This document shows, piece by piece, positions 1 through 64,000 of a stretch of 64,000 nucleotides of DNA. The position numbers were made by a program, and so were the translations under genes. The notes beneath the pieces were generated by a model that was given only the letters and a program-made list of their open reading frames with translations, was not told the DNA's origin and made no database searches. How positions within the stretch are numbered: position 1 is the stretch's first letter; the number at the start of each line of letters is the position of its first letter. Source of the DNA: Acidobacteriota bacterium (GTDB lineage: Bacteria; Acidobacteriota; UBA890; WLXD01); assembly GCA_012103255.1 (NCBI GenBank), contig WLXD01000004.1:310001-374000 (forward strand), in the 5' to 3' direction.

Positions 1-2
1 CA

Positions 3-386
3 GCAAGCCGGATCCTGGTCAGCGGCGACATCGTGACCTCACCAATCCCGGCAGGGGGGGACGTCCCTCCGAGCGAATGGGACGCCACGCTGGACGCAAT
101 CGTTAACTTGGCGCCGGCAGCGATCGTCCCCGGACACGGTGAGCTCATGCGCGATCTTGACTATGTTCGCCTGGTCCGCGACTTACTGGCCGCGCTCCGC
201 GCAGAGATGACCGAGGCAGTCGGCCGCGGGCTCGCGCGCGACGACGCGATTGCCGCCATCCAGATCTCGGTGATGCGATCTCGATTCACGCGCGGTGACC
301 AACGCCTCGAACTCGGCTTCGACCGCTTCTTTCTCCCCTACGCGGCGGCAGCCGCGTACGACGAACTCATCGCGGAGCGACGCTAG
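3..386 (+). CDS. MBL-fold metallo-hydrolase, C-terminal fragment (5' end outside window)
   Basis: The frame is open from base 3, so the gene starts upstream and the GTG at 33 is internal. The visible 127 residues begin with ILVSGDIV, which fits the metal-binding Asp region of metallo-beta-lactamase-fold enzymes. VPGHGE follows and matches the late conserved His motif of the fold. The rest is a helical tail rich in Ala and Arg, as in secreted or cytosolic MBL hydrolases with a C-terminal helical cap. The substrate cannot be told because the HxHxDH motif is missing. The stop codon directly abuts the stop of the convergent sulfatase-like gene, with no spacer. Confidence 0.75.
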   Translation, partial: ASRILVSGDIVTSPIPAGGDVPPSEWDATLDAIVNLAPAAIVPGHGELMRDLDYVRLVRDLLAALRAEMTEAVGRGLARDDAIAAIQISVMRSRFTRGDQRLELGFDRFFLPYAAAAAYDELIAERR

Positions 387-2837
387 TTACTGGATGTAGC
401 CGAGCGCTCGGAGTCGCGCTTCCTCTTCCGGCGACAGATCCGACGCTTCGGCTTCTTCGACTCGCGCGGCCAAGGCACGCTCGTGCCAGGCGGCGAGCTC
501 CTCGGCCATGCCGGACACGATGTCCGGGTTGTCGTCGGCGACGTTGATCTGATCCATCGGGTCGTTGTCGTAGTCGTAGAGTTCGAATTCCGGCCAGTCG
601 TCAGGGCGGCGAGAGTTGCGGATGAGCTTCCAGCCATCCGCGACCATGACGAGCGAGTCGACCTGCTCCTCTGGGGGCAGAGAGTCGTCCTCCAGCCCTT
701 GACGCTGCGCGAACGCCGGTCGAGAGACCCAGCCGAAGCGCGACGGCGCCTCGCCCTGCAGCATCAACGGGAGCAGGCTCTGCCCCTGCACCTGATCGGG
801 TGCGGCGATCCTCGCAAGATCGAGAACGGTCGGCATCACATCGATCGACTGCACAACCTCATCGCTGCGCCCCGCCGGGATGACGCCCGGCCACCACATC
901 ATCAGCGGCACGTTGAGCATCTCGCCGTATGCGTTGTTGCCGTGGAAGTGGCGACCGTGCTCGAGGAACTCCTCGCCGTGGTCGCTCATGAACACGATCA
1001 ACGTATCCTCCGCTAGGCCGAGCTGTTCGAGACGCTCCATCACCCGTCCGAGCTCCTCGTCCATGCCGCGGATCGAGGCGTCGTACCAGTCGTGCTCGGT
1101 GTCGACGAACGCATCGGCGTCCACCTCGGCGGCGGCAAGCTCCTCAGCCGTCGGCATCACATCGCCACGCATGTGGTCGTCCTCGATCTCTTCCTGAACG
1201 GCTTCGATGCGTTCGCGGTGCGCCTCGATCTCGCCTTCATCCGTGTACAACGTGTCGTAGGGCGGATAGGGCTCGAAGGGGCTGTGCGGATCGAACACAT
1301 GGAGAAACACGAAGAACGGGGTCTCGGCGTTCTCCTCGATCCACGGCAGCAGTCGATCCACGTAGGTACGGGCTGTCTTGGCCTCGCTGTGGGGCAGCTC
1401 GCTGATGGACCCGCGCTCCGACAGCGTTTCGATGCCCTGGTGCAGATTCGTGAGCTTGCCGGTGAACGGCACGGACGAGGTTGCGTAGGTCGCGTAGCCG
1501 GCCTCTCGCAACGACTCGCCGAGGGTCGTCACCGACGATGGCAGTCGATCCGGAATGTCTGCGATCCCGTGGGAGCTCGGGTAGAGCGACGTCAGAATCG
1601 AGGGCACCGAGACCTTCGTCCAGGTCCCCTGCGACACGTTCTTGGTGAAGACCGTGCCCTCCTCAGCGATGCGGCTCAGGTGCGGCGCGTTGTCGCGTTC
1701 GCCGCCATGCCAGGGCAATCGGTCGCGGCGCAGCGTGTCGGCAAGGATGAAGAGAATCCGCTTTGGAGCGGCCTGGCCCGCGGCCAACTGGGCGCGCGCT
1801 TCGCTTTCGGCTCCTACGGTCGTCGCTTCGCCCCGTGAACGGATCACGGGCCCGCCCCAGTACAGCAATCGCCCCGGCGACTGGGCTTCGCCAGCCAAAG
1901 TCAGTGTCACGGTCTGACCAGCCCACTCGTCGAGATTCACTGGCAGTCGGGTCCACTGATTCGCCGTCGTCACGGTTCGGCGCACCAATTCGCGGGTCGA
2001 GCCGCCAGCGGTAACCTCCACGACGAAGCGCGCAGGGCCAGGCTCGATCGTACCGATGCTCAGGTCCAGCCACGGTGACGGCGGCACCGTGACCTCGAAC
2101 GACACGCGCTCGGGAGTTCGTGTCACAAAAGTCTCGCGGTAGACGTCGCCGAGCCCCTGCCACGAAACACCGCTGGGCACGGACTGCAGGTGTTCCTCGA
2201 GAGACTTCAGGCGAATCGATTCGATGGCGAAGTCGGTGGCGGCGTCTGCTGGCTGGATCACCAGGTTCCGTAGCGCCGACATCGGCAAGCTTCCGATCAT
2301 CGAACCGGCCGTGCTAAAAAGCAGCGTCTCGAATTCATCGCCCGGCGTCAGATCGGCGAAAAATGGTGCGCCCAGTCCGTCCTCCTCGATCGTCTCGATC
2401 CATTCGTCGCGATCGAATTCCGGCGCACCCGAAAAAGCGAGTTGCGCCGACTCGCCGGCACCGACCTGCAGCCGCACCTCCAGCGAGTGGAAACTGCCCT
2501 TCAGTTCGATCTCGTCGGGAATCCGCAGATACAGAGCTGAGTTCTCGCCGGTAGCGGTGCCGCGGAGTGCGCCGTCCGCGACGCCGAGGTTGGCCACATC
2601 GAAAAGCGCATTCAGCGCTTCATCTGGCGTCACAGCATCCTGCGGAGTCGTGCCCGCGGCGAAGTCCCAGCTGATCGGGACCTGCGGCTCCACATCGGGA
2701 GTTCCCTCGATCAGCGCGTCGCTGGCAACGGAGACCAGGGTGACCGAGGCGGGACCTTCTGCGACGCCGCCGGAACAACCGACGACCAGCAGAGCAGACA
2801 AGAGGCAGGGCCCGCAAGCAGGGGAAATGCGGCGCAT
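387..2837 (-). CDS. Sulfatase-like hydrolase, predicted lipoprotein
   Basis: 816 residues. The N-terminus has a signal ending in a lipobox (LVVGC, Cys21), so it is probably a lipoprotein. Residues about 30-350 are a beta-rich region that I do not recognise; it looks like a carbohydrate-binding or jelly-roll fold. The alkaline-phosphatase-superfamily sulfatase domain starts near residue 358 (ILFILADTLRRD). It has the nucleophile region KVSVPSILTSLYPSSHG, with Ser410 in the formylglycine/nucleophile position, and the metal motif MSDHGEEF. The classical C/S-x-P-S-R is S-V-P-S-I here, so the Arg is absent. This occurs in the broad 'sulfatase-like hydrolase/transferase' group, which includes phosphotransferases. 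A GGAG-type ribosome site precedes the ATG by about 7 bases. It is divergent from tyrA across 115 bases. Confidence 0.85.
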   Translation of the reverse strand: MRRISPACGPCLLSALLVVGCSGGVAEGPASVTLVSVASDALIEGTPDVEPQVPISWDFAAGTTPQDAVTPDEALNALFDVANLGVADGALRGTATGENSALYLRIPDEIELKGSFHSLEVRLQVGAGESAQLAFSGAPEFDRDEWIETIEEDGLGAPFFADLTPGDEFETLLFSTAGSMIGSLPMSALRNLVIQPADAATDFAIESIRLKSLEEHLQSVPSGVSWQGLGDVYRETFVTRTPERVSFEVTVPPSPWLDLSIGTIEPGPARFVVEVTAGGSTRELVRRTVTTANQWTRLPVNLDEWAGQTVTLTLAGEAQSPGRLLYWGGPVIRSRGEATTVGAESEARAQLAAGQAAPKRILFILADTLRRDRLPWHGGERDNAPHLSRIAEEGTVFTKNVSQGTWTKVSVPSILTSLYPSSHGIADIPDRLPSSVTTLGESLREAGYATYATSSVPFTGKLTNLHQGIETLSERGSISELPHSEAKTARTYVDRLLPWIEENAETPFFVFLHVFDPHSPFEPYPPYDTLYTDEGEIEAHRERIEAVQEEIEDDHMRGDVMPTAEELAAAEVDADAFVDTEHDWYDASIRGMDEELGRVMERLEQLGLAEDTLIVFMSDHGEEFLEHGRHFHGNNAYGEMLNVPLMMWWPGVIPAGRSDEVVQSIDVMPTVLDLARIAAPDQVQGQSLLPLMLQGEAPSRFGWVSRPAFAQRQGLEDDSLPPEEQVDSLVMVADGWKLIRNSRRPDDWPEFELYDYDNDPMDQINVADDNPDIVSGMAEELAAWHERALAARVEEAEASDLSPEEEARLRALGYIQ

Positions 2838-2952
2838 CAGGTGTTCTCCGGGATACGGGTACGAAACCGGCGCCGATCATACGCTTTGGCGCAGCGGTAG
2901 ACCATGCGGTACAACGTCCTGACACACTCGCCCGCGCCGCTGGAGCTTCACT

Positions 2953-4038
2953 GTGAGTCTCGATCATCTTCGACAGCAACTTTCCGACCTGGATCGGCGC
3001 CTGATCGATCTGGTTGCGGAGCGGCAACGCATCGTCGCCGAGATCGGGCGAGACAAGCTGTCGACAGGGCGCGCCACCCGCGACTTCGCCCGTGAAAAGG
3101 TCGTGCTGGAGAGTGTTCGCGAACGTGCCGCCTCACTCGACCTCGACCCAGACGTCGCCGAGGACCTGCTGCGGACGCTGATCCGCTCGTCGCTGACTAC
3201 ACAGGAGCATGACCGCGTCGCGGCCGAAGGGCATGGCGACGGTCGGCGGGCACTGGTGATCGGTGGCGGCGGCAAGATGGGCGGCTGGTTCGTGGACTTC
3301 TTCGCCCAGCAAGGCTTCGCCACGACTATCGCCGATCCCGCCGCGCCAGCTGGCGCGCGATGCGTGGCGCAATGGCAGGACGCCGGACTCGACTTCGACG
3401 TGATCGTCGTGGCCACGCCGCTGGCGATCTCGGATCACATCCTGGCCGCGCTTGCAGCCGAGAAACCCACCGGCCTGATCTTCGACATCGGCTCGCTGAA
3501 GACTCCGCTCAAGGCCGGAATCAAGGCACTCGCGGATGCCGGATGGCGCGTGGCGTCTTTGCACCCGATGTTCGGACCGGGTACGGAACTCCTCTCCGGC
3601 CGTCATCTGGTATTCGTCGACACCGGCTGCCCTGACGCCACCGCAGATGCCAAGGAACTGTTTTCGGCAACGATGGTCGAAAAGCTCGACATGGGCCTCG
3701 ACGAGCACGACCGGATGATCGCCTACGTCCTCGGCCTGTCGCACGCGCTCAACATCGCCTTCTTCACGGCGCTGGCCGATAGCGGCGAGGCCGCGCCGCA
3801 GCTCGCTGGTCTGTCTTCCACAACCTTCGACGCGCAGATGCTGGTCTCGACTGCGGTCGCGAGCGATAACCCGCATCTGTACTTCGAGATCCAGCATCTG
3901 AACGAGTACGGGCTCGAGCCTCTTGATGCCCTGCGCGAATCGATCGACAGCATCCGCAGCCTCGTGGCCGATGGCGACGAGGACAGCTTCGTAAAACTCA
4001 TGCGCCGTGGGCAGGAGTATCTGCGCCAACGTCGCTGA
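2953..4038 (+). CDS. tyrA: Chorismate mutase / prephenate dehydrogenase (T-protein)
   Basis: 361 residues, GTG start. It makes prephenate from chorismate and then 4-hydroxyphenylpyruvate, in tyrosine synthesis in the cytosol. Residues 1-85 form the AroQ-type chorismate mutase helix bundle (LRQQLSDLDRRLIDLVAER). A Rossmann nucleotide site follows near residue 98 (VIGGGGKMGGWF), and HPMFGPG is the prephenate dehydrogenase active-site loop. The fused order mutase-dehydrogenase is the enterobacterial TyrA type. No C-terminal ACT domain is visible, so feedback control by tyrosine would have to act elsewhere. It stands alone, 101 bases before the kinase gene. Confidence 0.95.
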   Translation: MSLDHLRQQLSDLDRRLIDLVAERQRIVAEIGRDKLSTGRATRDFAREKVVLESVRERAASLDLDPDVAEDLLRTLIRSSLTTQEHDRVAAEGHGDGRRALVIGGGGKMGGWFVDFFAQQGFATTIADPAAPAGARCVAQWQDAGLDFDVIVVATPLAISDHILAALAAEKPTGLIFDIGSLKTPLKAGIKALADAGWRVASLHPMFGPGTELLSGRHLVFVDTGCPDATADAKELFSATMVEKLDMGLDEHDRMIAYVLGLSHALNIAFFTALADSGEAAPQLAGLSSTTFDAQMLVSTAVASDNPHLYFEIQHLNEYGLEPLDALRESIDSIRSLVADGDEDSFVKLMRRGQEYLRQRR

Positions 4039-4139
4039 GACCGACGAGTTCGGCGGCAGACGCGGTTCAGCGGGGCCGCCCAGATCCGGTACTATCCCGT
4101 GCCTGACGCCCAAACCTCTCACCCCTGCGAGGCTCCCCG

Positions 4140-6881
4140 ATGGACGTAGGAACACGCCTAGGCCACTACACAATCACCGCCAAACTCGGTGAAGGTGGCA
4201 TGGGACAGGTCTTCCGCGCGGAGGACACGAACCTCAAGCGCGAAGTGGCCATCAAGGTTCTGCCGCCGCAGCTCGCCGGCGACGCCGACCGCATGGCGCG
4301 GCTCGAGCGCGAGGCCCAGCTTCTCGCCCAGCTCGATCACGCCAACATCGCGGCGATCCACGGACTTGAGTCAGCCGACGACGGCACTCGGTTCCTCGTA
4401 ATGCAGTTGGCGGAAGGCCAGGACCTGCACCAGCGCCTCGATGCCGGCCCAATGTCCGTCGACGAGGCCCTGCGAATAGCGCTGCAAGTAGCGCGTGCAC
4501 TCGAGTCAGCGCACGAACGCGGCGTGGTGCATCGCGACCTCAAGCCCGCCAACATCATGGTGGGCGACGACGGCACCGTGAAGCTGCTCGACTTCGGCCT
4601 CGCCAAGGCGTTCGCCAGCGATGGCATGAGCGGATCGCTCGAGATCAGCGCGTCGCCGACGATGATGGAAGCCACGGCGGCCGGGGTGATCCTCGGCACC
4701 GCGGGCTACATGAGCCCGGAGCAGGCGCGCGGCCGCAGTGTGGACCGCCGTACCGACGTCTGGGCGTTCGGCTGCGTCATGTACGAGATGCTCACGGCCC
4801 AGCGGGTCTTCGGCGGCGAAACGGCCACCGACGTTCTGGGCGCGATCGTGCATCGCGACCCCGAGTGGGAACTGCTTCCCTCGGACACGCCCCGACGCAT
4901 TCGCGCCCTGCTGCATCGCTGCCTTCGCAAAGACATGGACCGCCGCATCCAGGCGATCGGCGATGCCCGTGTCTCGATCGAGGAATATCTCGAGGATCCA
5001 GAAGCCGCCGAATCGATCCTGGACGACGGCGCCGAGCCTCCGATCGGCACCCGCCCTTGGCTCCCATGGGCTTTGGCGGGTGCTCTCGGATTGGCTTTCG
5101 TGATGTCGATGATCGTCGGTGCAGAAGGAGCACCCGAGAAAGCACCGACACTTCGGCTCGACATGATGATCGGCGTCGAGGACGAACTCCGAGACACCTC
5201 ACTCGGATCGAGCATGATCGTCTCGCCGGATGGCCGCCAGATTGTTGTCGTGACGGGTACAAGCGCCCAAGCAACGGAAGTACGCATCCGACGCCTCGAC
5301 CAGGCCGACGTTGAAGTTCTCGCAACCGGCGCGCTCTACAACCCCTTCTTCTCGCCCGACAGCAACTGGGTAGGATTCGCCAGCCCTTCGGCCCTCATGA
5401 AGGTACCGGCGACGGGCGGCACTCCGCTCGAGTTCGTCGCGGTAAACCGGAGTCGCGGCGCAACCTGGACCGACGACAACGAGGTTGTCTTCGCGCGCGA
5501 TCCAGCTTCGCCGCTCGAGCTCGTGAGCGCCGACGGCGGCGATGCTCGCCCGCTCACGGAGTTCGACGCCACCACGGAGGAAGTGACACACCGCTGGCCG
5601 CAGTTCGTGACGGGCACCCGCAAAGTCATTTTCACCGCGCACACGAACACCGTCGGCGCGTTCGACGCGGCCAGCATCCAGGCGGTCGACATCGACACGG
5701 GCGAAAAGACAATCCTGTATCGCGGCGGCTATTACGGCCGCTACGTTAAATCCGGGCATCTCCTGTTCATGAGCGACGGCACCCTTTTCGCGATCCCACT
5801 CGATATCGACTCGATGGAGATCGTGGGCAGTGCAGTGCCGGTGGCCGAAGCCGTCGCGGACGATCCGGGCGAAGGCGGCGGGCAGTACGGCGTGTCCGAG
5901 AACGGCATCCTGGTGCATCGCGCTGGAAGCTCCGTACCGGTCGCATATCCGGCGATTTGGCTCGATCGCGACGGCGACATGGCTCCGCTGCTCCCTGAGG
6001 AGCGCGCGTATGTCGAGGCCCGCGTGTCTCCCGATGGCAATCGCGTCGCGATGACCGAACTGAACGCGGACAACTGGGACGTCTGGGTGTACGACATCCA
6101 GCGGGGCACACGGACCCGGATCACCTTCGAACCTGGCATCGAAGGACCCGCCGTCTGGTCGCCGGATGGCACCGAGCTGATCTACAGCTCCGATGCCACC
6201 GGATCCGACGAGTTGTACCGCAAGCGGTCGGACGGATCGGGGAATGCCACGCAGATCACCACCGAGGAAGTTCAGCTCTTCGTCAGCGATTGGTCGCCCG
6301 ACGGCCGCTACGCGATCATGCTACGTGGCGGCACCGAGGACGCTGACAGCGGGTGGTTCGCGGGGGCCGACCTGGGCGTCCTCGACCTCGAGAGTGAGGA
6401 CGCGACCGTTCGGCCGTTTGTAGCGACCCGGTTCCAGGAGAGCGAGGCCAGCTTCTCGTCAGATGGTCGCTGGGTCGCATACCAGTCGAACGAGAGCGGC
6501 GAGTCGGAGATCTATGTGCAGCCCTTCCCCGAGGGTGAGGGCCGATGGCAGGTATCGGACGCCGGTGGCGGCTACGCGCGCTGGTCACCCAATGGCTCGG
6601 AGCTATTTTATCGGTCTGCGGATGGGATCATGGTTGTCGAGATTTCGGCCCAGGGAGGCACGTTCTCGGCAACTCGACCGCGTCTACTCGTGACCGGAAA
6701 CTTCCTCGGCGGCCCGGGCGGTCTGGGGATGGACGGCAATACCTTCGCAGACTACGACGTAGCGCCTGACGGACGTTTCGTGATGTTCCCTTCCGCGGAA
6801 AGGACGAACGGCGGTGTCCAGCTCGCCCGTGTCGTCGTGAACTGGTTCCCGGAACTCACTCGGGTCGCCCCACGGCGCTAG
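4140..6881 (+). CDS. Ser/Thr protein kinase with C-terminal TolB/WD40-like propeller
   Basis: 913 residues. The PknB-type kinase domain (1-285) is complete: GEGGMG glycine loop, Lys39 in VAIKVL, HRDLKPAN (His131, Asp133), DFG at Asp151, and the activation-segment end YMSPEQARG. One membrane segment lies at about 306-327. The external part (340-913) carries repeated PD40/TolB-type blades (VSPDGR, FSPDSN, WSPDG, SSDGR). The protein probably senses something outside the membrane and phosphorylates cytosolic partners; targets are unknown. This architecture is common in Acidobacteriota. The stop is 3 bases before the DksA-like gene, which indicates co-transcription. Confidence 0.93.
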   Translation: MDVGTRLGHYTITAKLGEGGMGQVFRAEDTNLKREVAIKVLPPQLAGDADRMARLEREAQLLAQLDHANIAAIHGLESADDGTRFLVMQLAEGQDLHQRLDAGPMSVDEALRIALQVARALESAHERGVVHRDLKPANIMVGDDGTVKLLDFGLAKAFASDGMSGSLEISASPTMMEATAAGVILGTAGYMSPEQARGRSVDRRTDVWAFGCVMYEMLTAQRVFGGETATDVLGAIVHRDPEWELLPSDTPRRIRALLHRCLRKDMDRRIQAIGDARVSIEEYLEDPEAAESILDDGAEPPIGTRPWLPWALAGALGLAFVMSMIVGAEGAPEKAPTLRLDMMIGVEDELRDTSLGSSMIVSPDGRQIVVVTGTSAQATEVRIRRLDQADVEVLATGALYNPFFSPDSNWVGFASPSALMKVPATGGTPLEFVAVNRSRGATWTDDNEVVFARDPASPLELVSADGGDARPLTEFDATTEEVTHRWPQFVTGTRKVIFTAHTNTVGAFDAASIQAVDIDTGEKTILYRGGYYGRYVKSGHLLFMSDGTLFAIPLDIDSMEIVGSAVPVAEAVADDPGEGGGQYGVSENGILVHRAGSSVPVAYPAIWLDRDGDMAPLLPEERAYVEARVSPDGNRVAMTELNADNWDVWVYDIQRGTRTRITFEPGIEGPAVWSPDGTELIYSSDATGSDELYRKRSDGSGNATQITTEEVQLFVSDWSPDGRYAIMLRGGTEDADSGWFAGADLGVLDLESEDATVRPFVATRFQESEASFSSDGRWVAYQSNESGESEIYVQPFPEGEGRWQVSDAGGGYARWSPNGSELFYRSADGIMVVEISAQGGTFSATRPRLLVTGNFLGGPGGLGMDGNTFADYDVAPDGRFVMFPSAERTNGGVQLARVVVNWFPELTRVAPRR

Positions 6882-6884
6882 CGA

Positions 6885-7220
6885 ATGATTCCCGATGAAG
6901 CTCGCACCCTGCTCGAGGAGCGACGTGCGCAGCTCGAGGAAACCGCCCGCACGAACGAGGACGCCACCGCTGTCGTCGAACTCGATCAGGCAAGGATCGG
7001 TCGGCTATCGCGTATGGACGCCATGCAGAGCCAGGCGATGTCCGCCGAGATCAAGCGTCGCAACGAGCGCGAGTTGAAGGCGATAGCTGCCGCACTCGAA
7101 CGGCTCGACAACGAGGAGTACGGCGAGTGCATCGCCTGCGGCGAGGAGATCTCCGATGCGCGGCTGCGCGCCAACCCGGTAGCCACGGTCTGCATCGACT
7201 GCGCCGAGGGTCGACGCTAG
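6885..7220 (+). CDS. TraR/DksA-type C4 zinc-finger protein
   Basis: 111 residues. The N-terminal coiled-coil part is charged and helical (LEERRAQLEETAR...). The C-terminal zinc finger reads YGECIACGEEIS, then 17 residues later CIDC, which is the DksA/TraR C4 pattern. The family binds RNA polymerase through the secondary channel and alters promoter response, often with ppGpp. DksA itself is longer (about 150 residues) with Asp-Ala at the coiled-coil tip. Here the tip region near residues 44-50 reads RMDAMQSQ, so a DA pair is present. It follows the kinase gene by 3 bases and may be translated from the same message. Confidence 0.9.
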   Translation: MIPDEARTLLEERRAQLEETARTNEDATAVVELDQARIGRLSRMDAMQSQAMSAEIKRRNERELKAIAAALERLDNEEYGECIACGEEISDARLRANPVATVCIDCAEGRR

Positions 7221-7224
7221 CGGC

Positions 7225-7602
7225 TCATCCCCAGTATCCGTACCAGGAACCCTGCAGCCAACCGATCGCCACGCCGACCGCGGGAAGCGCCGCTACGGTC
7301 AATGCCACGCGGGCAGCCAGTCCCACCGCGAGTGGGCCGACGGCAAGCCAGACCTGAGCGACCGCCACGCTCACGAAAGCGCCGGCGCCCGCCGTGAACG
7401 GATTGGCGCACCACGGACAGCGCGGACCCTCTGCGTGGTGGATGTTGCAGTGCTCGGCGCCACCGGCCCAGAGCGATGCGCAGCCGCAGTCGAACACCAG
7501 GTCGCAGATATTCACGAAGAACACACCGGTCGCGATCAGGCCGACCGCCAGAGCCGCCCATCGACGACGCCGTTCAGAGATCTTGCTCAAGTTGCTCTCC
7601 AT
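7225..7602 (-). CDS. Cys/His-rich small membrane protein, unknown function
   Basis: 125 residues. I choose the ATG at 7602 because a full AGGAGG lies 8 bases upstream; a longer version from 7632 would include that ribosome site. There are about three hydrophobic segments (residues 15-37, 68-90 and 95-115). The loop after the first segment is rich in metal-type ligands: Cys33, Cys39, Cys41, His51, Cys52, His55, His56, Cys62 and Cys65 (DCGC, HCNIHH, CPWC). It is distantly like DUF2752 proteins, but the usual CP-x-CG-x-TRA motif is not present, so I leave it unnamed. It converges on the DksA-like gene and is divergent from the amidase gene. Confidence 0.7.
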   Translation of the reverse strand: MESNLSKISERRRRWAALAVGLIATGVFFVNICDLVFDCGCASLWAGGAEHCNIHHAEGPRCPWCANPFTAGAGAFVSVAVAQVWLAVGPLAVGLAARVALTVAALPAVGVAIGWLQGSWYGYWG

Positions 7603-7672
7603 CGTCTGTCCCTCCTGACCGCAGAAGGCCACCCTATGCTAGGATCACGCGCGGGGAGGCAGCCACTGGCGT

Positions 7673-8569
7673 TTGTGGGAAAACATGCAAAAAGTGCGCT
7701 GGGCTGCAGTAGACGTTGGCGGGGGCCATCGGTCTCGACTGCGTAGTTTCATCTTGATACCGACCGCTAGTGCCATAGCGGTAGCCATGCTTTTGGTGAG
7801 CCCGTCGAATCGCGACGCGTCGGCCGCCGCATCCGATGGCGAACAGGCACCCGTAGTGCGTGAAGGGTTGCGGTCGATCGTGATCGACCCCGGGCACGGG
7901 GGTCAGGCCACCGGCACCATCGCGGCAAACGGTCTGCAGGAAAAAGCGGTGACACTCGACATCGCGATCCGCCTTCGCGAACTGGTCTACCGCCGGCTAG
8001 GCCTCCAGGTTCAGCTCACGCGTGATCGCGACCTCGACCTCGAAAACGTGAGCCGCACTGAGAAGGCCAATAACTGGGGCGCTGACCTTTTCATCTCGAT
8101 TCACGCCAACGGCTTCCGGCAGACCGGCGTGCGTGGACCCGAGACCTACTTCCTGTCAGCGTCGGCGTCCGACGCAGAAGCGCGAGAGGCCGCGCTCCGT
8201 GAAAACGGCCCGGATGACGAACTCAGTACCGCCGGTGCCGCACCAGAACCGGGAATCGAGTTCATCCTGTGGGACCTGGCGCAAACCCAGCACCTCCGCG
8301 AGAGCAGTCTCTTCGCCGAAGGACTCCAGGCATCGTTGAACGATCTGTGGCGCATCCCTGATCGCGGGGTAAAGCAGGCGCCGTTCACCGTGCTTCGCGG
8401 TGCCACGATGCCGGCCGTGCTGGTCGAGGTAGGCTATCTTTCGAATCCTGAGGACGCCGCCATGCTCGCCGACCCGGATGTGCGACAGCGCATCGCCGAG
8501 GCGCTGTTCCGCGGTATCAGCGCCTTCCGCGAGCAGTACGCGGTGCTAGCGGGGGCGCCACCGAACTAA
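7673..8569 (+). CDS. N-acetylmuramoyl-L-alanine amidase (Amidase_3)
   Basis: 298 residues if the TTG at 7673 is used; an ATG at 7685 is the alternative. A GGGGAGG lies at 7653-7659, a long way from either. An N-terminal hydrophobic segment (about 25-45) exports or anchors the protein. The zinc amidase domain shows all ligands: His75 in DPGHGG, Glu90 in QEKAV, His144 in SIHAN, and the catalytic Glu252 in VEVGYLSNPED. It cleaves the peptide from N-acetylmuramic acid in peptidoglycan, normally at division. No LysM or AMIN targeting domain is seen, so recruitment must rely on other proteins. It leads a run of amidase, GerMN protein and rdgB. Confidence 0.92.
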   Translation: MWENMQKVRWAAVDVGGGHRSRLRSFILIPTASAIAVAMLLVSPSNRDASAAASDGEQAPVVREGLRSIVIDPGHGGQATGTIAANGLQEKAVTLDIAIRLRELVYRRLGLQVQLTRDRDLDLENVSRTEKANNWGADLFISIHANGFRQTGVRGPETYFLSASASDAEAREAALRENGPDDELSTAGAAPEPGIEFILWDLAQTQHLRESSLFAEGLQASLNDLWRIPDRGVKQAPFTVLRGATMPAVLVEVGYLSNPEDAAMLADPDVRQRIAEALFRGISAFREQYAVLAGAPPN

Positions 8570-8595
8570 CCGCGGCACTGACGCCCCACCCCACC

Positions 8596-9246
8596 ATGGC
8601 CCAATCGCAAAGCACTCTGCCAGCTCGGGTCATCATCATCGCCGGTGTTCTGGTGGTGGCCCTCGGCGCACTCGCCTTCGCACTCAATCAGTTGAGTCGG
8701 CCGGCGCCATTGCCAATACCTGAGACCACTGGCGAGATCTCCGCGGGCGAATCGTTGGCGCCTCCCGAGCCGGCTGAGACCGCTGTCGCCGAGACCGCGC
8801 CGGCCGCTGCGCCAGCCCAGGAACCCACGGAACTGCCAGATACGCTCACCGCTCAGCTGTTCGTGTCAGACGGCTCCGGTCGTCAGTTGATCACCCGTAT
8901 CGCGCGAATAGACCAACCGGGAACTCCGGTAGCCCAGGTACGTGCCGTTCTAGATCGACTTGTGGCCACCCCGGGCGCACCCCTGCCGGACGGCATGATT
9001 GTTCGTGAGATATGGGTTGCCAATGGCATCGCCTTCCTCGACTTCGAAGCCGGCCTGGCCGATCTCGTCGACGGTGGCAGCCGAGCCGAACTGATGTTCG
9101 TGTACAGCATCGTGGGCTCGCTCACGGGGTCCGTTCCTACTCTCACGGCCGTGCAGTTCCTGGTTGATGGACGCACCGTCGAAACACTCAACGGCCATAG
9201 CTACCTCGCCGAACCGGTGAAGCCACTTCTCGACTGGTCGTTCTAG
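8596..9246 (+). CDS. GerMN-domain membrane-anchored protein
   Basis: 216 residues. There is a short cytosolic N-terminus, one membrane segment at about 11-31, then a Pro/Ala/Glu-rich linker to about residue 85. The GerMN fold follows (LTAQLFVSDGSGRQL... VANGIAFLDFEAG... TLTAVQFLVDGR). GerMN domains occur in spore and cell-wall proteins. In Gram-negative bacteria they sit next to amidases, as here, and probably work in the periplasm on peptidoglycan or as partners of the amidase. Its stop overlaps the rdgB start by one base (TAGTG), which implies coupling. Confidence 0.82.
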   Translation: MAQSQSTLPARVIIIAGVLVVALGALAFALNQLSRPAPLPIPETTGEISAGESLAPPEPAETAVAETAPAAAPAQEPTELPDTLTAQLFVSDGSGRQLITRIARIDQPGTPVAQVRAVLDRLVATPGAPLPDGMIVREIWVANGIAFLDFEAGLADLVDGGSRAELMFVYSIVGSLTGSVPTLTAVQFLVDGRTVETLNGHSYLAEPVKPLLDWSF

Positions 9247-9854
9247 TGAGCCGATCGCTGCTCATGGCGACGCACAACCAGGGCAAAGTGGCCGAGTTGC
9301 GCGAGCTGCTGCGCGATACCGGCTGGACCTGCGGCGGGCTGCCTGACGGAACGCCCGACTTTCCCGAAGACGGCGATACGTTCGGCGAGAACGCGCGCGG
9401 CAAGGCTCTCTTCTATGCAGAACACGTGGGGGCAGTGGCGCTGGCGGATGATTCCGGCCTGATGATCGACGCGCTGGACGGCGAACCGGGCGTTTACTCG
9501 GCGCGCTACATCGATCCCGCCATCTCACAGGAAGAGCGCAATGCGGCGGTACTCGATCGCCTGCGGGGAATTCCGCCGCAGCAGCGCGGAGCACAGTTTG
9601 TGTGCCACCTCGTTCTCGCTCGATCTGGCGACGTCGTGCGCGAGACCACCGGAGTTTGTCAGGGCGCGATCACGAATCGAGTGCATGGTGACGGTGGTTT
9701 CGGATACGACCCGATCTTCCGACCAGCCGGCCACACTCCAACTTTCGCAGAGATGCCACGTGCCACGAAATCGGCGCTATCTCACCGCGGCCAGGCTGTC
9801 GCGGCAATGGTTGATTTCTTGCGGAACTGCGAGCCCGAACCCGGTGTATCCTGA
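9246..9854 (+). CDS. rdgB: XTP/dITP diphosphatase (non-canonical purine NTP pyrophosphatase)
   Basis: 202 residues, GTG start overlapping the previous stop. It removes dITP, XTP and dXTP from the nucleotide pool. The family motifs are all present: N-terminal MATHNQGKVAEL, ENARGKA (substrate and metal binding), ADDSGL with the catalytic acidic pair, GVYSARY, GYDPIF, and the C-terminal SHRGQA. Length is normal for RdgB/HAM1. It ends 33 bases before the tRNA-Pro gene. Confidence 0.96.
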   Translation: MSRSLLMATHNQGKVAELRELLRDTGWTCGGLPDGTPDFPEDGDTFGENARGKALFYAEHVGAVALADDSGLMIDALDGEPGVYSARYIDPAISQEERNAAVLDRLRGIPPQQRGAQFVCHLVLARSGDVVRETTGVCQGAITNRVHGDGGFGYDPIFRPAGHTPTFAEMPRATKSALSHRGQAVAAMVDFLRNCEPEPGVS

Positions 9855-9887
9855 CGCCAGCGCCTGAGGGCGCGGCCGGGACCGAGT

Positions 9888-9964
9888 CGGGGTGTAGCGC
9901 AGCCTGGCAGCGCACCTGCTTTGGGAGCAGGGGGTCGGAGGTTCAAATCCTCTCACCCCGACCA
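9888..9964 (+). tRNA. tRNA-Pro (anticodon TGG)
   Basis: A 77-base cloverleaf. The acceptor stem CGGGGTG (9888-9894) pairs with CACCCCG (9954-9960). A is the discriminator at 9961, and CCA is encoded at 9962-9964. The anticodon stem CCTGC (9915-9919) pairs with GCAGG (9927-9931). The seven-base loop 9920-9926 places TGG at 9922-9924. The T-arm has GGTTCAAATCC. Confidence 0.97.
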
Positions 9965-9992
9965 TTTCTTGACGCCGATCGCGCGTCGCCGG

Positions 9993-11177
9993 CTACGCGA
10001 GCTTCCTTAGCACCAGGCACTTCAGGTAGGCCGACTCCGGCATCCCCAATCGCATCGGATGATCGCGCGATTGGACGCGACGCTCCACGAGCGCCACCTC
10101 GGCACGCACGTCGGCTGCCGCGTCGGTCACGACCTTCAGAAAAGCGTCCGAATCGATGTGATACGAGCAACTCGCCGTGATCAGGTGTCCGCCCGGTTTG
10201 AGTAGCTTGAGCGCGCGCAGGTTGATGTCCTTGTAGCCCTTCAACGCGCTTGTCACCGCTTTGCGGTTCTTCGCGAAAGCGGGCGGGTCGAGGACGATGG
10301 TGTCGAAGGACTCGCCTTTGTCCTGGAAGAGGCGCAGCTGATCGAACACGTTCTCGGCACGAGCATCGATTCTCACGCCGTTGAGTTCGGCATTGCGCCG
10401 AATCGCCGACACGGCCTCTTTCGAAATATCGAGCGCGATCGTCTCGTCACATTCGCCCGCGAGCTGGAGCGCGAACGCGCCGTGATAACTGAAGCAATCG
10501 AGCAGTCGGCCTCGCGCGTAGCGCCGCGCCGCGGCCCGGTTCTCGCGCTGGTCGAGAAACAGGCCCGTCTTCTGGCCGCCAAGCAGGTCGACTTCCATCC
10601 GGACCTTGCCATCGCGCACGAGGAGGGGCGCCGGCAGTTCGCCATGGACCACTTCGACCTTCTGAGGCAACCCTTCGAGCCGACGGTTGCGACTGTCGTT
10701 GCGCAGCACCACCGCGACCGGTGCGGCCAGGTCTACAAGCGCGGCGATCACGTCATCGCGCTGCTGGTCGACGACTCCGCTCAGCATCTGTACGGCCAGC
10801 ACGTCCGCGTAGCGATCCACCACGAGTCCAGGAAGGCGATCGGCCTCGGAATGAACCAGGCGATAGACGTCAGCGTCGATGTCCAGTTCGGTGCGATAGT
10901 CCATTGCAGCGCGGATACGCGAACGCCAGAAATCGGCATCGACCTCCACCGGGGCGCGTCCGATCATGCGCAGCGCGACCTGCGACCTGGAGTTGTAAAA
11001 CGCAGTCCCGAGCATCCGTCCACGCGGGTCCACAACGCGCACAACGTCGTGCGTCCCCGCCTGTGCCTTGGCGACGTCGCCGGTATATATCCACGGGTGC
11101 GCACCACGGACCCGTCGCGCGCCGCGCTGCGTGACAGTCACCTCCGAACCCGTCTCGTCTCTCTCTCCGTGGCCCAT
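9993..11177 (-). CDS. Class I SAM-dependent rRNA methyltransferase, RlmI-like (PUA + RFM)
   Basis: 394 residues. An N-terminal PUA domain (about 12-85, RRVRGAHPWIYTGDV) is followed by a linker domain with the family sequence LVVDRYADVLAVQ. The Rossmann methyltransferase core has LLDCFSYHGAFAL (SAM motif I), ALDISKEA, and FDTIVLDPPAFAK (catalytic/flipped-base motif). This is the order of RlmI, which makes m5C1962 of 23S rRNA. A conserved Cys is present in LITASCSYHID. Start-site choice is uncertain within about 15 residues. It lies on its own, facing the tRNA and the rdgB operon. Confidence 0.92.
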   Translation of the reverse strand: MGHGERDETGSEVTVTQRGARRVRGAHPWIYTGDVAKAQAGTHDVVRVVDPRGRMLGTAFYNSRSQVALRMIGRAPVEVDADFWRSRIRAAMDYRTELDIDADVYRLVHSEADRLPGLVVDRYADVLAVQMLSGVVDQQRDDVIAALVDLAAPVAVVLRNDSRNRRLEGLPQKVEVVHGELPAPLLVRDGKVRMEVDLLGGQKTGLFLDQRENRAAARRYARGRLLDCFSYHGAFALQLAGECDETIALDISKEAVSAIRRNAELNGVRIDARAENVFDQLRLFQDKGESFDTIVLDPPAFAKNRKAVTSALKGYKDINLRALKLLKPGGHLITASCSYHIDSDAFLKVVTDAAADVRAEVALVERRVQSRDHPMRLGMPESAYLKCLVLRKLA

Positions 11178-11225
11178 GCGGCCGACGATAGCACCCCCTC
11201 GCCGTGCCGAAAGCCCCGGCCCGCG

Positions 11226-13664
11226 CTACTCGGCGCGCAGCGCCCTGACCGGATCGAGTTGTGCTGCCGAACGTGCCGGCAACCAGTTGGCCGCGAGCGC
11301 CGCCGCCAGCAACAGGCTGCTGCCGCCAAGGAAAACGACCGGGTCGAGAGGGCTGATCCCGTAGAGAAACACCGCCATGAACCGTGTCGCGAATCCCGCC
11401 ACCGCGAGACCAAGAACCAGCCCGGCAATCGGTTCACGCATGCCCTGGCGCACGACCATGCCGAGCAGTGCGCGGGGCTCGGCGCCCAACGCGAGTCGGA
11501 CGCCGATTTCGGCGTGACGGCGACGCACCATCTGGGCCGTGACGCTGTACATGCCGATCCCGGCAAGCAAGATCACGATTGCCCCCATACTCGCACCGAG
11601 CGTCGCCGCAACGCGCTGGGGCAACAGTCCGAGATCGGCGTACGAACGAAGCGAGACCACCTCGAGAATGGGCAGATCCGGCGCAATGGTCGCCGCCGTG
11701 GCTCGGATCGAGGCGATGGTGCCAGCGGTGTCGCCGTCGATACGCGCCACGAGGAACGGCGCGGCGCTGTAGCGCTGTGCGTGCGCCACGTAGATGAAGA
11801 ACGGCGTCTCCTCCGTCAGCGTCTGGTACTTCGAATCGGCAGCTACCGCCTTGACCCGATACTCGGTCTCGCCGAGCGTGAAGACCTGGCCGACGGCATC
11901 GCCATTCCAGAAACGCTCCGCCGCGTGGGCATTGATGATCGCAACTCTTGCGGCGTCCGCGTTGTCGAGCTCGTCGAAGTCCCGACCGGCGACGAGGTCG
12001 ATCCCCATGGTCTCGAAGTAGCCCGGACCGACGATATTGGTACTGGCCGGGAAGCCTCCGTCCTCGTCAGGCGGCTGGTGCCCCGCCACACGCAGCCCGC
12101 CGAAGCCCATGTTCGACGGCAATCCAAGCGGTAGCAACACGCTGAGTCCCGCCCGCGTGACGCCGGGCAGCGCCTCGGCGCTCTCGGCCAGGTTTGCGAG
12201 CACCGCGGCGCCCGCGGCTTCGTCCAATCCAGTCAGGGCGGCATCGAGCCCGATCGCGTATACGCCGGTCGCATCGAAGCCGAGATCGATCGCGGCCGCG
12301 CGGTTCAGCGCGCGCACGAACAACCCTGCCGTGACGACCAGAACTACGGTCAAGGCCACCTGTGCAACGGTCAGCGCGCGACGCCCGAGCAATCTGGAGC
12401 CGGCGACGGCCCCCTCCCCTTTGAGCGCCGGCACGAGATCTGCGCGGCTGACGCGTGCCGCCGGGCCGAGGCCGGCGAACAGCCCCGCCAGTCCGGTCGC
12501 GAGCAGCGCGTAGGTCATCACTCGCGCGTCGAGCTGCGGAGAGAACGCAATGTCGAACGGAGGCGGAATAGGAAGGTCAATGGACCGCATCGCCGCCATC
12601 GCCCCCGCGGCGCCCACCGTCCCGAGAACGCCGCCCAACCCCACGAGCAAGAACGACTCTGTGAGCAGCTGCTGCACGATGCGGCCCCGCCCGGCTCCGA
12701 GCGCAGACCGCACGGCCACCTCCCTGCGTCGCGCGAGCGACCTGGCCAGGATCATCCCGGCCACGTTGACGCACGCCACGGCAAGCACCAATCCCACGAC
12801 CACACTCAATACGACCATGAAGAGCTGGACCATGCCGGCTAGATCAACCGGCAGTGTGCCCAGGGCATTGGCAACCACACCCTGCCCTTCGAGCTCGTCG
12901 GGCCGGGAGTCCACCAGTGCGGCCATCTGGGCGTCGAGCTCCGCGCGTGCTGTCCCGAGGCTCGCGCCGTCCGCGAGTCGACCGACGCCGAGGATCATGT
13001 TGTTGCGCCAGCCTTGCAGCGTCTCCCCGGAGATGAATCCACCGGCCTCCATGCCGAGCGGCACCCACGCGTCCGCGCGGATGACCGCGAGGCTTCCCGT
13101 GAATCCGGGAGCCGCTACGCCGACGACCGCCGCACGCGTCCCATTGATGCGCACTTCGCGCCCGATGACCGCCGGATCCGTCTCGAAGCGATCGCGCCAG
13201 AGCGCGTCGCTGATTACGACGATTGAGGGCGTGCCGCCCGCACCGGCCTCGCCGGGAGCGAAACCGCGGCCCAGCTGCATCGGCACACCGAGCACGTCGA
13301 AGTAGTTGTCCGTCACCTGAAGACCCATCAGAGCGGCAGGCGAATCGCCCGCGCCTATCCCCATCGGAGCGAAGGTCCAGCCAGCGACTTCGACCGTCCG
13401 GCTGCTCTCGCGCAAAGCGTCGAGCGCCGGGTAGGCGAAAGTATCGGAGCCGCGCCCGTCCTGGCTACGGCCGATCTCGACGAGGGCCGCCGGCTCCGTG
13501 ACCCCCGCGAGCGGGCGCAGAAGCAGCGCGTCTGCGAGGCCGAAGATCGCCGTGTTGGCGGCGATCCCAATCGCGATACACGACGCCGCGGCAAGCGTGA
13601 ACCCGGGCGCGGCAGTGAGACGACGAAAGGCGTAGCGGAGGTCGGCCAGGAGGCTGTCGGACAT
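11226..13664 (-). CDS. ADOP-type ABC permease, no N-terminal prefix domain
   Basis: 812 residues, the shortest intact permease in the window. The first membrane segment is at about residues 17-42 (IAIGIAANTAIFGLADALLLRPL). A MacB-like extracytoplasmic domain follows, then three segments ending in VACVNVAGMILARS. The second half repeats this plan and ends in the typical LDPVRALRAE. Family knowledge: ADOP proteins are MacB/FtsX-type permeases with both halves in one chain, encoded without an ATPase; export of peptides or lipids is presumed. Unlike the other five, it lacks a cytosolic prefix of 80-100 residues. Its ATG follows AGAGGG by about 5 bases. It is divergent from the truncated PadR gene and shares the 38-bp dyad between them. 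Confidence 0.9.
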   Translation of the reverse strand: MSDSLLADLRYAFRRLTAAPGFTLAAASCIAIGIAANTAIFGLADALLLRPLAGVTEPAALVEIGRSQDGRGSDTFAYPALDALRESSRTVEVAGWTFAPMGIGAGDSPAALMGLQVTDNYFDVLGVPMQLGRGFAPGEAGAGGTPSIVVISDALWRDRFETDPAVIGREVRINGTRAAVVGVAAPGFTGSLAVIRADAWVPLGMEAGGFISGETLQGWRNNMILGVGRLADGASLGTARAELDAQMAALVDSRPDELEGQGVVANALGTLPVDLAGMVQLFMVVLSVVVGLVLAVACVNVAGMILARSLARRREVAVRSALGAGRGRIVQQLLTESFLLVGLGGVLGTVGAAGAMAAMRSIDLPIPPPFDIAFSPQLDARVMTYALLATGLAGLFAGLGPAARVSRADLVPALKGEGAVAGSRLLGRRALTVAQVALTVVLVVTAGLFVRALNRAAAIDLGFDATGVYAIGLDAALTGLDEAAGAAVLANLAESAEALPGVTRAGLSVLLPLGLPSNMGFGGLRVAGHQPPDEDGGFPASTNIVGPGYFETMGIDLVAGRDFDELDNADAARVAIINAHAAERFWNGDAVGQVFTLGETEYRVKAVAADSKYQTLTEETPFFIYVAHAQRYSAAPFLVARIDGDTAGTIASIRATAATIAPDLPILEVVSLRSYADLGLLPQRVAATLGASMGAIVILLAGIGMYSVTAQMVRRRHAEIGVRLALGAEPRALLGMVVRQGMREPIAGLVLGLAVAGFATRFMAVFLYGISPLDPVVFLGGSSLLLAAALAANWLPARSAAQLDPVRALRAE

Positions 13665-13745
13665 CGGACCCTCTGAAGGCTATGCGGAAAGAGCACGGGG
13701 TTCGGAGTAACAACGCACGGCCGACTCGAATGGTTACGTGCGAAC

Positions 13746-13805
13746 TTGCAGTTCGCCGAGAGCAAAGACTACAGTGTGGGTATTGACTAATAACCACACT
13801 GTAGT
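13746..13805 (+). promoter_or_regulatory. PadR promoter with 38-bp palindromic operator
   Basis: Arms ACTACAGTGTGG (13768-13779) and CCACACTGTAGT (13794-13805) are a perfect 12-bp inverted repeat. TATT and AATA inside the 14-base gap share the same centre, so 16 of 19 pairs match. TTGCAG (13746-13751) and TACAGT (13770-13775), 18 bases apart, could be -35 and -10 for the PadR gene. The dyad also lies about 104 bases upstream of the divergent permease and may serve both. Confidence 0.7.
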
Positions 13806-13822
13806 TATTGAGGAGTTCCGCC

Positions 13823-14065
13823 GTGCAGCATCTTGGTGAATTCGAGCAGGTCGTACTGTTCGCTGCGCTCCGGCTCGACGCAGACGCCTACGGCGTGACG
13901 ATCCGGCAGGAGATCGAGGCGCACGGCGGACGGCGACGCAAGTACTGCCAGCTCACGGCTGCCGGAGCCGCGGCCCTACAGAACGCCTACGGCCGTGTTC
14001 GGGACATGGCCGACGGTGTGCTTGGTGACCTCGCGCTCCGGGCCGAGGGCGGAGACGACGAGTGA
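13823..14065 (+). CDS. PadR-family regulator with internal in-frame deletion of the recognition region
   Basis: 80 residues from GTG 13823, which has GAGGAG 7 bases upstream; an upstream TTG at 13808 lies before that site. It aligns well with the 113-residue PadR at 54104: LGEF-E, DAYGVTI and EIEA at the front, then RR-KY/F and the helical dimerisation tail. About 34 residues between EIEA and GGRR are missing. In the intact relative that stretch contains GAVYTALARLQKNGY, the recognition helix and start of the wing. The ORF is otherwise intact and its stop overlaps the permease start (GTGA). It may be a non-DNA-binding dimerisation partner or a decaying gene. Confidence 0.8.
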   Translation: MQHLGEFEQVVLFAALRLDADAYGVTIRQEIEAHGGRRRKYCQLTAAGAAALQNAYGRVRDMADGVLGDLALRAEGGDDE

Positions 14066-16734
14066 CCTCCGCTTCCTCGAGGTCTCCTCGCTTGGCACGG
14101 GCACTCCTGCGCCGTCTCATCGCCGAGCCCGCGCGCGAGTTCGTGCTCGGGGACCTAGAAGAAGAGTTCCACGATCACGTTCTGCCCCGTGACGGCCTCC
14201 GCGCCGCTCGGCGCTGGTACTGGACCGCCACATTCGCGTCGGTTCGTGCCGTTCACCGCGACGCTCCACACTCTCGCACGTCTATCCCCCGCCCCGAGCG
14301 CTTCATGAATCAGCTACTCCAGAACGTCCGTCACACCGTCCGGAGCTGGGCGCGCCAGCCGTCGATCACGGCGATCGCGCTCCTCGCTCTCACTCTTGGG
14401 ATCGGCGCCAATACCGCCATCTTCAGCGTGGTCTACAGCGTCCTGCTCAACCCGCTGCCGTATCCGGACGACGAGCAACTGATGACGGTTTGGCTCGACA
14501 ACACGCTCCAGGGCTGGCCCCAGGACGTGACGTCGTATCCCAACTTCGCAGACTGGCGGGAATGGAACGAGACGTTCTCGGACATGGCCGCCGTGAGCAC
14601 GCGCGCGGACAATCTCACCGGCATCGGCGACCCCGCACGACTTCGCGCGCAGGTTGTGAGTTCCAGCTTCTTTGAAGTCCTGGGCGTCTCACCGCTCCTC
14701 GGGCGCGGATTCACCGAGGAAGACTGGGACAACGATGCGAGACTCGTGGTGCTCAGCTTCGCGAGCTGGCAACAGCGCTTCGGTAGCGACCGCGCGGTGC
14801 TCGGACGAACGATCGATCTCAATGGGGACCCGCACACGATCATCGGAGTGATGCCTGGTGGATTCGAGTACACGCGGGCGGTAGACCACTGGCGACTGTT
14901 CCCTGCGAGCGTCCGTGAGTCTTCGCGCGGCCAGCTGTGGTTGGAAGTGGCCGGTCGTCTCCAACCCGGAGTCGCGGTCGAGACTGCCCGCGCTGACATG
15001 ACCCGCGTCGCGGAGAGACTCCAACGCGAGTACCCCGACTTCTATGAAGGCTATGGGGTGAGCATCGTGCCGCTCCACGAGCAGGTGGTGGGCGATGTCC
15101 GCCCGGCGTTGATGGTGCTCCTCGGAGCGGTCGGTCTGGTTCTCCTCATATGCTGCGCCAACGTGGCCAACCTGATGTTGGTCCGGGCGAGTTCCCGGCG
15201 CCGCGAGCTTGGGGTCCGAGCCGCTCTGGGCGCAGATCGCGGCCGCATATTTGGCCAACTGCTGACCGAGGCCGTCATGCTCGCGTCTCTGGGCGGGGCA
15301 CTCGGGCTTGGCGCGGCCCAGGCGGCGGTCTCGTACCTCCGCACCGCCGAACCGGACCTGCCGAGGCTTGCGGAAGTGGCGCTGCACTTCCCGGTTCTGC
15401 TGTTCACTTTGGGCATCGCGCTCGCAACCGGTCTTGTGTTCGGTGTCGTTCCTGCGCTCCGCGCATCGCGGCCGGATCTCACCGAGGTACTCGGTGACCG
15501 TGGCACCGGCGAAGCCGGCCCTGGCGCCGCGCGCCTTCGAGCTGCACTCGTGGTCGCAGAAATCGGTCTCGCCATCGTGCTGCTGGTCGGCGCCGGGCTG
15601 ATGCTCCGTAGCTACGCCGCCCTTCTCAATGTGAGCCCGGGGTTCGAGGCCGAAGGTGTGCTGAGTTTCCGCGTCTCATTGAGCGGCCCCAACTACCAGG
15701 ACGGCGACGACGCGCGACGTTACTTCGACGAAGCCATGGAGCGTCTCGGCGCGCTGCCGGGGGTTGGCGAGGTCGGTGGAGTGCGCAACCTGCCCATGGG
15801 GGCCGGCTTTTCGTCGGGCTGGTTCACCATCGAGGGGCGTCCCCCGGTGCCTCGAGCGCAGCTCGAAGAAGTCAAGATGAACACGGTGACGCGGGGCTAC
15901 TTCGACACCATGCGAATACCGCTGCTCGATGGTCGGGAATTCGTGGACACCGACAACGCGGACACCGAAACCGCCGTTGTCGTGAACGACACCTTCGTGC
16001 GGCAGTTCTTCCCCGACGAGGACCCGATCGGGCAACGGTTTCTGTACGGCATCCCCGACTTCTACGCGGACCCCGAGAATCCGGATGCGGCGCTGCCGTG
16101 GACCCGGATCGTCGGCGTGGTAGGTAGCGTGCAGCATCGCGGGCTCGATCAGGCCGCGGAGTCCGAGGTGTTCGCGGTGTTCGATCAGGCGCCGGCAGGC
16201 ACGCTCACGTTCGTTCTACGTGCCGACAATCCGAGTCAGCTCGCAGGCCCTGCGCGGGAGGCCATCTGGGCCATCGATCCAAACTTGCCCATCTCCAACA
16301 TGCAGACTCTCTCCGAGATCGTTGGAGCCACCACTTCGGCACGGCGATTCAATATGACCCTCCTGGCATTGTTCGCCGGGGTCGCCATCGTGCTCGCCGC
16401 CACGGGGATCTACGGCGTCATGTCCTACTGGGTAAACCAGCAGACGCGCGAGATCGGGGTCAGGATGGCGCTTGGAGCTGAACGTGGAGACGTTCTGCGC
16501 ATGGTGATGCGGAGAACCGCGGCGATCGTTGCCGCGGGCGTCGCGCTGGGCGTACTCGGCGCGCTGGCTACGGGCTCGGTGATGTCGAGTCTTCTCTTCG
16601 GAGTCGCCGCCGCAGATCCGATCACGTTCGTCGCAGTCGTGGGCGTCCTCGCCGGCGTCGCGATGCTTGCGAGCCTGGTGCCAGCGGTACGCGCCTCCGG
16701 CGTGGATCCGATGCACGCACTTCGCGACGACTGA
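14062..16734 (+). CDS. ADOP-type permease with N-terminal permease-prefix domain 2
   Basis: 890 residues, GTG start overlapping the PadR stop by 4 bases. Residues 1-81 form a cytosolic prefix with EFVLGDLEEEFHD, the signature of the NCBIfam 'permease prefix domain 2' group. The permease core begins at about residue 82 (MNQLLQNVRHTVRSWARQPS), with the first segment in [19 protein letters not shown]. The first-half segments include LICCANVANLMLVRA and the conserved GVRAALGADRGRI loop. The second half ends VDPMHALRDD. No Walker ATPase or MacA-like adaptor is nearby. The core matches the family at full length. Confidence 0.93.
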   Translation: MTSASSRSPRLARALLRRLIAEPAREFVLGDLEEEFHDHVLPRDGLRAARRWYWTATFASVRAVHRDAPHSRTSIPRPERFMNQLLQNVRHTVRSWARQPSITAIALLALTLGIGANTAIFSVVYSVLLNPLPYPDDEQLMTVWLDNTLQGWPQDVTSYPNFADWREWNETFSDMAAVSTRADNLTGIGDPARLRAQVVSSSFFEVLGVSPLLGRGFTEEDWDNDARLVVLSFASWQQRFGSDRAVLGRTIDLNGDPHTIIGVMPGGFEYTRAVDHWRLFPASVRESSRGQLWLEVAGRLQPGVAVETARADMTRVAERLQREYPDFYEGYGVSIVPLHEQVVGDVRPALMVLLGAVGLVLLICCANVANLMLVRASSRRRELGVRAALGADRGRIFGQLLTEAVMLASLGGALGLGAAQAAVSYLRTAEPDLPRLAEVALHFPVLLFTLGIALATGLVFGVVPALRASRPDLTEVLGDRGTGEAGPGAARLRAALVVAEIGLAIVLLVGAGLMLRSYAALLNVSPGFEAEGVLSFRVSLSGPNYQDGDDARRYFDEAMERLGALPGVGEVGGVRNLPMGAGFSSGWFTIEGRPPVPRAQLEEVKMNTVTRGYFDTMRIPLLDGREFVDTDNADTETAVVVNDTFVRQFFPDEDPIGQRFLYGIPDFYADPENPDAALPWTRIVGVVGSVQHRGLDQAAESEVFAVFDQAPAGTLTFVLRADNPSQLAGPAREAIWAIDPNLPISNMQTLSEIVGATTSARRFNMTLLALFAGVAIVLAATGIYGVMSYWVNQQTREIGVRMALGAERGDVLRMVMRRTAAIVAAGVALGVLGALATGSVMSSLLFGVAAADPITFVAVVGVLAGVAMLASLVPAVRASGVDPMHALRDD

Positions 16735-16752
16735 CCCGTCAAGGAAGGCTCC

Positions 16753-16808
16753 AACCTCCGGGCCCGAACGCGCATCTAACCGATTAGATCGTTCACCGCC
16801 CGGAGGTT
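16753..16808 (+). promoter_or_regulatory. Nested hairpin covering the ribosome site of the DUF4097 gene
   Basis: AACCTCCGGGC (16753-16763) is the exact inverse complement of GCCCGGAGGTT (16798-16808). The second arm contains the GGAGG that serves the ATG at 16812. Inside the loop, ATCTAA (16774-16779) and TTAGAT (16784-16789) form a second perfect stem around CCGA. In RNA the structure would hide the ribosome site; as DNA the inner element could also be an operator. Confidence 0.6.
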
Positions 16809-16811
16809 CCC

Positions 16812-17837
16812 ATGCGCCGTAGTCGTTCATCCATTCGCATCGCCGCGGCCCTGCTCGCGCTCAGCACCGCACTGGGATGCACCGTTGCTCTCGCGCAGGA
16901 TCAGGACGAACAGCGCGCTCAGTGGCTCGCCGAAACGTTCCCGGCCAATGGTCGCGATCTCGCAATCGAGGTGGGTGACGCGGACGTCGTGGTGCGCAAT
17001 GGCGACGTTGACGAGATTACGTTCGAAGTGTGGTTCCGTGCACGCGACCTGAACGCGGCACGGGACCGTGTAGAGCGGATGAACTTCCGCGCGGAAGACG
17101 ACGGCAACACGGTACGCATCCTCTCTGACGCGGTTGACGACGACTGGCGCGACTGGGATTGGCGGCGCTGGGGCAGCTTCGACGTCGTGGTCGAAGCGAT
17201 CGTTCCGGAAGCGATCGATGCTCACATCGTCTCGGGCGATGGTGACGTGTCGGTGCAGCGGCTGAACGGTCGCATCACAGTGATCGCCGAGGACGGCGAC
17301 GTGCTGGCCGACTCACTGACCGGCAGCATCGAACTACGCAGCAACGACGGCGACCTTGGCGTGCGATCGGTTGGCGGTGCGAGCCTGATCGCCCACACCG
17401 ACGATGGCGACGTGACCCTCGGAGACCTCACCTCCGGCACGGTTGATATCCACACGGACGACGGCGACATCCAGGGCACGCGCCTGAGTGCGGGCAGCAG
17501 CCAGGTGGTGACGGGTGATGGCGACATCGTGATGGATTCAGTGGCTGGCGAGTTCGACGCTCGCACCGGAGATGGTGACATCCATGTGAGCATCGACCGA
17601 CTCGACTCGACCTCGCTCACCACGACCGAAGGCGACATCACCATCCGCGCCGGTGCCCAGCTCGCGGCGAACCTCGACTTGCGCGGCCCGGGGCTGTCGA
17701 TGAGAGAGGCCGTGCGTGCGAACTTCAAAGGCCGCGTGGAGCGGCGCCTGATCGAGGGCGCGCTCAATGGTGGCGGCCCCGCGCTGCAGGCGCGCACGCA
17801 AGACGGCACGATCGTTCTCCGCCTGAACCGAGACTAG
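16812..17837 (+). CDS. DUF4097-type beta-repeat secreted protein (DGD repeats)
   Basis: 341 residues. A signal peptide (1-29, ending ALGCTVALAQ) directs it to the periplasm or surface. An early Cys in that signal could be a lipobox, but the context fits poorly. From about residue 130 the chain is a series of short beta strands with the repeat D-G-D-V/I (GDGDVSV, EDGDVLA, NDGDLGV, DDGDVTL, DDGDIQG, GDGDIVM, GDGDIHV, EGDITI) about every 18-20 residues, as expected for a DUF4097 beta-helix. Function is unknown; family members sit near PadR regulators and permeases. It lies 77 bases after an ADOP gene and before the next PadR, so it may be cargo of, or a stress sensor for, that cassette. Confidence 0.88.
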   Translation: MRRSRSSIRIAAALLALSTALGCTVALAQDQDEQRAQWLAETFPANGRDLAIEVGDADVVVRNGDVDEITFEVWFRARDLNAARDRVERMNFRAEDDGNTVRILSDAVDDDWRDWDWRRWGSFDVVVEAIVPEAIDAHIVSGDGDVSVQRLNGRITVIAEDGDVLADSLTGSIELRSNDGDLGVRSVGGASLIAHTDDGDVTLGDLTSGTVDIHTDDGDIQGTRLSAGSSQVVTGDGDIVMDSVAGEFDARTGDGDIHVSIDRLDSTSLTTTEGDITIRAGAQLAANLDLRGPGLSMREAVRANFKGRVERRLIEGALNGGGPALQARTQDGTIVLRLNRD

Positions 17838-17860
17838 CCCCGCGGGGCGGTTCCGTTTCC

Positions 17861-17910
17861 TTGCATGTTCCAGATGGATAGTTTATCTATCTATGTAGAT
17901 ATTCTATCCA
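17861..17910 (+). promoter_or_regulatory. PadR promoter with 36-bp operator dyad
   Basis: Outer arms TGGATAG (17875-17881) and CTATCCA (17904-17910) and inner arms TATCTA (17884-17889) and TAGATA (17896-17901) share one centre at 17892.5. Together they give a 36-bp dyad with only two mismatched pairs between the arms. TTGCAT (17861-17866), a 17-base spacer and TATCTA (17884-17889) make a plausible promoter whose -10 lies inside the dyad. Confidence 0.65.
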
Positions 17911-17924
17911 CGGAGCAAGAACGC

Positions 17925-18227
17925 ATGGCTCGACGACTCGGAACTTCCACCCTGGCCATCTTGCGCGCCCTCGCAGAAGGGCACCGCTACGGATTCGACA
18001 TCATGGAAGTCACGGGACTCCCGGGCGGGACCGTGTATCCAGCACTGGCGAAGCTCGAGCGCGATCGACTGGTCTCATCCAGCTGGGAGGACCCCACGAT
18101 CGCGCACGATGAGAAGCGGCCGCCACGCCGCTACTACGCGCTTTCGACCGCCGGAGACGAGCGCCTCCGATCGGAACTCGCCTGGCTCGCCGGCACGATC
18201 GGCAATGCTGCCGACGCACGCTCCTGA
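17925..18227 (+). CDS. PadR-family transcriptional regulator
   Basis: 100 residues from ATG 17925; CGGAGC lies 9 bases upstream. The frame is open back to 17865, but that extension would run through the operator, so I reject it. The winged-helix shows STLAILRALAEGHRYGFDIM, recognition-helix region GTVYPALAKLERDRLV, and the wing with RPPRRYYALSTAG. A short C-terminal helix follows (ERLRSELAWLAG). PadR proteins are usually repressors that release DNA on binding a small molecule. The dyad upstream suggests self-regulation. It is followed after 9 bases by an ADOP gene. Confidence 0.93.
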   Translation: MARRLGTSTLAILRALAEGHRYGFDIMEVTGLPGGTVYPALAKLERDRLVSSSWEDPTIAHDEKRPPRRYYALSTAGDERLRSELAWLAGTIGNAADARS

Positions 18228-18236
18228 CCGGCGCCG

Positions 18237-20858
18237 ATGTCTTCACCTGACTCCCACGGTAGTCCGCCGAACACGCTGGGCGCGAGACTCGCGTTTGGCC
18301 TCGTTGCATTCACCCGTTTGATCGTTCCAAGCAGCGATCGACGTCGTTGGACAGCTGAGTGGCGCGCCGAGATCTGGTACCGAGCCAGGCACGGACGTCC
18401 GCTCAAGCCCACGATCGCCACCTTCCCCCACGCTGTCAGCCTGCGCCGGCAGCACTGGAGCCCCGACTCCATGTTTCAGGACTTTCGCTACGCACTCCGC
18501 CAGATTCGAAAAGCACCCGGTCTCAGCGCACTGGTGATCGCAACGATGGCGCTCGGCATCGGCGCCAACTCGCTCGTCTACAGCGTCCTGTCGTCCACGG
18601 TTCTGAAACCACTGCCCTTCGAGGATGCCGATCGAATCGTCTATCTGTGGCGGCAGCACCCGACAAACTCGTGGTGGATCACACCGCAGATGGAGGACGT
18701 CGTCCGATGGCGCGAGTCCGTCGGCGGACTGGAGCGGATCGCAACGCTCAGCGGCCATACGTTCACCGTAACGGGGCTGGACGAGCCCGAGCGCATCGAT
18801 GGTGCGCGCGTGAGCCCCGAGATCTTCGCGTTGCTGGGCGTGGAACCCCTCGTAGGTCGCACGTTCGCGCCACAGGAAGCGGTGACGGACCCGAACGTGG
18901 TGATCGTTTCGCACCGGTTCTGGCAAAACCACCTGGGCGGCGCGGACACCGCACTCGGCACGACGATCCAGCTGGACGACACGCCGTACGCCGTGATCGG
19001 GGTGATGCCGTCAGGGTTCCGAATGCAGTCGCCGTTCGCGCTCTCCCAGGTATGGACGCCGTTGGACGAAGCCGGTGCGGAACGAGGCATCAACGCGATT
19101 GGTTTGATGACCCGCGACGCCTCGATCGACCAGGTGAATGAACAACTCGCCGCATTCAGCCAGGCCGAGGAGGACGTCGAGCACGCTGTGGACGCGTGGC
19201 CAGCCGTCGCGCGACGACCGGCTGACTTCCTCAGCAGCAGCTACACCCGCACCGTCTGGGCGATGCAGGGTGCGGTTGCCCTTGTGCTGCTGATCGCGAC
19301 CACCAACGTCGTGAACCTACTGCTGGCACGGGGAAGCACGCGTCAGCAAGAAATGGCAGTGCGGTCGGCGATCGGCGGGTCAACATTCCGCCTCGCTCGG
19401 CAGTCGCTCACCGAAACGCTGACTCTGACGGCCGTCGGCGGCCTGGCGGGTTGGGCTATTGCGGCGGGCGGTGTAGCTCTCCTCGACACGCTACGACCCC
19501 AAGAACTCAGCAGCCTGGCGACGCTTCGTCTCGACGACACGGTGGCCGCGGCGACCGCCGCCGTAACCGTGCTGGCAGGTCTCCTCGCAGGCGCCCTGCC
19601 CGCATTGCAAGGGAGCAGCGGCAATCTCCAGGCCAGAATGGCCGCGCTCAGCGGGCGGACATCCGAAGAACCCAACAAGCGACGAGCCCGGAGCGCCCTC
19701 GTGGTTTTCGAGGTCGCCCTGTCGACGATTCTGGTGGTCACCGCGGGACTGCTGGTTGGCAGCTTCCTGCACTTGCAGGACGTCGATCCCGGCTTCGAGT
19801 CCGACAACCTGCTCACCATGCGAGTCAGCATCTCGGCCGCCAAGTATGGCGATGCCGCCGCAACCGAGCAGTTCTGGGACGCCACCCGAGCGGCGGTCCA
19901 AACAGCCGTCGGGCCGCGCGCATCCAGCGTCACTCTGAGCGCCGGGGTACCACCGCAAATGGGCGTGGAGTTCGGGCTGCCTGAGCGCGAAGACGGACTC
20001 GAGGTGGAGAGCAGTTCCGACATCACCGCTGCGTCATGGGTCGACCGAAGCTACTTCGAAACGCTCGAGATCCCCTGGGTCGCGGGCGGCACATTCCCGC
20101 CAACCACTGAGGATGACCCGGATCTCCCGATCGTGATCGATCAGGCATTCGCCGACCAGATCTGGCCCGGCGAAGACGCGCTCGGCAAACGGGTAACGTT
20201 CGGGAGCGACACCTGGCGCCGCGTGGTCGGGATCGTCAGCAACGTGAAGGCATTCGGTTTGATGACGCGCACGGAGCAGCGGCAGGTCTACTACGCCCTC
20301 GACGCACGCGACTCGTTCCGCGAACTCATGATCACGGTTCGCACGACGGAGAATCCGCTGGAGCTAGCGGCCGCGGTCCGCGCGGCGGTGTGGAGCGTCG
20401 AGCCCGAGGCGCCGATCACGGAGCTGCAAAGCATGCGGGAACGGCTCGTGGACACGATCGCGCTGCCGCGCTTCAATGCCATGCTCATGGCAGGTCTGGC
20501 TGCAGTAGCTCTCGGCCTGGCTCTCGTTGGCGTCTACGGGGTGCTCTCGTACTCGGTAGCAAAGCGCACCCATGAACTCGGAGTCAGGATGGCGCTGGGG
20601 GCTGGACGATCGACCGTCCTGGCGCTCGTGGGGCGCACGAGTTTCGCCCTGATCGGCATCGGCTTGGCACTGGGCGTCGCCGGGAGCGCAGCAGCAACTC
20701 GATTGCTATCGAGTCTGCTGTACGGCGTGACGCCCGGACAGCCGGCAGCGTATGCGGTGGCGGCGCTGGCGTTGATACTCGTTGGCGTCGCCGCAACCTG
20801 GATTCCGGCCGCGCGTGCCACTCGCGTGGACCCGGCGGTGGCGCTGCGCGACGACTAG
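18237..20858 (+). CDS. ADOP-type permease with a distinct N-terminal prefix
   Basis: 873 residues, ATG 9 bases after the PadR stop. The prefix (1-80) does not carry LGDLEEE. It has RLIVPSSDRRRWTAEWRAEI, a basic amphipathic stretch like the other ADOP prefix class. The core starts at MFQDFRYALRQIRKAPGLSA (about 79), and the first segment contains ALGIGANSLVYSV. Middle segments include TTNVVNLLLARGSTRQQEM, where the usual C-A-N is T-T-N. The end is VDPAVALRDD. Its stop overlaps the end of the convergent nudC by 4 bases. Confidence 0.92.
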   Translation: MSSPDSHGSPPNTLGARLAFGLVAFTRLIVPSSDRRRWTAEWRAEIWYRARHGRPLKPTIATFPHAVSLRRQHWSPDSMFQDFRYALRQIRKAPGLSALVIATMALGIGANSLVYSVLSSTVLKPLPFEDADRIVYLWRQHPTNSWWITPQMEDVVRWRESVGGLERIATLSGHTFTVTGLDEPERIDGARVSPEIFALLGVEPLVGRTFAPQEAVTDPNVVIVSHRFWQNHLGGADTALGTTIQLDDTPYAVIGVMPSGFRMQSPFALSQVWTPLDEAGAERGINAIGLMTRDASIDQVNEQLAAFSQAEEDVEHAVDAWPAVARRPADFLSSSYTRTVWAMQGAVALVLLIATTNVVNLLLARGSTRQQEMAVRSAIGGSTFRLARQSLTETLTLTAVGGLAGWAIAAGGVALLDTLRPQELSSLATLRLDDTVAAATAAVTVLAGLLAGALPALQGSSGNLQARMAALSGRTSEEPNKRRARSALVVFEVALSTILVVTAGLLVGSFLHLQDVDPGFESDNLLTMRVSISAAKYGDAAATEQFWDATRAAVQTAVGPRASSVTLSAGVPPQMGVEFGLPEREDGLEVESSSDITAASWVDRSYFETLEIPWVAGGTFPPTTEDDPDLPIVIDQAFADQIWPGEDALGKRVTFGSDTWRRVVGIVSNVKAFGLMTRTEQRQVYYALDARDSFRELMITVRTTENPLELAAAVRAAVWSVEPEAPITELQSMRERLVDTIALPRFNAMLMAGLAAVALGLALVGVYGVLSYSVAKRTHELGVRMALGAGRSTVLALVGRTSFALIGIGLALGVAGSAAATRLLSSLLYGVTPGQPAAYAVAALALILVGVAATWIPAARATRVDPAVALRDD

Positions 20859-21787
20859 CAGGCGCCGTCGAGCCAGACATCGAGCAGGTGTCGCGAGATG
20901 GAGAGCTTCGGTGAGAGCCGCAGTTCTCCGGACGCGACGCCGGCGCGGATGTCATCGCGACTGAACCAGCGGGCATCGGCGAGCTCATCCGCGTCCAATC
21001 GAATCTCCGGCGAGTGCGCCGTCGCGCTGAATCCAACCATTAGCGACGCTGGGAACGGCCAGGGCTGAGAACTGTCGTATTTCACGTCGCTGACGACTAT
21101 CCCCGCCTCCTCGGCAACCTCACGCTTGACGGCCTCCTCCAGCGACTCGCCGGGCTCTACAAAGCCGGCGAGCACCGAGTACCACTTGGCCGGCCAGGCG
21201 CTCTGACGGCCCAGCAGCACCCGGTCCTCGTATTCCACACGCATGATCACAGCGGGATCAGTGCGCGGGAAATGTTGCCGTGCGCAACCCTCGTCGGGGC
21301 ATACCCGCAACCATCCCGCGCGTTCTACTCGCGTCGGGCTACCACACGTGCCGCAGAATCGGTGTGTGACATGCCAATAGGCAACGGCGCGGGCATAGGC
21401 CAGCAGGCCCGCGTGGTAGGCGTCGAGAGTGGCGCCTACGCGTCGAAGCTCGGCGAACTCACCGTCGACTGAGCCCGGTAGTTCGGGCGAGTCCACCGCC
21501 TCATCAAGAGCCAGGGCGAAACACGCGCGGCCGTCGCCGTCGAGCCCCAGAAAAAACAGGTCCTCATCCGGCGGCCGCTCCGGCAGTTCGCTCAGCGGCA
21601 CCTCGACTGCCAATGCCTCCTCTCCCACTCGAACCAGGTTGCGCTGCCGCCAGACTGGAACGACGCGGGTACGCGGGTCGGCGAGGCGCGCGTCGAGCCA
21701 GGCGCGGTCACCGCGACGCTCTTCGCACCGATCGATCCAGGTACTCGAATAGAAGTGTTCTTTCACATGCCCTATGGTAGCCCGCAT
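20855..21787 (-). CDS. nudC: NAD(+) diphosphatase / decapping Nudix hydrolase
   Basis: 310 residues from ATG 21787; a GTG at 21766 is an equally possible start. NudC hydrolyses NAD(H) to NMN(H) and AMP and removes NAD caps from RNA. The order is N-terminal domain, then a zinc ribbon (FCGTCGSPT with VCPDEGC), then the Nudix domain with the box GFVEPGESLEEAVKREVAEEAGI (shown here as two halves: GFVEPGESLEE and REVAEEAGI), then SQPWPFPASLM, the NudC-specific motif. All zinc Cys and Nudix Glu residues are visible. The 5' end meets the aminotransferase start with virtually no spacer. Confidence 0.95.
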   Translation of the reverse strand: MRATIGHVKEHFYSSTWIDRCEERRGDRAWLDARLADPRTRVVPVWRQRNLVRVGEEALAVEVPLSELPERPPDEDLFFLGLDGDGRACFALALDEAVDSPELPGSVDGEFAELRRVGATLDAYHAGLLAYARAVAYWHVTHRFCGTCGSPTRVERAGWLRVCPDEGCARQHFPRTDPAVIMRVEYEDRVLLGRQSAWPAKWYSVLAGFVEPGESLEEAVKREVAEEAGIVVSDVKYDSSQPWPFPASLMVGFSATAHSPEIRLDADELADARWFSRDDIRAGVASGELRLSPKLSISRHLLDVWLDGAC

Positions 21788-22937
21788 GCCGCGTTACCCC
21801 GGAACCGCTCAGACCGTTCAGGGCATGGAGGGCTCGCTCTTCTCCAAGCTCGCACATCGTCTCGCGACGATGTCCGGCGAACGCTATCCGCTGCACGTCG
21901 GTGACACGTGGTGCGAACCGGCCGAGGGCTGCCGCATGCAGGACCTGGACGTATCCGACTATCCAGGAATGCACCGCTACGCTTCGCCCCACGGCCTCCC
22001 TGAACTCCTCGAGCGCATCGTCGCGCGGGCTGAGACCACCACGGGGGTGCCAACCGACGCGAACAACGTCCTGGTGGCCGCGGGCGCCACGGGGGCGCTC
22101 GGCGCGACCATCGGGTCCACGATCAACCCCGGCGAGGAAGTCCTGATTCTGGCCCCGTACTGGCCCCTGATCGCCGGCGTGGTCCAATCCTTCGGCGGCG
22201 TACCCGTTGCGGTTCCGTACATCGGCGCAGTGGAAGGAGCGGACGACGTGGCGCCGACGCTCGACGCCCACCTGAGCGAGCGCACCGCCGCCATCTACGT
22301 GAGCACTCCCAACAACCCCACAGGCAAGATCATCCCGGCCGACCAGCTGGCCGCGATCTGCTCCTGGGCCGAGGCGCATGGGCTGTGGATCATCGCCGAC
22401 GAGGTCTACGAGGACTACGTCTACGCCGGCGAGCACCAGTACACGCGACCGCTCAGCTCGTCGCGCACCTTCTCCGTGCACTCGTTCTCGAAGGCTTATG
22501 GAATGGCCGGGAATCGGTGTGGGTATGTCGTCGGGCCGCACGAAGTGATGCAGGAGCTGCGCAAGGTCAGCACCCACACCTTCTACTCAACGCCCACTGC
22601 CTCGCAGATCGCGGCCGCGCGTGCGCTCGACGGACGCGGCGCGGCATGGGTCGAGACCATGAAACCCGCGTATTTCGCGGCCGGAACTGCCGCCGCGGAA
22701 CGACTTGGTGTGGAGCCTCCCGAAGGGAGCCAGTTCCTATGGCTCGACGTGGCCCACCTTCTCGATGAACGCGGCCTGGTCGGCTTCCTGGAAGATTGTC
22801 TCGATCGTGGCCTGCTGGTGGCGCCGGGACACAGCTTCGGCCCGTACCCGACCCATATCCGTGTGTGCTTCACGTGTGTAGCGCCGGATATCACCGCGCG
22901 AGGGATCGACGTCCTGGCCCAAATGCTGGAGCGCTAA
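21786..22937 (+). CDS. PLP-dependent class I/II aminotransferase
   Basis: 383 residues from ATG 21786; ATG 21774 in the same frame adds four residues. The fold-type I aminotransferase is shown by VSTPNNPTGKIIPADQL, IADEVYEDYVY and the PLP-lysine motif SVHSFSKAYGMAGNRCGY, plus the C-terminal FGPYPTHIRVCFT with the carboxylate-binding Arg. Length is normal. The amino-acid substrate cannot be assigned from sequence alone; aspartate, aromatic or methionine-cycle roles are all possible. No usual ribosome site is visible. It converges on the BamA-like gene with 3 bases between the stops. Confidence 0.9.
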   Translation: MPRYPGTAQTVQGMEGSLFSKLAHRLATMSGERYPLHVGDTWCEPAEGCRMQDLDVSDYPGMHRYASPHGLPELLERIVARAETTTGVPTDANNVLVAAGATGALGATIGSTINPGEEVLILAPYWPLIAGVVQSFGGVPVAVPYIGAVEGADDVAPTLDAHLSERTAAIYVSTPNNPTGKIIPADQLAAICSWAEAHGLWIIADEVYEDYVYAGEHQYTRPLSSSRTFSVHSFSKAYGMAGNRCGYVVGPHEVMQELRKVSTHTFYSTPTASQIAAARALDGRGAAWVETMKPAYFAAGTAAAERLGVEPPEGSQFLWLDVAHLLDERGLVGFLEDCLDRGLLVAPGHSFGPYPTHIRVCFTCVAPDITARGIDVLAQMLER

Positions 22938-22940
22938 CCG

Positions 22941-24161
22941 CTAGAAGCGGAATCCCAGGCCGACGTGTACGCGCGTATCACCTTCGAGGTTGTTGCCCAC
23001 GTCGAGATTGAGCCTGACGAGCGGCGCCTGAAGGTAAACGCCCCCGCCCACACCGTGGTGGAACGGCTGATCTCCCATCGATTCGCCGTGGTCCCATGTG
23101 GCCGCGGTGTCCCAGAAGGCGACGAGGCCGACGCGCGCGATGCTGCCGGTCATCACGCTCGTGATCGGGATGCGCAACTCGACAGTCCCCTGGGCCGTGC
23201 TGTCGCCGGAGAACGTTCCAGCCTTGGTACCGCGCAACGAGTTCATCCCGCCGACGAACGGCCGCTCGTAGGCGGGCAGTGGCGCGTCCGCGGTGTGCAG
23301 CACGCCACGCGCAGCGAGCACCACCTGGCCGACGAGCGTCTTGTACGCGGCCGCCTCGAGCCGATAGCGGTTGGCCGCCGAGATCGAGTCGGGTTCCACG
23401 CGTTGCCAAGACGCACTGAGAAGTACGGACTCGTACGCGAACGCGCGACTCGGGCGGGTGTCGAAAGTCAGACCTGCGCCGTAGCGCACCAGCGTGTCTT
23501 CTACACCGCCGAATTCCACGTCGTGATAGTCGCCCTCAAGACGGAGACTCAACGCGCTTCCGAAGCGCCGGTCAAACCAGAGACCGCCACCCGTCCGCTC
23601 GTCTTTGACGTCGGCAAAGGGGTTGGTGAACTGACGCCACTGGAACTCGCCGCCCACACCGACACCACTATCCCAACGACGCGACACTTCAACCGCGGCG
23701 CGGTCGAGTCCACCGATCAAGACTGGAACCGAGATCAGCGTGCCGCCTCCGAACAGGTCTTTCACGCTGGCGCGCGCTCCGGCGCTGAACTTCTCGTCCT
23801 CGTTGTATCGAATCTCGGGCAGAAACAGCACTTTCCGTGCCGCCGAGGTGCTCTCCTGGATCGTAAGCAACAAGGTCGCCTGATCGCGTCGCGTGAGAGA
23901 CCGGAATCGCCACTCGGCACTGGCAGCGCCGAACCGGCCGTCGTCGAGAAGCCGCTGCTCGATGGCATCGATTTCGGTTCGGGCGACCCGATCACCGACC
24001 GCCACTCCGGCCGCCGCAAGAACATCCGCATCGGGCATGTCGTAGTTGCCGTGGATACGAATCTCGGCGATCTCGACGGTGTCACTCCGCGACTCCTGCG
24101 CCCCCGCCAGGGCCGCAGGCACGAGACAAAGCAGGACCAGAATTCGGGCGCCTTTACTCAT
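22941..24161 (-). CDS. BamA/TamA-family outer-membrane barrel with one POTRA domain
   Basis: 406 residues with a signal peptide (1-21, ALAGAQ). One POTRA-like domain (about 28-105: IAEIRIHGNYDMPDADVLAA... QRLLDDGRF) is followed by a barrel of about 290 residues with alternating beta strands. The barrel includes RPFVGGMNSLRGTKAG, which matches the L6-loop region where BamA has VRGF. The chain ends VHVGLGFRF with a C-terminal Phe, the usual outer-membrane targeting signal. It is much shorter than BamA (five POTRAs), so it is more like a two-partner transporter or TamA-like insertase. Its ATG lies inside the last codons of the upstream gene (8-base overlap). Confidence 0.85.
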   Translation of the reverse strand: MSKGARILVLLCLVPAALAGAQESRSDTVEIAEIRIHGNYDMPDADVLAAAGVAVGDRVARTEIDAIEQRLLDDGRFGAASAEWRFRSLTRRDQATLLLTIQESTSAARKVLFLPEIRYNEDEKFSAGARASVKDLFGGGTLISVPVLIGGLDRAAVEVSRRWDSGVGVGGEFQWRQFTNPFADVKDERTGGGLWFDRRFGSALSLRLEGDYHDVEFGGVEDTLVRYGAGLTFDTRPSRAFAYESVLLSASWQRVEPDSISAANRYRLEAAAYKTLVGQVVLAARGVLHTADAPLPAYERPFVGGMNSLRGTKAGTFSGDSTAQGTVELRIPITSVMTGSIARVGLVAFWDTAATWDHGESMGDQPFHHGVGGGVYLQAPLVRLNLDVGNNLEGDTRVHVGLGFRF

Positions 24162-25050
24162 TCTGCTGTTCCACGCCCGGCAGGCGGAACCGAACGCGCG
24201 CTCCGATATCGGTTTCCTTGTAGTCGAAGTACTCCAGGGAGTAGCTCACCGAGAAGGTTCCGGTAGCGACCGTCATCTCGCCGGCGATCAGGATCTCGCG
24301 CGGCAAGTACACGTCTTCGCCTTCGAAGGGCTTGTGCATGATCAACTCGGCGCGCACGTCATCTACCTGCACCAACCAGCGGTACGGCAGGAAGTCGAGC
24401 CCGACGTTGTCATAGGCCACTTTCAGAATCTGGTGTTCCTCGACAAGAACCCAGAGGACGATGCGTGACGTCTTCTGGAAGCGCCGCGTCCACCGCTGAT
24501 CTTCTTCGTCGTCGCCCTCATCCTCGAAGAGCTCTTCCGGGTAGTACTCGATCTTCGCGACTTCCTGCCCTTCGAAGTCCTCGTACCCGACGAGGTAGTA
24601 GTTGCCCGCTTCAAAGGGAAAACCGAGGAAGTACTCGCGCTCGATGTCGGCGCCTTCCTCCAGTCCTTCGTTGGCCTCCCGTTCCTCGTCACTCACGCGC
24701 ACGCGTTCGAGATAGCGACTCTCGAACTCCTCACGCTCGTTGTCGCCCACGCGCGCGCCGTTCAGCGTGTACGGACTGCGGACCATGTAGCCCTCGCGGA
24801 CGTACCAGATGTACTCGCCCACCTGGCTCTCGATGCGGGCGCCATCGGGGCCGGTGATGTCGATGACCTCGCGGTCGCGCAGGGTGTACCGATAGAGGTC
24901 CTCCCAGTTCGTCACGCGACGCTCGAGCACTCGCTCCATGAACGCGTCGATATCGTCCTGCGCCAGCGCGGGACGCGCGTCGCCCACGAACAGGAGCGCT
25001 GGGAGTAGCAGCGCGAGTAGCCTGGGGATGCCGAGACGGATACGGTTCAC
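24154..25050 (-). CDS. Secreted protein of unknown function coupled to the BamA-like gene
   Basis: 298 residues. There is a signal peptide (about 1-30, ending ARPALAQ). The mature part is acidic, with DEGDDEEDQ near 200 and many aromatic residues in beta-type pattern (GNYYLVGYEDFEGQEVAKI, SYSLEYFDYKET). This resembles an incomplete barrel or LolA/LppX-like lipoprotein-carrier fold, but I cannot name it. The end overlaps the BamA-like start by 8 bases (ATGAGTAA), which implies translational coupling and a joint role in the envelope. The substrate could be a lipid or an outer-membrane protein. Confidence 0.75.
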   Translation of the reverse strand: MNRIRLGIPRLLALLLPALLFVGDARPALAQDDIDAFMERVLERRVTNWEDLYRYTLRDREVIDITGPDGARIESQVGEYIWYVREGYMVRSPYTLNGARVGDNEREEFESRYLERVRVSDEEREANEGLEEGADIEREYFLGFPFEAGNYYLVGYEDFEGQEVAKIEYYPEELFEDEGDDEEDQRWTRRFQKTSRIVLWVLVEEHQILKVAYDNVGLDFLPYRWLVQVDDVRAELIMHKPFEGEDVYLPREILIAGEMTVATGTFSVSYSLEYFDYKETDIGARVRFRLPGVEQQNE

Positions 25051-25088
25051 GAGGCCTCCGGAGCCAATGTCGTTATCTGAACTCTACG

Positions 25089-26813
25089 ATGCCTGACCAA
25101 CTCGGTTTCAGCCGCGCGGTAGCGCTGACCATTCTTCTGTCGCTCGCGGCTACCTTGCTGCTGGCCGGAACCGCTGCGTTTCCCCTTCTCGATCGCGACG
25201 AAGCCCGGTTTGCCCGCGGCACGATCGAGATGCTGGATCGCGGCGATTGGATCGGGCCGCACTTCAACGACGAGAGCTTCGTGGGCGAGCCACCCTTGAC
25301 CTACTGGCTGATGTCGGCGGGGTACGGCGCGCTCGGCTACAACGAACTCGGTGCCAGGCTCTACTCGGTGATCGCCGCGATCGGCATGACCGCCCTCATC
25401 TTCCTGTTCGGTCATCGCGTCGCCGGCAAATCCGCAGCGTTCGCGGCCGCGTTCGCGTGGTTGACCTGCTCGCAGGTGTTCCTGCTCGGCCGCCTTGCGA
25501 TCGCCGACATGTCCATGATCCTCGCGATCACCGTGATCCACTGGGCCTTGTGGGAACTCCTCTTCGAGGACGGAGGCCGCGCCTTCGAGATCGCTCTCTG
25601 GCTTGCCGCTGCCGGTGGGTTCCTCGCTGCGGGTCCAGCAGCACTCATCACACCGGTCATCACCCTGGCCGTCCTGAGGGCTGCAACCGGGCCTGACCAG
25701 TTGAACTGGCGGAGAACGGCCGCCAGCTGGGGCCTTCCTCTCGCACTGACCCTGGTCGGGATCTGGGCAGTTCCGATGCTGCGCACTGGAGACGCAACCT
25801 GGAGCATCGATCCCGGCGTCGGCTCGCCGGCGCCCACCTACTACCTGGCCGCCATCTTCGTCAGCCTCTTTCCGTGGTCACCAAATTTCGGGCAATTCGC
25901 GAAGGCGCTCCGGGGCCGCTGGCGAGATCGCCGGACTGCCTTCCTGCTCAGCTGGATCATCGGCCCTCTCGTGATCCTCGGCTTCTCGGCAGGCCAGTTC
26001 TCGGAGTACCTGCCGGCGATGCTTCCCGCGCTGCTCCTGCTGCTGTTTCGCCACGGCTATGACCCCACCACCTTCGGTCTACCATCGCGATGGTTCTACT
26101 GGGGACTCCATGCGACGGCAGCGATCGCCCTCCTCGGAGTGGCCGTCTATGGCAAGTGGATCGACGTCCCCGCGCAGCTGCGCGACCTGAAGATCGCCGC
26201 AGCTGCGCTCGCCGGAGCCCTGTTGGCACTGCAGGCTGCGGCGGTTCTGTTTGCACGCGCCCCGCTTCGCCGACTCAATCAGCTCGCCGCTCCCACACTC
26301 CTGGTCGTGGTCGCAGCGTCGGCCACTCATGTCTTTGCGTTCACGATCCGTCCGATCACCGCGCCCCTTCGCCTTCTTCCCTACTACGACCATGTCGAGC
26401 CGTCGGCCCTTCACACCGCAACGGGATACGCGGAACCGAGCCTTGTCTTCTATGCCGACCGGAACTGGCGATTGAACTCGCAGCCGACCCGGAGCGAGAT
26501 CGCCGTCGGCGGCCTCTTCGTATACGGCGGCGCGGAGTGGGGCATGCGCCAGCTGTTCTCGCCCGGGGCCGAAGAGACCCGCCGACAAGCCGTTGCGTCC
26601 TGCGGCACCGTGGCGGCGGCCGCCACGTCGACGGCGAGCAGCGCGCGCGCAGTGGTTGACGAACGGGCTCAGGCGGCCGGTGCGCCCGCGTTCTTGATCG
26701 AAAGCGACTTGTCGCGCGCCGTTGTCTGCGGCTTCAACTTCGGGCGTCTGACGTGGACCGAAGTCGTCGTCTTCTATCGCGAATCGACGTCCCGATCGCC
26801 AGCCCGACCGTAG
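25089..26813 (+). CDS. ArnT/PMT-like (GT83-type) membrane glycosyltransferase
   Basis: 574 residues with about 11-12 membrane segments in the first 420. The first external loop has LLDRDEARFARGTIEML; the Asp-Glu pair is the catalytic motif of GT-C enzymes using polyprenyl-phosphate sugars. WIGPHFNDESFVGEPPLTYW follows, as in ArnT and its relatives. The C-terminal 150 residues are mostly soluble. The enzyme probably adds a sugar to lipid A or another envelope lipid. Its neighbour, the convergent PAP2 phosphatase, acts on polyprenyl or lipid phosphates, which fits the same pathway. The genes overlap by 80 bases at their 3' ends. Confidence 0.87.
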   Translation: MPDQLGFSRAVALTILLSLAATLLLAGTAAFPLLDRDEARFARGTIEMLDRGDWIGPHFNDESFVGEPPLTYWLMSAGYGALGYNELGARLYSVIAAIGMTALIFLFGHRVAGKSAAFAAAFAWLTCSQVFLLGRLAIADMSMILAITVIHWALWELLFEDGGRAFEIALWLAAAGGFLAAGPAALITPVITLAVLRAATGPDQLNWRRTAASWGLPLALTLVGIWAVPMLRTGDATWSIDPGVGSPAPTYYLAAIFVSLFPWSPNFGQFAKALRGRWRDRRTAFLLSWIIGPLVILGFSAGQFSEYLPAMLPALLLLLFRHGYDPTTFGLPSRWFYWGLHATAAIALLGVAVYGKWIDVPAQLRDLKIAAAALAGALLALQAAAVLFARAPLRRLNQLAAPTLLVVVAASATHVFAFTIRPITAPLRLLPYYDHVEPSALHTATGYAEPSLVFYADRNWRLNSQPTRSEIAVGGLFVYGGAEWGMRQLFSPGAEETRRQAVASCGTVAAAATSTASSARAVVDERAQAAGAPAFLIESDLSRAVVCGFNFGRLTWTEVVVFYRESTSRSPARP

Positions 26814-27411
26814 CGCCAAGAATCGCACCCCACATCACGTCGGTGGGGTAGTGCCGATTCAATTGCATCCTCGACCAGGCCATGGCCCCGGTATACGCGA
26901 CGGCCGGGACGAGCAGCGGGGGCAAGAGTGGCACCAGGGCAAACGCGGCGGCGGCGTTGGAGGCCACGTACCCCGACGGCAGGCTGTGAAGTTGTTCGTC
27001 CGCCTCGAACCAGTAAAACCCCGCCGCGACCCCCGCGTCTGGGCGGGCGCGCCCAAAAGTCGGACGGAGCACCCCGATCGCAAGGCCTGCAACGAGGGCC
27101 GCCACCAGGACGGCAACCGCGACGTCCCGCCAACGCGGTGAGCGTGTAACGATCGCGATCGCCCCGGCGACCAGAGCGGACATCAGAAGCGAGTTCTCGA
27201 ATCGCCCGAATTGACTGATCCACTCGGCTGCGGCCCGGTAGTTGGCGCCGGACTGCTGTATCCAGGCCAGAACCTGCGCGTCGTAGGGAGCCAGCAGGAG
27301 CGTCGCGACCAGCCCTCCCCCACCAGCGAGAGCCACACCGGTTCGCCCTCTACTGATGCACGCGGCGGCGCCCGCAAGAATCGTCTGCAGCTCCCGAGCA
27401 ACACGATTCAA
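26734..27411 (-). CDS. PAP2-family membrane phosphatase with altered active site
   Basis: 225 residues, five or six membrane segments. The three PAP2 motifs are recognisable. Motif 1 has Arg116-x6-Arg123-Pro124 where the consensus starts with Lys. Motif 2 reads PSG-Tyr148 where His is normal. Motif 3 is intact: SR (180-181), His187 and Asp191. In the family the motif-3 His is the nucleophile and the motif-2 His donates the proton, so Tyr148 may slow or change the reaction. The likely substrate is a lipid or polyprenyl phosphate. The last 26 codons overlap the convergent glycosyltransferase gene. Confidence 0.85.
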   Translation of the reverse strand: MNRVARELQTILAGAAACISRGRTGVALAGGGGLVATLLLAPYDAQVLAWIQQSGANYRAAAEWISQFGRFENSLLMSALVAGAIAIVTRSPRWRDVAVAVLVAALVAGLAIGVLRPTFGRARPDAGVAAGFYWFEADEQLHSLPSGYVASNAAAAFALVPLLPPLLVPAVAYTGAMAWSRMQLNRHYPTDVMWGAILGATVGLAIGTSIRDRRRRLRSTSDARS

Positions 27412-27545
27412 TTGGAGATCGTCTGCAGTTCGGCGAATGGCGCGACAGGCCGGGTCATGAAACTCACCTCTAATTCAAACGTAGTCGCATAGAGAAGCAT
27501 CCAAACATAGAAACCGGCCGAGCCCCCGCAAACCAGGAGAACCCC

Positions 27546-28337
27546 GTGCATCTCAAGTCCATTGTCGCGCTTGCCGCGCTCGCAGCCTCTCCGGCGTTCG
27601 CCTTTTCCGCACAAGAGGCCGAAGAAGAGTTCAACTGGGCCGGAAGCGTAGCCCGCGGTGACCACATCGAGATCCAGAACCTCAATGGTCCGATCGCCGC
27701 CGAATACACGTCGGGCGACCGAGTCGAGGTCGTGGCATACAAAGAAGGCCCCCGCGACCACATCGAAGAGGTCGACATCGAGGTGGTGGAGCACGCCAAC
27801 GGCGTGACGATCTGCTCGGTTTACCCGAACCGGGATGGTCGTAGCAACGTCTGCGGCCCCGGAGACGACGCGAATCTCAACAACAACGGCAAGAACAAGA
27901 CGCGAGTCACGTTCACCGTGCGCGTTCCAGCGGGCGTTGACCTCATCGCCGACACCATGAACGGCCGCGTCACGACAGATGACATGCAGAGCAACCTGCG
28001 GCTCGAAACGATGAACGGCGCGATCACGGCTGACAGCACCGGCTGGATTCACGCCGAGACGATGAACGGAGCCGTTGACGTCGCCATGGGATCGGCTGAC
28101 TGGACCGGCGGACTCGAACTCTCGTCCATGAACGGCAGCATCGAGGTCGCCCTCCCTGGTAGCGCCGATGTCGACGTCGATGCCGAGACCATGAACGGCC
28201 GCGTCACTTCCGACTTCGACGGCGTCGAGATCCGCGGCCGGCGGAAGAACCACGCCAACGGCACCATCGGCAGTGGCGGCCGCGACCTCGACCTGAGCAC
28301 CATGAACGGCAGCATCCGGATTCGCCGGAGCCGCTAG
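27546..28337 (+). CDS. DUF4097-like secreted beta-repeat protein (TMNG repeats)
   Basis: 263 residues, GTG start with AGGAGA five bases upstream. A signal peptide (1-22, SPAFAFSAQ) is followed by strands with the repeat T/S-M-N-G (NLNGPI, DTMNGRV, ETMNGAI, ETMNGAV, SSMNGSI, ETMNGRV, STMNGSI), each about 20-25 residues apart. These are predicted turns of a beta-helix as in DUF4097 proteins. A loop with two Cys (ICSVY, NVCGPG) may form a disulfide. Function is unknown. Unlike the DGD-repeat relative at 16812, it has no PadR or permease beside it. Confidence 0.85.
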   Translation: MHLKSIVALAALAASPAFAFSAQEAEEEFNWAGSVARGDHIEIQNLNGPIAAEYTSGDRVEVVAYKEGPRDHIEEVDIEVVEHANGVTICSVYPNRDGRSNVCGPGDDANLNNNGKNKTRVTFTVRVPAGVDLIADTMNGRVTTDDMQSNLRLETMNGAITADSTGWIHAETMNGAVDVAMGSADWTGGLELSSMNGSIEVALPGSADVDVDAETMNGRVTSDFDGVEIRGRRKNHANGTIGSGGRDLDLSTMNGSIRIRRSR

Positions 28338-28454
28338 AGACTGACCGCGCGGAGCCTGGCCTCGCGGCCGGGCTCGCGCCAGTCGGAGTCGCCCCGGCGC
28401 CCAAACGACCACGGTGGACGGGCGTTTTCAGCACGCGTCGGTTATAACTTGGGA

Positions 28455-29111
28455 ATGGCCGATCAAGAGGGTGGGACTTCGAAGAAACGGGATCTACCGG
28501 ATGTACTTCCGGTCTTTCCCCTGCGCGGAACACTGCTACTGCCCGGCTGTCGGCTGCCGCTGCGAGTCTTCGAGCCGCGCTATCTGCAGATGGTCGAGGA
28601 CGCCCTCGAAGGCGACCGGATGATCGGCGTTGTTCAGCCGCTCAACGAGGACGATGTATTCGAGCCCGAACTGCAGCAGATCGGCTGCGCGGGCCGCGTA
28701 GCCTCTGTGAAGCAGTCCGAGGGCGGCGAGTACATGATCGGTCTCGTGGGAGTGGCTCGCTTCGGCATCCGGCACGAGATCGCATCCGACAAGCTGTATC
28801 GCCTCGTCGAACCGAACTGGGCGCCGATTGGAAGCACTACCGAGGATCGCAGCCTCGAAGTCGACCGCGAAGAACTCGTCGCCAATCTGAGGACTTATTT
28901 CGACACACACGGTTTGGAAGCGAACTGGCGTGCAATCGAGGCGAGTGGCGATGAAGAACTCGTCAATTCGCTGGCGATGGTCTGCCCGTTCGAGCCCACC
29001 GAGAAGCAGGCGTTGCTCGAAGCTCCAGACCTGGAGCGGCGCAGCCGTCTGGTGATCGCTCTCATGAACATGTCCGTCCTGCCCGAGCAGGACTCACCAC
29101 GGGTGCACTGA
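28455..29111 (+). CDS. LON peptidase substrate-binding-domain protein
   Basis: 218 residues from ATG 28455; a TTG two codons earlier is possible. Residues 15-205 match the LON substrate-binding (PUA-like) domain: LPVFPLRGTLLLPGCRLPL, VFEPRYLQMVEDAL, GCAGRVASV, and a helical C-terminal half. There is no ATPase or protease part. Stand-alone LON-SB proteins are common, and their role is not settled. The next gene starts two bases after its stop, so the pair is probably one unit. Confidence 0.9.
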   Translation: MADQEGGTSKKRDLPDVLPVFPLRGTLLLPGCRLPLRVFEPRYLQMVEDALEGDRMIGVVQPLNEDDVFEPELQQIGCAGRVASVKQSEGGEYMIGLVGVARFGIRHEIASDKLYRLVEPNWAPIGSTTEDRSLEVDREELVANLRTYFDTHGLEANWRAIEASGDEELVNSLAMVCPFEPTEKQALLEAPDLERRSRLVIALMNMSVLPEQDSPRVH

Positions 29112-29112
29112 A

Positions 29113-29631
29113 TTGGGACTTCTCGACTGGCTCGGCGGCAACCAGGAGCACGCGAGCACCGATCAAGGCGACATCGAGACGGTCCGGCGGATCGCCGGTG
29201 AACTCGACGCCCTGCCGGCTGACCGTGCCCGGTATGTCGCCTGTTTCGCCTATATCCTCGGCCGCGTCGCGCATGCCGATCTCGATGTGTCCGATGAAGA
29301 GATCGCGGCTATGGAGAGCATCGTCGCCGAGCGCGCCGACCTGCCCGTGGCACAGGCCGCGCTCGTGGTGCAGATCGCCAAGCAGCGCAACGAGTTGTTC
29401 GGCGGCACCGACAACTTCCTCGTGACCCGCACGTTCGCCGAGATGGCGGATCAGGACGCCAAGCGCGCTCTGCTCGATTGCCTCTATGCGGTGTCGGCGG
29501 CCGACAACTCGATCAGCGCCGAAGAGGACCAGGAGATCCGTCGCATCACCGGCGAGATCAACCTGGGCCACGACGAGTTCATCCGAGCCCGCGCCAAGTA
29601 CGTCGATCAGCTTTCGGTGATGCAGGACTAA
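29113..29631 (+). CDS. TerB-family (tellurite-resistance-like) protein
   Basis: 172 residues, TTG start one base after the LON-domain gene. It is all-helical and shows two TerB-like repeats: HADLDVSDEEIAAMESIV, and AADNSISAEEDQEIRRI, whose acidic loops resemble the metal-binding site of TerB. The family (also the N-terminal part of DjlA) is cytosolic or membrane-associated, with roles in stress sensing that are poorly defined. No other ter genes (TerC, TerD) are near, so tellurite resistance is not implied. Confidence 0.85.
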   Translation: MGLLDWLGGNQEHASTDQGDIETVRRIAGELDALPADRARYVACFAYILGRVAHADLDVSDEEIAAMESIVAERADLPVAQAALVVQIAKQRNELFGGTDNFLVTRTFAEMADQDAKRALLDCLYAVSAADNSISAEEDQEIRRITGEINLGHDEFIRARAKYVDQLSVMQD

Positions 29632-29670
29632 GTTCCGCGACGCCCCGCCGATCGGCTACACTCGGCCGCC

Positions 29671-31440
29671 ATGCAGCTCGCCACGCTCGACCTGATCATC
29701 GTTGTCGCCTTCCTGGGCGTCTCGCTCGCCATCGGTATCGCGGTAGCTCGCCGCGCCGGGTCGAGTCATACGGAGTTCTTCCTCTCGGGGCGCAACATGC
29801 CGTGGTGGCTGCTCGGCGTGTCGATGGTGGCGACAACGTTTTCCACCGACACTCCGAATCTCGTCACGGACATCGTCAGAACGAACGGCGTCGCCGGCAA
29901 CTGGGTGTGGTGGGCTTTCCTGCTCACCGGGATGCTGACGACGTTCCTCTACGCGCGTCTTTGGCGTCGCTCGGGCGTGGAAACCGATATCGGGTTCTAC
30001 GAGATTCGCTATTCAGGGCGGGCGGCCGCGTTTCTCCGCGGCTTCCGGGCGCTCTACTTGGGTGTGTTCTTCAACGTGATGATCATGGCCACGGTGACGT
30101 TGGCCGCGATCAAGATCGGCGGCGTGATGCTGGGGCTGACGCCTACTCAGACCGTTCTTCTGGCCGGCACCGTCACACTGATCTATTCGATGCTCGGCGG
30201 GCTCACCGGTGTGATCCTCACCGACTTTCTGCAATTCGGAATCGCGATGTTCGGCTCGATCGCCGCGGCCTGGTACGCCCTCGCGCGACCGGAAGTCGGC
30301 GGCCTGGAAGGACTGCTGAGCAACCCCGAAGTGCAGTCGAAGCTGGACCTGGTCCCCGACTGGTCGGATCCGGAACTCGCTGTGGCGGTATTCGTTGTCC
30401 CGCTCGCGGTGCAATGGTGGGCCACCTGGTACCCGGGCTCCGAGCCCGGCGGCGGCGGCTACATCGCCCAGCGCATGCTCGCTGCACGCGACGAGCGTCA
30501 CGCGCAAGGCGCGACCCTGCTCTTCAACGTGGCGCACTACGCCCTGCGCCCCTGGCCGTGGATTCTCGTCGCGCTCGCGTCGATCGTCGTGTTCCCTGAT
30601 CTGGCATCTCTGCAGGCGGCGTTCCCACAGGTGGACCCGGCGGTGGTGCGACACGACCTCGCTTATCCGGCGATGCTCACTTTCCTGCCGACGGGACTTC
30701 TAGGCATCGTCGTGGCTTCACTTGTCGCCGCCTACATGTCGACCATCTCGACCCATCTGAACTGGGGTGCGTCGTACATCGTCAACGACTGGTACGGCCG
30801 GTTTGTGGCCCCCGACGCGAGCGAAAAGCGTCTGGTGCTCGTCGGCCGCCTCGCCACGGCGGCCCTGATGATCGGGGCGGGCTCCGTCTCGCTGCTGCTG
30901 AGCAACGCGCTGCAGGGCTTCCAGATCCTCCTGCAGATCGGCGCCGGCACCGGGCTCCTGTTCATCCTTCGTTGGTTCTGGTGGCGCATCAATGCCCAGA
31001 GCGAGATCGCCGCGATGGTCGTGTCCTTCGGCATCGCCGCGTACTTCCAGTTCATCCACCCGGCTCTGATCGGGCCGGCGCCAAGCACGACCGCGCAGCT
31101 GCTGATCGGGGTCAGCGTTACGACCGTCGCCTGGCTGGCTGCCACGTTCGCCACCGCGCCCACCGACCCGGAACGTCTGCGTGACTTCTATCGGCGCATC
31201 CGGCCGGCCGGGCCCGGCTGGGCGCCGATCCGGGCGACTGTCACCGACACGCCCGTGGCAGGTACAGAAACGAACCTGTCGGCGTCGCTCGCCTGCATGG
31301 CGCTCGGCAGCCTTGCCGTCTACGGAACTCTCTTCGGGACCGGCAATCTGCTCTACGGCAACACAGGTACGGGAACGGCTTTCCTGATCGTGTCCGCGGG
31401 TGCCACCGCGGTGATCATGCGACTCTGGAATCGCCTGTAG
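29671..31440 (+). CDS. Sodium:solute symporter (SSS family)
   Basis: 589 residues with about 13-14 membrane segments. The first segments contain FFLSGRNMPWWLLGVSMVATTFSTDTP (the conserved R-N-M-P-W and sodium-site Ser/Thr regions, shown here in two parts: FFLSGRNMPWW and SMVATTFSTDTP). Segment 8 carries AAYMSTISTHLNWGASYIVND, typical of the family's sodium-binding helix. Substrate is unclear; sugars, amino acids and carboxylates are all used in SSS. The gene has its own start 39 bases after the TerB gene and appears to be last in that run. Confidence 0.92.
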   Translation: MQLATLDLIIVVAFLGVSLAIGIAVARRAGSSHTEFFLSGRNMPWWLLGVSMVATTFSTDTPNLVTDIVRTNGVAGNWVWWAFLLTGMLTTFLYARLWRRSGVETDIGFYEIRYSGRAAAFLRGFRALYLGVFFNVMIMATVTLAAIKIGGVMLGLTPTQTVLLAGTVTLIYSMLGGLTGVILTDFLQFGIAMFGSIAAAWYALARPEVGGLEGLLSNPEVQSKLDLVPDWSDPELAVAVFVVPLAVQWWATWYPGSEPGGGGYIAQRMLAARDERHAQGATLLFNVAHYALRPWPWILVALASIVVFPDLASLQAAFPQVDPAVVRHDLAYPAMLTFLPTGLLGIVVASLVAAYMSTISTHLNWGASYIVNDWYGRFVAPDASEKRLVLVGRLATAALMIGAGSVSLLLSNALQGFQILLQIGAGTGLLFILRWFWWRINAQSEIAAMVVSFGIAAYFQFIHPALIGPAPSTTAQLLIGVSVTTVAWLAATFATAPTDPERLRDFYRRIRPAGPGWAPIRATVTDTPVAGTETNLSASLACMALGSLAVYGTLFGTGNLLYGNTGTGTAFLIVSAGATAVIMRLWNRL

Positions 31441-31542
31441 GCCGCCTGTCAGTCGCACCGCCTTTCTGCGAAGGTCTGCAAAGAATCCGTAGACAGCGCG
31501 TTCGGCCGGGGCTAAGGTTGGCCGTTCCCGACTCGCTCGAAC

Positions 31543-31620
31543 ATGGACGTTCCGATGCGCAAGCGCGACGTAGACACATATCAACCGGAGCCACTCGCGG
31601 CCGTACTCGCCGCCTGTTAG
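31543..31620 (+). CDS. Possible 25-residue leader peptide upstream of the MATE gene
   Basis: An ATG-started frame, MDVPMRKRDVDTYQPEP then eight residues ending Ala-Ala-Cys and TAG. No clear ribosome site is seen. It sits in the 256-base gap before the MATE gene and ends six bases before a strong GC hairpin. It could be a chance ORF; I list it because of the position. Confidence 0.25.
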   Translation: MDVPMRKRDVDTYQPEPLAAVLAAC

Positions 31621-31625
31621 TGGCC

Positions 31626-31644
31626 GCGCGGCCGTGCGCCGCGC
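31626..31644 (+). promoter_or_regulatory. GC-rich hairpin between small ORF and MATE gene
   Basis: GCGCGGC (31626-31632) pairs perfectly with GCCGCGC (31638-31644) around a five-base loop. No T-run follows, so it is not a standard terminator. It lies 53 bases before the GTG of the MATE gene, which has its own GGAG at 31686-31689. Confidence 0.4.
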
Positions 31645-31696
31645 CCAGTTGTTATCGCGCTGAGTTCTCTTCTTCTCTCCGTATCGGAGTCTATCC

Positions 31697-33088
31697 GTGA
31701 CTGGTCAAACTTCTGTCTGGCAAGACATCAAAGCCGCCATCAGCGGCACTCACGAGGACTACACGCAAGGGCCCATCGGCCGTGCGGTGCTGTTGCTCGC
31801 CGTGCCAATGGTCCTCGAGACCGCGATGGAGTCTCTGTTCGCGATCGTCGACGTGTTCTTCGTCTCCAAGCTCGGTCCCAGCGCCGTTGCCACGGTCGCC
31901 CTGACCGAGTCGATGCTGACGATCGTCTTCACCGTGGCTTTGGGCCTGTCCATCGGGGTCACCGCAATGGTTGCCCGCAGGATTGGGGAACAGGACCCCG
32001 ATGGGGCTGCGCGCGCCGCCGTCCAGGCGATCGCGCTGGGCATCGTGATTGCCGCGCTGATCGGAACGGTCGGTGCGTACTTCGCCGAGGATCTCCTGGC
32101 GCTCATGGGGGCATCCGACGACGTCATCGGCCATTCGATCTACACGAAGGTCATGATGGGTGGGAACGCCACCCTGCTTCTGCTGTTCCTGATCAACGCG
32201 GGGTTCCGCGGCGCTGGTGACGCAGCCATCGCCATGCGGGTGTTGTGGCTGGCCAACGGCATCAACATCTTCCTCGATCCGGCACTGATTTTCGGTTGGG
32301 GGCCTTTCCCCGAAATGGGGATTGCCGGAGCAGCCGTCGCGACCAACATCGGGCGCGGCACGGCAGTCGTGGCGCAGTTCTACCTGCTGTTCAGAGCCGG
32401 CGGACGCCTCGAGGTCAACTGGAGCCACGTGACCATCATCCCGTCGCTGATGTGGCGACTCGTGCGACTCTCGAGCACTGGGATGTTCCAAGTGTTCATC
32501 AGCATGGCGAGCTGGGTCGGACTCGTCCGGATTCTCGCGGGGTTTGGCGACCAGGTCCTGGCCGGCTACGCCGTCGGCATCCGGCTGATCTTGTTTGCGT
32601 TGCTGCCGAGTTGGGGAATGAGCAACGCGGCCGCAACGATGGTCGGCCAGAACCTCGGCGCCGGGAAACCCGATCGCGCCGAGGCAGCAGTCTGGCGCGC
32701 CGGTCTCTACAACATGTACTTCCTCGGCGGCATCGGCCTGCTGTTCATCGTGTTCGCGCCGCAACTCGTCGCGTTCTTCACGACCGATCCGGAACCTCTG
32801 CGGTATGGAATCAACTGCCTACGCATTGTCAGCTGCGGCTTCCTGTTCTACGCCTATGGCATGGTGTTGACGCAGTCGTTCAATGGAGCAGGTGATGCCT
32901 GGACGCCGACCTGGATCAATCTTGGGTGCTTCTGGGCATTCGAATTGCCTTTCGCCTACATCCTGGCCACGCAGCTCGGCGTGGGCCCGAACGGTGTGTT
33001 CATCGCAATGACGGTCGCCTTCTCCGCCCTGGCGGTGGTTTCGGCGGTCCTGTTCCGGAGAGGAACCTGGAAGACCACAGCGCTATGA
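31697..33088 (+). CDS. MATE-family multidrug efflux transporter
   Basis: 463 residues, GTG start with GGAG seven bases upstream. Twelve membrane segments are visible in two related halves; LAVPMVLETAMESLFAIVDV and NAAATMVGQNLGAGKPDRAE are typical of the NorM/DinF group. It exports cationic drugs or metabolites by proton or sodium antiport. Its TGA overlaps the ATG of the ankyrin-repeat gene (ATGA), so the two are translated together. Confidence 0.93.
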   Translation: MTGQTSVWQDIKAAISGTHEDYTQGPIGRAVLLLAVPMVLETAMESLFAIVDVFFVSKLGPSAVATVALTESMLTIVFTVALGLSIGVTAMVARRIGEQDPDGAARAAVQAIALGIVIAALIGTVGAYFAEDLLALMGASDDVIGHSIYTKVMMGGNATLLLLFLINAGFRGAGDAAIAMRVLWLANGINIFLDPALIFGWGPFPEMGIAGAAVATNIGRGTAVVAQFYLLFRAGGRLEVNWSHVTIIPSLMWRLVRLSSTGMFQVFISMASWVGLVRILAGFGDQVLAGYAVGIRLILFALLPSWGMSNAAATMVGQNLGAGKPDRAEAAVWRAGLYNMYFLGGIGLLFIVFAPQLVAFFTTDPEPLRYGINCLRIVSCGFLFYAYGMVLTQSFNGAGDAWTPTWINLGCFWAFELPFAYILATQLGVGPNGVFIAMTVAFSALAVVSAVLFRRGTWKTTAL

Positions 33089-34377
33089 GCGATCGCCTCG
33101 ACCTCACCGCAACGGTTGAAGCCCAGGACGCAGCCGAGCGCCTGCTCGAAGCTGCGCTCCTGGGCGTCGATCACAGCGACGCCAATTCGGATGCACTCGG
33201 CGAACTACTCGCGAGTGAAACCCCGGCGAGCGTGGCCAATATCTGGGTCGCCGCGGCCACCGGGCAGGCAGAGGCCGTGCGCCGATTCCTCGATGAGACG
33301 CCCGAACTCGCGAACGAGCCTGGCGGCACACGCGGGTGGGAGCCGTTGCTCTACCTGTGCTTCTCGCGCGCTCTCGGTGGACTCCCCGAGTGTCGGGAGG
33401 GTATGCACGCGGCGGCGCGGCACCTGCTGGATGCGGGCGCCGACCCGAACGTCGCGTGGTTCGATTCTGCGTGGGATAACGCTCGGGAGACGCCAATCTA
33501 CGGCGCCGCCGGGGTGGCGAACGACGCAGCGCTAGCAGCGGTGCTCCTCGACGCGGGCGCTGACCCGAACGATGGAGAAACCGCGTACCACTTCGTTGAG
33601 CACGAAGGCGCACCCTGTGCGGACGTCCTATGGCCTCACCTGGACGAGAAGAGCCGCGGCACAGCGCTGCTCCACAAACTCGACTACCCCGACCTCGACG
33701 GGCTCAAGCGACTCCTGGAACTCGGTGCCGACCCTAACGGAGACTCTCCGTTTGGCAAGTACGCGCTCCACCAAGCGGTCTTCCGCGGGCACCCGAAGCG
33801 GTTCTTCGACCTCTTGTTCGAGCATGGCGCCGACCCCAACAAGCCGGACCGACTCGGCCGTACGCCGTACGGACTCGCCGCCCTTGCCGGACGAACCGAG
33901 ATCGCGGGGTGGCTCGTCGATCACGGAGCCGCCGCGAACCTCTTGCCGCTCGAGGCCTACATCGCGGCCTGCGCGATGGGCGACGCGGAACGTGCTCGTG
34001 AACTGGCGCAGGACGATCCGCAGCTGGCTGCGCGTGGCCCGGCAGAGAGACCCGCACAGATCTGCGAGGTTGCCGACGGCGGCAACGTCGATGGCACCCG
34101 ATTGATGCTCGAGCGCGGATGGGACGTCAACAGTCTCGGGCCCACCTGGTCGGAGGCGGCTGTCCACCGTGCGGCGATGCAGGGACACCGTGAGGTTGTC
34201 GAAGTGCTTTACGAAGCTGGGGCAGACCTGCGAATTCGAGACCGTTCCTACGACGCGTCACCGCTGGGCTGGGCGAACCATGGCGGGCATACCGCAATCG
34301 TGGAGTTCCTGGCGCAAGATCTTGATCGGCTAGACGACCGAGATCGCGAAGCGCTCAGCGACCACGCCGACGAGTAG
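33085..34377 (+). CDS. Ankyrin-repeat protein
   Basis: 430 residues from ATG 33085, which overlaps the stop of the MATE gene. The frame is open further upstream, but that part is antisense-like noise inside MATE. There is no signal or membrane segment. From about residue 45 the chain holds ankyrin repeats: AAATGQAEAVRRFLDE, AARHLLDAGADPN, AAVLLDAGADPND, LKRLLELGADPNG, LFEHGADPNKPD, AGWLVDHGAA, and later MLERGWDVNSL and VLYEAGADLRIRD. These repeats bind proteins. Coupling to an efflux pump suggests, but does not prove, a regulatory or scaffolding role. Confidence 0.9.
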   Translation: MSDRLDLTATVEAQDAAERLLEAALLGVDHSDANSDALGELLASETPASVANIWVAAATGQAEAVRRFLDETPELANEPGGTRGWEPLLYLCFSRALGGLPECREGMHAAARHLLDAGADPNVAWFDSAWDNARETPIYGAAGVANDAALAAVLLDAGADPNDGETAYHFVEHEGAPCADVLWPHLDEKSRGTALLHKLDYPDLDGLKRLLELGADPNGDSPFGKYALHQAVFRGHPKRFFDLLFEHGADPNKPDRLGRTPYGLAALAGRTEIAGWLVDHGAAANLLPLEAYIAACAMGDAERARELAQDDPQLAARGPAERPAQICEVADGGNVDGTRLMLERGWDVNSLGPTWSEAAVHRAAMQGHREVVEVLYEAGADLRIRDRSYDASPLGWANHGGHTAIVEFLAQDLDRLDDRDREALSDHADE

Positions 34378-34391
34378 CTCTCCGGCCGCCG

Positions 34392-36404
34392 CTAGGCGTG
34401 GACGGGCTCCGGACTCTCGACGCCCGCGAACATGCCCGGCGTGTACGCCGTGATCTTCCCGGTAAACGCAGACGCCGCTACCGTGAGCGGCGATGCCAGG
34501 TACAGACGCCCTGGGCCGGACCGACCCTTGAAGTTCCGGTTAATGGCCGAGACGGTCACCTGCTCGGCCGACTCGGAAACGCCGGGGCCGCAACCGATGC
34601 AGGCCCCGCACCCCGGTTCGATCAGGGTGATGCCGGCCTTCTCGAACGTCTCGACATAGCCGCGATCACGCGCATACTGCTCGACGCTCTTGGAACCGAA
34701 CTGAATCAGGAACTGCGCCGACGAGTGCACGCTCAGTCCAGCCGCCACCGCTTCGGCGGCAACCCGGTGGTAGAAGTCCAGGTCGTGTTCCTTCCCCGCA
34801 GTGCATGACCCGCCGTAGGCGATGTCGATTTCCACCTCGGCGAGATCCTCGATGAGTTCACCGTTGGTCGGATCGGAGGGCACGCCATGGTCGGGATCAC
34901 CGGGATTCGCGACCATCGGGGAAATCGAGCTCAGATCGATGGCGTGCACGCCGCCGGCGTACTCGGCATCAGGATCCGGTGCCACTTGGCGAGCCTTGAG
35001 GGCTTCGATGTCAACGCCCGGGCGATGCCGCTCCAGCCAATCCCAGGTCTTGTCGTCAGCTTCGACGATGGCCCCGCGCGCCGTACATTCCGTCGCCATG
35101 TTGGTGAGTGTGGCGCGCTCGTCCATCGACAGCGCCGTGACCCCTGGACCGGTGAATTCCATCACCCGATTCAGAGTGTGCTCCGGCTTGGCGTGATGCA
35201 GAAGGATGTAGAGCATCACGTCCTTCGCGGTGACCGTCTCCTGCAACTCGCCAGTCAACTCGAAACGGATCGCCTCTGGCACCTCGACGAAAGTGAACCC
35301 GCTGTAGACGAGGTTCGCATACTCGGTGGCGCCGACGCCCCATGCGAGGGCGTTGTTGCACCCGCCCATGCACGTATGGCTGTCGGTGGCCTGGATGAAG
35401 TCACCCGGGTTCACCATCCGTTCGCGCGCGACCTCGTGACAGATGCCCGGAGACACACCGTCTTCGTCCGCAAGATATCCGCCGACCTGCGAATGTTCCT
35501 GGAAGGTGCGCTGCATGCCGCGCATGGTGTCGATCTGTGGCAGAAACTGCTGCAGTTTCGGGACGTCCTCGGCGTACACCAGGTGATCCTCGAATGCCGC
35601 AAAGCGGTCCGGCGCGTTCAGCTTGTAGTCGGCGCCGTATTCCTCGGTCAGGAAGTGATGCACCTGTGCCGAGGTGTAGTCGTGCGAGTAGCCGCCATCG
35701 ACATTCACGAGCACAGCGTCGCCGGGCTTCACGTACGGAGCGCCATCACCGAGGAGGTGCTGCGCCAGGATCTTCTCGGTCATGTTCATCGAACGCGCTT
35801 CGGTTCCGTGCGGCGGAATCGTCACCTGTTCGGCGGCGAGCGCCTTGGCGAACGGGAAGAGTCCGCCGTGCTGAACAATCAACTGCGTCACAGGGTCGTA
35901 GTCGCTGTAGAAGTCCTCGAGCGAGACTTCTTCACCAGCCTCGAGCCGACGCAACAAGTCGTAGCCGCTCATCAGGACGCCCTGATTGATGTTGTTGCGT
36001 TCGTGGATGGGCGCGAACGATGCAGCCACGGCGAGGCGGATACCGCTCCACTTCTCGGCCTGGACTGCGGTCTCCCGTGAGGAACCCGTGCCCTTCCGGT
36101 AGCCGGATACGATGATCTCGAAACCACCGTCGGCCAGAGCGTCCTGCGCGAATACGCGTTCGCCGTCCACGATCAATCCGGCGTAGGCATCGCGGGCGAT
36201 GTCCTCCGGCCGGTAGCTGAAGCAGACCCAGCCCGGGGTCATGACATCGGTATTGATATCGTCGAGCAAGTCGTCGGGGAGCTTCAGGTCGTCGGCCCGA
36301 AGCGTGAGCTCACCGGACAGCTGCGCGCGAATCAACGCTGCGTCCTTGGTGAGATAGAGGACGCGCTTGCCGGGGGTCATCCGGATGGTTTCGTTCGGTT
36401 GCAT
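34392..36404 (-). CDS. Aconitase-family dehydratase with N-terminal swivel domain
   Basis: 670 residues in one chain. Residues about 50-160 are the swivel (LeuD-like) domain with SGYRKGTGSSRETAV and AASFAPIHERNNINQG, the substrate-binding loop. The catalytic large part follows (about 200-650), with DSHTCMGGCNNAL (Cys345) and PGCGACIGCGPG (Cys599, Cys602, Cys605) as [4Fe-4S] ligands. LeuC/LeuD-type enzymes place the swivel on a separate chain, and AcnA places it at the C-terminus. Swivel-first order resembles AcnB, but there is no HEAT domain. The substrate is a 2- or 3-hydroxy di- or tricarboxylate (aconitate, isopropylmalate or homoaconitate type); I cannot choose. Confidence 0.85.
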   Translation of the reverse strand: MQPNETIRMTPGKRVLYLTKDAALIRAQLSGELTLRADDLKLPDDLLDDINTDVMTPGWVCFSYRPEDIARDAYAGLIVDGERVFAQDALADGGFEIIVSGYRKGTGSSRETAVQAEKWSGIRLAVAASFAPIHERNNINQGVLMSGYDLLRRLEAGEEVSLEDFYSDYDPVTQLIVQHGGLFPFAKALAAEQVTIPPHGTEARSMNMTEKILAQHLLGDGAPYVKPGDAVLVNVDGGYSHDYTSAQVHHFLTEEYGADYKLNAPDRFAAFEDHLVYAEDVPKLQQFLPQIDTMRGMQRTFQEHSQVGGYLADEDGVSPGICHEVARERMVNPGDFIQATDSHTCMGGCNNALAWGVGATEYANLVYSGFTFVEVPEAIRFELTGELQETVTAKDVMLYILLHHAKPEHTLNRVMEFTGPGVTALSMDERATLTNMATECTARGAIVEADDKTWDWLERHRPGVDIEALKARQVAPDPDAEYAGGVHAIDLSSISPMVANPGDPDHGVPSDPTNGELIEDLAEVEIDIAYGGSCTAGKEHDLDFYHRVAAEAVAAGLSVHSSAQFLIQFGSKSVEQYARDRGYVETFEKAGITLIEPGCGACIGCGPGVSESAEQVTVSAINRNFKGRSGPGRLYLASPLTVAASAFTGKITAYTPGMFAGVESPEPVHA

Positions 36405-36457
36405 GGACGAATTATGCCAGCCTCCGAGGGCATCCGGTTCCCGCTATGCTACGTGCG

Positions 36458-36895
36458 ATGGCGAAGTTCGAAGTACGACAGATCGATCACGTGGAGCTAT
36501 TCGTCCCGGACCAGCGTGCCGCCGCGGCCTGGTATGAGCGGGTGCTGGGGCTGCGCGTCCTCGATGAGCTGGCGGATTGGGCTCAGGGTGGGCCGCTCAT
36601 GGTCACGACCGCACACGCCCACACGAAGCTCGCCTTGTTCGAAGGCGAACCTCTGAAGACACGGGCGCAGGGCGCGTTCCGGCGGGTCGCCTTCCAGGTT
36701 GACGCCCCAGGCTTCGCAGCGTTCATCGACCGTTTGCCGAAGCTCGAGCTTCAGTCAGAAACGGGCCGACCGGTAACCGGCACCGACTGGGTCGACCATG
36801 GTGCTGCCCTTTCGATCTACTTCTCGGACCCGTGGTTGCATCGATTCGAGATCACCACCTACGAAACCAATCGCGCCCGCAAGCTGCTCGCATGA
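36458..36895 (+). CDS. VOC-family (glyoxalase/dioxygenase-fold) protein
   Basis: 145 residues from ATG 36458; an ATG at 36446 would add four. The single VOC domain reads IDHVELFVPDQRAAAAWYERVLGL, with a possible metal ligand in HVE and later an acidic residue near HRFEITTYE, which suits the usual H...E pattern. Substrate unknown. It overlaps ung by the ATGA motif, so it heads the VOC-ung-RDD operon, and is divergent from the aconitase across 53 bases. Confidence 0.87.
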   Translation: MAKFEVRQIDHVELFVPDQRAAAAWYERVLGLRVLDELADWAQGGPLMVTTAHAHTKLALFEGEPLKTRAQGAFRRVAFQVDAPGFAAFIDRLPKLELQSETGRPVTGTDWVDHGAALSIYFSDPWLHRFEITTYETNRARKLLA

Positions 36896-37560
36896 TTCCC
36901 GCACTGCCGCAGCGATGGGAGTCGACGCTCGGGAAAGAAGTCGCGGAGCCGTACTTCGACCGCCTGCGGAGCTTCGTCGAGGCCGAACGAAACGCGCACG
37001 AGGTGTTTCCGCCCGTCGACCAGACGTTCTCAGCTCTGGAGTTCGCGGCTCCTGAAGATGTCCGGGTAGTGATTCTCGGCCAGGATCCGTATCACGGACC
37101 CGGCCAGGCAAATGGGCTCGCGTTCTCCGTGCAGCACGGGGTGCCCGTCCCACCTTCACTTCGCAACATCTACAAAGAACTCTACAGTGACTGCGACATC
37201 GAACCAGCTCAGCACGGCGAGCTCTCGGACTGGGCTCGCCAGGGCGTTCTCCTGCTCAACACTTGTCTTACCGTGCGCGCACACGACGCGGGGTCGCACG
37301 CGGGCAACGGCTGGGAGCGGTTCACCGACACGGTGATCGAAACGGTCTCGGAGCGCTGCCCCGACGCGGTTTTCCTGCTGTGGGGCAATCCTGCTCGCGC
37401 GAAGCGCCGCCTCCTGGCACCTACCAGCGCGATCATCGAGTCGGCCCATCCGTCGCCCCTAGCCGCTTACCGCGGGTTCTTCGACAGCCGTCCGTTTTCG
37501 CGTTGCAACGCAGCGCTGCGTGACGCAGGCCACGCTCCGATCTCGTGGTCCCTTCGATGA
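36892..37560 (+). CDS. ung: Uracil-DNA glycosylase, family 1
   Basis: 222 residues from ATG 36892, which overlaps the VOC stop; the frame is open further back within VOC. It removes uracil from DNA in base-excision repair. The diagnostic motifs are GQDPYHGPGQANGLAFSV (water-activating Asp), LLLNTCLTVRAHDAGSH, LLWGNPARAKR, and AHPSPLAAYRGFF, the leucine-insertion loop with the catalytic His. Length and order are normal. The last bases overlap the RDD reading frame. Confidence 0.97.
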   Translation: MIPALPQRWESTLGKEVAEPYFDRLRSFVEAERNAHEVFPPVDQTFSALEFAAPEDVRVVILGQDPYHGPGQANGLAFSVQHGVPVPPSLRNIYKELYSDCDIEPAQHGELSDWARQGVLLLNTCLTVRAHDAGSHAGNGWERFTDTVIETVSERCPDAVFLLWGNPARAKRRLLAPTSAIIESAHPSPLAAYRGFFDSRPFSRCNAALRDAGHAPISWSLR

Positions 37561-38386
37561 GCGTTCTCGACAAACTCACCACCAGGGAACGTCAACGCCA
37601 GATCACAGATGAGCCTTTTCGGATCGATCCCGAGCTCATGGGTCGCCCGCTCTCCACGATCAAGCGGCGCGGCGTGGCCATCGCCATCGACCTGGTTCTC
37701 GCTGCAATCCTGGCACTTCCACTCATGCTGGGGGCGAGCTGGCTGATCCTGCGCATTCAAACTCCGGAACTCGCGGACATGGCCGTCAGTTCTTTCGGCC
37801 AAGGCGATATTCCAACGAGGTTAATTGGGATGTGGGCACCCGGCAGCTGCTGGAACTGGTGGAGCGCCGCCGTCCCGAGATCCTTCCGCCCGAGATCCGC
37901 GACGCACTCGCATCCGGCAATCCGGAACAGATCGCGGCGAGCGCCGCGGGTCTCAGCGTGCTCTTCGACTTCGGCAACAGCGAAGCTTCGCACTACAGCG
38001 CCAGCGACAACCGTCTCACTGTCCGGGGCGACGTGATGCTGGGACGGGCACGGTCCGCATTGAGTTTCCTCGGCCTCGGAGTGCTCTACTTCACGCTGTG
38101 CACCTGGGTCGGGCGCGGACAGACTCCTGGCAAGTTCCTCTGTGGAGTCCGTGTACGACGCCTTGACGGCAGCAAACTTGGACTACGGGGTAGCTTCGAC
38201 CGTGCCGGTGGCTACGCCGCAAGTATTTCGACCCTTGGCATTGGTTTCGTTCAGGCCGCCCGAGATCCGAATCGCCAGGCAATTCACGACCGCATCGCCG
38301 GCACGGTAGTGATCCGCGACGGTGGCCCCGGCTCCCTGCTAGCGCGACTCAGAGCGTCTCGCGGGAAGCCCCAGCCGCCGGCCTGA
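37557..38386 (+). pseudogene. RDD-family membrane protein, broken by a single-base frameshift
   Basis: The ATG at 37557 overlaps the ung stop (ATGA). The first part (about 85 codons) reads IKRRGVAIAIDLVLAAILAL, a typical RDD start with one membrane segment. The frame ends in nonsense after TPELADMAVSSFGQGDIP. The frame one base later continues with NEVNWDVGTRQLLELVERR, a second segment (ALSFLGLGVLYFTLC), GRGQTPGKFLCGVRV, and DPNRQAIHDRIAGTVVI, typical of RDD. The length, 830 bases, is one base short of a whole number of codons. The break is at about 37812-37814, where one base appears missing. It may be a real mutation or an assembly error. Confidence 0.85.
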
Positions 38387-39440
38387 ACACCCACGCATCG
38401 GGACCAAGCGCGGCGCGAATCGCGCCTGCCTGCTCGCGCCTGCACACCGCCACGACGCAGCCGCCGAAACCGGCCCCGACAACTCGCGCCCCAGCCGCGC
38501 CGGCAACGCGTGCGCGTCTCACTAGATCGTCCACCGCCGGGTGACTCACGTCGTATTCGTCGCGAAGGCCGCGATGCGAAGCATTGAGCAGTTCGCCCAG
38601 CACCTCGACGCTGTCGTATTGGAGAGCTCGCACGGCCTCATCAACACGGCGGGCTTCTGCGAACACGAAACCAGCCCGACGCTGCAGCAACGGATCGTCA
38701 ATCGCTGCCAGGTCAGCGCGCCGCGAGACAGGGACATCCGCGAGAAGACCGCCCTCGGGCGCTCCGAGTTGGCGGGCCGCCGACAGACATTCATGAACAC
38801 GCGCGTTGTAGGCCTCGCGGGCAGCACCCGACTTGGCGGCATGCACTCCGGAATGGGCCACGACGATCGCGATGTCTTCCGGTACGGTCACCGGCTTGAC
38901 CCGCACCGGACGAAAATCGATGCGCAGCGCGTTCCCCGGCGTACCAAGCAGCGAGATGGCCTGGTCCATGCCGCCCGACAGCGTCCCTACGTAGCGTTCG
39001 CCGAGTCGGGCTTCCTCGGCCAACAACGCACGATCCCCCGACTCGCTCAGCGCGAGAAAGCTCGCCACCACGAGCGCCGAGGAAGAAGACAGCCCAGCTT
39101 CCGCCGGGATATCGCCCACCACCACCAGTTCCAGGCCCGACTCCGGCACGCGACGGCGCGCGGCCGCGACCACGTAGTCCACCCAGGTGCCGCGTGGCTC
39201 GCGCGACGGCAGATCCAGGAGGTTGATCGTCTCGGCCGGGTACCGGTCGTCGTCCACGTTGCGGACAACAAGGGTGTCGTCCCCGGTCGGCGCCGCAGCA
39301 ATCCAGACCGCACGATCGATTGCCATCGGCAGCACAGGGAAGCCGTTGTAGTCCGTATGTTCGCCAATGATGTTCACGCGGCCTGGAGCACGGGCCACGA
39401 TGGATGTCTCGGGTAGGGCTTCGAGAAGACGTTCGCGCAT
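38349..39440 (-). CDS. galK: Galactokinase
   Basis: 363 residues. It phosphorylates galactose at C1 (Leloir pathway) or a related sugar. The galactokinase signature GRVNIIGEHTDYNGF is near residue 21. The GHMP phosphate loop AGLSSSSALVVASF follows, then DQAISLLG, and the C-terminal GAGFGGCVVAV motif. No galT or galE is nearby, so the sugar may be supplied or used elsewhere. Its 3' end overlaps the RDD gene by 38 bases, and a 15-base palindrome lies 17 bases before its ATG. Confidence 0.95.
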   Translation of the reverse strand: MRERLLEALPETSIVARAPGRVNIIGEHTDYNGFPVLPMAIDRAVWIAAAPTGDDTLVVRNVDDDRYPAETINLLDLPSREPRGTWVDYVVAAARRRVPESGLELVVVGDIPAEAGLSSSSALVVASFLALSESGDRALLAEEARLGERYVGTLSGGMDQAISLLGTPGNALRIDFRPVRVKPVTVPEDIAIVVAHSGVHAAKSGAAREAYNARVHECLSAARQLGAPEGGLLADVPVSRRADLAAIDDPLLQRRAGFVFAEARRVDEAVRALQYDSVEVLGELLNASHRGLRDEYDVSHPAVDDLVRRARVAGAAGARVVGAGFGGCVVAVCRREQAGAIRAALGPDAWVFRPAAGASRETL

Positions 39441-39456
39441 CGCGGCACGATACCCG

Positions 39457-39471
39457 ATCAGGGTCCCTGAT
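39457..39471. promoter_or_regulatory. Perfect 15-bp palindrome between galK and serine hydrolase
   Basis: ATCAGGG, one T, then CCCTGAT. It is centred at 39464, 17 bases upstream of galK and 86 upstream of the divergent hydrolase start. Its length and position suit a repressor operator or a leader element of galK. Confidence 0.4.
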
Positions 39472-39556
39472 GTGACTCGAGCCCTGCCGAACTGGGCTAC
39501 GACCGACCGGACCGTCTAGAATTCCAGGAGCGTCATCGACGCCGAAGGAACCTTCA

Positions 39557-40672
39557 TTGAAGAAACCGCTGCACCTCGCGCTTCTACTGCCCCTGACACT
39601 TGGCGGCTGCGCACTGAGCGTGGAACACCAGGAAGCTGGGGAATCGGTAACCGAACTCGAACTGACAGTCGATCGGTGGGCCAAAGAGTTTCTCGATGAC
39701 GGCATCGTCGCCGGGCTCTCCGTCGGCATCGCGGCGAACGGCGAAACGCTTCTCAACAAAGGTTATGGCCTCGCCGACATCGAGCAGGATGTTCCGGCGA
39801 CCGACGACACCGTCTACCGGATCGGGTCGATCACGAAACAGTTCACCGCTGCCGCGATGATGCGATTGGTCGAAAGCGGCCAGATCGATCTGCATGCGCC
39901 AATCGGCCCCTATGTGGACTTCCCGACGGGTGATCACACCGTCACCGTTGAACAACTGCTGTGGCACACGTCGGGAATTCCGAGCTACACCGGCCTCGGG
40001 GAACGGTGGAGGAAGACTGTTCCACTCGACGTCGAGCACACCGAACTGCTCGGCCTGGTGCTCGAGGAACCCTTCGACTTCGCTCCCGGCGCCGAGTACC
40101 GCTACAACAACACAGGCTACTACCTACTCGGGATGATCGTCGAGAACATCACCGGCGGCTCCTACGCCGACTACGTGGAGCGCGAGCTCGCTGCGCCCCT
40201 CCGCCTCAGTCGCACGCACTACTGCGACGAAAAACGCATCCTCCCCGGCAGAGCCGAGGGCTACGAACTGGTGGATGGTGCGCTGGTGAATGACGATCCG
40301 ATCTCCATGACTCAACCCTTCGCCGCCGGCGCGTTGTGCTCGACAGTAGGAGACCTCCTGCGTTGGCAGTCTGCCCTTGCGTCGGGAGAGGTCGTCAGCA
40401 TGGAGTCCTATGCGCGCATGACCAGCGACGGGCTCCTGAGCGATGGCGACCCGATCGGCTACGGCTACGGACTCGGACTCGGCGACCTCGAGGGGCACGC
40501 TGTGGTTCGCCATGGCGGCGGCATCAACGGCTTCGCGACCATGCTCGTCTATTTCCCTGAGGACGACGTGCAGATCACGGTGCTGACGAATACGCCGGCG
40601 CCGGTCGCCGGCCCGCTCACCGAGAAGATCGCGCGCCACATGCTGGACCTGGAGCCGGCCGCAGAAGAGTGA
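39557..40672 (+). CDS. Class C beta-lactamase-like serine hydrolase, lipoprotein
   Basis: 371 residues, TTG start with GGAACC upstream. The lipobox LGGC places Cys18 as the lipidation site. The serine-hydrolase motifs are Ser91-Ile-Thr-Lys94 (SITK), the Tyr183-Asn-Asn185 motif, and RHGGGINGF in place of KTG. These belong to the esterase/DD-peptidase side of the family, not to true beta-lactamases. The substrate could be a D-amino peptide or an ester. The gene overlaps the GT9 gene by four bases (GTGA). Confidence 0.9.
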   Translation: MKKPLHLALLLPLTLGGCALSVEHQEAGESVTELELTVDRWAKEFLDDGIVAGLSVGIAANGETLLNKGYGLADIEQDVPATDDTVYRIGSITKQFTAAAMMRLVESGQIDLHAPIGPYVDFPTGDHTVTVEQLLWHTSGIPSYTGLGERWRKTVPLDVEHTELLGLVLEEPFDFAPGAEYRYNNTGYYLLGMIVENITGGSYADYVERELAAPLRLSRTHYCDEKRILPGRAEGYELVDGALVNDDPISMTQPFAAGALCSTVGDLLRWQSALASGEVVSMESYARMTSDGLLSDGDPIGYGYGLGLGDLEGHAVVRHGGGINGFATMLVYFPEDDVQITVLTNTPAPVAGPLTEKIARHMLDLEPAAEE

Positions 40673-41691
40673 GCCGCCCGATCCCCCTGCCGGCGAATCC
40701 ACGCATTCTCTGCATTCGGCTCTCGGCGTTGGGCGACACGTTGCTCACGTTGCCGGCCGTACGCGCTCTCCATCAGACGTATCCCGGCGCCCGCATCGGT
40801 TACCTGACGGATCCCCGCCATGCCCTGATCCTGGCCGGCTGCCCAGAAGTCGACGAAGTCCTGCTGCTGAATCGCAAGCAACTTCAAGGGCTGCGCCCCG
40901 CGGCAATCGCCGCGTTCTGGCACGATGTGCTGAGCCCGATCATCTTCGGCAAGTGGGACGCCGTATTCGACTTCCAGTCCTTCACCGAAACCGGGCTTCT
41001 CGCCGCTCTGAGCCGAGCACCAGTCCGAGTGGGTCGCCGGTACAAGACGAACGCCAGCTGGCTCTACCGCCCCTGGGTCGACGCGCCGCACCCGGAGACC
41101 TACATGACGGAGGCCCACCTGGACACGCTGCAGGTCACCGGGCTCGCCGCGGCCACCGACGACTCGGCCGCGTACTTTGACGTTCCCCCGGAGGCCCGTA
41201 CGGCTTGGACCGTGACTCGCGCCGGGATCGACCTGTCGCCGGCGGCACGAACCGTGGGTCTTTTTGTTGGCGCGGCTCGGGCTGATCGGCGCTGGCCGCC
41301 GGAGAAGTTTGCCGAGCTCGCGAGCGCGCTGGACCAGCACAGCGAGCGCCCTCTGCAGTACCTCGTCCTGGCAGGACCTGACGAATCGGCCGAGGCCGAG
41401 GCCGTGGTCCGAGAAGCCCGGGCGGCGGGCTGCGTGATCTATCGCGCGTCAACAGCAGACCTTCTCGAACTCGCGGCAGCGCTCGAGTTCTGCGACGCTT
41501 TGGTCGGCAACGACACGGGTCCGCTACACCTGTCCGCGGCCGTGGGAACCCCTACGTGTGGGATCTACCGCCGCGCCCTGCCCCACTTCCTCCTACCGGA
41601 ACCGCATCGCGCGGTGGTGGCACCTGACCTCGACGTGAGCCGAGTTGAGGTAGCTGACGTGGCGACCGCTGCAGCTGAACTGCTGCGCTGA
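40669..41691 (+). CDS. Glycosyltransferase family 9 (heptosyltransferase-like)
   Basis: 340 residues, GTG start overlapping the hydrolase stop. GT9 enzymes add heptose to lipopolysaccharide core from ADP-heptose. Family features are ILCIRLSALGDTLLTLPAV at the N-terminus and the late VGNDTGPLHLSAAVGTPTCGI nucleotide-binding segment (shown here as VGNDTGPLHL and AAVGTPTCGI). The Asp of the N-terminal catalytic GD is present. It indicates a lipopolysaccharide-bearing outer membrane. Confidence 0.92.
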   Translation: MSRPIPLPANPRILCIRLSALGDTLLTLPAVRALHQTYPGARIGYLTDPRHALILAGCPEVDEVLLLNRKQLQGLRPAAIAAFWHDVLSPIIFGKWDAVFDFQSFTETGLLAALSRAPVRVGRRYKTNASWLYRPWVDAPHPETYMTEAHLDTLQVTGLAAATDDSAAYFDVPPEARTAWTVTRAGIDLSPAARTVGLFVGAARADRRWPPEKFAELASALDQHSERPLQYLVLAGPDESAEAEAVVREARAAGCVIYRASTADLLELAAALEFCDALVGNDTGPLHLSAAVGTPTCGIYRRALPHFLLPEPHRAVVAPDLDVSRVEVADVATAAAELLR

Positions 41692-41719
41692 CAGCGGCCG
41701 CCCGGGCCAGGGGACCCGA

Positions 41720-44515
41720 TCAGTCCGAGCGTAGAGAACTCGCGGGATCCAGTGCGGCGGCACGCCGAGCCGGCAGGTAGCAGGCCAGAACCGAAACGCC
41801 CAATAGAAGCGCTGAAATTCCCACAAGAGTGAGCGGATCTGTCGGCTCCACGCCGATGAACAGGCTGCGGAGCGCACGGGTGAGCGGAATCGCGATCGCG
41901 AGACCGATCACCACACCGAGAGCCGCCAGGCCCGCGCCGCGTCCGACCACCTGCTTGAGGATCTGCGCGGAAGTCGCGCCGAACGCCAGCCTCACACCGA
42001 GGTCACGCGTCTGCTGCCGCACCGAGTTCGCAAGCACGCCGTAGAGGCCGATCGCCGCGAGTACCAGCGCGAACGTACCGAACAGCCCGATCAACACCAT
42101 GGTGAACCGCACCGGGGCCACCGCATCATCGATGTAGCTCTGCATGGAGCGCACCGCGAAGAGCGGCAGGGAGGGATCGAGGTCACTGATCACCTGCCGG
42201 ATCTGCGGGAACACCTGCGCAGCATCCTGCGTCGTCCGGACAGCGAAGCTACCGCCTCCGAACGCGAGGAACCTGTGTGGGAGGTACACCGTGCGACGAC
42301 CGAGTTCGGCCATGCCGGCATCGTCCCGGACGTTGGCAACCACGCCGATGATCTCGACCTCAACGAAAGTCACGGGGCCGCCCGCGAGGCCCGGCATACG
42401 AAGCGTAATCCGCTTCCCCAGCGGGCTCTCTCCCGGGAAGGTGTGCTCGGCGAGTTGTTGATCGACCAGAACGAGCTCGTTGCTCTCCGACAGCGGGTCG
42501 AAGTCGCGCCCTTGCAGCAGTGGCGTGCCCATCGTGTCGAAGTAACCGGGCATGACGCCTCGGTAGTTAGCTTCGACGCCAGGCTCCTCCGCGCTCATCG
42601 TTTCCGTGAAGAAGGATCCTGCGAACAGAGCGCCCGACAGCGGCAGGCCCGTAGTGACGCTCACCGACTCCACACCTGGAAGCGCGGTCGTGTTCTGCAC
42701 CGCCTGCTTCAGGAACGCCTCGCGCACCAGCGGATCGCGATACTCGGCCCCGGGCGTCTGGAGCTGGAAAGTCAGCAGGTTGTCCGGGCGGAAGCCGGGA
42801 TCCGCCGAGGTGAGGTGATCGAAACTGCGCAGCATCAAACCCGCACCAATCAACAGCACGAGCGAGAGCGCGACTTCAGCAACCACGAGCCCGGCCCGCA
42901 ACCGCGTCTTGCCAACACTGCCGCCACCGGTGCCGCGCTCGTTCAGCACGAGGTTTCCGCGAACCGACGAGAGCGCGAGGGCCGGCGCCGCACTGAACAG
43001 CACCACGGCGAGAACGGTAGCCAGGACCGTGAACAGGAGGACGCCCGTGCTGATGCCAACGGTGTCCGCACGCGGCATGCCACCAGGCTGCAACGTCAGC
43101 ATGGCCTGGACGCCCCACCCGGCGACGAGAAGACCCAGAAGTCCGCCCGTGCCGGCCAGGAGAAAGCTCTCGGTGAGTACCTGCCGGATGATGCGTCCCT
43201 TGCGCGCACCCAGCGCAGCCCGGACAGCGATTTCCTGCCGACGCTGCGTCGCGCGAGCCAACAGAAGGTTCGCCACGTTGGCGCATGCGATCAGAAGCAC
43301 GAAGCCAACCGCCCCGAGCAGGGCCAAAAGTGCCGGGCGCACGTCACGCGACACGTCCTCACCCCACGGCACCGCCGTAGTGTGAATCCGACCCCGTCGA
43401 TTGCGGTCGTGGTCTTCGCGCAGCTGACTGGAGATCGCCATGATCTCCTCGTTGCCCTGCTGCGGCGTGGCTCCAGGTCCCAGACGGCCGACGACCTGCA
43501 AGAAACCAGGCCCCGTGGGCTGGGTGAAATCTACCTGGACTGGACCGTATAGATCCACGGGCAGATTCGCCCCGGGGCCGCCGATCATCGGGAGCACGAA
43601 CATACGGAACGCCTGAGGCATGACGCCGATCACAGTTGCCCGCCGCCCACCGATTGTGAGTTCAGTACCGACGACGTCTGGGTCGCCGCCGTACCGGCGC
43701 TGCCAGAACGCGTAGTCGAGCAAGACGACCGTCGCCGGGATCACCGCGTCCGGGTCGGAAAAGACCGCGGGGTCGAGCGGTTCGGAGTCCTGCTCGACGA
43801 AGGTCCTACCAGTCAGCGGCTGCACGCCGAGCATCCCCAGGAATCCCGGAGTCAGGTTCATTTGCCGAACCTGTTCGGGGTCGCCGTCGTCACTCGTGAC
43901 CGGCGCCTGAAACGGTCCGACGGAAGCCTCGATCATCTCGAATTGCCTGACCTGCTCACGCAGGTTCCGAACTTCGTACGTCGCCAACGGAGCACGGGCG
44001 ATGTCGTACTCGCGCATCTCGTCCGTGATGAGCATGAGCCGGTCGGGCTCGACGTAGGGCAGCGGGCGCAGTACGACCGCGTCGAGGATGCTGAAGATCG
44101 CCGTGTTGGCACCAATACCCAAGGCCAACGTGATCACAACGATCAGAGAGAATCCGGGCTGTTTGATCAGCGCGCGGACCGAGTAGCGAATATCGCTGAG
44201 AAGGGTGTCCATCAGGAGAGTCTCTTTCTCGGGGAATGTGCGAGAAGTCGAAATGAGCGGGCGCGGCCGGCGGCGCAGGCCATCAATGCGTTCAGCGACG
44301 ACGGTCTTGAGAAGGTCGAGGATCTGGCGCGCCCAGAAACGTGAGACCGCAGACGTCCCGCCTCGTCGGCGAACGTCGTCCGCCCGCGCAGCCACAGCGC
44401 CGACGATGGAGTCGCCGAAGTCGGACCGGAACCGGCGCGGCGCTCCGAGCAGCACGAGCCGCACCAGCGCGGCGCCGAGACGGTCGCGGGGGAAGTCGGG
44501 AGTTGACTGAGTCAA
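41720..44515 (-). CDS. ADOP-type permease with basic N-terminal prefix domain
   Basis: 931 residues from TTG 44515, which overlaps the PadR stop (TTGA); an ATG at 44557 would overlap PadR by 46 bases. The prefix (1-100) has [20 protein letters not shown] and a basic Arg-rich tail, the prefix-1 class. The core starts at [20 protein letters not shown] (about residue 102), with [15 protein letters not shown], then [20 protein letters not shown] in the first half. The second half has [20 protein letters not shown] and ends [10 protein letters not shown]. It is the longest of the six. Confidence 0.92.
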
Positions 44516-44865
44516 ACGGGCTCGCCGGGGTCGAGGAGTTGCGCTGCCCGCGCCCACTCAACGATCCCGTTGAGTTGCGCGACCTCGCTGGAGGCGACTT
44601 CGCGGCCGCCAACAGTGATGCGGTACTCGCGGCGAGCCGGCCCCAGACTGTTGTCTTCGTCGGCATCGATCTCGGCGATCCAACCGGCGTCGAGCATCTT
44701 CTTGATGCTGCGATACAGCGTGCCGGCGCCGAGTTCGGTGGCCCCGCCGGTACGCTCGCCAACCTCACGCATGATGCCGTAGCCGTGCTGGGCTCCGCCG
44801 GCGATGGCCAGCAGTATGTGCAGCATCGCCGGGGTTATCGAAACGTCGTTCTGCGCTCTCTTCAC
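44512..44865 (-). CDS. PadR-family transcriptional regulator
   Basis: 117 residues, GTG start with AGAGG about 8 bases upstream. The winged helix contains [19 protein letters not shown], the recognition part [19 protein letters not shown], and the wing [19 protein letters not shown]. The C-terminal dimerisation helix is short ([16 protein letters not shown]). Its promoter has near-consensus -35 and -10 boxes with a palindrome in the spacer. It overlaps the start of the ADOP gene by four bases. Confidence 0.94.
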
Positions 44866-44901
44866 AAGCAGCCTCTTCGCGGTTCTGGTAAATCCACGAC
44901 A

Positions 44902-44930
44902 AGTATAGCCACTGTGGATATAGCGATCAA
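44902..44930 (-). promoter_or_regulatory. PadR promoter with palindrome in the spacer
   Basis: On the minus strand TTGATC (44930-44925), a 17-base spacer and TATACT (44907-44902) form a strong sigma-70 promoter. On the plus strand TA-g-CCAC-t-GTGG-a-TA (44906-44920), a 15-base palindrome with one mismatched pair, covers the spacer and the -10. A second GTGG-type arm (ATCCAC, 44892-44897) lies downstream. Confidence 0.7.
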
Positions 44931-44949
44931 ATCGCGGTGCGACATGCGC

Positions 44950-46050
44950 CTACTGCACCGGAAGTTCGCCCGAGCGGTCCAGGCCGACAAGCATCGAGGC
45001 CACCCGGCCGTAGCTCTGCACCCCGCCCTGAACGCGGTTGGACCTCAGGTAGGCATCATTGACGCGGCTGGCGGCCCGCGTCGCCACTCCCTGGTACCGC
45101 GCCCAGAACTCCTGTCGGGCGACCAGGTCCGCACGCGGCCCCTCGGCCCACAGACTGGCCGCCTCGCTAGCTCCAACCGGGTCGTACCTGCTTGCGGCGC
45201 CAACGAGCGTCGCACTCGAGTACAGCAACGCCGAGTAGCGCAGATAGGGATCCCCGGACTCGAGGCACGCGAGCACAGCGGCGAGGTTGGCCTCACCCTC
45301 GTCGGTGATGCCGCGCTGGTGGGCCTTCTCGTGGGCGATGGCGACCGGCTTCGACACCTCGGGGATCGCGCCGTTGAACAGCGGTTCGCCCGTGAACGGA
45401 ATGAAAATCCCGCTGATGCCGAGACGCGAGAATACCGACGACGACAGCAGCGACTTGGCCGGGGCAGTCGCAAAATCGATAGCGTCGCCTGGAAGAGCGA
45501 GCCGCCGATAGGCAGCGTCCACAAGCTGATCGACCTCGGCGATGCCTAGCGGTAGCGCGGTGGGGGCCTCCGGATCGGCACCCAACTCCGAGTAGGCGGC
45601 ATTCGTTGCGTGAACCAGGCGCTCTCCGAGCGCCAGCACCTCGGCGTCTCGGATCCCGCCGAGATCGAGAACGAGTCGGTCCCGCAATGGGGGCCGAGCG
45701 TAGTTGAGGCCCCAGGCGAGCAGGAATACGCCGAGGCCGAGCGCGATACCAGTCCACGCAAGAAGCGCCAGGCGACCGAGTCGTCGGGCGCGAGTTGTTG
45801 GCAACTGCGCGTACCACCACCGGCGCAGAACCACGAAACCTACAACCAGGAGGCCGACGAGGCCGATCTCGGCAAGCGGAACAGGGAACCAGCGACTCAG
45901 GCTACCGACGACTCTGGCCACGACCGGGTACGTCGCACCAGCATAGAAGCGCTCGGTGACCTCGGGAGCCTGGAAAGCGAGCCAGCGGAATGCCAGCACT
46001 GCAGGCAGGGAGGCCGCCGCCAACCACCAGCGCATCGCGGGAATCTGCAT
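44950..46050 (-). CDS. DUF3810-family membrane protein with HExxH motif
   Basis: 366 residues from ATG 46050; the open frame runs 77 codons further, but that part lies under the divergent aconitase X start. There are about three N-terminal membrane segments (residues 5-25, 55-75 and 90-112). A large soluble domain follows with AHEKAHQRGITDEGEANLAA: His240-Glu241-x2-His244 fits a zinc-peptidase motif, and a Glu about ten residues later could be the third ligand. The family is uncharacterised. It is divergent from the aconitase X operon across 79 bases. Confidence 0.85.
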   Translation of the reverse strand: MQIPAMRWWLAAASLPAVLAFRWLAFQAPEVTERFYAGATYPVVARVVGSLSRWFPVPLAEIGLVGLLVVGFVVLRRWWYAQLPTTRARRLGRLALLAWTGIALGLGVFLLAWGLNYARPPLRDRLVLDLGGIRDAEVLALGERLVHATNAAYSELGADPEAPTALPLGIAEVDQLVDAAYRRLALPGDAIDFATAPAKSLLSSSVFSRLGISGIFIPFTGEPLFNGAIPEVSKPVAIAHEKAHQRGITDEGEANLAAVLACLESGDPYLRYSALLYSSATLVGAASRYDPVGASEAASLWAEGPRADLVARQEFWARYQGVATRAASRVNDAYLRSNRVQGGVQSYGRVASMLVGLDRSGELPVQ

Positions 46051-46129
46051 TCGACTCACCCGCCCGTTACGGCTTGCCCTTGGCTTTGTCCGGCCCGACA
46101 ATCTCGGATCTCGAATCTGGAGACGAACG

Positions 46130-47401
46130 ATGACCCTACACCTGTCCGAACAGGATCGCGCATTCCTCGATGGCAAGCACGGCCGTGCCGGCCGCTTCGC
46201 CATGTCGATCCTGGTGCGCATGGCTGAAGCGCAGGGTGCGACGGCGATGCTCGACATCACCGGCGCCCACATCGACAGCACCGTCTATCAAGGTGAAGCG
46301 ACGCTCGAGTTTGCGGAGCACCTCGCAGAACTCGGCGGGCAGGTCACTGTGCCGTCGTCGGTAAACGTCAGCGGAGTTGATCCCGAGGGATGGCGCGAGT
46401 GGGCCGTTCCCGAAGACTGGGCCATGAAGGCCTACCGACAGATGCAGGCGTACCAGTCGATGGGATGTACGCCAACCTGGACCTGCGCGCCCTACCAGAC
46501 CGCCATGCGGCCGCGCTTCGGCCAGCAGATCGCCTGGGGCGAATCGAATGCGATCGCATTCGCCAACTCGGTGATCGGCGCCCGCACCGAGCGCTATCCC
46601 GATCTGATGGATATCTGCGCAGCAATCACAGGGCGCGTGCCGGCGCTCGGCCTCCACCTGGACGAGAACCGCCGCGGCGAACTCCTCATGCGGCTTGTCG
46701 ATGTTCCCATCGAGATCCAGCGGGACGACACCTTCTGCACCGTGCTGGGCTTCCTCATGGGCCAGATTGCACAAGAACGGATCCCGGTGATCGAAGGCGT
46801 GGAGATACTCCCGACGGAAGATGACTTGAAGATGATGGGTGCCGGCGGGGCATCGGCCGGCGCCGTCGCGCTCTTCCATATCGTCGGCGTGACGCCGGAG
46901 GCCTCCACGACGGCGACCGCGTTCGGTGGTCGCGAGCCCGAGGAGACGTTCGACATCGATCTCGCGACGCTGCAGCGGGCGCGACGCGAACTGACGACAA
47001 ACGACCGGGACACGGTCGACATGGTTGCCCTCGGCAGTCCGCACTTCTCACTCGCCGAATTCGAACGGCTGGCGCCGCTGCTCAAGGGTCGGCGCAAGCA
47101 CGACAACGTTGAGTTCCTGGTCACGACGAGTCGCATGATGCGAGCGCTGGCGGAGCAGGCCGGCCTTCTGGAGCCGCTACGTGAGTTCGGCGCGCGGATC
47201 ACCGTAGATACCTGCATCCTCACCACGCCGATGCTGCCGGAGAGCATCACGCAGATCATGACGAACTCCGCCAAGTACGCCTACTACTCCCCCGGATTGC
47301 TGAACGCGCGCGTCGCGTTTGGCGGCATCGCCGATTGTGTCGAAACGGCGGTCAACGGAAAAGTGAGTCGCGACGAACGAGTCTGGGGCGCCGGAGCATG
47401 A
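46130..47401 (+). CDS. Aconitase X large (catalytic) subunit
   Basis: 423 residues from ATG 46130; the open frame upstream is spurious. It matches the AcnX catalytic family: N-terminal LSEQDRAFLDGKHG, SPSSVNVSG-type loop (VPSSVNVSGVD), and Cys residues 113 and 119 (GCTPTWTC), 362 (DTC) and 403 (ADC), which are candidates for iron-sulfur binding. Known AcnX members are cis-3-hydroxy-L-proline dehydratase and, in archaea, phosphomevalonate dehydratase; the substrate here is open. The separate small subunit follows with an ATGA overlap. It heads a five-gene overlapping operon. Confidence 0.88.
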   Translation: MTLHLSEQDRAFLDGKHGRAGRFAMSILVRMAEAQGATAMLDITGAHIDSTVYQGEATLEFAEHLAELGGQVTVPSSVNVSGVDPEGWREWAVPEDWAMKAYRQMQAYQSMGCTPTWTCAPYQTAMRPRFGQQIAWGESNAIAFANSVIGARTERYPDLMDICAAITGRVPALGLHLDENRRGELLMRLVDVPIEIQRDDTFCTVLGFLMGQIAQERIPVIEGVEILPTEDDLKMMGAGGASAGAVALFHIVGVTPEASTTATAFGGREPEETFDIDLATLQRARRELTTNDRDTVDMVALGSPHFSLAEFERLAPLLKGRRKHDNVEFLVTTSRMMRALAEQAGLLEPLREFGARITVDTCILTTPMLPESITQIMTNSAKYAYYSPGLLNARVAFGGIADCVETAVNGKVSRDERVWGAGA

Positions 47402-47814
47402 GCGTCATTCAGGGTCGCGTTCTAGTAGAAGGCAGCGCAGCGGGCGCCGCGCTCACGAGCACGGAGCCACTGAGCTTCTGGGGTGGCTACGACCAGTTCA
47501 CCGGCGAGGTCATCGACCGGCGGCACCCACTCTCAGGCGCGGATGCGGTGGGCACGGTGCTGGTTCTGCCAGCGTCGCGGGGCTCATCGACGACCGCCGC
47601 GGTGTTGCTCGAGGCCATTCGCCGCGAGAACGCGCCCGCGGTGATCATCACGCGCGGTACCGATCGTTTCCTGACCCTGGCGGCGATCGTCGCTCACGAG
47701 ATGTACGACCGCACGATCGGCATCGTCAGCGTCGATGCGGATGGGTTCGAACAACTCCTTGGGGCCGGCCAGCTGGAGGTCACTCCGGACGGTCAAATCA
47801 CCCGACCAGACTGA
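47398..47814 (+). CDS. Aconitase X small (swivel) subunit, DUF126
   Basis: 138 residues from ATG 47398, overlapping the large subunit stop. It is the swivel domain of AcnX: VIQGRVLVEGSAAG, LSFWGGYDQFTGEVIDRRHP, the substrate loop PASRGSSTTAAVL, and PAVIITRGTDRFLTLAAIV. In type I AcnX it is a separate chain, as here. It ends 72 bases before the HpnB-like gene. Confidence 0.9.
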   Translation: MSVIQGRVLVEGSAAGAALTSTEPLSFWGGYDQFTGEVIDRRHPLSGADAVGTVLVLPASRGSSTTAAVLLEAIRRENAPAVIITRGTDRFLTLAAIVAHEMYDRTIGIVSVDADGFEQLLGAGQLEVTPDGQITRPD

Positions 47815-47886
47815 CCCCTCCCGCCATCGGGCAGGCCGGGCGTATAATCACGGCCCCACCCACCCCGCAGCCCGCCGAGTCCACCC

Positions 47887-49095
47887 GTGAATATCAGCCT
47901 GGAACAGGTCGACATCGGCCTGCGGATTGCGTCGTCGATCGCGGCCGGAGTGTGGATCCTCATCGCTCTCGACAGACTCCGTTGGTGGCCCTCGCAGTGG
48001 AGCCTCCACCTCGACGCCGCAGCGCGCGAGCCACGCCCCAACGAGTTCGGCGAAATCGTCGCCGTCGTGCCCGCGCGCAACGAGGCTTCCGTGCTGCCCC
48101 GCACCCTTCCGCGCCTGCTCAAGCAACGAGAGTGGCTGCGGAGCATCGTGGTGGTAGATGACCGCTCACGGGACAAGACCGTCTCCAGCGCCGTTCGGCT
48201 GGCCGATGGCACGCCAGCGGAAGGCCATCTCCAGGTCGAGAAAATCACCGAGACCGATCCCGACTGGAGCCCCAAGACGTACGCAATGCAGCGCGGTTAT
48301 GAGGTAGCGACCGCCGACTGGGACGGCGACCCGTCACGCCAGTGGGTTCTCTTCACCGACGCCGACATCCTCCACCCGGCATTCTGCATGACACGTCTGA
48401 TGGCCAAGGTCGGCGCCGGGGAGGTGGACATGATCTCGGTGATGGTGCGGGTGCGCTCACGAAGCTTCTGGGAGTGGTTGCTGATTCCAACCTACGTCTA
48501 CCTGTTTCAGAGCATTCGCCCCTTCCGGCGGGCCTCGAGCACGGGACGACCTTCGGCGGCCAGCTACGTCATCCTCGTGCGGCGATCGGCGCTCGAAGAG
48601 GCTGGCGGGCTCGAGGCAGTGCGCGGCGACACCGCGGTGGGACTGGCACTCGCGCGTGCCATCCGCAGCAGCGGCGGCAGGTGCTGGATCGGGCTCGATC
48701 CTGACATTCGCTCGTTGCGCACCTACGACAGCTACGCAGCAATCCAGGACAAGGTGTCCCGCACGGCCTTCGAGAACGCGGGCGGCGGCTACTTCAGAGC
48801 GCTGATGGCACTCCTGACGATGGCCGTCCTGTTCGTTCTGCCGCCAGCGATGATGATCTACGGTGCCGTCCGTTTCGATCTCATCACGGGAATCACCGGT
48901 GCAATTGGTTGGATCCTGGGGATGGCGACCTACCTGCCCGTGGTGCAATACCTGGGAGCGCCTTCGGGCATGACACTCGCCCTACCGCTCTCGGCCGGGC
49001 TCACCGGCTGGATGCTGCTGCGCTCCACGATGCGACGGATCACGGGACGCAAGCAGCCCTGGCGGGAACCCACGGAGATGGATCTAACCGCATGA
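47887..49095 (+). CDS. Glycosyltransferase family 2, HpnB-like
   Basis: 402 residues, GTG start. There is one N-terminal membrane segment and about three at the C-terminus. The GT2 core has VVPARNEASVLPRTL, VVDDRSRDKT, and LFTDADILHPAF (the DxD-type metal site). The WEWLLIPTYVYLFQSIRPF stretch is typical of the hopene-associated HpnB group. HpnB is named for hopanoid clusters, though its exact reaction is uncertain. No squalene-hopene cyclase is in the window. It overlaps the thioesterase gene by four bases. Confidence 0.85.
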   Translation: MNISLEQVDIGLRIASSIAAGVWILIALDRLRWWPSQWSLHLDAAAREPRPNEFGEIVAVVPARNEASVLPRTLPRLLKQREWLRSIVVVDDRSRDKTVSSAVRLADGTPAEGHLQVEKITETDPDWSPKTYAMQRGYEVATADWDGDPSRQWVLFTDADILHPAFCMTRLMAKVGAGEVDMISVMVRVRSRSFWEWLLIPTYVYLFQSIRPFRRASSTGRPSAASYVILVRRSALEEAGGLEAVRGDTAVGLALARAIRSSGGRCWIGLDPDIRSLRTYDSYAAIQDKVSRTAFENAGGGYFRALMALLTMAVLFVLPPAMMIYGAVRFDLITGITGAIGWILGMATYLPVVQYLGAPSGMTLALPLSAGLTGWMLLRSTMRRITGRKQPWREPTEMDLTA

Positions 49096-49514
49096 GTGCA
49101 GCGCGGCACAGCATCGGCGTCGAGGTCCGCTACGCCGAGACGGACGCGATGGGCATCGTGCACCACAGCAACTACCTGGTCTGGTTCGAACTTGCCCGGA
49201 CGCACCTCTGCCGCCAGACCGGCAAGGACTACGCCGCGATCGAGCGCGACGGCCACCAGCTCACGGTCACCCGGTCGGATCTGCGCTATCGACGCCCAGC
49301 GCGCTACGGCGACTCGGTTGTTGTGACCGCCTGGATCGACGACCTCGCGAGCCGCCGCGTGCGGTTCGGATACGAGGTGCAGCGTACGGAGGACCTCCTC
49401 ACGACGGGGACCACCGAACATATCTGGATCGACCGCACCGGCCGCCCCTGTCGTGGTCCAGAAGCCCTGATGCCAGCCTTCCGGCGACTCGCCGGAATCG
49501 AGGAGAGTCCGTAG
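49092..49514 (+). CDS. Acyl-CoA thioesterase, 4HBT hotdog fold (YbgC/FadM-like)
   Basis: 140 residues from ATG 49092, overlapping the glycosyltransferase stop. The family motif RYAETDAMGIVHHSNYLVWF includes the catalytic Asp of the 4HBT class I active site. It cleaves acyl-CoA or acyl-ACP in the cytosol. The stop overlaps the GTG of the giant LVIVD gene by one base. Confidence 0.92.
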   Translation: MSAARHSIGVEVRYAETDAMGIVHHSNYLVWFELARTHLCRQTGKDYAAIERDGHQLTVTRSDLRYRRPARYGDSVVVTAWIDDLASRRVRFGYEVQRTEDLLTTGTTEHIWIDRTGRPCRGPEALMPAFRRLAGIEESP

Positions 49515-52500
49515 TGTCGTCAATTCCGCTCCCCGCGCTCCGACTCCGTCACCTCTCCACCGCGCTCGTAGTCCTGATGGCGGCCACGATCGGCCATCCG
49601 GCCATGTCGGCCCAGCAGGATCAGCGGGTCGTGGTCGAGCCTGCCGCGCTCGAACTCTCGATCGGCGAGACCGCGCAACTGAACGCACACGTCGTTGATG
49701 CAACGGGTAGCGCGGTCGCGGACGCCCCGATTCTCTTTTACTCACTAGCCCGCAGCGCCGTGAGCGTGACGCCGGATGGCCGCCTCGAAGCGCATGCTGC
49801 CGGCACCTTCCAGGTCGCGGCGCTGTCGCCGCGCGAGATCGTCCCCGGAGAACCGGCCGACCGAACAGGGCGCTACGACTCAGGCATTCGAACGCTGATT
49901 ACCGTCACCGTGGCTCCTCTTCCGATCAGCTCTCTCGACTGGTCCGGGACTCCCACTGAGCTCCCCGTAGGCGCGAGCGTTCCGTTGCACGTGGTCGCGC
50001 TCGATAGCCGCGGAGCGGAGATCTCGACGCCGGTCGAGGTCACCTCTTCAAACCCGGAGGTTCTCAGCGTTGGCCCGACGGGTCTGCTGCGCGCTCTCCG
50101 GGCAGGATCCGCAACGTTGCGCGGAGGTGCCGAACTTCCGTCGGATCGCCTCGTTGTGACGATTGTCCCCAACCCGGTGTCGGCCCTCGAGATGGACGAC
50201 ATGCACGCGAACGTCGTGACCGGTGAGGTCGTGGATGCGTCTGCGACACCCAGCGGTTCCGATGGTAGTGCGCTGACGGGTCATCCACCCACCTACTCGT
50301 TAGAGAGTTGGCCGGACCCGGCGCGGCCTGAATCGGTTGGCGCCGGAGCACCGGCGATGGTCACTGAAGACGGCAAGTTCGTTGCAGAAAAGCCCGGGAT
50401 CTACGCGGTCACCGCCAGGGTCGGCGACGTTCGTCGGACGCGGATGATCACCGTGACTCCGCGGAATGTGGGCCGCAGCGTCGAGATGCTCGGGCAGGCG
50501 CCCATCCGCGACCGTGTGACCTCGGACCTGTGGGTATGGGAAGCCTCCGACGGTCGCGACTACGCCATCGTCGGCACGTGGAACGCCGAGGGACACGCCT
50601 ACATCTACGACGTCACCGACCCCGGCAACATGGTCAGAGTCGAAGAGGTCCAGGTGGACGCACGGACCGTGAACGACGTGAAGGTCTCCGAAGACGGCCG
50701 CGTTGCGGTGATCTCTCGTGAGGGCGCATCCAATCGCCGCAACGGGCTCGTGATCCTGGACGTGTCCGATCCGACCGACGTTCAGATCCTGGCGCAGTAC
50801 GACGATCAACTCACGGGCGGCGTCCACAACGTGTTCGTCCACGATGACCACGTATACGCCGTGAACAACGGGCGTCGCGTCGACATCATCAACATCGAGG
50901 ACCCGCGTAGTCCCTATCGGGTGGGCCGATTCGAAACTGACACTCCGGGACGCTCCGTGCACGACGTCTGGGTACACAACGGCGTCGCTTATGAGGCCGG
51001 TCGCACGGACGGCCTCGTGGTCTTCGATGTAGGCGGCGGTGGCGCGGGCGGCGCGCCGAACAATCCGGTAGAGATGGCTCGAATTCCGCAGCTCACCGGC
51101 TGGAACCACAGCGCCTGGCCGTTCGAGAGTCCGTCCACAGGCAAGCGATACGTGCTCGGAGGTGACGAGGCCTTCTACAGCCATCCGATGGCGCCGGAAT
51201 CGGGCGGCATCAACTGGCGCGAAAAGCTGCCGTCACGCGCCAAGGGGTGGATCCATTTCGTGGACATCACCGATCCGGCCGAGCCGCGCGAGACTGCCCG
51301 GTACCAGGTGCCGGAGTCCGGTCCGCACAACTACTGGATCGACGAGGAGCGCGAACTGCTCTACATCGGTCACTTCGACGCCGGTCTGCGGGTTGTCGAC
51401 ATCTCCGGAGAACTCGTCGGCGACCTGTACCGTCAGGGCCGCGAGGTGGCGCATTTCTTCACGGATGACCCCGAAGGGTTCATCCCGAACGCGCCCTTCG
51501 TGTGGGGTCCGCAGCCGCACAAAGGCACGATCTTCCTGGCCGACTTCTCGAGCGGCCTGTGGGCCGTGCGACTTGCTCCGAACCCGTTCGTATCGACGGG
51601 GAACACCACGAACGCGTTCGGATTCGCGGAAAACCGCGCAGATGCGGATGCAGACGGCCCGACTGTGACCCCGGTCGAGGTTGACCTTGCGGAAGGCGAA
51701 TCGATCGCACTCGACGCGGCTACCTCAGATTCGACTCCGGTGCTCTTCTTCTCCCGCGCACCCCAGGCCGTCTCCGTCACCCCCGTCGGGGTCGTGACGG
51801 CGCACCGCGCCGGCGAATACGAGATCGTCGCACTGGCTCCTACCGCAAGTGTCGACGCGGACTCGGCCACTGCAAGCGTCGCAGGGCGTCGAACCGTGAT
51901 CGTGGTCCGCGTCGATCCTGCTCCGGCCTCAGAGCTCGAGTTGACCAATGTGCCGACCACGGTCGTCGCGGGCTCGGCGCTCACAGTCGGCGCGCGGTTC
52001 ACCGACGGCACCGGCCGCGTTCGCGATCTCCGTCCTCATATCGTCCTCGATCAGGGCCAGTACTCCAACCGCTGGGTTCCCCAAGGCGCGATCTTCGAGG
52101 GTTCATCCAACGCACATCCGTTCTATCGGCGCGAGCGGCCCGACACCTACCCGTACGAGGCCGCCGGATTGCTCCTGGCCGAAGAGGCTGGCGACGTCAT
52201 GCTGCGAGCGACCGACAACGCCGTCGCCAATCGGCACGAAAGGGCGCTGCGCATCGTCCCGAACCGGACCCAGCAACTCGAACTAACGACCCACGCGACC
52301 ACCATCAGCACCGGCGACGTGCTCCGGGTCAACGCTCGCGCGCTCGACGCTGCCGGCGCGACCGTCCCGCCTGCTGAGAGCGCGCTGCGCTTCGCGCTTC
52401 GCGCCTATCCCGATGCAGACCGGGCGGAGGGTCGCGCTGCGGGTGCCTCCGCACAGATTCTCCGTGACGGACGCTTCGTCGCGGAGCAACCCGGCCTCTA

Positions 52501-53698
52501 TGTCGTCGAAGCGCGCGCTGGCAACGCACGCGACGAGATCGCGATCCGAGTGCTCCCCCGCGACGTGCAGCGGCCGATCGAGTTCATCGGACAGGGTCCG
52601 GTACGCGACCGGGTGACCTCCGACCTCTGGGTCTGGGAAGGCATCGACGGCCGCGACTACGCCATCACCGGCACCTGGCAGGCCGAGGGCCATGCCTACT
52701 TCTGGGACGTCACTGATCCCGCGGCAATGGAACGAATTGCCGAGATTCAGGTCGATGCGCGCACGGTGAACGACGTGAAAGTGTCAGAGGACGGACGCAT
52801 CGCCGTGATCAGTCGTGAAGGGGCCTCCAACCGTCGCAACGGGCTGGTGATCCTCGACGTCAGTGATCCCCGGGAACCGGATATTCTTGCGCGGTACGAC
52901 GACCAGATGACCGGCGGGGTGCACAACGTGTTCATCCACGACGATCACGTCTACGCCATCAACAACGGTCGCCGCTGGGACATCATCAATATCGAAGACC
53001 CCACCGAGCCGCGCCGGGTCGGGCGGTTCGAGAGCACGATCGCTGGCCGGTCCGTTCAAGACGTCTGGGTTCGCGATGGAGTGGCTTTCCAGGCAGGCAA
53101 CACAGAGGGCATCGTTGTGGTCGATGTCGGTGGTGGCAACGCCGGGGGCTCGCCCGCCAACCCCGTCGAGATCGGTCGCATGCCCCAGCTCACCGGCTGG
53201 AACCATGCCGTCTGGCCCTACAGGTCCGCCAGCACGGGAAAGTTCTACGTGATCGCCGGGGACGAGTCGCATCCGGTGAACCCACGCGACCCGGCCAACA
53301 TCATCAGCGTGGACAACGGCATGGCATCGCGAGCCATGGGATGGCTGCACTTCATCGAGTTCGATGACCGCGATCGTCCCGTAGAGGTGGCTCGCTATCG
53401 CGTTCCCGAGGCGGGTCCGCACAACCTCTGGATCGACTGGGAAAACGACATCCTCTACGTCGCCTACTTCAACGGCGGCCTGCGGGTCGTGGACCTTTCG
53501 GGAGACCTGGTGGGCGATCTGTATCGCCAGGGCCGCGAGATCGCGAAGTTCTACTCCGACGATCTCGACAGCTTCATTCCCAACGCGCCCATGGTCTGGG
53601 GACCACAGCCGTACAAGGGCAACATCTTCTTCTCGGACTTCCACTCAGGCCTGTGGGCCGTGCGCCTGGGCGAGGCTTCCCTGCCGGCAGAGCGCTAG
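49514..53698 (+). CDS. Secreted tandem LVIVD-repeat protein with Ig-like domains
   Basis: 1394 residues, GTG start. A signal peptide (about 1-35, HPAMSAQQ) sends it out. The protein is two copies of one plan. Each copy has bacterial Ig-like (Big_2-type) domains and then an LVIVD beta-propeller (NDVKVSEDGR, NGLVILDVSDP, GGVHNVFVHDDHVYA and similar). The propellers start at the shared DRVTSDLWVW at residues 333 and 1032, 699 residues apart, and both end in GLWAVRL. The second copy has an extra domain containing NRWVPQGAIFEG. Ligand unknown; LVIVD proteins are thought to bind surface partners. It ends the AcnX operon. Confidence 0.9.
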   Translation: MSSIPLPALRLRHLSTALVVLMAATIGHPAMSAQQDQRVVVEPAALELSIGETAQLNAHVVDATGSAVADAPILFYSLARSAVSVTPDGRLEAHAAGTFQVAALSPREIVPGEPADRTGRYDSGIRTLITVTVAPLPISSLDWSGTPTELPVGASVPLHVVALDSRGAEISTPVEVTSSNPEVLSVGPTGLLRALRAGSATLRGGAELPSDRLVVTIVPNPVSALEMDDMHANVVTGEVVDASATPSGSDGSALTGHPPTYSLESWPDPARPESVGAGAPAMVTEDGKFVAEKPGIYAVTARVGDVRRTRMITVTPRNVGRSVEMLGQAPIRDRVTSDLWVWEASDGRDYAIVGTWNAEGHAYIYDVTDPGNMVRVEEVQVDARTVNDVKVSEDGRVAVISREGASNRRNGLVILDVSDPTDVQILAQYDDQLTGGVHNVFVHDDHVYAVNNGRRVDIINIEDPRSPYRVGRFETDTPGRSVHDVWVHNGVAYEAGRTDGLVVFDVGGGGAGGAPNNPVEMARIPQLTGWNHSAWPFESPSTGKRYVLGGDEAFYSHPMAPESGGINWREKLPSRAKGWIHFVDITDPAEPRETARYQVPESGPHNYWIDEERELLYIGHFDAGLRVVDISGELVGDLYRQGREVAHFFTDDPEGFIPNAPFVWGPQPHKGTIFLADFSSGLWAVRLAPNPFVSTGNTTNAFGFAENRADADADGPTVTPVEVDLAEGESIALDAATSDSTPVLFFSRAPQAVSVTPVGVVTAHRAGEYEIVALAPTASVDADSATASVAGRRTVIVVRVDPAPASELELTNVPTTVVAGSALTVGARFTDGTGRVRDLRPHIVLDQGQYSNRWVPQGAIFEGSSNAHPFYRRERPDTYPYEAAGLLLAEEAGDVMLRATDNAVANRHERALRIVPNRTQQLELTTHATTISTGDVLRVNARALDAAGATVPPAESALRFALRAYPDADRAEGRAAGASAQILRDGRFVAEQPGLYVVEARAGNARDEIAIRVLPRDVQRPIEFIGQGPVRDRVTSDLWVWEGIDGRDYAITGTWQAEGHAYFWDVTDPAAMERIAEIQVDARTVNDVKVSEDGRIAVISREGASNRRNGLVILDVSDPREPDILARYDDQMTGGVHNVFIHDDHVYAINNGRRWDIINIEDPTEPRRVGRFESTIAGRSVQDVWVRDGVAFQAGNTEGIVVVDVGGGNAGGSPANPVEIGRMPQLTGWNHAVWPYRSASTGKFYVIAGDESHPVNPRDPANIISVDNGMASRAMGWLHFIEFDDRDRPVEVARYRVPEAGPHNLWIDWENDILYVAYFNGGLRVVDLSGDLVGDLYRQGREIAKFYSDDLDSFIPNAPMVWGPQPYKGNIFFSDFHSGLWAVRLGEASLPAER

Positions 53699-53961
53699 TC
53701 GCCGAAGTATCGCGCCAGGCAGTTGTACAACCAGGCGAACACGAAGCCGCCCGCCAGGCCGTCGATCACGCCGAGCATGACGCCGATCGCCCAATCGACG
53801 AACATGCCGTCGGCCGAGTACAACGGATACAGCGACGCGAACAGGTCGAGTACGGGCTGCCCATAGCCGGGCACGAACATGCCTACTCCGCCGACCACGG
53901 CGACGGTGCCTCCCAAGAAGAACCCGCAGGTCAGGGTGAAGGCGCGAACGTTCAATTGCAC
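53695..53961 (-). CDS. Small membrane protein of the type often annotated 'bacteriophage holin'
   Basis: 88 residues from GTG 53961, chosen because QLNVRAFTLTCGFFLGG is the conserved start of the group; the open frame reaches 54105 but would run through the PadR operator. There are two hydrophobic segments, GFFLGGTVAVVGGVGMFV and the late GVIDGLAGGFVFAWLYNCLA. This chromosomal family is labelled holin by automatic annotation, but there is no phage context here, so a lytic role is unlikely. The stop overlaps that of the LVIVD gene. Confidence 0.65.
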   Translation of the reverse strand: MQLNVRAFTLTCGFFLGGTVAVVGGVGMFVPGYGQPVLDLFASLYPLYSADGMFVDWAIGVMLGVIDGLAGGFVFAWLYNCLARYFGD

Positions 53962-54023
53962 GGGCGGTCTCGCTGGCGGAGGGAAGGAAACTTGCCGCAC
54001 CGATGATACGCGAACGTTCGGAC

Positions 54024-54074
54024 TTGATATGACCTGCAATGCAGTACATATTATTTCTACTGCACTTAAGTAGA
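54024..54074 (+). promoter_or_regulatory. PadR promoter with overlapping dyads
   Basis: TTGATA (54024-54029) and TATTAT (54049-54054), 19 bases apart, are a likely promoter. TGCAGTA (54040-54046) pairs with TACTGCA (54058-54064) around the -10. TCTAC (54056-54060) and GTAGA (54070-54074) form a second dyad that contains ACTTAAGT. An operator is likely, but the repeat is weaker than at the other PadR genes. Confidence 0.55.
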
Positions 54075-54103
54075 TATCCGTCCCCCTCTCAAAGGAACGA
54101 CCC

Positions 54104-54445
54104 ATGGGCCGCGTACTCGGCGAGTTCGAACATCTGATTCTGCTGGCGCTGGTGCGCCTCCGCGAGGACGCCTACGGCGTGACGATCAAGGAAGAGATCG
54201 AGGCTCAAACGGGGCGCGAGCTCTACATCGGGGCCGTGTACACGGCCCTCGCACGACTGCAGAAGAACGGCTACGTCGCCGCTGAGGTGGGCGAGCCAAC
54301 GGCCAAACGCGGAGGCCGACGCAAGAAGTTCTACACGCTCGCGAACCCGGGGCGTGACGCGCTGCGCCAGTCGCAGCTAGCGCTCCGCGGCATGAGTGAA
54401 GGTATCGAGGCCGAACTCGACGCGATCACGGAAAGCAGCTCATGA
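54104..54445 (+). CDS. PadR-family transcriptional regulator
   Basis: 113 residues, ATG with AAAGGA upstream. It is the best full-length example of the type here: LGEFEHLILLALVRL, DAYGVTIKEEIE, the recognition region IGAVYTALARLQKNGYV, a wing with GGRRKKFYTL, and a C-terminal helical tail. It is the closest relative in the window of the truncated PadR at 13823. Its stop overlaps the ADOP start (ATGA). Confidence 0.95.
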   Translation: MGRVLGEFEHLILLALVRLREDAYGVTIKEEIEAQTGRELYIGAVYTALARLQKNGYVAAEVGEPTAKRGGRRKKFYTLANPGRDALRQSQLALRGMSEGIEAELDAITESSS

Positions 54446-57117
54446 GCCACCCCACGCCGCCCCGGCTGGCCCATTGGGTGATCGCTCGTCTGACACCGGC
54501 AAACGAGCGCGAATTCTGGCTCGGCGATCTCGAGGAGCAATTCGCAGACCGCGCGGGTGCCGACCCTCGCGCCGCACGTGTTTGGTACCGCCGCCAGGCG
54601 TGGCGTGCCGTCACCCATCGGATACGGAGGGCGGAGGGCGGGAACGTGCTCGAAGGCACGGTTCAGGACGCCCGGTACGCGGCACGAAGTCTGCGTCGCA
54701 GTCCCGGGTTCGTAGTGCTGGCAACGCTCACACTCGCCCTCGGTATCGGCGCGACCGCCATGATCTACGCCGTCGTGGACCACGTTCTCGTACGCGGACT
54801 ACCGTTTGACGACGCCGATCGGCTCGTGGTGGTGCGCAACGGCTACACCGACGGCCGGCCAGGCACCTGGTTGGTCTCGTTCCCCGACTACGAGGACTAC
54901 CTCGACGCCGTAACCGGCTTCGAACAGCTGGCCGCATGGCAAGAACAGTCGCCGGCACTCGCATCAGAGGACGGCGCCGCGGCTCAGCGCTTGAACGCCG
55001 TCGACGCGACCGCGAATCTCCTGCCGATGCTCGGGGTCGAACCGATTCTCGGACGCGGCTTCCTCCCGGAGGAAGATCACGTCGACGCTCCGCAGCGCGC
55101 AGCAATTCTGTCGCATTCGCTCTGGCAGACCCGTTTTGGCGCCGATGAGCAGATCCTCGGGCAGCGGATCCTCCTCGACGAAACTCCGTACACCGTGGTC
55201 GGCGTCCTGCCACTCGGGTTCACTGGGGTCACCGGCGGGTTCGTACTGGCGTCGCAACCAATCGATATCTGGCTCCCCTACCGAGCGTCCTTCTCGCGAG
55301 GCGGCATGACCGTCCGTGGCCTGACGAACGTCAACCTGATCGGCAAGGTCGGGGCGAACACTACATATGACCAGGTATTCGCCGAGGCCCAAGCACTGGG
55401 AGGAACCCTCGATGAGCAGTTCCCCGATCTGCGCAACAACATCGGTCCGCAGTTCCACATCGCGCAACGCAAGGCGGTTGAGAGTGTCGAGCGCCAGATC
55501 TGGCTCAGCTTCGGGGCGGTGAGTCTCCTGCTGATCATCGCGTGCGCCAATGTGGCCAACCTGTTGATCGGCCGGGCGTCGCACCGCCAACGCGAGATGG
55601 CCCTGCGGACGGCCCTGGGAGGCGGTCGCGTGCGGCTCCTGCGTCAGCTGGTAATCGAGAGCCTCCTGGTGGCCGCAGCCGGCGCCACGGCTGGGGTCGG
55701 CATCGCCTACGCCGGCCTGCGTCTGCTGGCCGCCAACCGCGCCCTCGAGATCGCCAGTATCGACACGGTTGTGATCGACGGGCGCATCCTCGTGTTCCTC
55801 TTTCTCGTGGCCGCGGTGGCCGGACTCCTGTTTGGTGTAGGCCCCGCACTCTTCGCTACGAGTCGGCCGCCCGCGGACACTCTGCGGAGTGAAGGCCGAG
55901 CTGTGACGGGGACCCGTTCGTATGTACGCCGCGGACTCGTGGTCGGCCAGCTCGCTCTGTCTCTCGTCCTCTTGATTGGGGCCGGCCTGCTGGGCAGAAG
56001 CCTGCAGACCGTGATGGGCATCGACCCGGGCTTCGAGCCCCGCGGAGTGATCACAGCCCGCATCCAGCTGCCCATGGATTTCGTGAGCGCAGACTGGCCG
56101 CGCGCAGTGGAGGTGGTCGACCAGTTCACCGAACGAGCTCGGCAGTTGCCCGGGGTTCGGTCAGCTGCAGCGACGTACCAGCTACCTACCTCGCCCGGCT
56201 GGAACAACGCCTTCGACATCGACCCCGTTCCGATTGCGCCGGTGGAACTTGCGGCTGGCGAGCAGTTCCAGGCGCGATTCAGCCCGGTAACACCGGGCTA
56301 CTTCGAGACCGTGGGAGTCAGGCTGTTGAGGGGCCGTACGTTTACCGACGCGGATGGCGTGGACGGCAACCGTGTTGTCGTCGTCAACCAGCGGTTCGCG
56401 GACATGTATTTCGGCCCCGGGGTAGACCCGATCGGCGCGCGCCTCCAGTACGGCAACTGGTGGCAGGGCGGACCACCCGAGTACGAGATCGTCGGCGTGG
56501 TCGAGAACGTGCTGTTCGCCGGACGAGACGGCGACACCTATCAGGCAACCTACTTTCCGCACGCCCAGCAGCCAGTGCGCGAGATGAACCTCGTGGTGGC
56601 GGCCGACGGCGACCCGCTCGAGCTGGTGCCGGCCCTGCGGGCGCAGTTGCAAGAGCTCGACCCGACGTTGCCACTTGATGACCCGCTTCCACTCGGTGCG
56701 CATCTCGCCGAGTCCGACGAAGGACGTCGCTCTCTGGCCGTCATGCTCGGCGTCTTCGCGATCTCTGCGGCGACGCTGGCAGCCATCGGGGTTTATGGCG
56801 TGATGGCCTTCCTGGTGACTCAGCGCACTCGGGAGATGGGCATCCGCGTTGCACTGGGCGCACGGACGCACGACGTTCGATCGATGGTGCTCGGAGCCGC
56901 GATGCGACTCGCGGCGGCAGGCATCGTCCTGGGTCTTGCCGGCGCCTGGTTACTTGGCGGAATCGTTGAACGACTGCTGTTTGGCGTGCCACCCGTCGAC
57001 CTCATGACCTGGACGCTGGTCGCGGCCTTTCTCGGCGCGGTCGCTCTGGCGGCAAGCTGGCTTCCGGCCCGTCGTGCGACGGCTACCGATCCGATGTCGT
57101 CGCTGCGATCTGATTGA
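54442..57117 (+). CDS. ADOP-type permease with permease-prefix domain 2
   Basis: 891 residues, ATG overlapping the PadR stop. The prefix (1-70) has EREFWLGDLEEQFADR, the domain-2 signature shared with the permease at 14062. The core starts near VQDARYAARSLRRSPG. Its first segment ([15 protein letters not shown]) has T-A where relatives have N-T. First-half segments include [20 protein letters not shown]; the second half has GVYGVMAFLVTQRTREMGIR and ends TDPMSSLRSD. Full length; no ATPase nearby. Confidence 0.93.
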   Translation: MSHPTPPRLAHWVIARLTPANEREFWLGDLEEQFADRAGADPRAARVWYRRQAWRAVTHRIRRAEGGNVLEGTVQDARYAARSLRRSPGFVVLATLTLALGIGATAMIYAVVDHVLVRGLPFDDADRLVVVRNGYTDGRPGTWLVSFPDYEDYLDAVTGFEQLAAWQEQSPALASEDGAAAQRLNAVDATANLLPMLGVEPILGRGFLPEEDHVDAPQRAAILSHSLWQTRFGADEQILGQRILLDETPYTVVGVLPLGFTGVTGGFVLASQPIDIWLPYRASFSRGGMTVRGLTNVNLIGKVGANTTYDQVFAEAQALGGTLDEQFPDLRNNIGPQFHIAQRKAVESVERQIWLSFGAVSLLLIIACANVANLLIGRASHRQREMALRTALGGGRVRLLRQLVIESLLVAAAGATAGVGIAYAGLRLLAANRALEIASIDTVVIDGRILVFLFLVAAVAGLLFGVGPALFATSRPPADTLRSEGRAVTGTRSYVRRGLVVGQLALSLVLLIGAGLLGRSLQTVMGIDPGFEPRGVITARIQLPMDFVSADWPRAVEVVDQFTERARQLPGVRSAAATYQLPTSPGWNNAFDIDPVPIAPVELAAGEQFQARFSPVTPGYFETVGVRLLRGRTFTDADGVDGNRVVVVNQRFADMYFGPGVDPIGARLQYGNWWQGGPPEYEIVGVVENVLFAGRDGDTYQATYFPHAQQPVREMNLVVAADGDPLELVPALRAQLQELDPTLPLDDPLPLGAHLAESDEGRRSLAVMLGVFAISAATLAAIGVYGVMAFLVTQRTREMGIRVALGARTHDVRSMVLGAAMRLAAAGIVLGLAGAWLLGGIVERLLFGVPPVDLMTWTLVAAFLGAVALAASWLPARRATATDPMSSLRSD

Positions 57118-57122
57118 AGACG

Positions 57123-57259
57123 TTGACGGAAGTTTGACGTATCCGGGCGGGCCCCGGCGGACAAGTAACACCTGAGCAGGGTGACCTACCGACCGGGCTT
57201 CGCGCCGTGACAGAAGTTTGACGGAACCGTTTGGTAGCTCGCTGCGTCATAGCTATAGA
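57123..57259 (+). promoter_or_regulatory. Two response-regulator-like boxes and a promoter
   Basis: TGAC-N7-TGACG occurs twice: half-sites at 57124 and 57135, and again at 57208 and 57219. Within each box the half-sites are 11 bases apart, and GAAGTTTGACG is identical in both (57129-57139, 57213-57223). The boxes are 84 bases apart, or eight helical turns. TTGGTA (57231-57236), 17 bases and TATAGA (57254-57259) form a promoter for the small gene at 57289. Direct repeats with an 11-base period are typical of OmpR/PhoB-type sites. Confidence 0.6.
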
Positions 57260-57288
57260 ACGATCCTCCCCACGAGGAAACTCCGAAA

Positions 57289-57585
57289 ATGCTGTCGCGA
57301 ATATTCAGCGGAACGATCTTGAGCATCGGCTGCATCCTTGTAGCCCAGACTGCCGAGCAGGGCTTCGGTCTGGCACTCGAGGAACTCAGCGTCGCCCTAG
57401 CTGCGCCTGGGGACGCAGCGCCCGACATTGCGGAGGGGACGATCGACGACTGCCCGGCTCCGAATGATGGCCGGTGCGAATTCGTAGCGCTGCTCACGGA
57501 GGAGTTGCCGCCCGACGTCGACGCCCATGTGGACTGTTTGCGTGAGCATGGAGCGGGAATTCACGGGCCGATCGGCACGGCCTGA
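57289..57585 (+). CDS. Small secreted or membrane-anchored protein, unknown
   Basis: 98 residues from ATG 57289 with AGGA about 13 bases upstream. A hydrophobic N-terminus (IFSGTILSIGCILVAQ) is a signal or anchor; the Cys15 context is a poor lipobox. The mature part is acidic with three Cys (DDCPAPNDGRCEF, HVDCLREH), so a disulfide is possible. No known family is recognised. It follows a well-formed promoter with paired response-regulator-like boxes, which is the best argument that it is real. Confidence 0.55.
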   Translation: MLSRIFSGTILSIGCILVAQTAEQGFGLALEELSVALAAPGDAAPDIAEGTIDDCPAPNDGRCEFVALLTEELPPDVDAHVDCLREHGAGIHGPIGTA

Positions 57586-57680
57586 AATCGCCAAGCCGAT
57601 ATCAGGTGGTGCGCTCGGCGGGCGTACCGTGGTAAATGTAGGAACCTGCAGCCCGCGCCCATAGTTTCTCGGGACCATCG

Positions 57681-58277
57681 ATGGAACGACTCCGCCGCAT
57701 CACAAAAGAAGTTCTAACGGTCGGCGTCTTGGCGCTCGTCCTCTTTTCCGCGCGTTCCTCGCTGGCCGACCACTACGTCGTGCCGACCAGCTCGATGGAA
57801 TACACGCTGATGCCGGGCGACCGTGTGCTGGTCAACAAGCTCGCTTACGGACTCCGCGTGCCTTTCATCGGTTGGCGCCTCATCGGCGCGTCCCAGCCGA
57901 TCGCTGGAGAGGTCGTTGTTTTCGACTCTCCGGAGACGGGGAAGCGGCTCATCAAGCGCGTGGTCGCCGTTGGCGGCGATACGGTGCAGATCCGCAGGGG
58001 CGAGTTGATGGTCAACGGCGAGGCCTACACGCTGGCCGAGGACCCAGGTATCGAGGACTTCGGTGATCACCGCGCAGAGCTCAACCTCTCCTCGGGCTCC
58101 GGCAACAGCTACGGCCCTCGGGAGATCCCGGAAGGTCATGTTCTGGTGATGGGCGACTACCGCGGCAACAGTCACGACGGGCGGATGTTCGGCTCGGTAC
58201 CCGCGAGCGACCTCTACGGTCGAGCTGTGGCTGTGTTCCTGCGCCGCGGCGACGGATTCACCTGGCGACCGCTCTAG
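57681..58277 (+). CDS. lepB: Signal peptidase I
   Basis: 198 residues, one N-terminal membrane segment (about 10-28). It removes signal peptides on the outer face of the inner membrane. Catalytic Ser38 lies in PTSSME and Lys92 in IKRVVAVGGD; the C-terminal MGDYRGNSHDGRMFGSV box is complete. It is a compact S26 form like those of many Gram-negative non-proteobacteria. Its own promoter is not obvious in the 95 bases upstream. Confidence 0.96.
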   Translation: MERLRRITKEVLTVGVLALVLFSARSSLADHYVVPTSSMEYTLMPGDRVLVNKLAYGLRVPFIGWRLIGASQPIAGEVVVFDSPETGKRLIKRVVAVGGDTVQIRRGELMVNGEAYTLAEDPGIEDFGDHRAELNLSSGSGNSYGPREIPEGHVLVMGDYRGNSHDGRMFGSVPASDLYGRAVAVFLRRGDGFTWRPL

Positions 58278-58394
58278 CGCACGCATCACCCCGTTAGCGT
58301 TGTGCTGCCCGCGCGCGCCTGGCCTCGCGAGCCGCAGTAAACTCCGGCCCCACACGCTCGCTTCCGGAAGGCCCGAACAAAGGAGAAGTGTCCG

Positions 58395-58886
58395 ATGAGC
58401 CTGTTCAGTTTTGTGAAAGACGCCGGCAAGAAATTGCTCGGCTTCGGCGACGACGAAGCGCCCGAGGCAGCCGCCGCAGAAGCCGCACCCGCGCCGCGAC
58501 CCGTTCCGATCAGCGCGGGCACGCTGCACGCCATGCTTGCCAGCCATGACCTGGCTCCGAGCGACCTATCGATCGCGTACGACGAAGGCACCGTAACCGT
58601 CTCCGGTACCGTCGACTCGATTGCCGATCGCGAGAAGATCGTCATCGCGCTGGGCAACGTCCAGGGCGTGGAATCGGTCGACGAGCGCCTCGTACTCGCC
58701 AACGCGCTGCCGGATCCGGTGCTCTACACCGTGGTCTCTGGCGACACCCTCTCGGGCATCGCCAAGGACCAGTACGGCGACGCCATGAAGTACCCCACGA
58801 TCTTCGAGGCCAACCGCCCGATGCTCGAGCACCCGGACAAGATCTATCCGGGCCAGGTGCTGCGTATCCCGCCGCTCGACGACTAG
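58395..58886 (+). CDS. BON + LysM protein (Kbp/YgaU type)
   Basis: 163 residues, ATG with AAAGGAGAAG upstream. There is no signal peptide. A short Ala/Pro-rich linker is followed by a BON domain (about 38-103: LSIAYDEGTVTVSGTV, GVESVDERL) and a LysM domain (about 108-160: YTVVSGDTLSGIAKDQYG, PTIFEANRPML, IYPGQVLRIP). The same order is found in E. coli Kbp (YgaU), a cytosolic potassium-binding stress protein. A strong terminator follows 24 bases later. Confidence 0.95.
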   Translation: MSLFSFVKDAGKKLLGFGDDEAPEAAAAEAAPAPRPVPISAGTLHAMLASHDLAPSDLSIAYDEGTVTVSGTVDSIADREKIVIALGNVQGVESVDERLVLANALPDPVLYTVVSGDTLSGIAKDQYGDAMKYPTIFEANRPMLEHPDKIYPGQVLRIPPLDD

Positions 58887-58910
58887 CACGCCGTCGATCA
58901 CGACTTTCTG

Positions 58911-58948
58911 AACGGGGCGGCCTCCTTGGTCGCCCCGTTTCTGTTCTC
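58911..58948 (+). terminator. Intrinsic terminator after the LysM/BON gene
   Basis: AACGGGGCG (58911-58919) pairs with CGCCCCGTT (58931-58939) around an 11-base loop. TCTGTTCTC follows as a T-rich tail. Confidence 0.85.
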
Positions 58949-58993
58949 GCACCCTGACCGGGCGCCTACCGTGGAGATGCAGAGGTGACGGGC

Positions 58994-59881
58994 ATGGCGA
59001 TCACAGTGCTGACCGCGCGACTGGCACTGCTGCTCTATCTGGTGGCGCTGCTCGCGATGCTCGCCGGTGCCAGGCACCGTCCCCTCGCACGGACCCTGTG
59101 GACCGCCGGTTTCGCTGCCTACGCGGTGCACGTCGCCGCGGCGTTCCACTGGGTGCACAGCTGGAGCCACGACGCTGCGCTTGCAGCAACGAGTGCGCAG
59201 ACCGCGGCCGCTGTGGGAGTCGCCAGCGGCGCCGGACTCTGGGTGAACTACCTGTTCACTGTGGTCTGGGGCATCGACGTTGCCTGGTGGTGGCGCCGCC
59301 CCGATTCCTACGAGAACCGCTCCTGGCGCAGCGCTGCAGGGGTGCACGCCTTCATGGCCTTCATGTTCTTCAACGGTGCGGTGGTCTTTGCTCAGGGGCC
59401 GTCTCGATGGATCGGCCTGGTTGGCCTGGGTCTGCTGGGAGGCTTCGTACTCGGACTCCTGGTACGTCGGAACGCCCGACAACATCGAGACTCGGATCCG
59501 CTGGCCGAGAGTGAGAACGCGTTCACGCAGCGCATGCGTGATGTCGCCCTGGTCGGGACGTTCATGCGCAGCGACAACAGTTCTCCTCCGACGCCAGAGC
59601 GATACGTCGTGGAGAGCGTCGAGAAGGTCGGACCCGATCTGTGGCGTTTCAACGCAGTGCTGAACTGTTGCGGCTTCCAGGGCTCGCTGCCCGTAACGGT
59701 CCCGATGCAGTTCACCGACGGCATTCCCACCATCGTGATGGACGAAACCCATATTCCGGCACTCGGCACGTTCTCGGCGCGCCTTCTCTTCCAGGCAGAC
59801 AGCTACGCGGGAACGTGGCGGCATGGCCCGAGGGAAGGCTCCATGTCTGGCCGGATCGTGCATAACGAACCCGAGTCGTAG
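58994..59881 (+). CDS. Membrane protein fused to a predicted soluble beta domain
   Basis: 295 residues from ATG 58994, with AGAGG eight bases upstream; a GTG at 58985 would run over that site. The first 165 residues hold five membrane segments and a conserved-looking VHAFMAFMFFNGAVVF. From about residue 175 there is a separate beta-rich domain (RMRDVALVGTFMRSD, ERYVVESVEKVG, VTVPMQFTDGIPTIVM, LGTFSARLLFQADSYAGTW, GSMSGRI). From memory, this resembles stand-alone secreted domains common in Planctomycetota. The function of both parts is unknown. Confidence 0.75.
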   Translation: MAITVLTARLALLLYLVALLAMLAGARHRPLARTLWTAGFAAYAVHVAAAFHWVHSWSHDAALAATSAQTAAAVGVASGAGLWVNYLFTVVWGIDVAWWWRRPDSYENRSWRSAAGVHAFMAFMFFNGAVVFAQGPSRWIGLVGLGLLGGFVLGLLVRRNARQHRDSDPLAESENAFTQRMRDVALVGTFMRSDNSSPPTPERYVVESVEKVGPDLWRFNAVLNCCGFQGSLPVTVPMQFTDGIPTIVMDETHIPALGTFSARLLFQADSYAGTWRHGPREGSMSGRIVHNEPES

Positions 59882-59912
59882 AGGTTCTTCTTCGCGCTGA
59901 AGCTCGTGCCGC

Positions 59913-59974
59913 TTGACGGTGCCATCGAGTTCACTCTATATTCCGTTCATCGGAACATTCCGCTGAACGGAATA
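59913..59974 (+). promoter_or_regulatory. PadR promoter with 36-bp near-perfect palindrome
   Basis: TTGACG (59913-59918) and TATATT (59937-59942), 18 bases apart, form the promoter. The operator has outer arms TATTCCGTTCA (59939-59949) and TGAACGGAATA (59964-59974) and inner arms CGGAA (59951-59955) and TTCCG (59958-59962), all on centre 59956.5. Only two pairs of 18 fail. The -10 overlaps the first arm, so binding would block the promoter. Confidence 0.8.
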
Positions 59975-60000
59975 GATGAATCCCTGACGGAGTTCGCACC

Positions 60001-60354
60001 TTGGCCCAGCCAGACGACTTGCTGCCTCTTTCGCCGCTGACGATGGCGATCCTTCTCGCGCTGGTGGACGGCCCGTCACACGGGTACGAGCTCATGCAGT
60101 CGATCGAGCGGCAGACCGACGGTCAGCTCAAGCCCGGCACCGGAAGCCTCTACGCGGGACTTCAGCGCCTGGTAGACGACGGCCTGATCGAAGAGCGTGC
60201 CGGCGAGCCGGGCGCGGACCGGCGACGACGCCACTACGGCATCACCACGGCTGGCCAGGACGCGGCCCGAGCTGAGGCAGCACGACTCAAGCGAGTGGTA
60301 GATGTGGCCGCCGCCAAGAACCTGGCGCCCGCCGCCGGAGGCTCTTCGAAATGA
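60001..60354 (+). CDS. PadR-family transcriptional regulator
   Basis: 117 residues, TTG start with GGAG eight bases upstream. The N-terminal winged helix has LTMAILLALVDGPSHGYELM, the recognition region GTGSLYAGLQRLVDDGLI, and the wing ADRRRRHYGITTAGQD. The tail is short. The complete operator just upstream implies self-repression. Its stop overlaps the ADOP start (ATGA). Confidence 0.95.
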   Translation: MAQPDDLLPLSPLTMAILLALVDGPSHGYELMQSIERQTDGQLKPGTGSLYAGLQRLVDDGLIEERAGEPGADRRRRHYGITTAGQDAARAEAARLKRVVDVAAAKNLAPAAGGSSK

Positions 60355-62900
60355 CCCGTCTGGCACATAGGACGCTGCGCCGACTCCTGCCGTTGAAGTT
60401 CCGCACCCGGCACGGACAGGACATGGAGTCCCTTTTCCTGGAGGCAATGGCGGATGCCTGGTCGCGCGGGTGGCGCAGCGCCGCCTCCCTATGGCTTCGT
60501 GAGATCGCGGACATCGCGGACACGGCGCACCGACTGCGTCGTACGCGGGCAGTGCCGATACCCACGGGACACTCCGACGGTCGTCGGGCAAGCACGCTGC
60601 TCGGGCTCCGCGACGATGTCCGGTTCGCGGTCAGGTCACTGGCGCGAGGCTGGTCGCTGGCGCTCTTCGCCGTCATCACGCTCGCACTTGGGATTGGCGG
60701 CGCGACGGCGATGTACGGCGCGGCGGAGAGCATCATCCTCAACCCGCTGCCGTACGAGGCCGGCAACCGCATCGTCGGCGCCTGGCAACGCATCGGCACG
60801 ACCGGCGAGGTCTTCGTCGGCGCCCCGCGCGAAGCCCGCGAGACCTGGGCTGAACAAACCGACCTCTTCGAGCACTTCGAACCGTTCACGTTCCGATTCA
60901 TGGAACTCACGGGCGCGTCCAGCGACCAGGGTGTCAGCGCAGCCCTTGTACGCCCCGCGTTCTACGAGATCCTCGGACGCACCCCGATCATGGGGCGGGT
61001 GTTCGACAACAACGATCTTGCCGGTGACGGCCTTCCGGTGGTGGTGCTGAACGAGGGATTCTGGCGAACAGCCCTGGGCGCACGGCCAGACGTGCTTGGT
61101 ACGTCGATCACACTCGATGGTCGCGACTGGACCGTGATCGGCGTCATGCCCGCCGGCAGTCACGTGCCGTCGTGGGGGCTCCGCCGAGTCGACGTTTGGC
61201 GCCCATTGACCGAAGCCCTGATTGCCGAACCATCGCCCTCCAGCGCGGTCATGCGCCAGGGTGTGACGACGGAAATGGTGAACGCGCGCCTCGCAAACCT
61301 CGCGGCGCGCGATCCCGACCCCGAGGCGCCGGTGGGCCACGTTGCCCTGCTGCTGATAATCGCCTGCGTCAACGTCTCGAGTCTGCTCGTGAGCCGCGCC
61401 CGCCGCAGACAGCGCGAGACCGCAGTGCGGAGCGCGCTGGGCGCCGGTCGTGGCCGGCTGGTGCGGCAGCTCGTTGTCGAGAGTTCATTGCTTGCGCTAG
61501 CCGGCGGAATGGCGGGAATCGGTGTGGCCCACCTGATCCGCAGCGCAATCGGCGCTCTGCGACCGGCCGAACTGGCGGTACTCGATCAGGTCGCGATCGG
61601 AAGCCGCGTACTCTGGTTCGCGCTAGCCGGGACCACGGCCGCGGCGCTCGTTCTCGGTTGCCTGCCCGCGTGGCGTTTCGGCAGCGGCAACTCGCTCATC
61701 TCCCTTCGTAGCGGCGACCGCACCAATGGAAACGCCACCGACCAACGTCTGCGCTGGCTCCTGGTCACCGGCGAGGTGGCCCTCTCTTTCGCTCTCGTAC
61801 TCGGATCGGTGAGCGTGTTCGGCACTCTGCTGGCGAAGTTGTCGGCTGATCCGGGATTCGAGACCGCCGAGATCCTCTACGTGCGCGGAACGGCACGGAG
61901 CTGGGAGGATCAGGGCCAGAACGAACGCGAACTGCTCGCCCTCGAGATCGAAGCGAACCTGGCTGCCCTGCCAGGAGTGGCAGGCGTCACGCGTATCAGC
62001 CGCATGCTGCCCAACCCGGGCGCCCTCTGGGGCGAGTTCGAGATCGAGGGATCCTCGTCCGAGCCGCGCAACGAGGTCTTCCACGGCCCCAGCGTCGAAC
62101 CGGAGTATTTCGACGTGGTCGGCCAGCCAATTCTGAACGGGCGCGGATTCGCGGAACGCGACCTGCTCGGCACCGAGAACGTCGTGGTGATCAGTGAGTC
62201 CACGGCCGGGAGCCTGTTTCCCGACCAGGACGCAGTCGGAGCGAGGTTCAGGCTCGACGAGACCTCCCTGACTGTGATCGGCGTAGTGTCCGATGTGCCA
62301 ATGCTCGGGCTTGGGCGCGACGCACCTCTGCAGGCATATCGCCCGCTGCGGACGTACCCCGAATCCGCCACGTTCGCGGTGCGGGTCGCGCCGGGCTCCG
62401 ACCTAGCTGTGACTCTTGGCGCCGCCCAGAACGCTCTGTGGGCAGTGAATCCGGACCTCGATGTTCTCGTGAGCCCGGCCGCCGAGCGCCTGGAGAGAAC
62501 GCTCGGCCGCCATCGCTTCGCGGTTGCCCTCCTTTCTGCGTTCGCCGGCCTGGCTCTGGGGCTCTCCGCTCTTGGTCTCTACGGAGCCGTCTCGAACCTC
62601 GTAGGCCAACGCACGCGCGAACTTGGTGTCCGTATGGCACTAGGAGCACGCCGCCAGGACATCGTGAAACTCGTGCTAGGCGGCGTCGGATACGCCACGA
62701 TTGCGGGGATCGCGGCCGGCGCCGTGTTGGTCCTCACCGGCGGCCGCGTCGTCGACGCCAACGCGTTCGGTCGCGAGGCAATCTCGTCGGGCACGTATGT
62801 CGTTGCGGCCCTCGTGCTCGCAACCATGGCGCTTGCAGGAGCCGCCCTCCCCGCCTGGCGTGCGGCCCGCGTCGAACCGGTCGAGGCGATTCGCGACTAG
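60351..62900 (+). CDS. ADOP-type permease with shortened first extracytoplasmic domain
   Basis: 849 residues, ATG overlapping the PadR stop. The prefix (1-95) is of the basic class: LRRLLPLKFRTRHGQDMESL and LWLREIADIADT. First segment LALGIGGATAMYGAAESI. The stretch between the conserved extracytoplasmic fold and the second segment is about 30 residues shorter than in the permease at 54442: after VTTEMVNARLANLAARD it goes almost directly to GHVALLLIIACVNVSSLLVS. The second half is normal and ends VEPVEAIRD. It may still fold, but the periplasmic connection is altered. Confidence 0.9.
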   Translation: MTRLAHRTLRRLLPLKFRTRHGQDMESLFLEAMADAWSRGWRSAASLWLREIADIADTAHRLRRTRAVPIPTGHSDGRRASTLLGLRDDVRFAVRSLARGWSLALFAVITLALGIGGATAMYGAAESIILNPLPYEAGNRIVGAWQRIGTTGEVFVGAPREARETWAEQTDLFEHFEPFTFRFMELTGASSDQGVSAALVRPAFYEILGRTPIMGRVFDNNDLAGDGLPVVVLNEGFWRTALGARPDVLGTSITLDGRDWTVIGVMPAGSHVPSWGLRRVDVWRPLTEALIAEPSPSSAVMRQGVTTEMVNARLANLAARDPDPEAPVGHVALLLIIACVNVSSLLVSRARRRQRETAVRSALGAGRGRLVRQLVVESSLLALAGGMAGIGVAHLIRSAIGALRPAELAVLDQVAIGSRVLWFALAGTTAAALVLGCLPAWRFGSGNSLISLRSGDRTNGNATDQRLRWLLVTGEVALSFALVLGSVSVFGTLLAKLSADPGFETAEILYVRGTARSWEDQGQNERELLALEIEANLAALPGVAGVTRISRMLPNPGALWGEFEIEGSSSEPRNEVFHGPSVEPEYFDVVGQPILNGRGFAERDLLGTENVVVISESTAGSLFPDQDAVGARFRLDETSLTVIGVVSDVPMLGLGRDAPLQAYRPLRTYPESATFAVRVAPGSDLAVTLGAAQNALWAVNPDLDVLVSPAAERLERTLGRHRFAVALLSAFAGLALGLSALGLYGAVSNLVGQRTRELGVRMALGARRQDIVKLVLGGVGYATIAGIAAGAVLVLTGGRVVDANAFGREAISSGTYVVAALVLATMALAGAALPAWRAARVEPVEAIRD

Positions 62901-62935
62901 GCGCGAATGTCAGCCCCGCGGAGTACGGACGAACA

Positions 62936-62970
62936 GAAAGGGCGGCCCCGGTGGGCCGCCCTTCTTTGTT
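62936..62970. terminator. Bidirectional intrinsic terminator between permease and ahcY
   Basis: AAGGGCGGCCC (62938-62948) pairs perfectly with GGGCCGCCCTT (62953-62963) around CGGT. CTTTGTT follows on the plus strand, and the minus-strand side has TTTCTGTTC. It separates the two convergent genes. Confidence 0.88.
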
Positions 62971-62988
62971 CACGAGTGTTCCGGTCGC

Positions 62989-64000
62989 TTAGTAGCGGTA
63001 GTGGTCCGGCTTGTAGGGGCCGTCCACGTCGACGCCCAGGTAGTCGGCCTGTTCCTGGGTGAGGCGGGTAAGTTCCACGCCGAGGTGGTCGAGGTGCAGT
63101 CGGGCGACCTCTTCGTCGAGGTGCTTCGGGAGCACGTAGACATGGTTGCCGTACTCGCCGTCGTTGTTCTGCAGGGCGAGCTGGGCCAGCACCTGGTTGG
63201 TGAACGACGCCGACATCACGAAGCTCGGGTGGCCGGTGGCGCAGCCGAGGTTCATCAGGCGACCTTCGGCGAGCACGATCACGCTGTGCCCGTCGGGGAA
63301 GATCCACTCGTCGGTTTGCGGCTTCACGACGTTGCGCTGCACGCCCGGAATCTTCGCGAGACCGGCCATGTCGATCTCGTTGTCGAAGTGACCGATGTTG
63401 GCGACGATCGCCTTGTCCTTCATCTTCGCCATGTGGTCGGCGGTGATGATGTCGAAGTTGCCCGTGGTGGTGACGAAGATGTCCGCGCTGCCGACAACGG
63501 CCTCGAGCGTCTTCACTTCGTAACCCTGCATGGCAGCCTGCAACGCGCAGATCGGATCGATCTCGGTTACGACGACGCGGGCGCCCTGGCCACGAAGCGC
63601 CTCGGCGCAGCCCTTGCCAACCTCACCGAAGCCGCAGACCACGGCAACCTTGCCGCCGATCATGACGTCGGTGGCGCGGTTGATGCCGTCGACCACGGAG
63701 TGGCGGCAGCCGTAGATGTTGTCGAACTTCGACTTGGTGACGGAGTCATTGACGTTGATGGCCGGGAATAGCAGCGTCCTGGCCTTGTCCATCTGCGCGA
63801 GGCGGATGACGCCGGTGGTGGTCTCCTCGGACACGCCGCGGCAGTTCTCAGCCACACCGTGCCAGCGCTGCGGGGTCTCGCCCTGCACTCGGCGGATCAG
63901 TTCGAGGATGACGCCCCACTCCTCGGGGTCGTTGTCCGCGTCGAACTCAGGAATCGTGCCGGCCTCTTCGAACTCGTAGCCCTTGTGAATCAGCAGGGTG
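62989..64000 (-). CDS. ahcY: Adenosylhomocysteinase, partial (5' end outside window)
   Basis: The frame is open to the window edge; 336 C-terminal residues are visible. SAH hydrolase splits S-adenosylhomocysteine into adenosine and homocysteine in the methyl cycle. Visible features are [18 protein letters not shown] (active-site Lys and Asp), [20 protein letters not shown] (NAD site, here read as [11 protein letters not shown]), [20 protein letters not shown], and the C-terminal KPDHYRY that closes over the neighbour's cofactor. Everything seen is canonical. Confidence 0.97.

Follow-up and report, generated by a model that had tools for sequence, protein, structure and literature searches.

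Closest described systems

PadR subfamily 2 (PadR-s2) includes regulators of the LmrR and bcPadR1/2 type (PF03551; TIGR03433, padR_acidobact). According to the PadR-s2 structures, helix α3 is the recognition helix, the residues presumed to contact DNA are located in α3 and in the wing, and helices α4' and α1' of the mate pack against α4 (PMC3506622). The gene described here belongs to a window of 64,000 nucleotides, i.e., the whole stretch of DNA that was analysed. It resembles members of this subfamily in having LGEFEQ-AYG helices at the N terminus, a GGRRRKY strand and one helix at the C terminus, in its position ahead of a transporter gene, and in the presence of putative inverted-repeat operator sites upstream. 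The operator here is TACA-N-TGTA, whereas ATGT-N8-10-ACAT has been reported for LmrR. Unlike other members of the subfamily, the short PadR is devoid of α3, β1 and the wing loop; it scores below the PF03551 and TIGR03433 cut-offs.

A similar layout is known for the ADOP permeases with a linked PadR (TIGR03434/TIGR03433). In the window, the permease likewise scores above the ADOP cut-off, and the PadR gene lies directly upstream and overlaps it; in contrast to that system, the regulator is internally deleted.

Proteins of the Id and SHP type in animals are dominant-negative partners without a DNA-reading part. The short PadR is similar to them in that a DNA-reading element was lost and the dimer elements were kept, but it is a single occurrence and its partnering is hypothetical. 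A literature search for PadR expansion with ADOP permeases or for bacterial dominant-negative regulators found nothing useful.

Organization of the locus and the internal deletion

The gene, its translation signals and the adjoining permease gene are located as follows.

13809-13815, + strand, Shine-Dalgarno-like GAGGAG before the GTG of the short PadR (read from the sequence)
13823-14065, + strand, PadR-s2 gene in shortened form, running from a GTG start to a TGA stop, 80 aa
13919-13927, + strand, approximate deletion joint, codons GCG CAC GGC (A-H-G); 34 further codons are present here in intact paralogues
14062-16734, + strand, ADOP-family permease, intact, 890 aa, whose start overlaps the stop codon of the PadR (GTGA); TIGR03434, 931 bits (cut-off 622)

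The product opens with MQHLGEFEQVVLFAALRLDADAYGVTIRQEIEAHGGRRRKYCQLTAAGAAAL. Its EIEA-H-GGRR stretch is the counterpart of EIEA-(35 aa)-GGRR of the intact PadR encoded at 54104 of the window, which amounts to a net deficit of 34 codons (102 bases). For a wider comparison, 48 intact PadRs of the ADOP-linked clade were aligned (47 from elsewhere in the genome and the one at 54104); these were obtained from stretches around other PadR genes of the genome and from PadR frames in the window. The missing codons are present in all 48, and the deletion appears as one clean gap at a constant site. The sequence-only reading, which had placed a loss of about 34 residues between EIEA and GGRR, was thus confirmed; its statement that the reading frame, ribosome site and permease overlap were kept also agrees with the GTG frame, GAGGAG and GTGA at 14062. 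As for the slippage at short ACGG repeats that it had suggested, comparison of the codons at both edges in ten paralogues gave no support, since both copies lie within the surviving sequence and product. No long repeat was seen at the joint.

From the layout, the GTGA overlap is assumed to couple translation of the two genes, and ATGA overlaps end several paralogues. The permease has its own GGAG before the start, which weakens strict translational coupling. An in-frame deletion is the type of lesion that such an operon would tolerate, yet one third of random deletions are in frame anyway.

A second permease, of MacB/FtsX type (812 aa, window 11226-13822, - strand), is divergent from the short PadR. 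Directly 3' of the ADOP permease, a DUF4097 (toastrack) protein is encoded at 16812-17837 of the window, possibly in the same operon.

Structural consequences of the deletion

The AlphaFold2 model of the intact 54104 PadR, built from a three-sequence alignment (mean pLDDT 88.6, pTM 0.77), contains α1 (7-22), α2 (25-36), α3 (42-54), β1 (58-65), β2 (73-79) and α4 (81-111). When the short PadR is mapped on this model, the end of α2, the whole of α3 and β1, and the wing loop are missing, and α1, most of α2, β2 and α4 are kept. The proposed loss of the recognition helix is borne out by both the alignment and the model; only the start of the wing had been thought to be lost with it, whereas the entire first wing strand, β1, is absent. 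With α3, β1 and the wing loop missing but α1 and α4 kept, the model predicts a protein that no longer reads DNA yet retains its dimer elements.

The short protein itself, modelled from the same three sequences, shows with low confidence α1 (helix 6-23), a hairpin and α4 (helix 46-76), so that α1 and the single C-terminal helix of PadR-s2, both retained in the sequence, also appear as helices; α2 is no longer helical. The fold is uncertain because of a pLDDT of 69.7 and a pTM of 0.41, compared with 88.6 and 0.77 for the intact protein. Nothing significant was found when the PDB was searched with the short protein.

Family membership and phylogeny

The short PadR scores 17.1 bits with PF03551, below the cut-off of 27 (49.3 for the intact 54104 PadR), and is therefore not listed in the Pfam census of the genome. 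The TIGR03433 cut-off is missed by the short PadR and equally by the intact 54104 PadR. When the 4.8-Mb genome was searched with a profile built from the N-terminal 34 residues, 64 matches representing this PadR clade were obtained, and the short gene is the sole one with a frame below 109 aa (86 aa versus at least 109 aa).

In the phylogenetic tree, the short PadR belongs to a subclade of 11 PadRs whose other members are all intact (support 97/96 and 96/89), and this nesting indicates that the intact form is ancestral. Descent from PadR-s2 proteins follows from the tree position and from the N segment, which is 76% identical to that of the paralogue L080. The end branch is ordinary in length (0.66, median 0.72). 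The scores of the N segment (68.1) and the C segment (40.3) are inside the subclade ranges of 45.5-71.6 and 31.1-73.9, respectively. Among all 48 paralogues, the N segment ranks high, as 46 of 48 score lower, but the C segment ranks low, with 4 of 48 scoring lower; equally low C scores occur in several subclade members, and the C segment is about 41% identical to the nearest paralogues. GC3 is 0.775, versus 0.78 for the permease. General decay of the remaining gene was rejected, as both segments score normally and neither branch length nor GC3 is unusual.

Neither recurrence nor conservation of the short form was found in the genome, in 396 genomes of the phylum (no more than 14 candidates scored per genome) or, using the short protein as the query, in GTDB contigs. 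Orthologues were not detected by DNA search within the genus, by the permease protein in the order (best permease, 44% identity) and in GTDB contigs, or by the short protein in the family, class, phylum and GTDB contigs. An ancient family of short PadRs was rejected, as the tree places the gene among intact PadRs and these searches revealed no other short form. With this nesting, a normal remainder of the gene and no short relative detected in the 396 genomes, the loss looks lineage-specific.

Putative operators

Upstream of the short PadR gene, one further feature was found.

13768-13805, no strand assigned, 38-base inverted repeat (17-base arms, 1 mismatch) corresponding to two clade operators

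Copies of the operator CTACAGTGTGG are located at 13769-13779 (+) and 13794-13804 (-), with centres 25 bases apart, and the palindrome is better read as two putative sites of the subclade type CTACANTGTRG. No matches to the palindrome pattern were obtained in 100 shuffles. The palindrome had been described as the longest operator palindrome and as kept; it is present, but the one of the PadR near 60049 (17-base arms, one mismatch) approximately equals it in length.

The core ACANTGT is enriched upstream of these PadRs (17 of 64, versus 1.8 expected in shuffles). The subclade operators are CTACA[GC]TGTAG (L080, L097) or CCACAWTGTGG (L084, L093), some in duplicate, and intact PadRs with CTACA[GC]TGTAG are found at C5:30988 and C1:88063/88084. 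Genome-wide, CTACANTGTRG gave 18 strand-matches, compared with 1 for the reversed control; they merge to 12 sites, seven of which lie within 150 bases upstream of clade PadRs, so that the motif is closely associated with these genes. The formal probability of 1e-16 for this association is overstated, as the sites are paired and belong to four genes.

The PadR with the most similar N segment (72%) from another family of the order, L140, is intact and is preceded by ACTACACTGTAGG-N10-CCTACACTGTAGT. Operator type and N-terminal sequence are thus linked, and the ancestor of the short PadR very probably had α3. Without α3, the short PadR is unlikely to bind the operators.

The short PadR gene and the divergent MacB/FtsX-type permease gene share the 158-base region with the operators, and both may therefore have been controlled by the lost repressor. 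A further inverted repeat in this divergent promoter region, GCGAACT-TGC-AGTTCGC (window 13740-13756), is unlike the PadR motif. A scan for the sigma-70 consensus revealed no promoter above the threshold.

Possible explanations of the short gene

It is probable that the gene is a local autorepressor of the ADOP permease operon disabled by an in-frame internal deletion, with the frame kept by the recency of the loss and by the overlap. The ancestral intact PadR would have autorepressed the operon, and the deletion would have abolished DNA binding. Since the short protein presumably cannot bind its operators alone, repression of the operon would either have been lifted or be exerted by an intact paralogue with the same type of operator. 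The operators would accordingly be either free or served by such a paralogue; shared motifs point to those at C5:30.9 kb and C1:88.1 kb of the genome (G000) as candidates. Two causes would have kept the frame open: the short time since the loss, and the uncoupling or down-regulation of the permease that a stop or frameshift would bring about. A disabled repressor is the simplest account, as it covers the same facts with fewer assumptions than a partner role. Another PadR of the genome, L136, is frameshifted, so the loss of single PadRs in this genome is not exceptional. Against a disabled repressor, decay of the retained residues is not excessive, a pattern that would also fit a protein still under selection; the C segment is low among all 48 paralogues, though not within the subclade; and the GGAG of the permease lessens strict coupling. 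If the repressor is indeed disabled, the locus is a snapshot of a genome with more than 100 PadRs losing or rewiring one of them without loss of operator or operon, and cross-regulation by the named intact paralogues becomes testable through the operators that they share.

The short protein could instead function as a partner in heterodimers, either dominant negative or ligand sensing, as the sequence-only reading had proposed; through α1/α4 it would pair with an intact PadR that has the same operator type, titrating it off DNA. The retained dimer elements (PMC3506622) with scores normal for the subclade, the intact frame and ribosome site, and the existence of intact PadRs with the same operator type are consistent with this role, but the short form is unique in the genome and in the 396 phylum genomes (no more than 14 candidates scored in each), the modelled fold is of low confidence with α2 not helical, and about 41% identity of the C segment to its nearest paralogues does not assure pairing. 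A partner role thus appears unlikely. In particular, dominant-negative action is permitted by the retained α1/α4 and is possible, but it is unsupported. It is distinctly improbable that this PadR, without its recognition helix, is a transporter-linked partner that sequesters intact paralogues sharing its operator type and represents a bacterial counterpart of the Id type that arose in a very large PadR set. A working partner would be an unusual bacterial inhibitor born from the loss of a DNA-reading helix.

An assembly or consensus artefact, with the full gene present in the genome and 102 of its bases dropped during assembly, is quite improbable: the retained parts look normal and the L136 frameshift in the same assembly could be a sequencing error, but a clean in-frame loss of 102 bases is atypical of small-indel consensus errors, and no long repeat was seen at the joint.

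That the frame is a mere translated leader with a functionless peptide, bringing ribosomes to the start of the intact permease through the GTGA overlap at 14062 (comparable to the ATGA overlaps of several paralogues), is very unlikely, as the retained parts score like normal PadR sequence and the permease carries its own GGAG.

PadR set of the genome

The whole genome contains a very large PadR set, with at least 150 PadR-family matches above the cut-off in 4.8 Mb (192 candidates). In the second damaged PadR, L136 (G000:C6:384700-385550), the N- and C-terminal parts are in different frames; the frameshift falls between helix 2 and helix 3 and is either real or a sequencing error. Many PadRs of the genome adjoin ADOP-type permeases, and their ACANTGT operators have diversified (CTACA, CCACA, GACA and AACA flanks), providing natural material for reading PadR-operator specificity.

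Follow-up and report, generated by a model that had tools for sequence, protein, structure and literature searches.

A palindrome over the ribosome-binding site of a DUF4097 gene in an Acidobacteriota bacterium: a possible promoter/operator region that may shield the gene from read-through translation

The ribosome-binding site of a DUF4097 gene in an Acidobacteriota bacterium lies in one arm of a 56-nt nested palindrome, directly downstream of a permease gene. We propose, at a probability of roughly 0.3, that these 56 nt are the promoter/operator region of the DUF4097 gene with a transcription start inside the palindrome, and that only mRNA reading through from upstream is silenced. The palindrome, which lies where an extra permease segment ends downstream, would then serve to control the gene locally. 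Its AT-rich inner dyad would be part of the promoter/operator, related to a site in the promoter of the nearby regulator gene PadR2, and PadR2 or a related protein would bind it as DNA. Repressor sites of the PadR-operator kind usually overlap promoters, and a dyad overlapping the promoter would place the start within the palindrome, at approximately 16783-16790, so that the gene's own mRNA would lack the 5' arm and its Shine-Dalgarno (SD) sequence would be left largely free. The outer stem could arise only in RNA that reads through from the upstream permease, where it would block DUF4097 translation, and the gene would thereby be uncoupled from the extra genes and answer to its own repressor. 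All positions are those of the window, the whole 64,000-nt stretch of DNA that was analysed.

The original prediction had described a perfect 11-bp stem that includes the GGAGG and, in its loop, a perfect 6-bp stem, and both are exact in the sequence. The elements of the palindrome are as follows.

16753-16763, forward strand: 5' arm of the outer stem, AACCTCCGGGC; AACC at 16753-16756 doubles as a putative -35 element
16766-16770, forward strand: 5' arm of a middle 5-bp stem, from folding
16773-16779, forward strand: putative -10 element CATCTAA, overlapping the inner dyad (a weak promoter reading)
16774-16789, forward strand: inner dyad ATCTA-N6-TAGAT, a 6-bp stem with a 4-nt loop; candidate N6-form DNA operator with no N2 core
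16790-16794, forward strand: 3' arm of the middle stem, from folding
16798-16808, forward strand: 3' arm of the outer stem, GCCCGGAGGTT, containing the SD GGAGG at 16802-16806

The outer arms are 100% complementary over 11 bp with 34 nt in between, and 5 nt separate the GGAGG from the DUF4097 ATG (16812). In the inner stem 16774-16779 pairs with 16784-16789 around the loop CCGA. Folding adds the middle stem (16766-16770 with 16790-16794, 5 bp), which had not been part of the original prediction, and a 3-nt bulge. The whole fold, which begins 18 nt past the stop codon of the upstream permease, has 22 bp and a calculated energy of -30 kcal/mol for the 56 nt. Folded with its flanks it reaches a z of -3.1, with 1 of 200 shuffles equally good; the cropped 56 nt, a crop picked by structure, reach -6.0 with 0 of 200. 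In silico, RNA spanning the full hairpin hides the DUF4097 ribosome site, as had been claimed.

Profile searches confirmed the predicted identities of the DUF4097 gene and of the permease before it. The genes and the second dyad that enter the argument are these.

11226-13664, reverse strand: divergent permease of the ADOP family, which directly adjoins DUF4097 in the two same-genus relatives
13823-14065, forward strand: PadR1, a PadR remnant of 80 aa (PF03551, E 0.0054, below cut-off; profile positions 48-74 of 75)
14062-16734, forward strand: ADOP-family permease upstream of the hairpin (TIGR03434), in the segment that is extra relative to two same-genus genomes
16812-17837, forward strand: DUF4097 (Toastrack) protein, 341 aa, with a signal-peptide-like start by eye (PF13349, E 2e-22)
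17885-17900, forward strand: dyad ATCTA-N6-TAGAT with the N2 core CTATGTAG, before the PadR2 gene (motif match)
17925-18227, forward strand: PadR2, a PadR-family regulator of 100 aa with its ATG at 17925 (PF03551, E 2.2e-11 for a longer in-frame ORF)
18237-20858, forward strand: ADOP-family permease behind PadR2 (TIGR03434)

Because its Pfam PadR match is confined to positions 48-74 of the profile, PadR1 appears to be missing most of the DNA-binding portion. Just before it, at 13768-13805, is an inverted repeat whose arms match perfectly over 12 bp around a loop of 14 nt, possibly the former operator of PadR1. Permeases like the one upstream of the hairpin are abundant: at least 84 matches to it at E <= 1e-120, itself counted, were found in its own 4.8-Mb genome among the 150 candidates scored out of 235. 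At its start (16831-16856) the DUF4097 coding sequence matches 26 nt elsewhere on the same contig at 96% (G000:C6:409865-409890) and 27 nt in genome G003 at 93%.

DUF4097 matches of some kind occur in 71 of the 99 genomes searched, and close orthologues in only two of them, the same-genus genomes G001 and G002 (54% identity; the next by E-value is 35%). In both, the DUF4097 gene directly adjoins the divergent permease that corresponds to 11226-13664. DNA similarity to the window ends at 13644 in each and restarts within the DUF4097 gene, at 16965 in G002 and 17152 in G001; the sole exception in the gap from 13645 to 16964 is a 49-nt permease match in G002. The window thus carries an extra segment, made up of the PadR remnant and an ADOP permease, with the hairpin at its downstream edge. 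Gain of the segment here would be a simpler account than two losses. In a comparison with five genomes, the five best matches elsewhere to the permease of the segment are 42-44% identical. A DNA search of 60 genomes found the hairpin region in its own genome only. Neither same-genus orthologue has a stem over its SD, the longest pairings of the SD region being 4 and 5 bp, and with the SD picked by eye it is unpaired at probabilities of 0.41 and 0.30.

The inner dyad ties the hairpin to PadR2. With one mismatch permitted, ATCTA-N6-TAGAT occurs in the window only at the hairpin and at 17885-17900, and two sites were obtained in 2 of 100 shuffles. Its distance to the ATG is 22 nt at DUF4097 and 24 nt at PadR2. 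The whole 4.81-Mb genome holds three such sites, namely the hairpin, the PadR2 promoter and a gap between an ADOP permease and a GntR-aminotransferase-type regulator. At this last site (G000 C2 777826-777841, L051), where the two genes are divergent, the palindrome arms extend to about 14 bp by eye. Nine genomes of the order hold seven sites. With the hairpin excluded, four of six precede PadR genes, or three of five when the site of PadR2 itself is left out, which counts as non-independent because the motif was derived from it. The PadR2 homologues preceded by the dyad are the orthologue in G001 (78% over 100 aa) and proteins of G008 (59% over 86 aa) and G003 (51% over 75 aa); the site in G004 precedes an unrelated gene, tatA-like by eye. 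The DUF4097 promoter of G001 has no ATCTA-N6-TAGAT dyad, though PadR2 is present in that genome.

A wider footprint was sought before relatives of PadR2. Searching 60 genomes at E <= 1e-12 gave 35 matches in 12 genomes, 30 of them with a locus (L118-L147); for 29 of these the upstream region was read, the one left out lying at the end of a contig. CTA-N2-TAG (CTATGTAG/CTATATAG) was found in 20 of these 29 promoters and in 0 of 245 control gene starts; the controls are unmatched, coming from one genome with 36% AT, whereas the PadR upstream regions come from 12 genomes and have 49% AT. The same comparison gave 9 of 29 against 2 of 245 for CTA-N6-TAG, 7 of 29 against 2 of 245 for CTA-N10-TAG and, PadR2 counted, 6 of 29 against 0 of 245 for TCTA-N6-TAGA. 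We regard CTA-N2-TAG as a candidate operator of this ADOP-linked PadR family. It marks regulation that can be tested in a genome with at least 84 strong ADOP-type permease matches and may outweigh the hairpin in usefulness. Among the matches listed in a literature search of titles and abstract openings, covering few subscription journals, none dealt with this locus or, in Acidobacteria, with operators of this PadR family. Separately, a near-identical long palindrome, CTCGTATACTAG...CTAGTATACGAG, stands about 100 nt before PadR genes in G001:C212 (L137), G002:C55 (L141) and G003:C47 (L134).

The hairpin dyad fits this family imperfectly. It carries ATCTA-N6-TAGAT, and with it TCTA-N6-TAGA, as the N6 form alone, and the hairpin region has no CTA-N2-TAG core. 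At five of the six family sites TCTA-N6-TAGA overlaps an N2 core, and the N6 form may accordingly do no more than reflect that core; N6 alone is seen at the sixth, which precedes the 51% homologue of G003. A relationship of the hairpin dyad to the PadR2-family operators is possible, and the motif evidence speaks against standard membership. The N2 form of the main footprint and the overlap at five of six sites both lowered our own estimate for a PadR-type operator, which now stands well short of even odds, and the dyad is put forward here as a candidate only.

The outer stem was compared with other gene starts of the same genome. The set comprised 246 SD-bearing starts called heuristically in 864 kb of the 4.81 Mb, as stop-to-stop ORFs of at least 150 codons with an SD-like motif, and likely includes some false starts. 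The perfect stem of 11 bp is the longest that covers an SD in this set, the next being 8, 8, 8 and 7 bp, and 229 of the 246 starts have no SD-covering stem of 5 bp or more. The probability that the SD is unpaired in read-through RNA, 0.00012, is also the lowest of the 246 (median 0.39). We hold it a reasonable possibility, though below even odds, that the outer stem is a functional block on read-through translation. Two of the other starts with 8-bp SD stems, inspected in sequence and fold, have loops of 30 and 35 nt. At position 13267 of L112, in the same genome, an 8-bp stem enclosing an inner one takes in the SD of a gene that by eye looks secreted-protein-like and that closely follows an upstream ORF. 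Enrichment of an SD complement at a fixed upstream position was not seen.

Modelled transcripts show what a start inside the palindrome would do: in those beginning at 16783-16790 the SD is unpaired at 0.47-0.50, against 0.0001 in read-through RNA, which would make the outer stem a block on translation of the latter. A sigma-70 scan of 16500-18000 returned 0 matches. G001 and G002 share an ECF-like motif, AAACC-N15-GCGTC, whose exact relatives in the genome studied here precede two PadR genes and one other gene. The window scores 10/15 for this motif, a score equalled by 628 of 20,000 random stretches (3%) and by 12 of the 246 gene upstream regions, this one counted. AACC-N16-CGTC is not enriched at N16 over the 864 kb (49 occurrences, against 32-58 at other spacings); AACC-N16-CATCTA occurs three times including the hairpin site, against 0-2 at other spacings. 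The lack of spacing enrichment and the ease with which random stretches reach the score weaken the case for an ECF-type promoter. With the sigma-70 scan empty and the ECF-like match weak, the DUF4097 start site is a prediction.

The strongest competing reading is that the palindrome contains no operator and works as RNA only, constitutively holding back the translation of DUF4097 from the permease transcript. No sigma-70-like promoter was found between the permease and DUF4097, the inner dyad is without the N2 core of the PadR family, and SD occlusion is near complete at every modelled temperature, the unpaired probability being 0.0000 at 20 C, 0.0001 at 37 C, 0.0005 at 55 C and 0.0142 at 85 C. 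Such a brake would, however, nearly silence an ORF that has 54% orthologues in its genus, barring another promoter, and would leave the match between the inner dyad and the PadR2 site unexplained. We consider it doubtful, while giving it some weight.

The outer stem could also be chance. Perfect inverted repeats of at least 11 bp with a loop of at most 50 nt number seven in the window, against 0, 0, 1, 3 and 0 in five first-order random sequences; perfect 11-bp repeats other than that of the hairpin lie at 26172-26208, 31950-32004, 51852-51915, 59939-59974 and 62938-62963. Long perfect repeats are thus moderately common in this window of 65% GC, and the placement over the SD is the unusual part. 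An 11-bp pairing with the SD arm was met in 12 of 200,000 overlapping random 63-nt draws from the same genome, and the 5' arm sequence occurs three times in 800 kb outside the window, both strands counted. Roughly 0.1-0.4 SD-covering 11-bp stems are expected by chance genome-wide, which leaves room for a chance origin. The outer-arm pattern is unique within the window and the hairpin region is single-copy in its own genome, on which ground a REP/MITE-like repeated element was rejected.

These numbers feed two further readings. One takes the inner dyad as a real promoter/operator and the outer 11-bp stem as chance complementarity with no role. The seven repeats of such length, the recurrence of the 5' arm sequence and the unremarkable folding energy of the start region (-33.5, rank 77 of 246) all suit it, but the arm falls exactly over the SD and makes it the least accessible of the 246, and we think this reading rather unlikely. 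The other, which we rate as unlikely, is that everything is coincidence and neither stem is functional. In its favour are the presence of the hairpin in one genome only of those searched, the genome-wide expectation estimated above, and the chance that the N6 dyad is the by-product of another motif. Against it, two rarities would have to fall together, an SD-covering stem and a dyad found three times in 4.81 Mb, once in the promoter of the adjacent regulator.

A role of the hairpin between the two cistrons, guarding or trimming the permease mRNA at its 3' end, is an improbable alternative: the position so soon after the permease stop codon and the strong stem suit it, but the arm that covers the SD is not accounted for. 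No intrinsic terminator was found in 16500-18000, scanned with loops of 3-8 nt only, and no T run follows 16808, which also counts against a 3'-end role. Weakest is the translational switch or thermosensor of the original prediction, which has the SD within the stem in its favour; we judge it very improbable. The modelled SD, which stays 98.6% paired at 85 C, disfavours a thermosensor; a conserved switch is disfavoured by the lack of a comparable stem in both same-genus orthologues, with no Rfam match at the site at gathering score. The sole Rfam match in the window is a tRNA at 9888-9961, and an Rfam riboswitch was accordingly rejected.

For the promoter/operator reading with an internal start, then, speak the rare dyad shared with the PadR2 promoter, the similar spacing to the ATG, the opening of the SD when transcription starts internally, the absence of the segment in relatives and a precedent in Listeria. 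Against it speak the missing N2 core, the unmatched controls, the weak promoter motif, the dyad sites before the G004 gene and beside the GntR-type regulator, and the dyad-free promoter of G001. A further, more speculative step would make the palindrome a dual-layer insulator at the junction of the extra segment: in double-stranded DNA a repressor would bind it over the gene's own start point, and in read-through RNA it would cover the ribosome site. On that view, which we think has a small chance of being right, the gene would have been cut from its ancestral promoter, closed to its new upstream neighbour and passed to the adjacent repressor. If true, a displaced gene would have regained independent control via one short palindrome, outside transposons; if wrong, the locus has an ordinary strong hairpin before one gene.

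Parts of the proposed arrangement have counterparts in known systems. In insertion sequences of the IS10/IS50 type, read-through transposase mRNA is inhibited by folding back. The predicted likeness is that the start site of the gene itself falls downstream of the 5' arm, which would leave only transcripts begun elsewhere to fold over the ribosome-binding site. The locus described here differs insofar as the gene is chromosomal and secreted-protein-like, with no neighbouring transposase seen, its internal start is predicted rather than established, and a repressor-like dyad lies within the fold.

For ISPpu9, it is proposed that a structure in the 5'-UTR of the transposase mRNA buries the ribosome-binding site, with mutations that weaken it raising a reporter 26-fold, and that an antisense RNA opens this leader (PMC8450116). 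The likeness to the hairpin is a structure upstream of the start codon that buries the ribosome site, and the difference is the opening by antisense RNA proposed for ISPpu9.

In Listeria the PadR regulator LltR controls a DUF4097 gene, lmo0601 being up approximately 107-fold in the lltR mutant (PMC6624303). Toastrack/DUF4097 genes are likewise described as neighbours of HAAS-PadR pairs (PMC11237479). The Listeria operon has the order PadR-DUF1700-DUF4097, whereas here the order is DUF4097, PadR2, ADOP permease; the two loci share a PadR gene beside a DUF4097/Toastrack gene and, likely, transcriptional repression.
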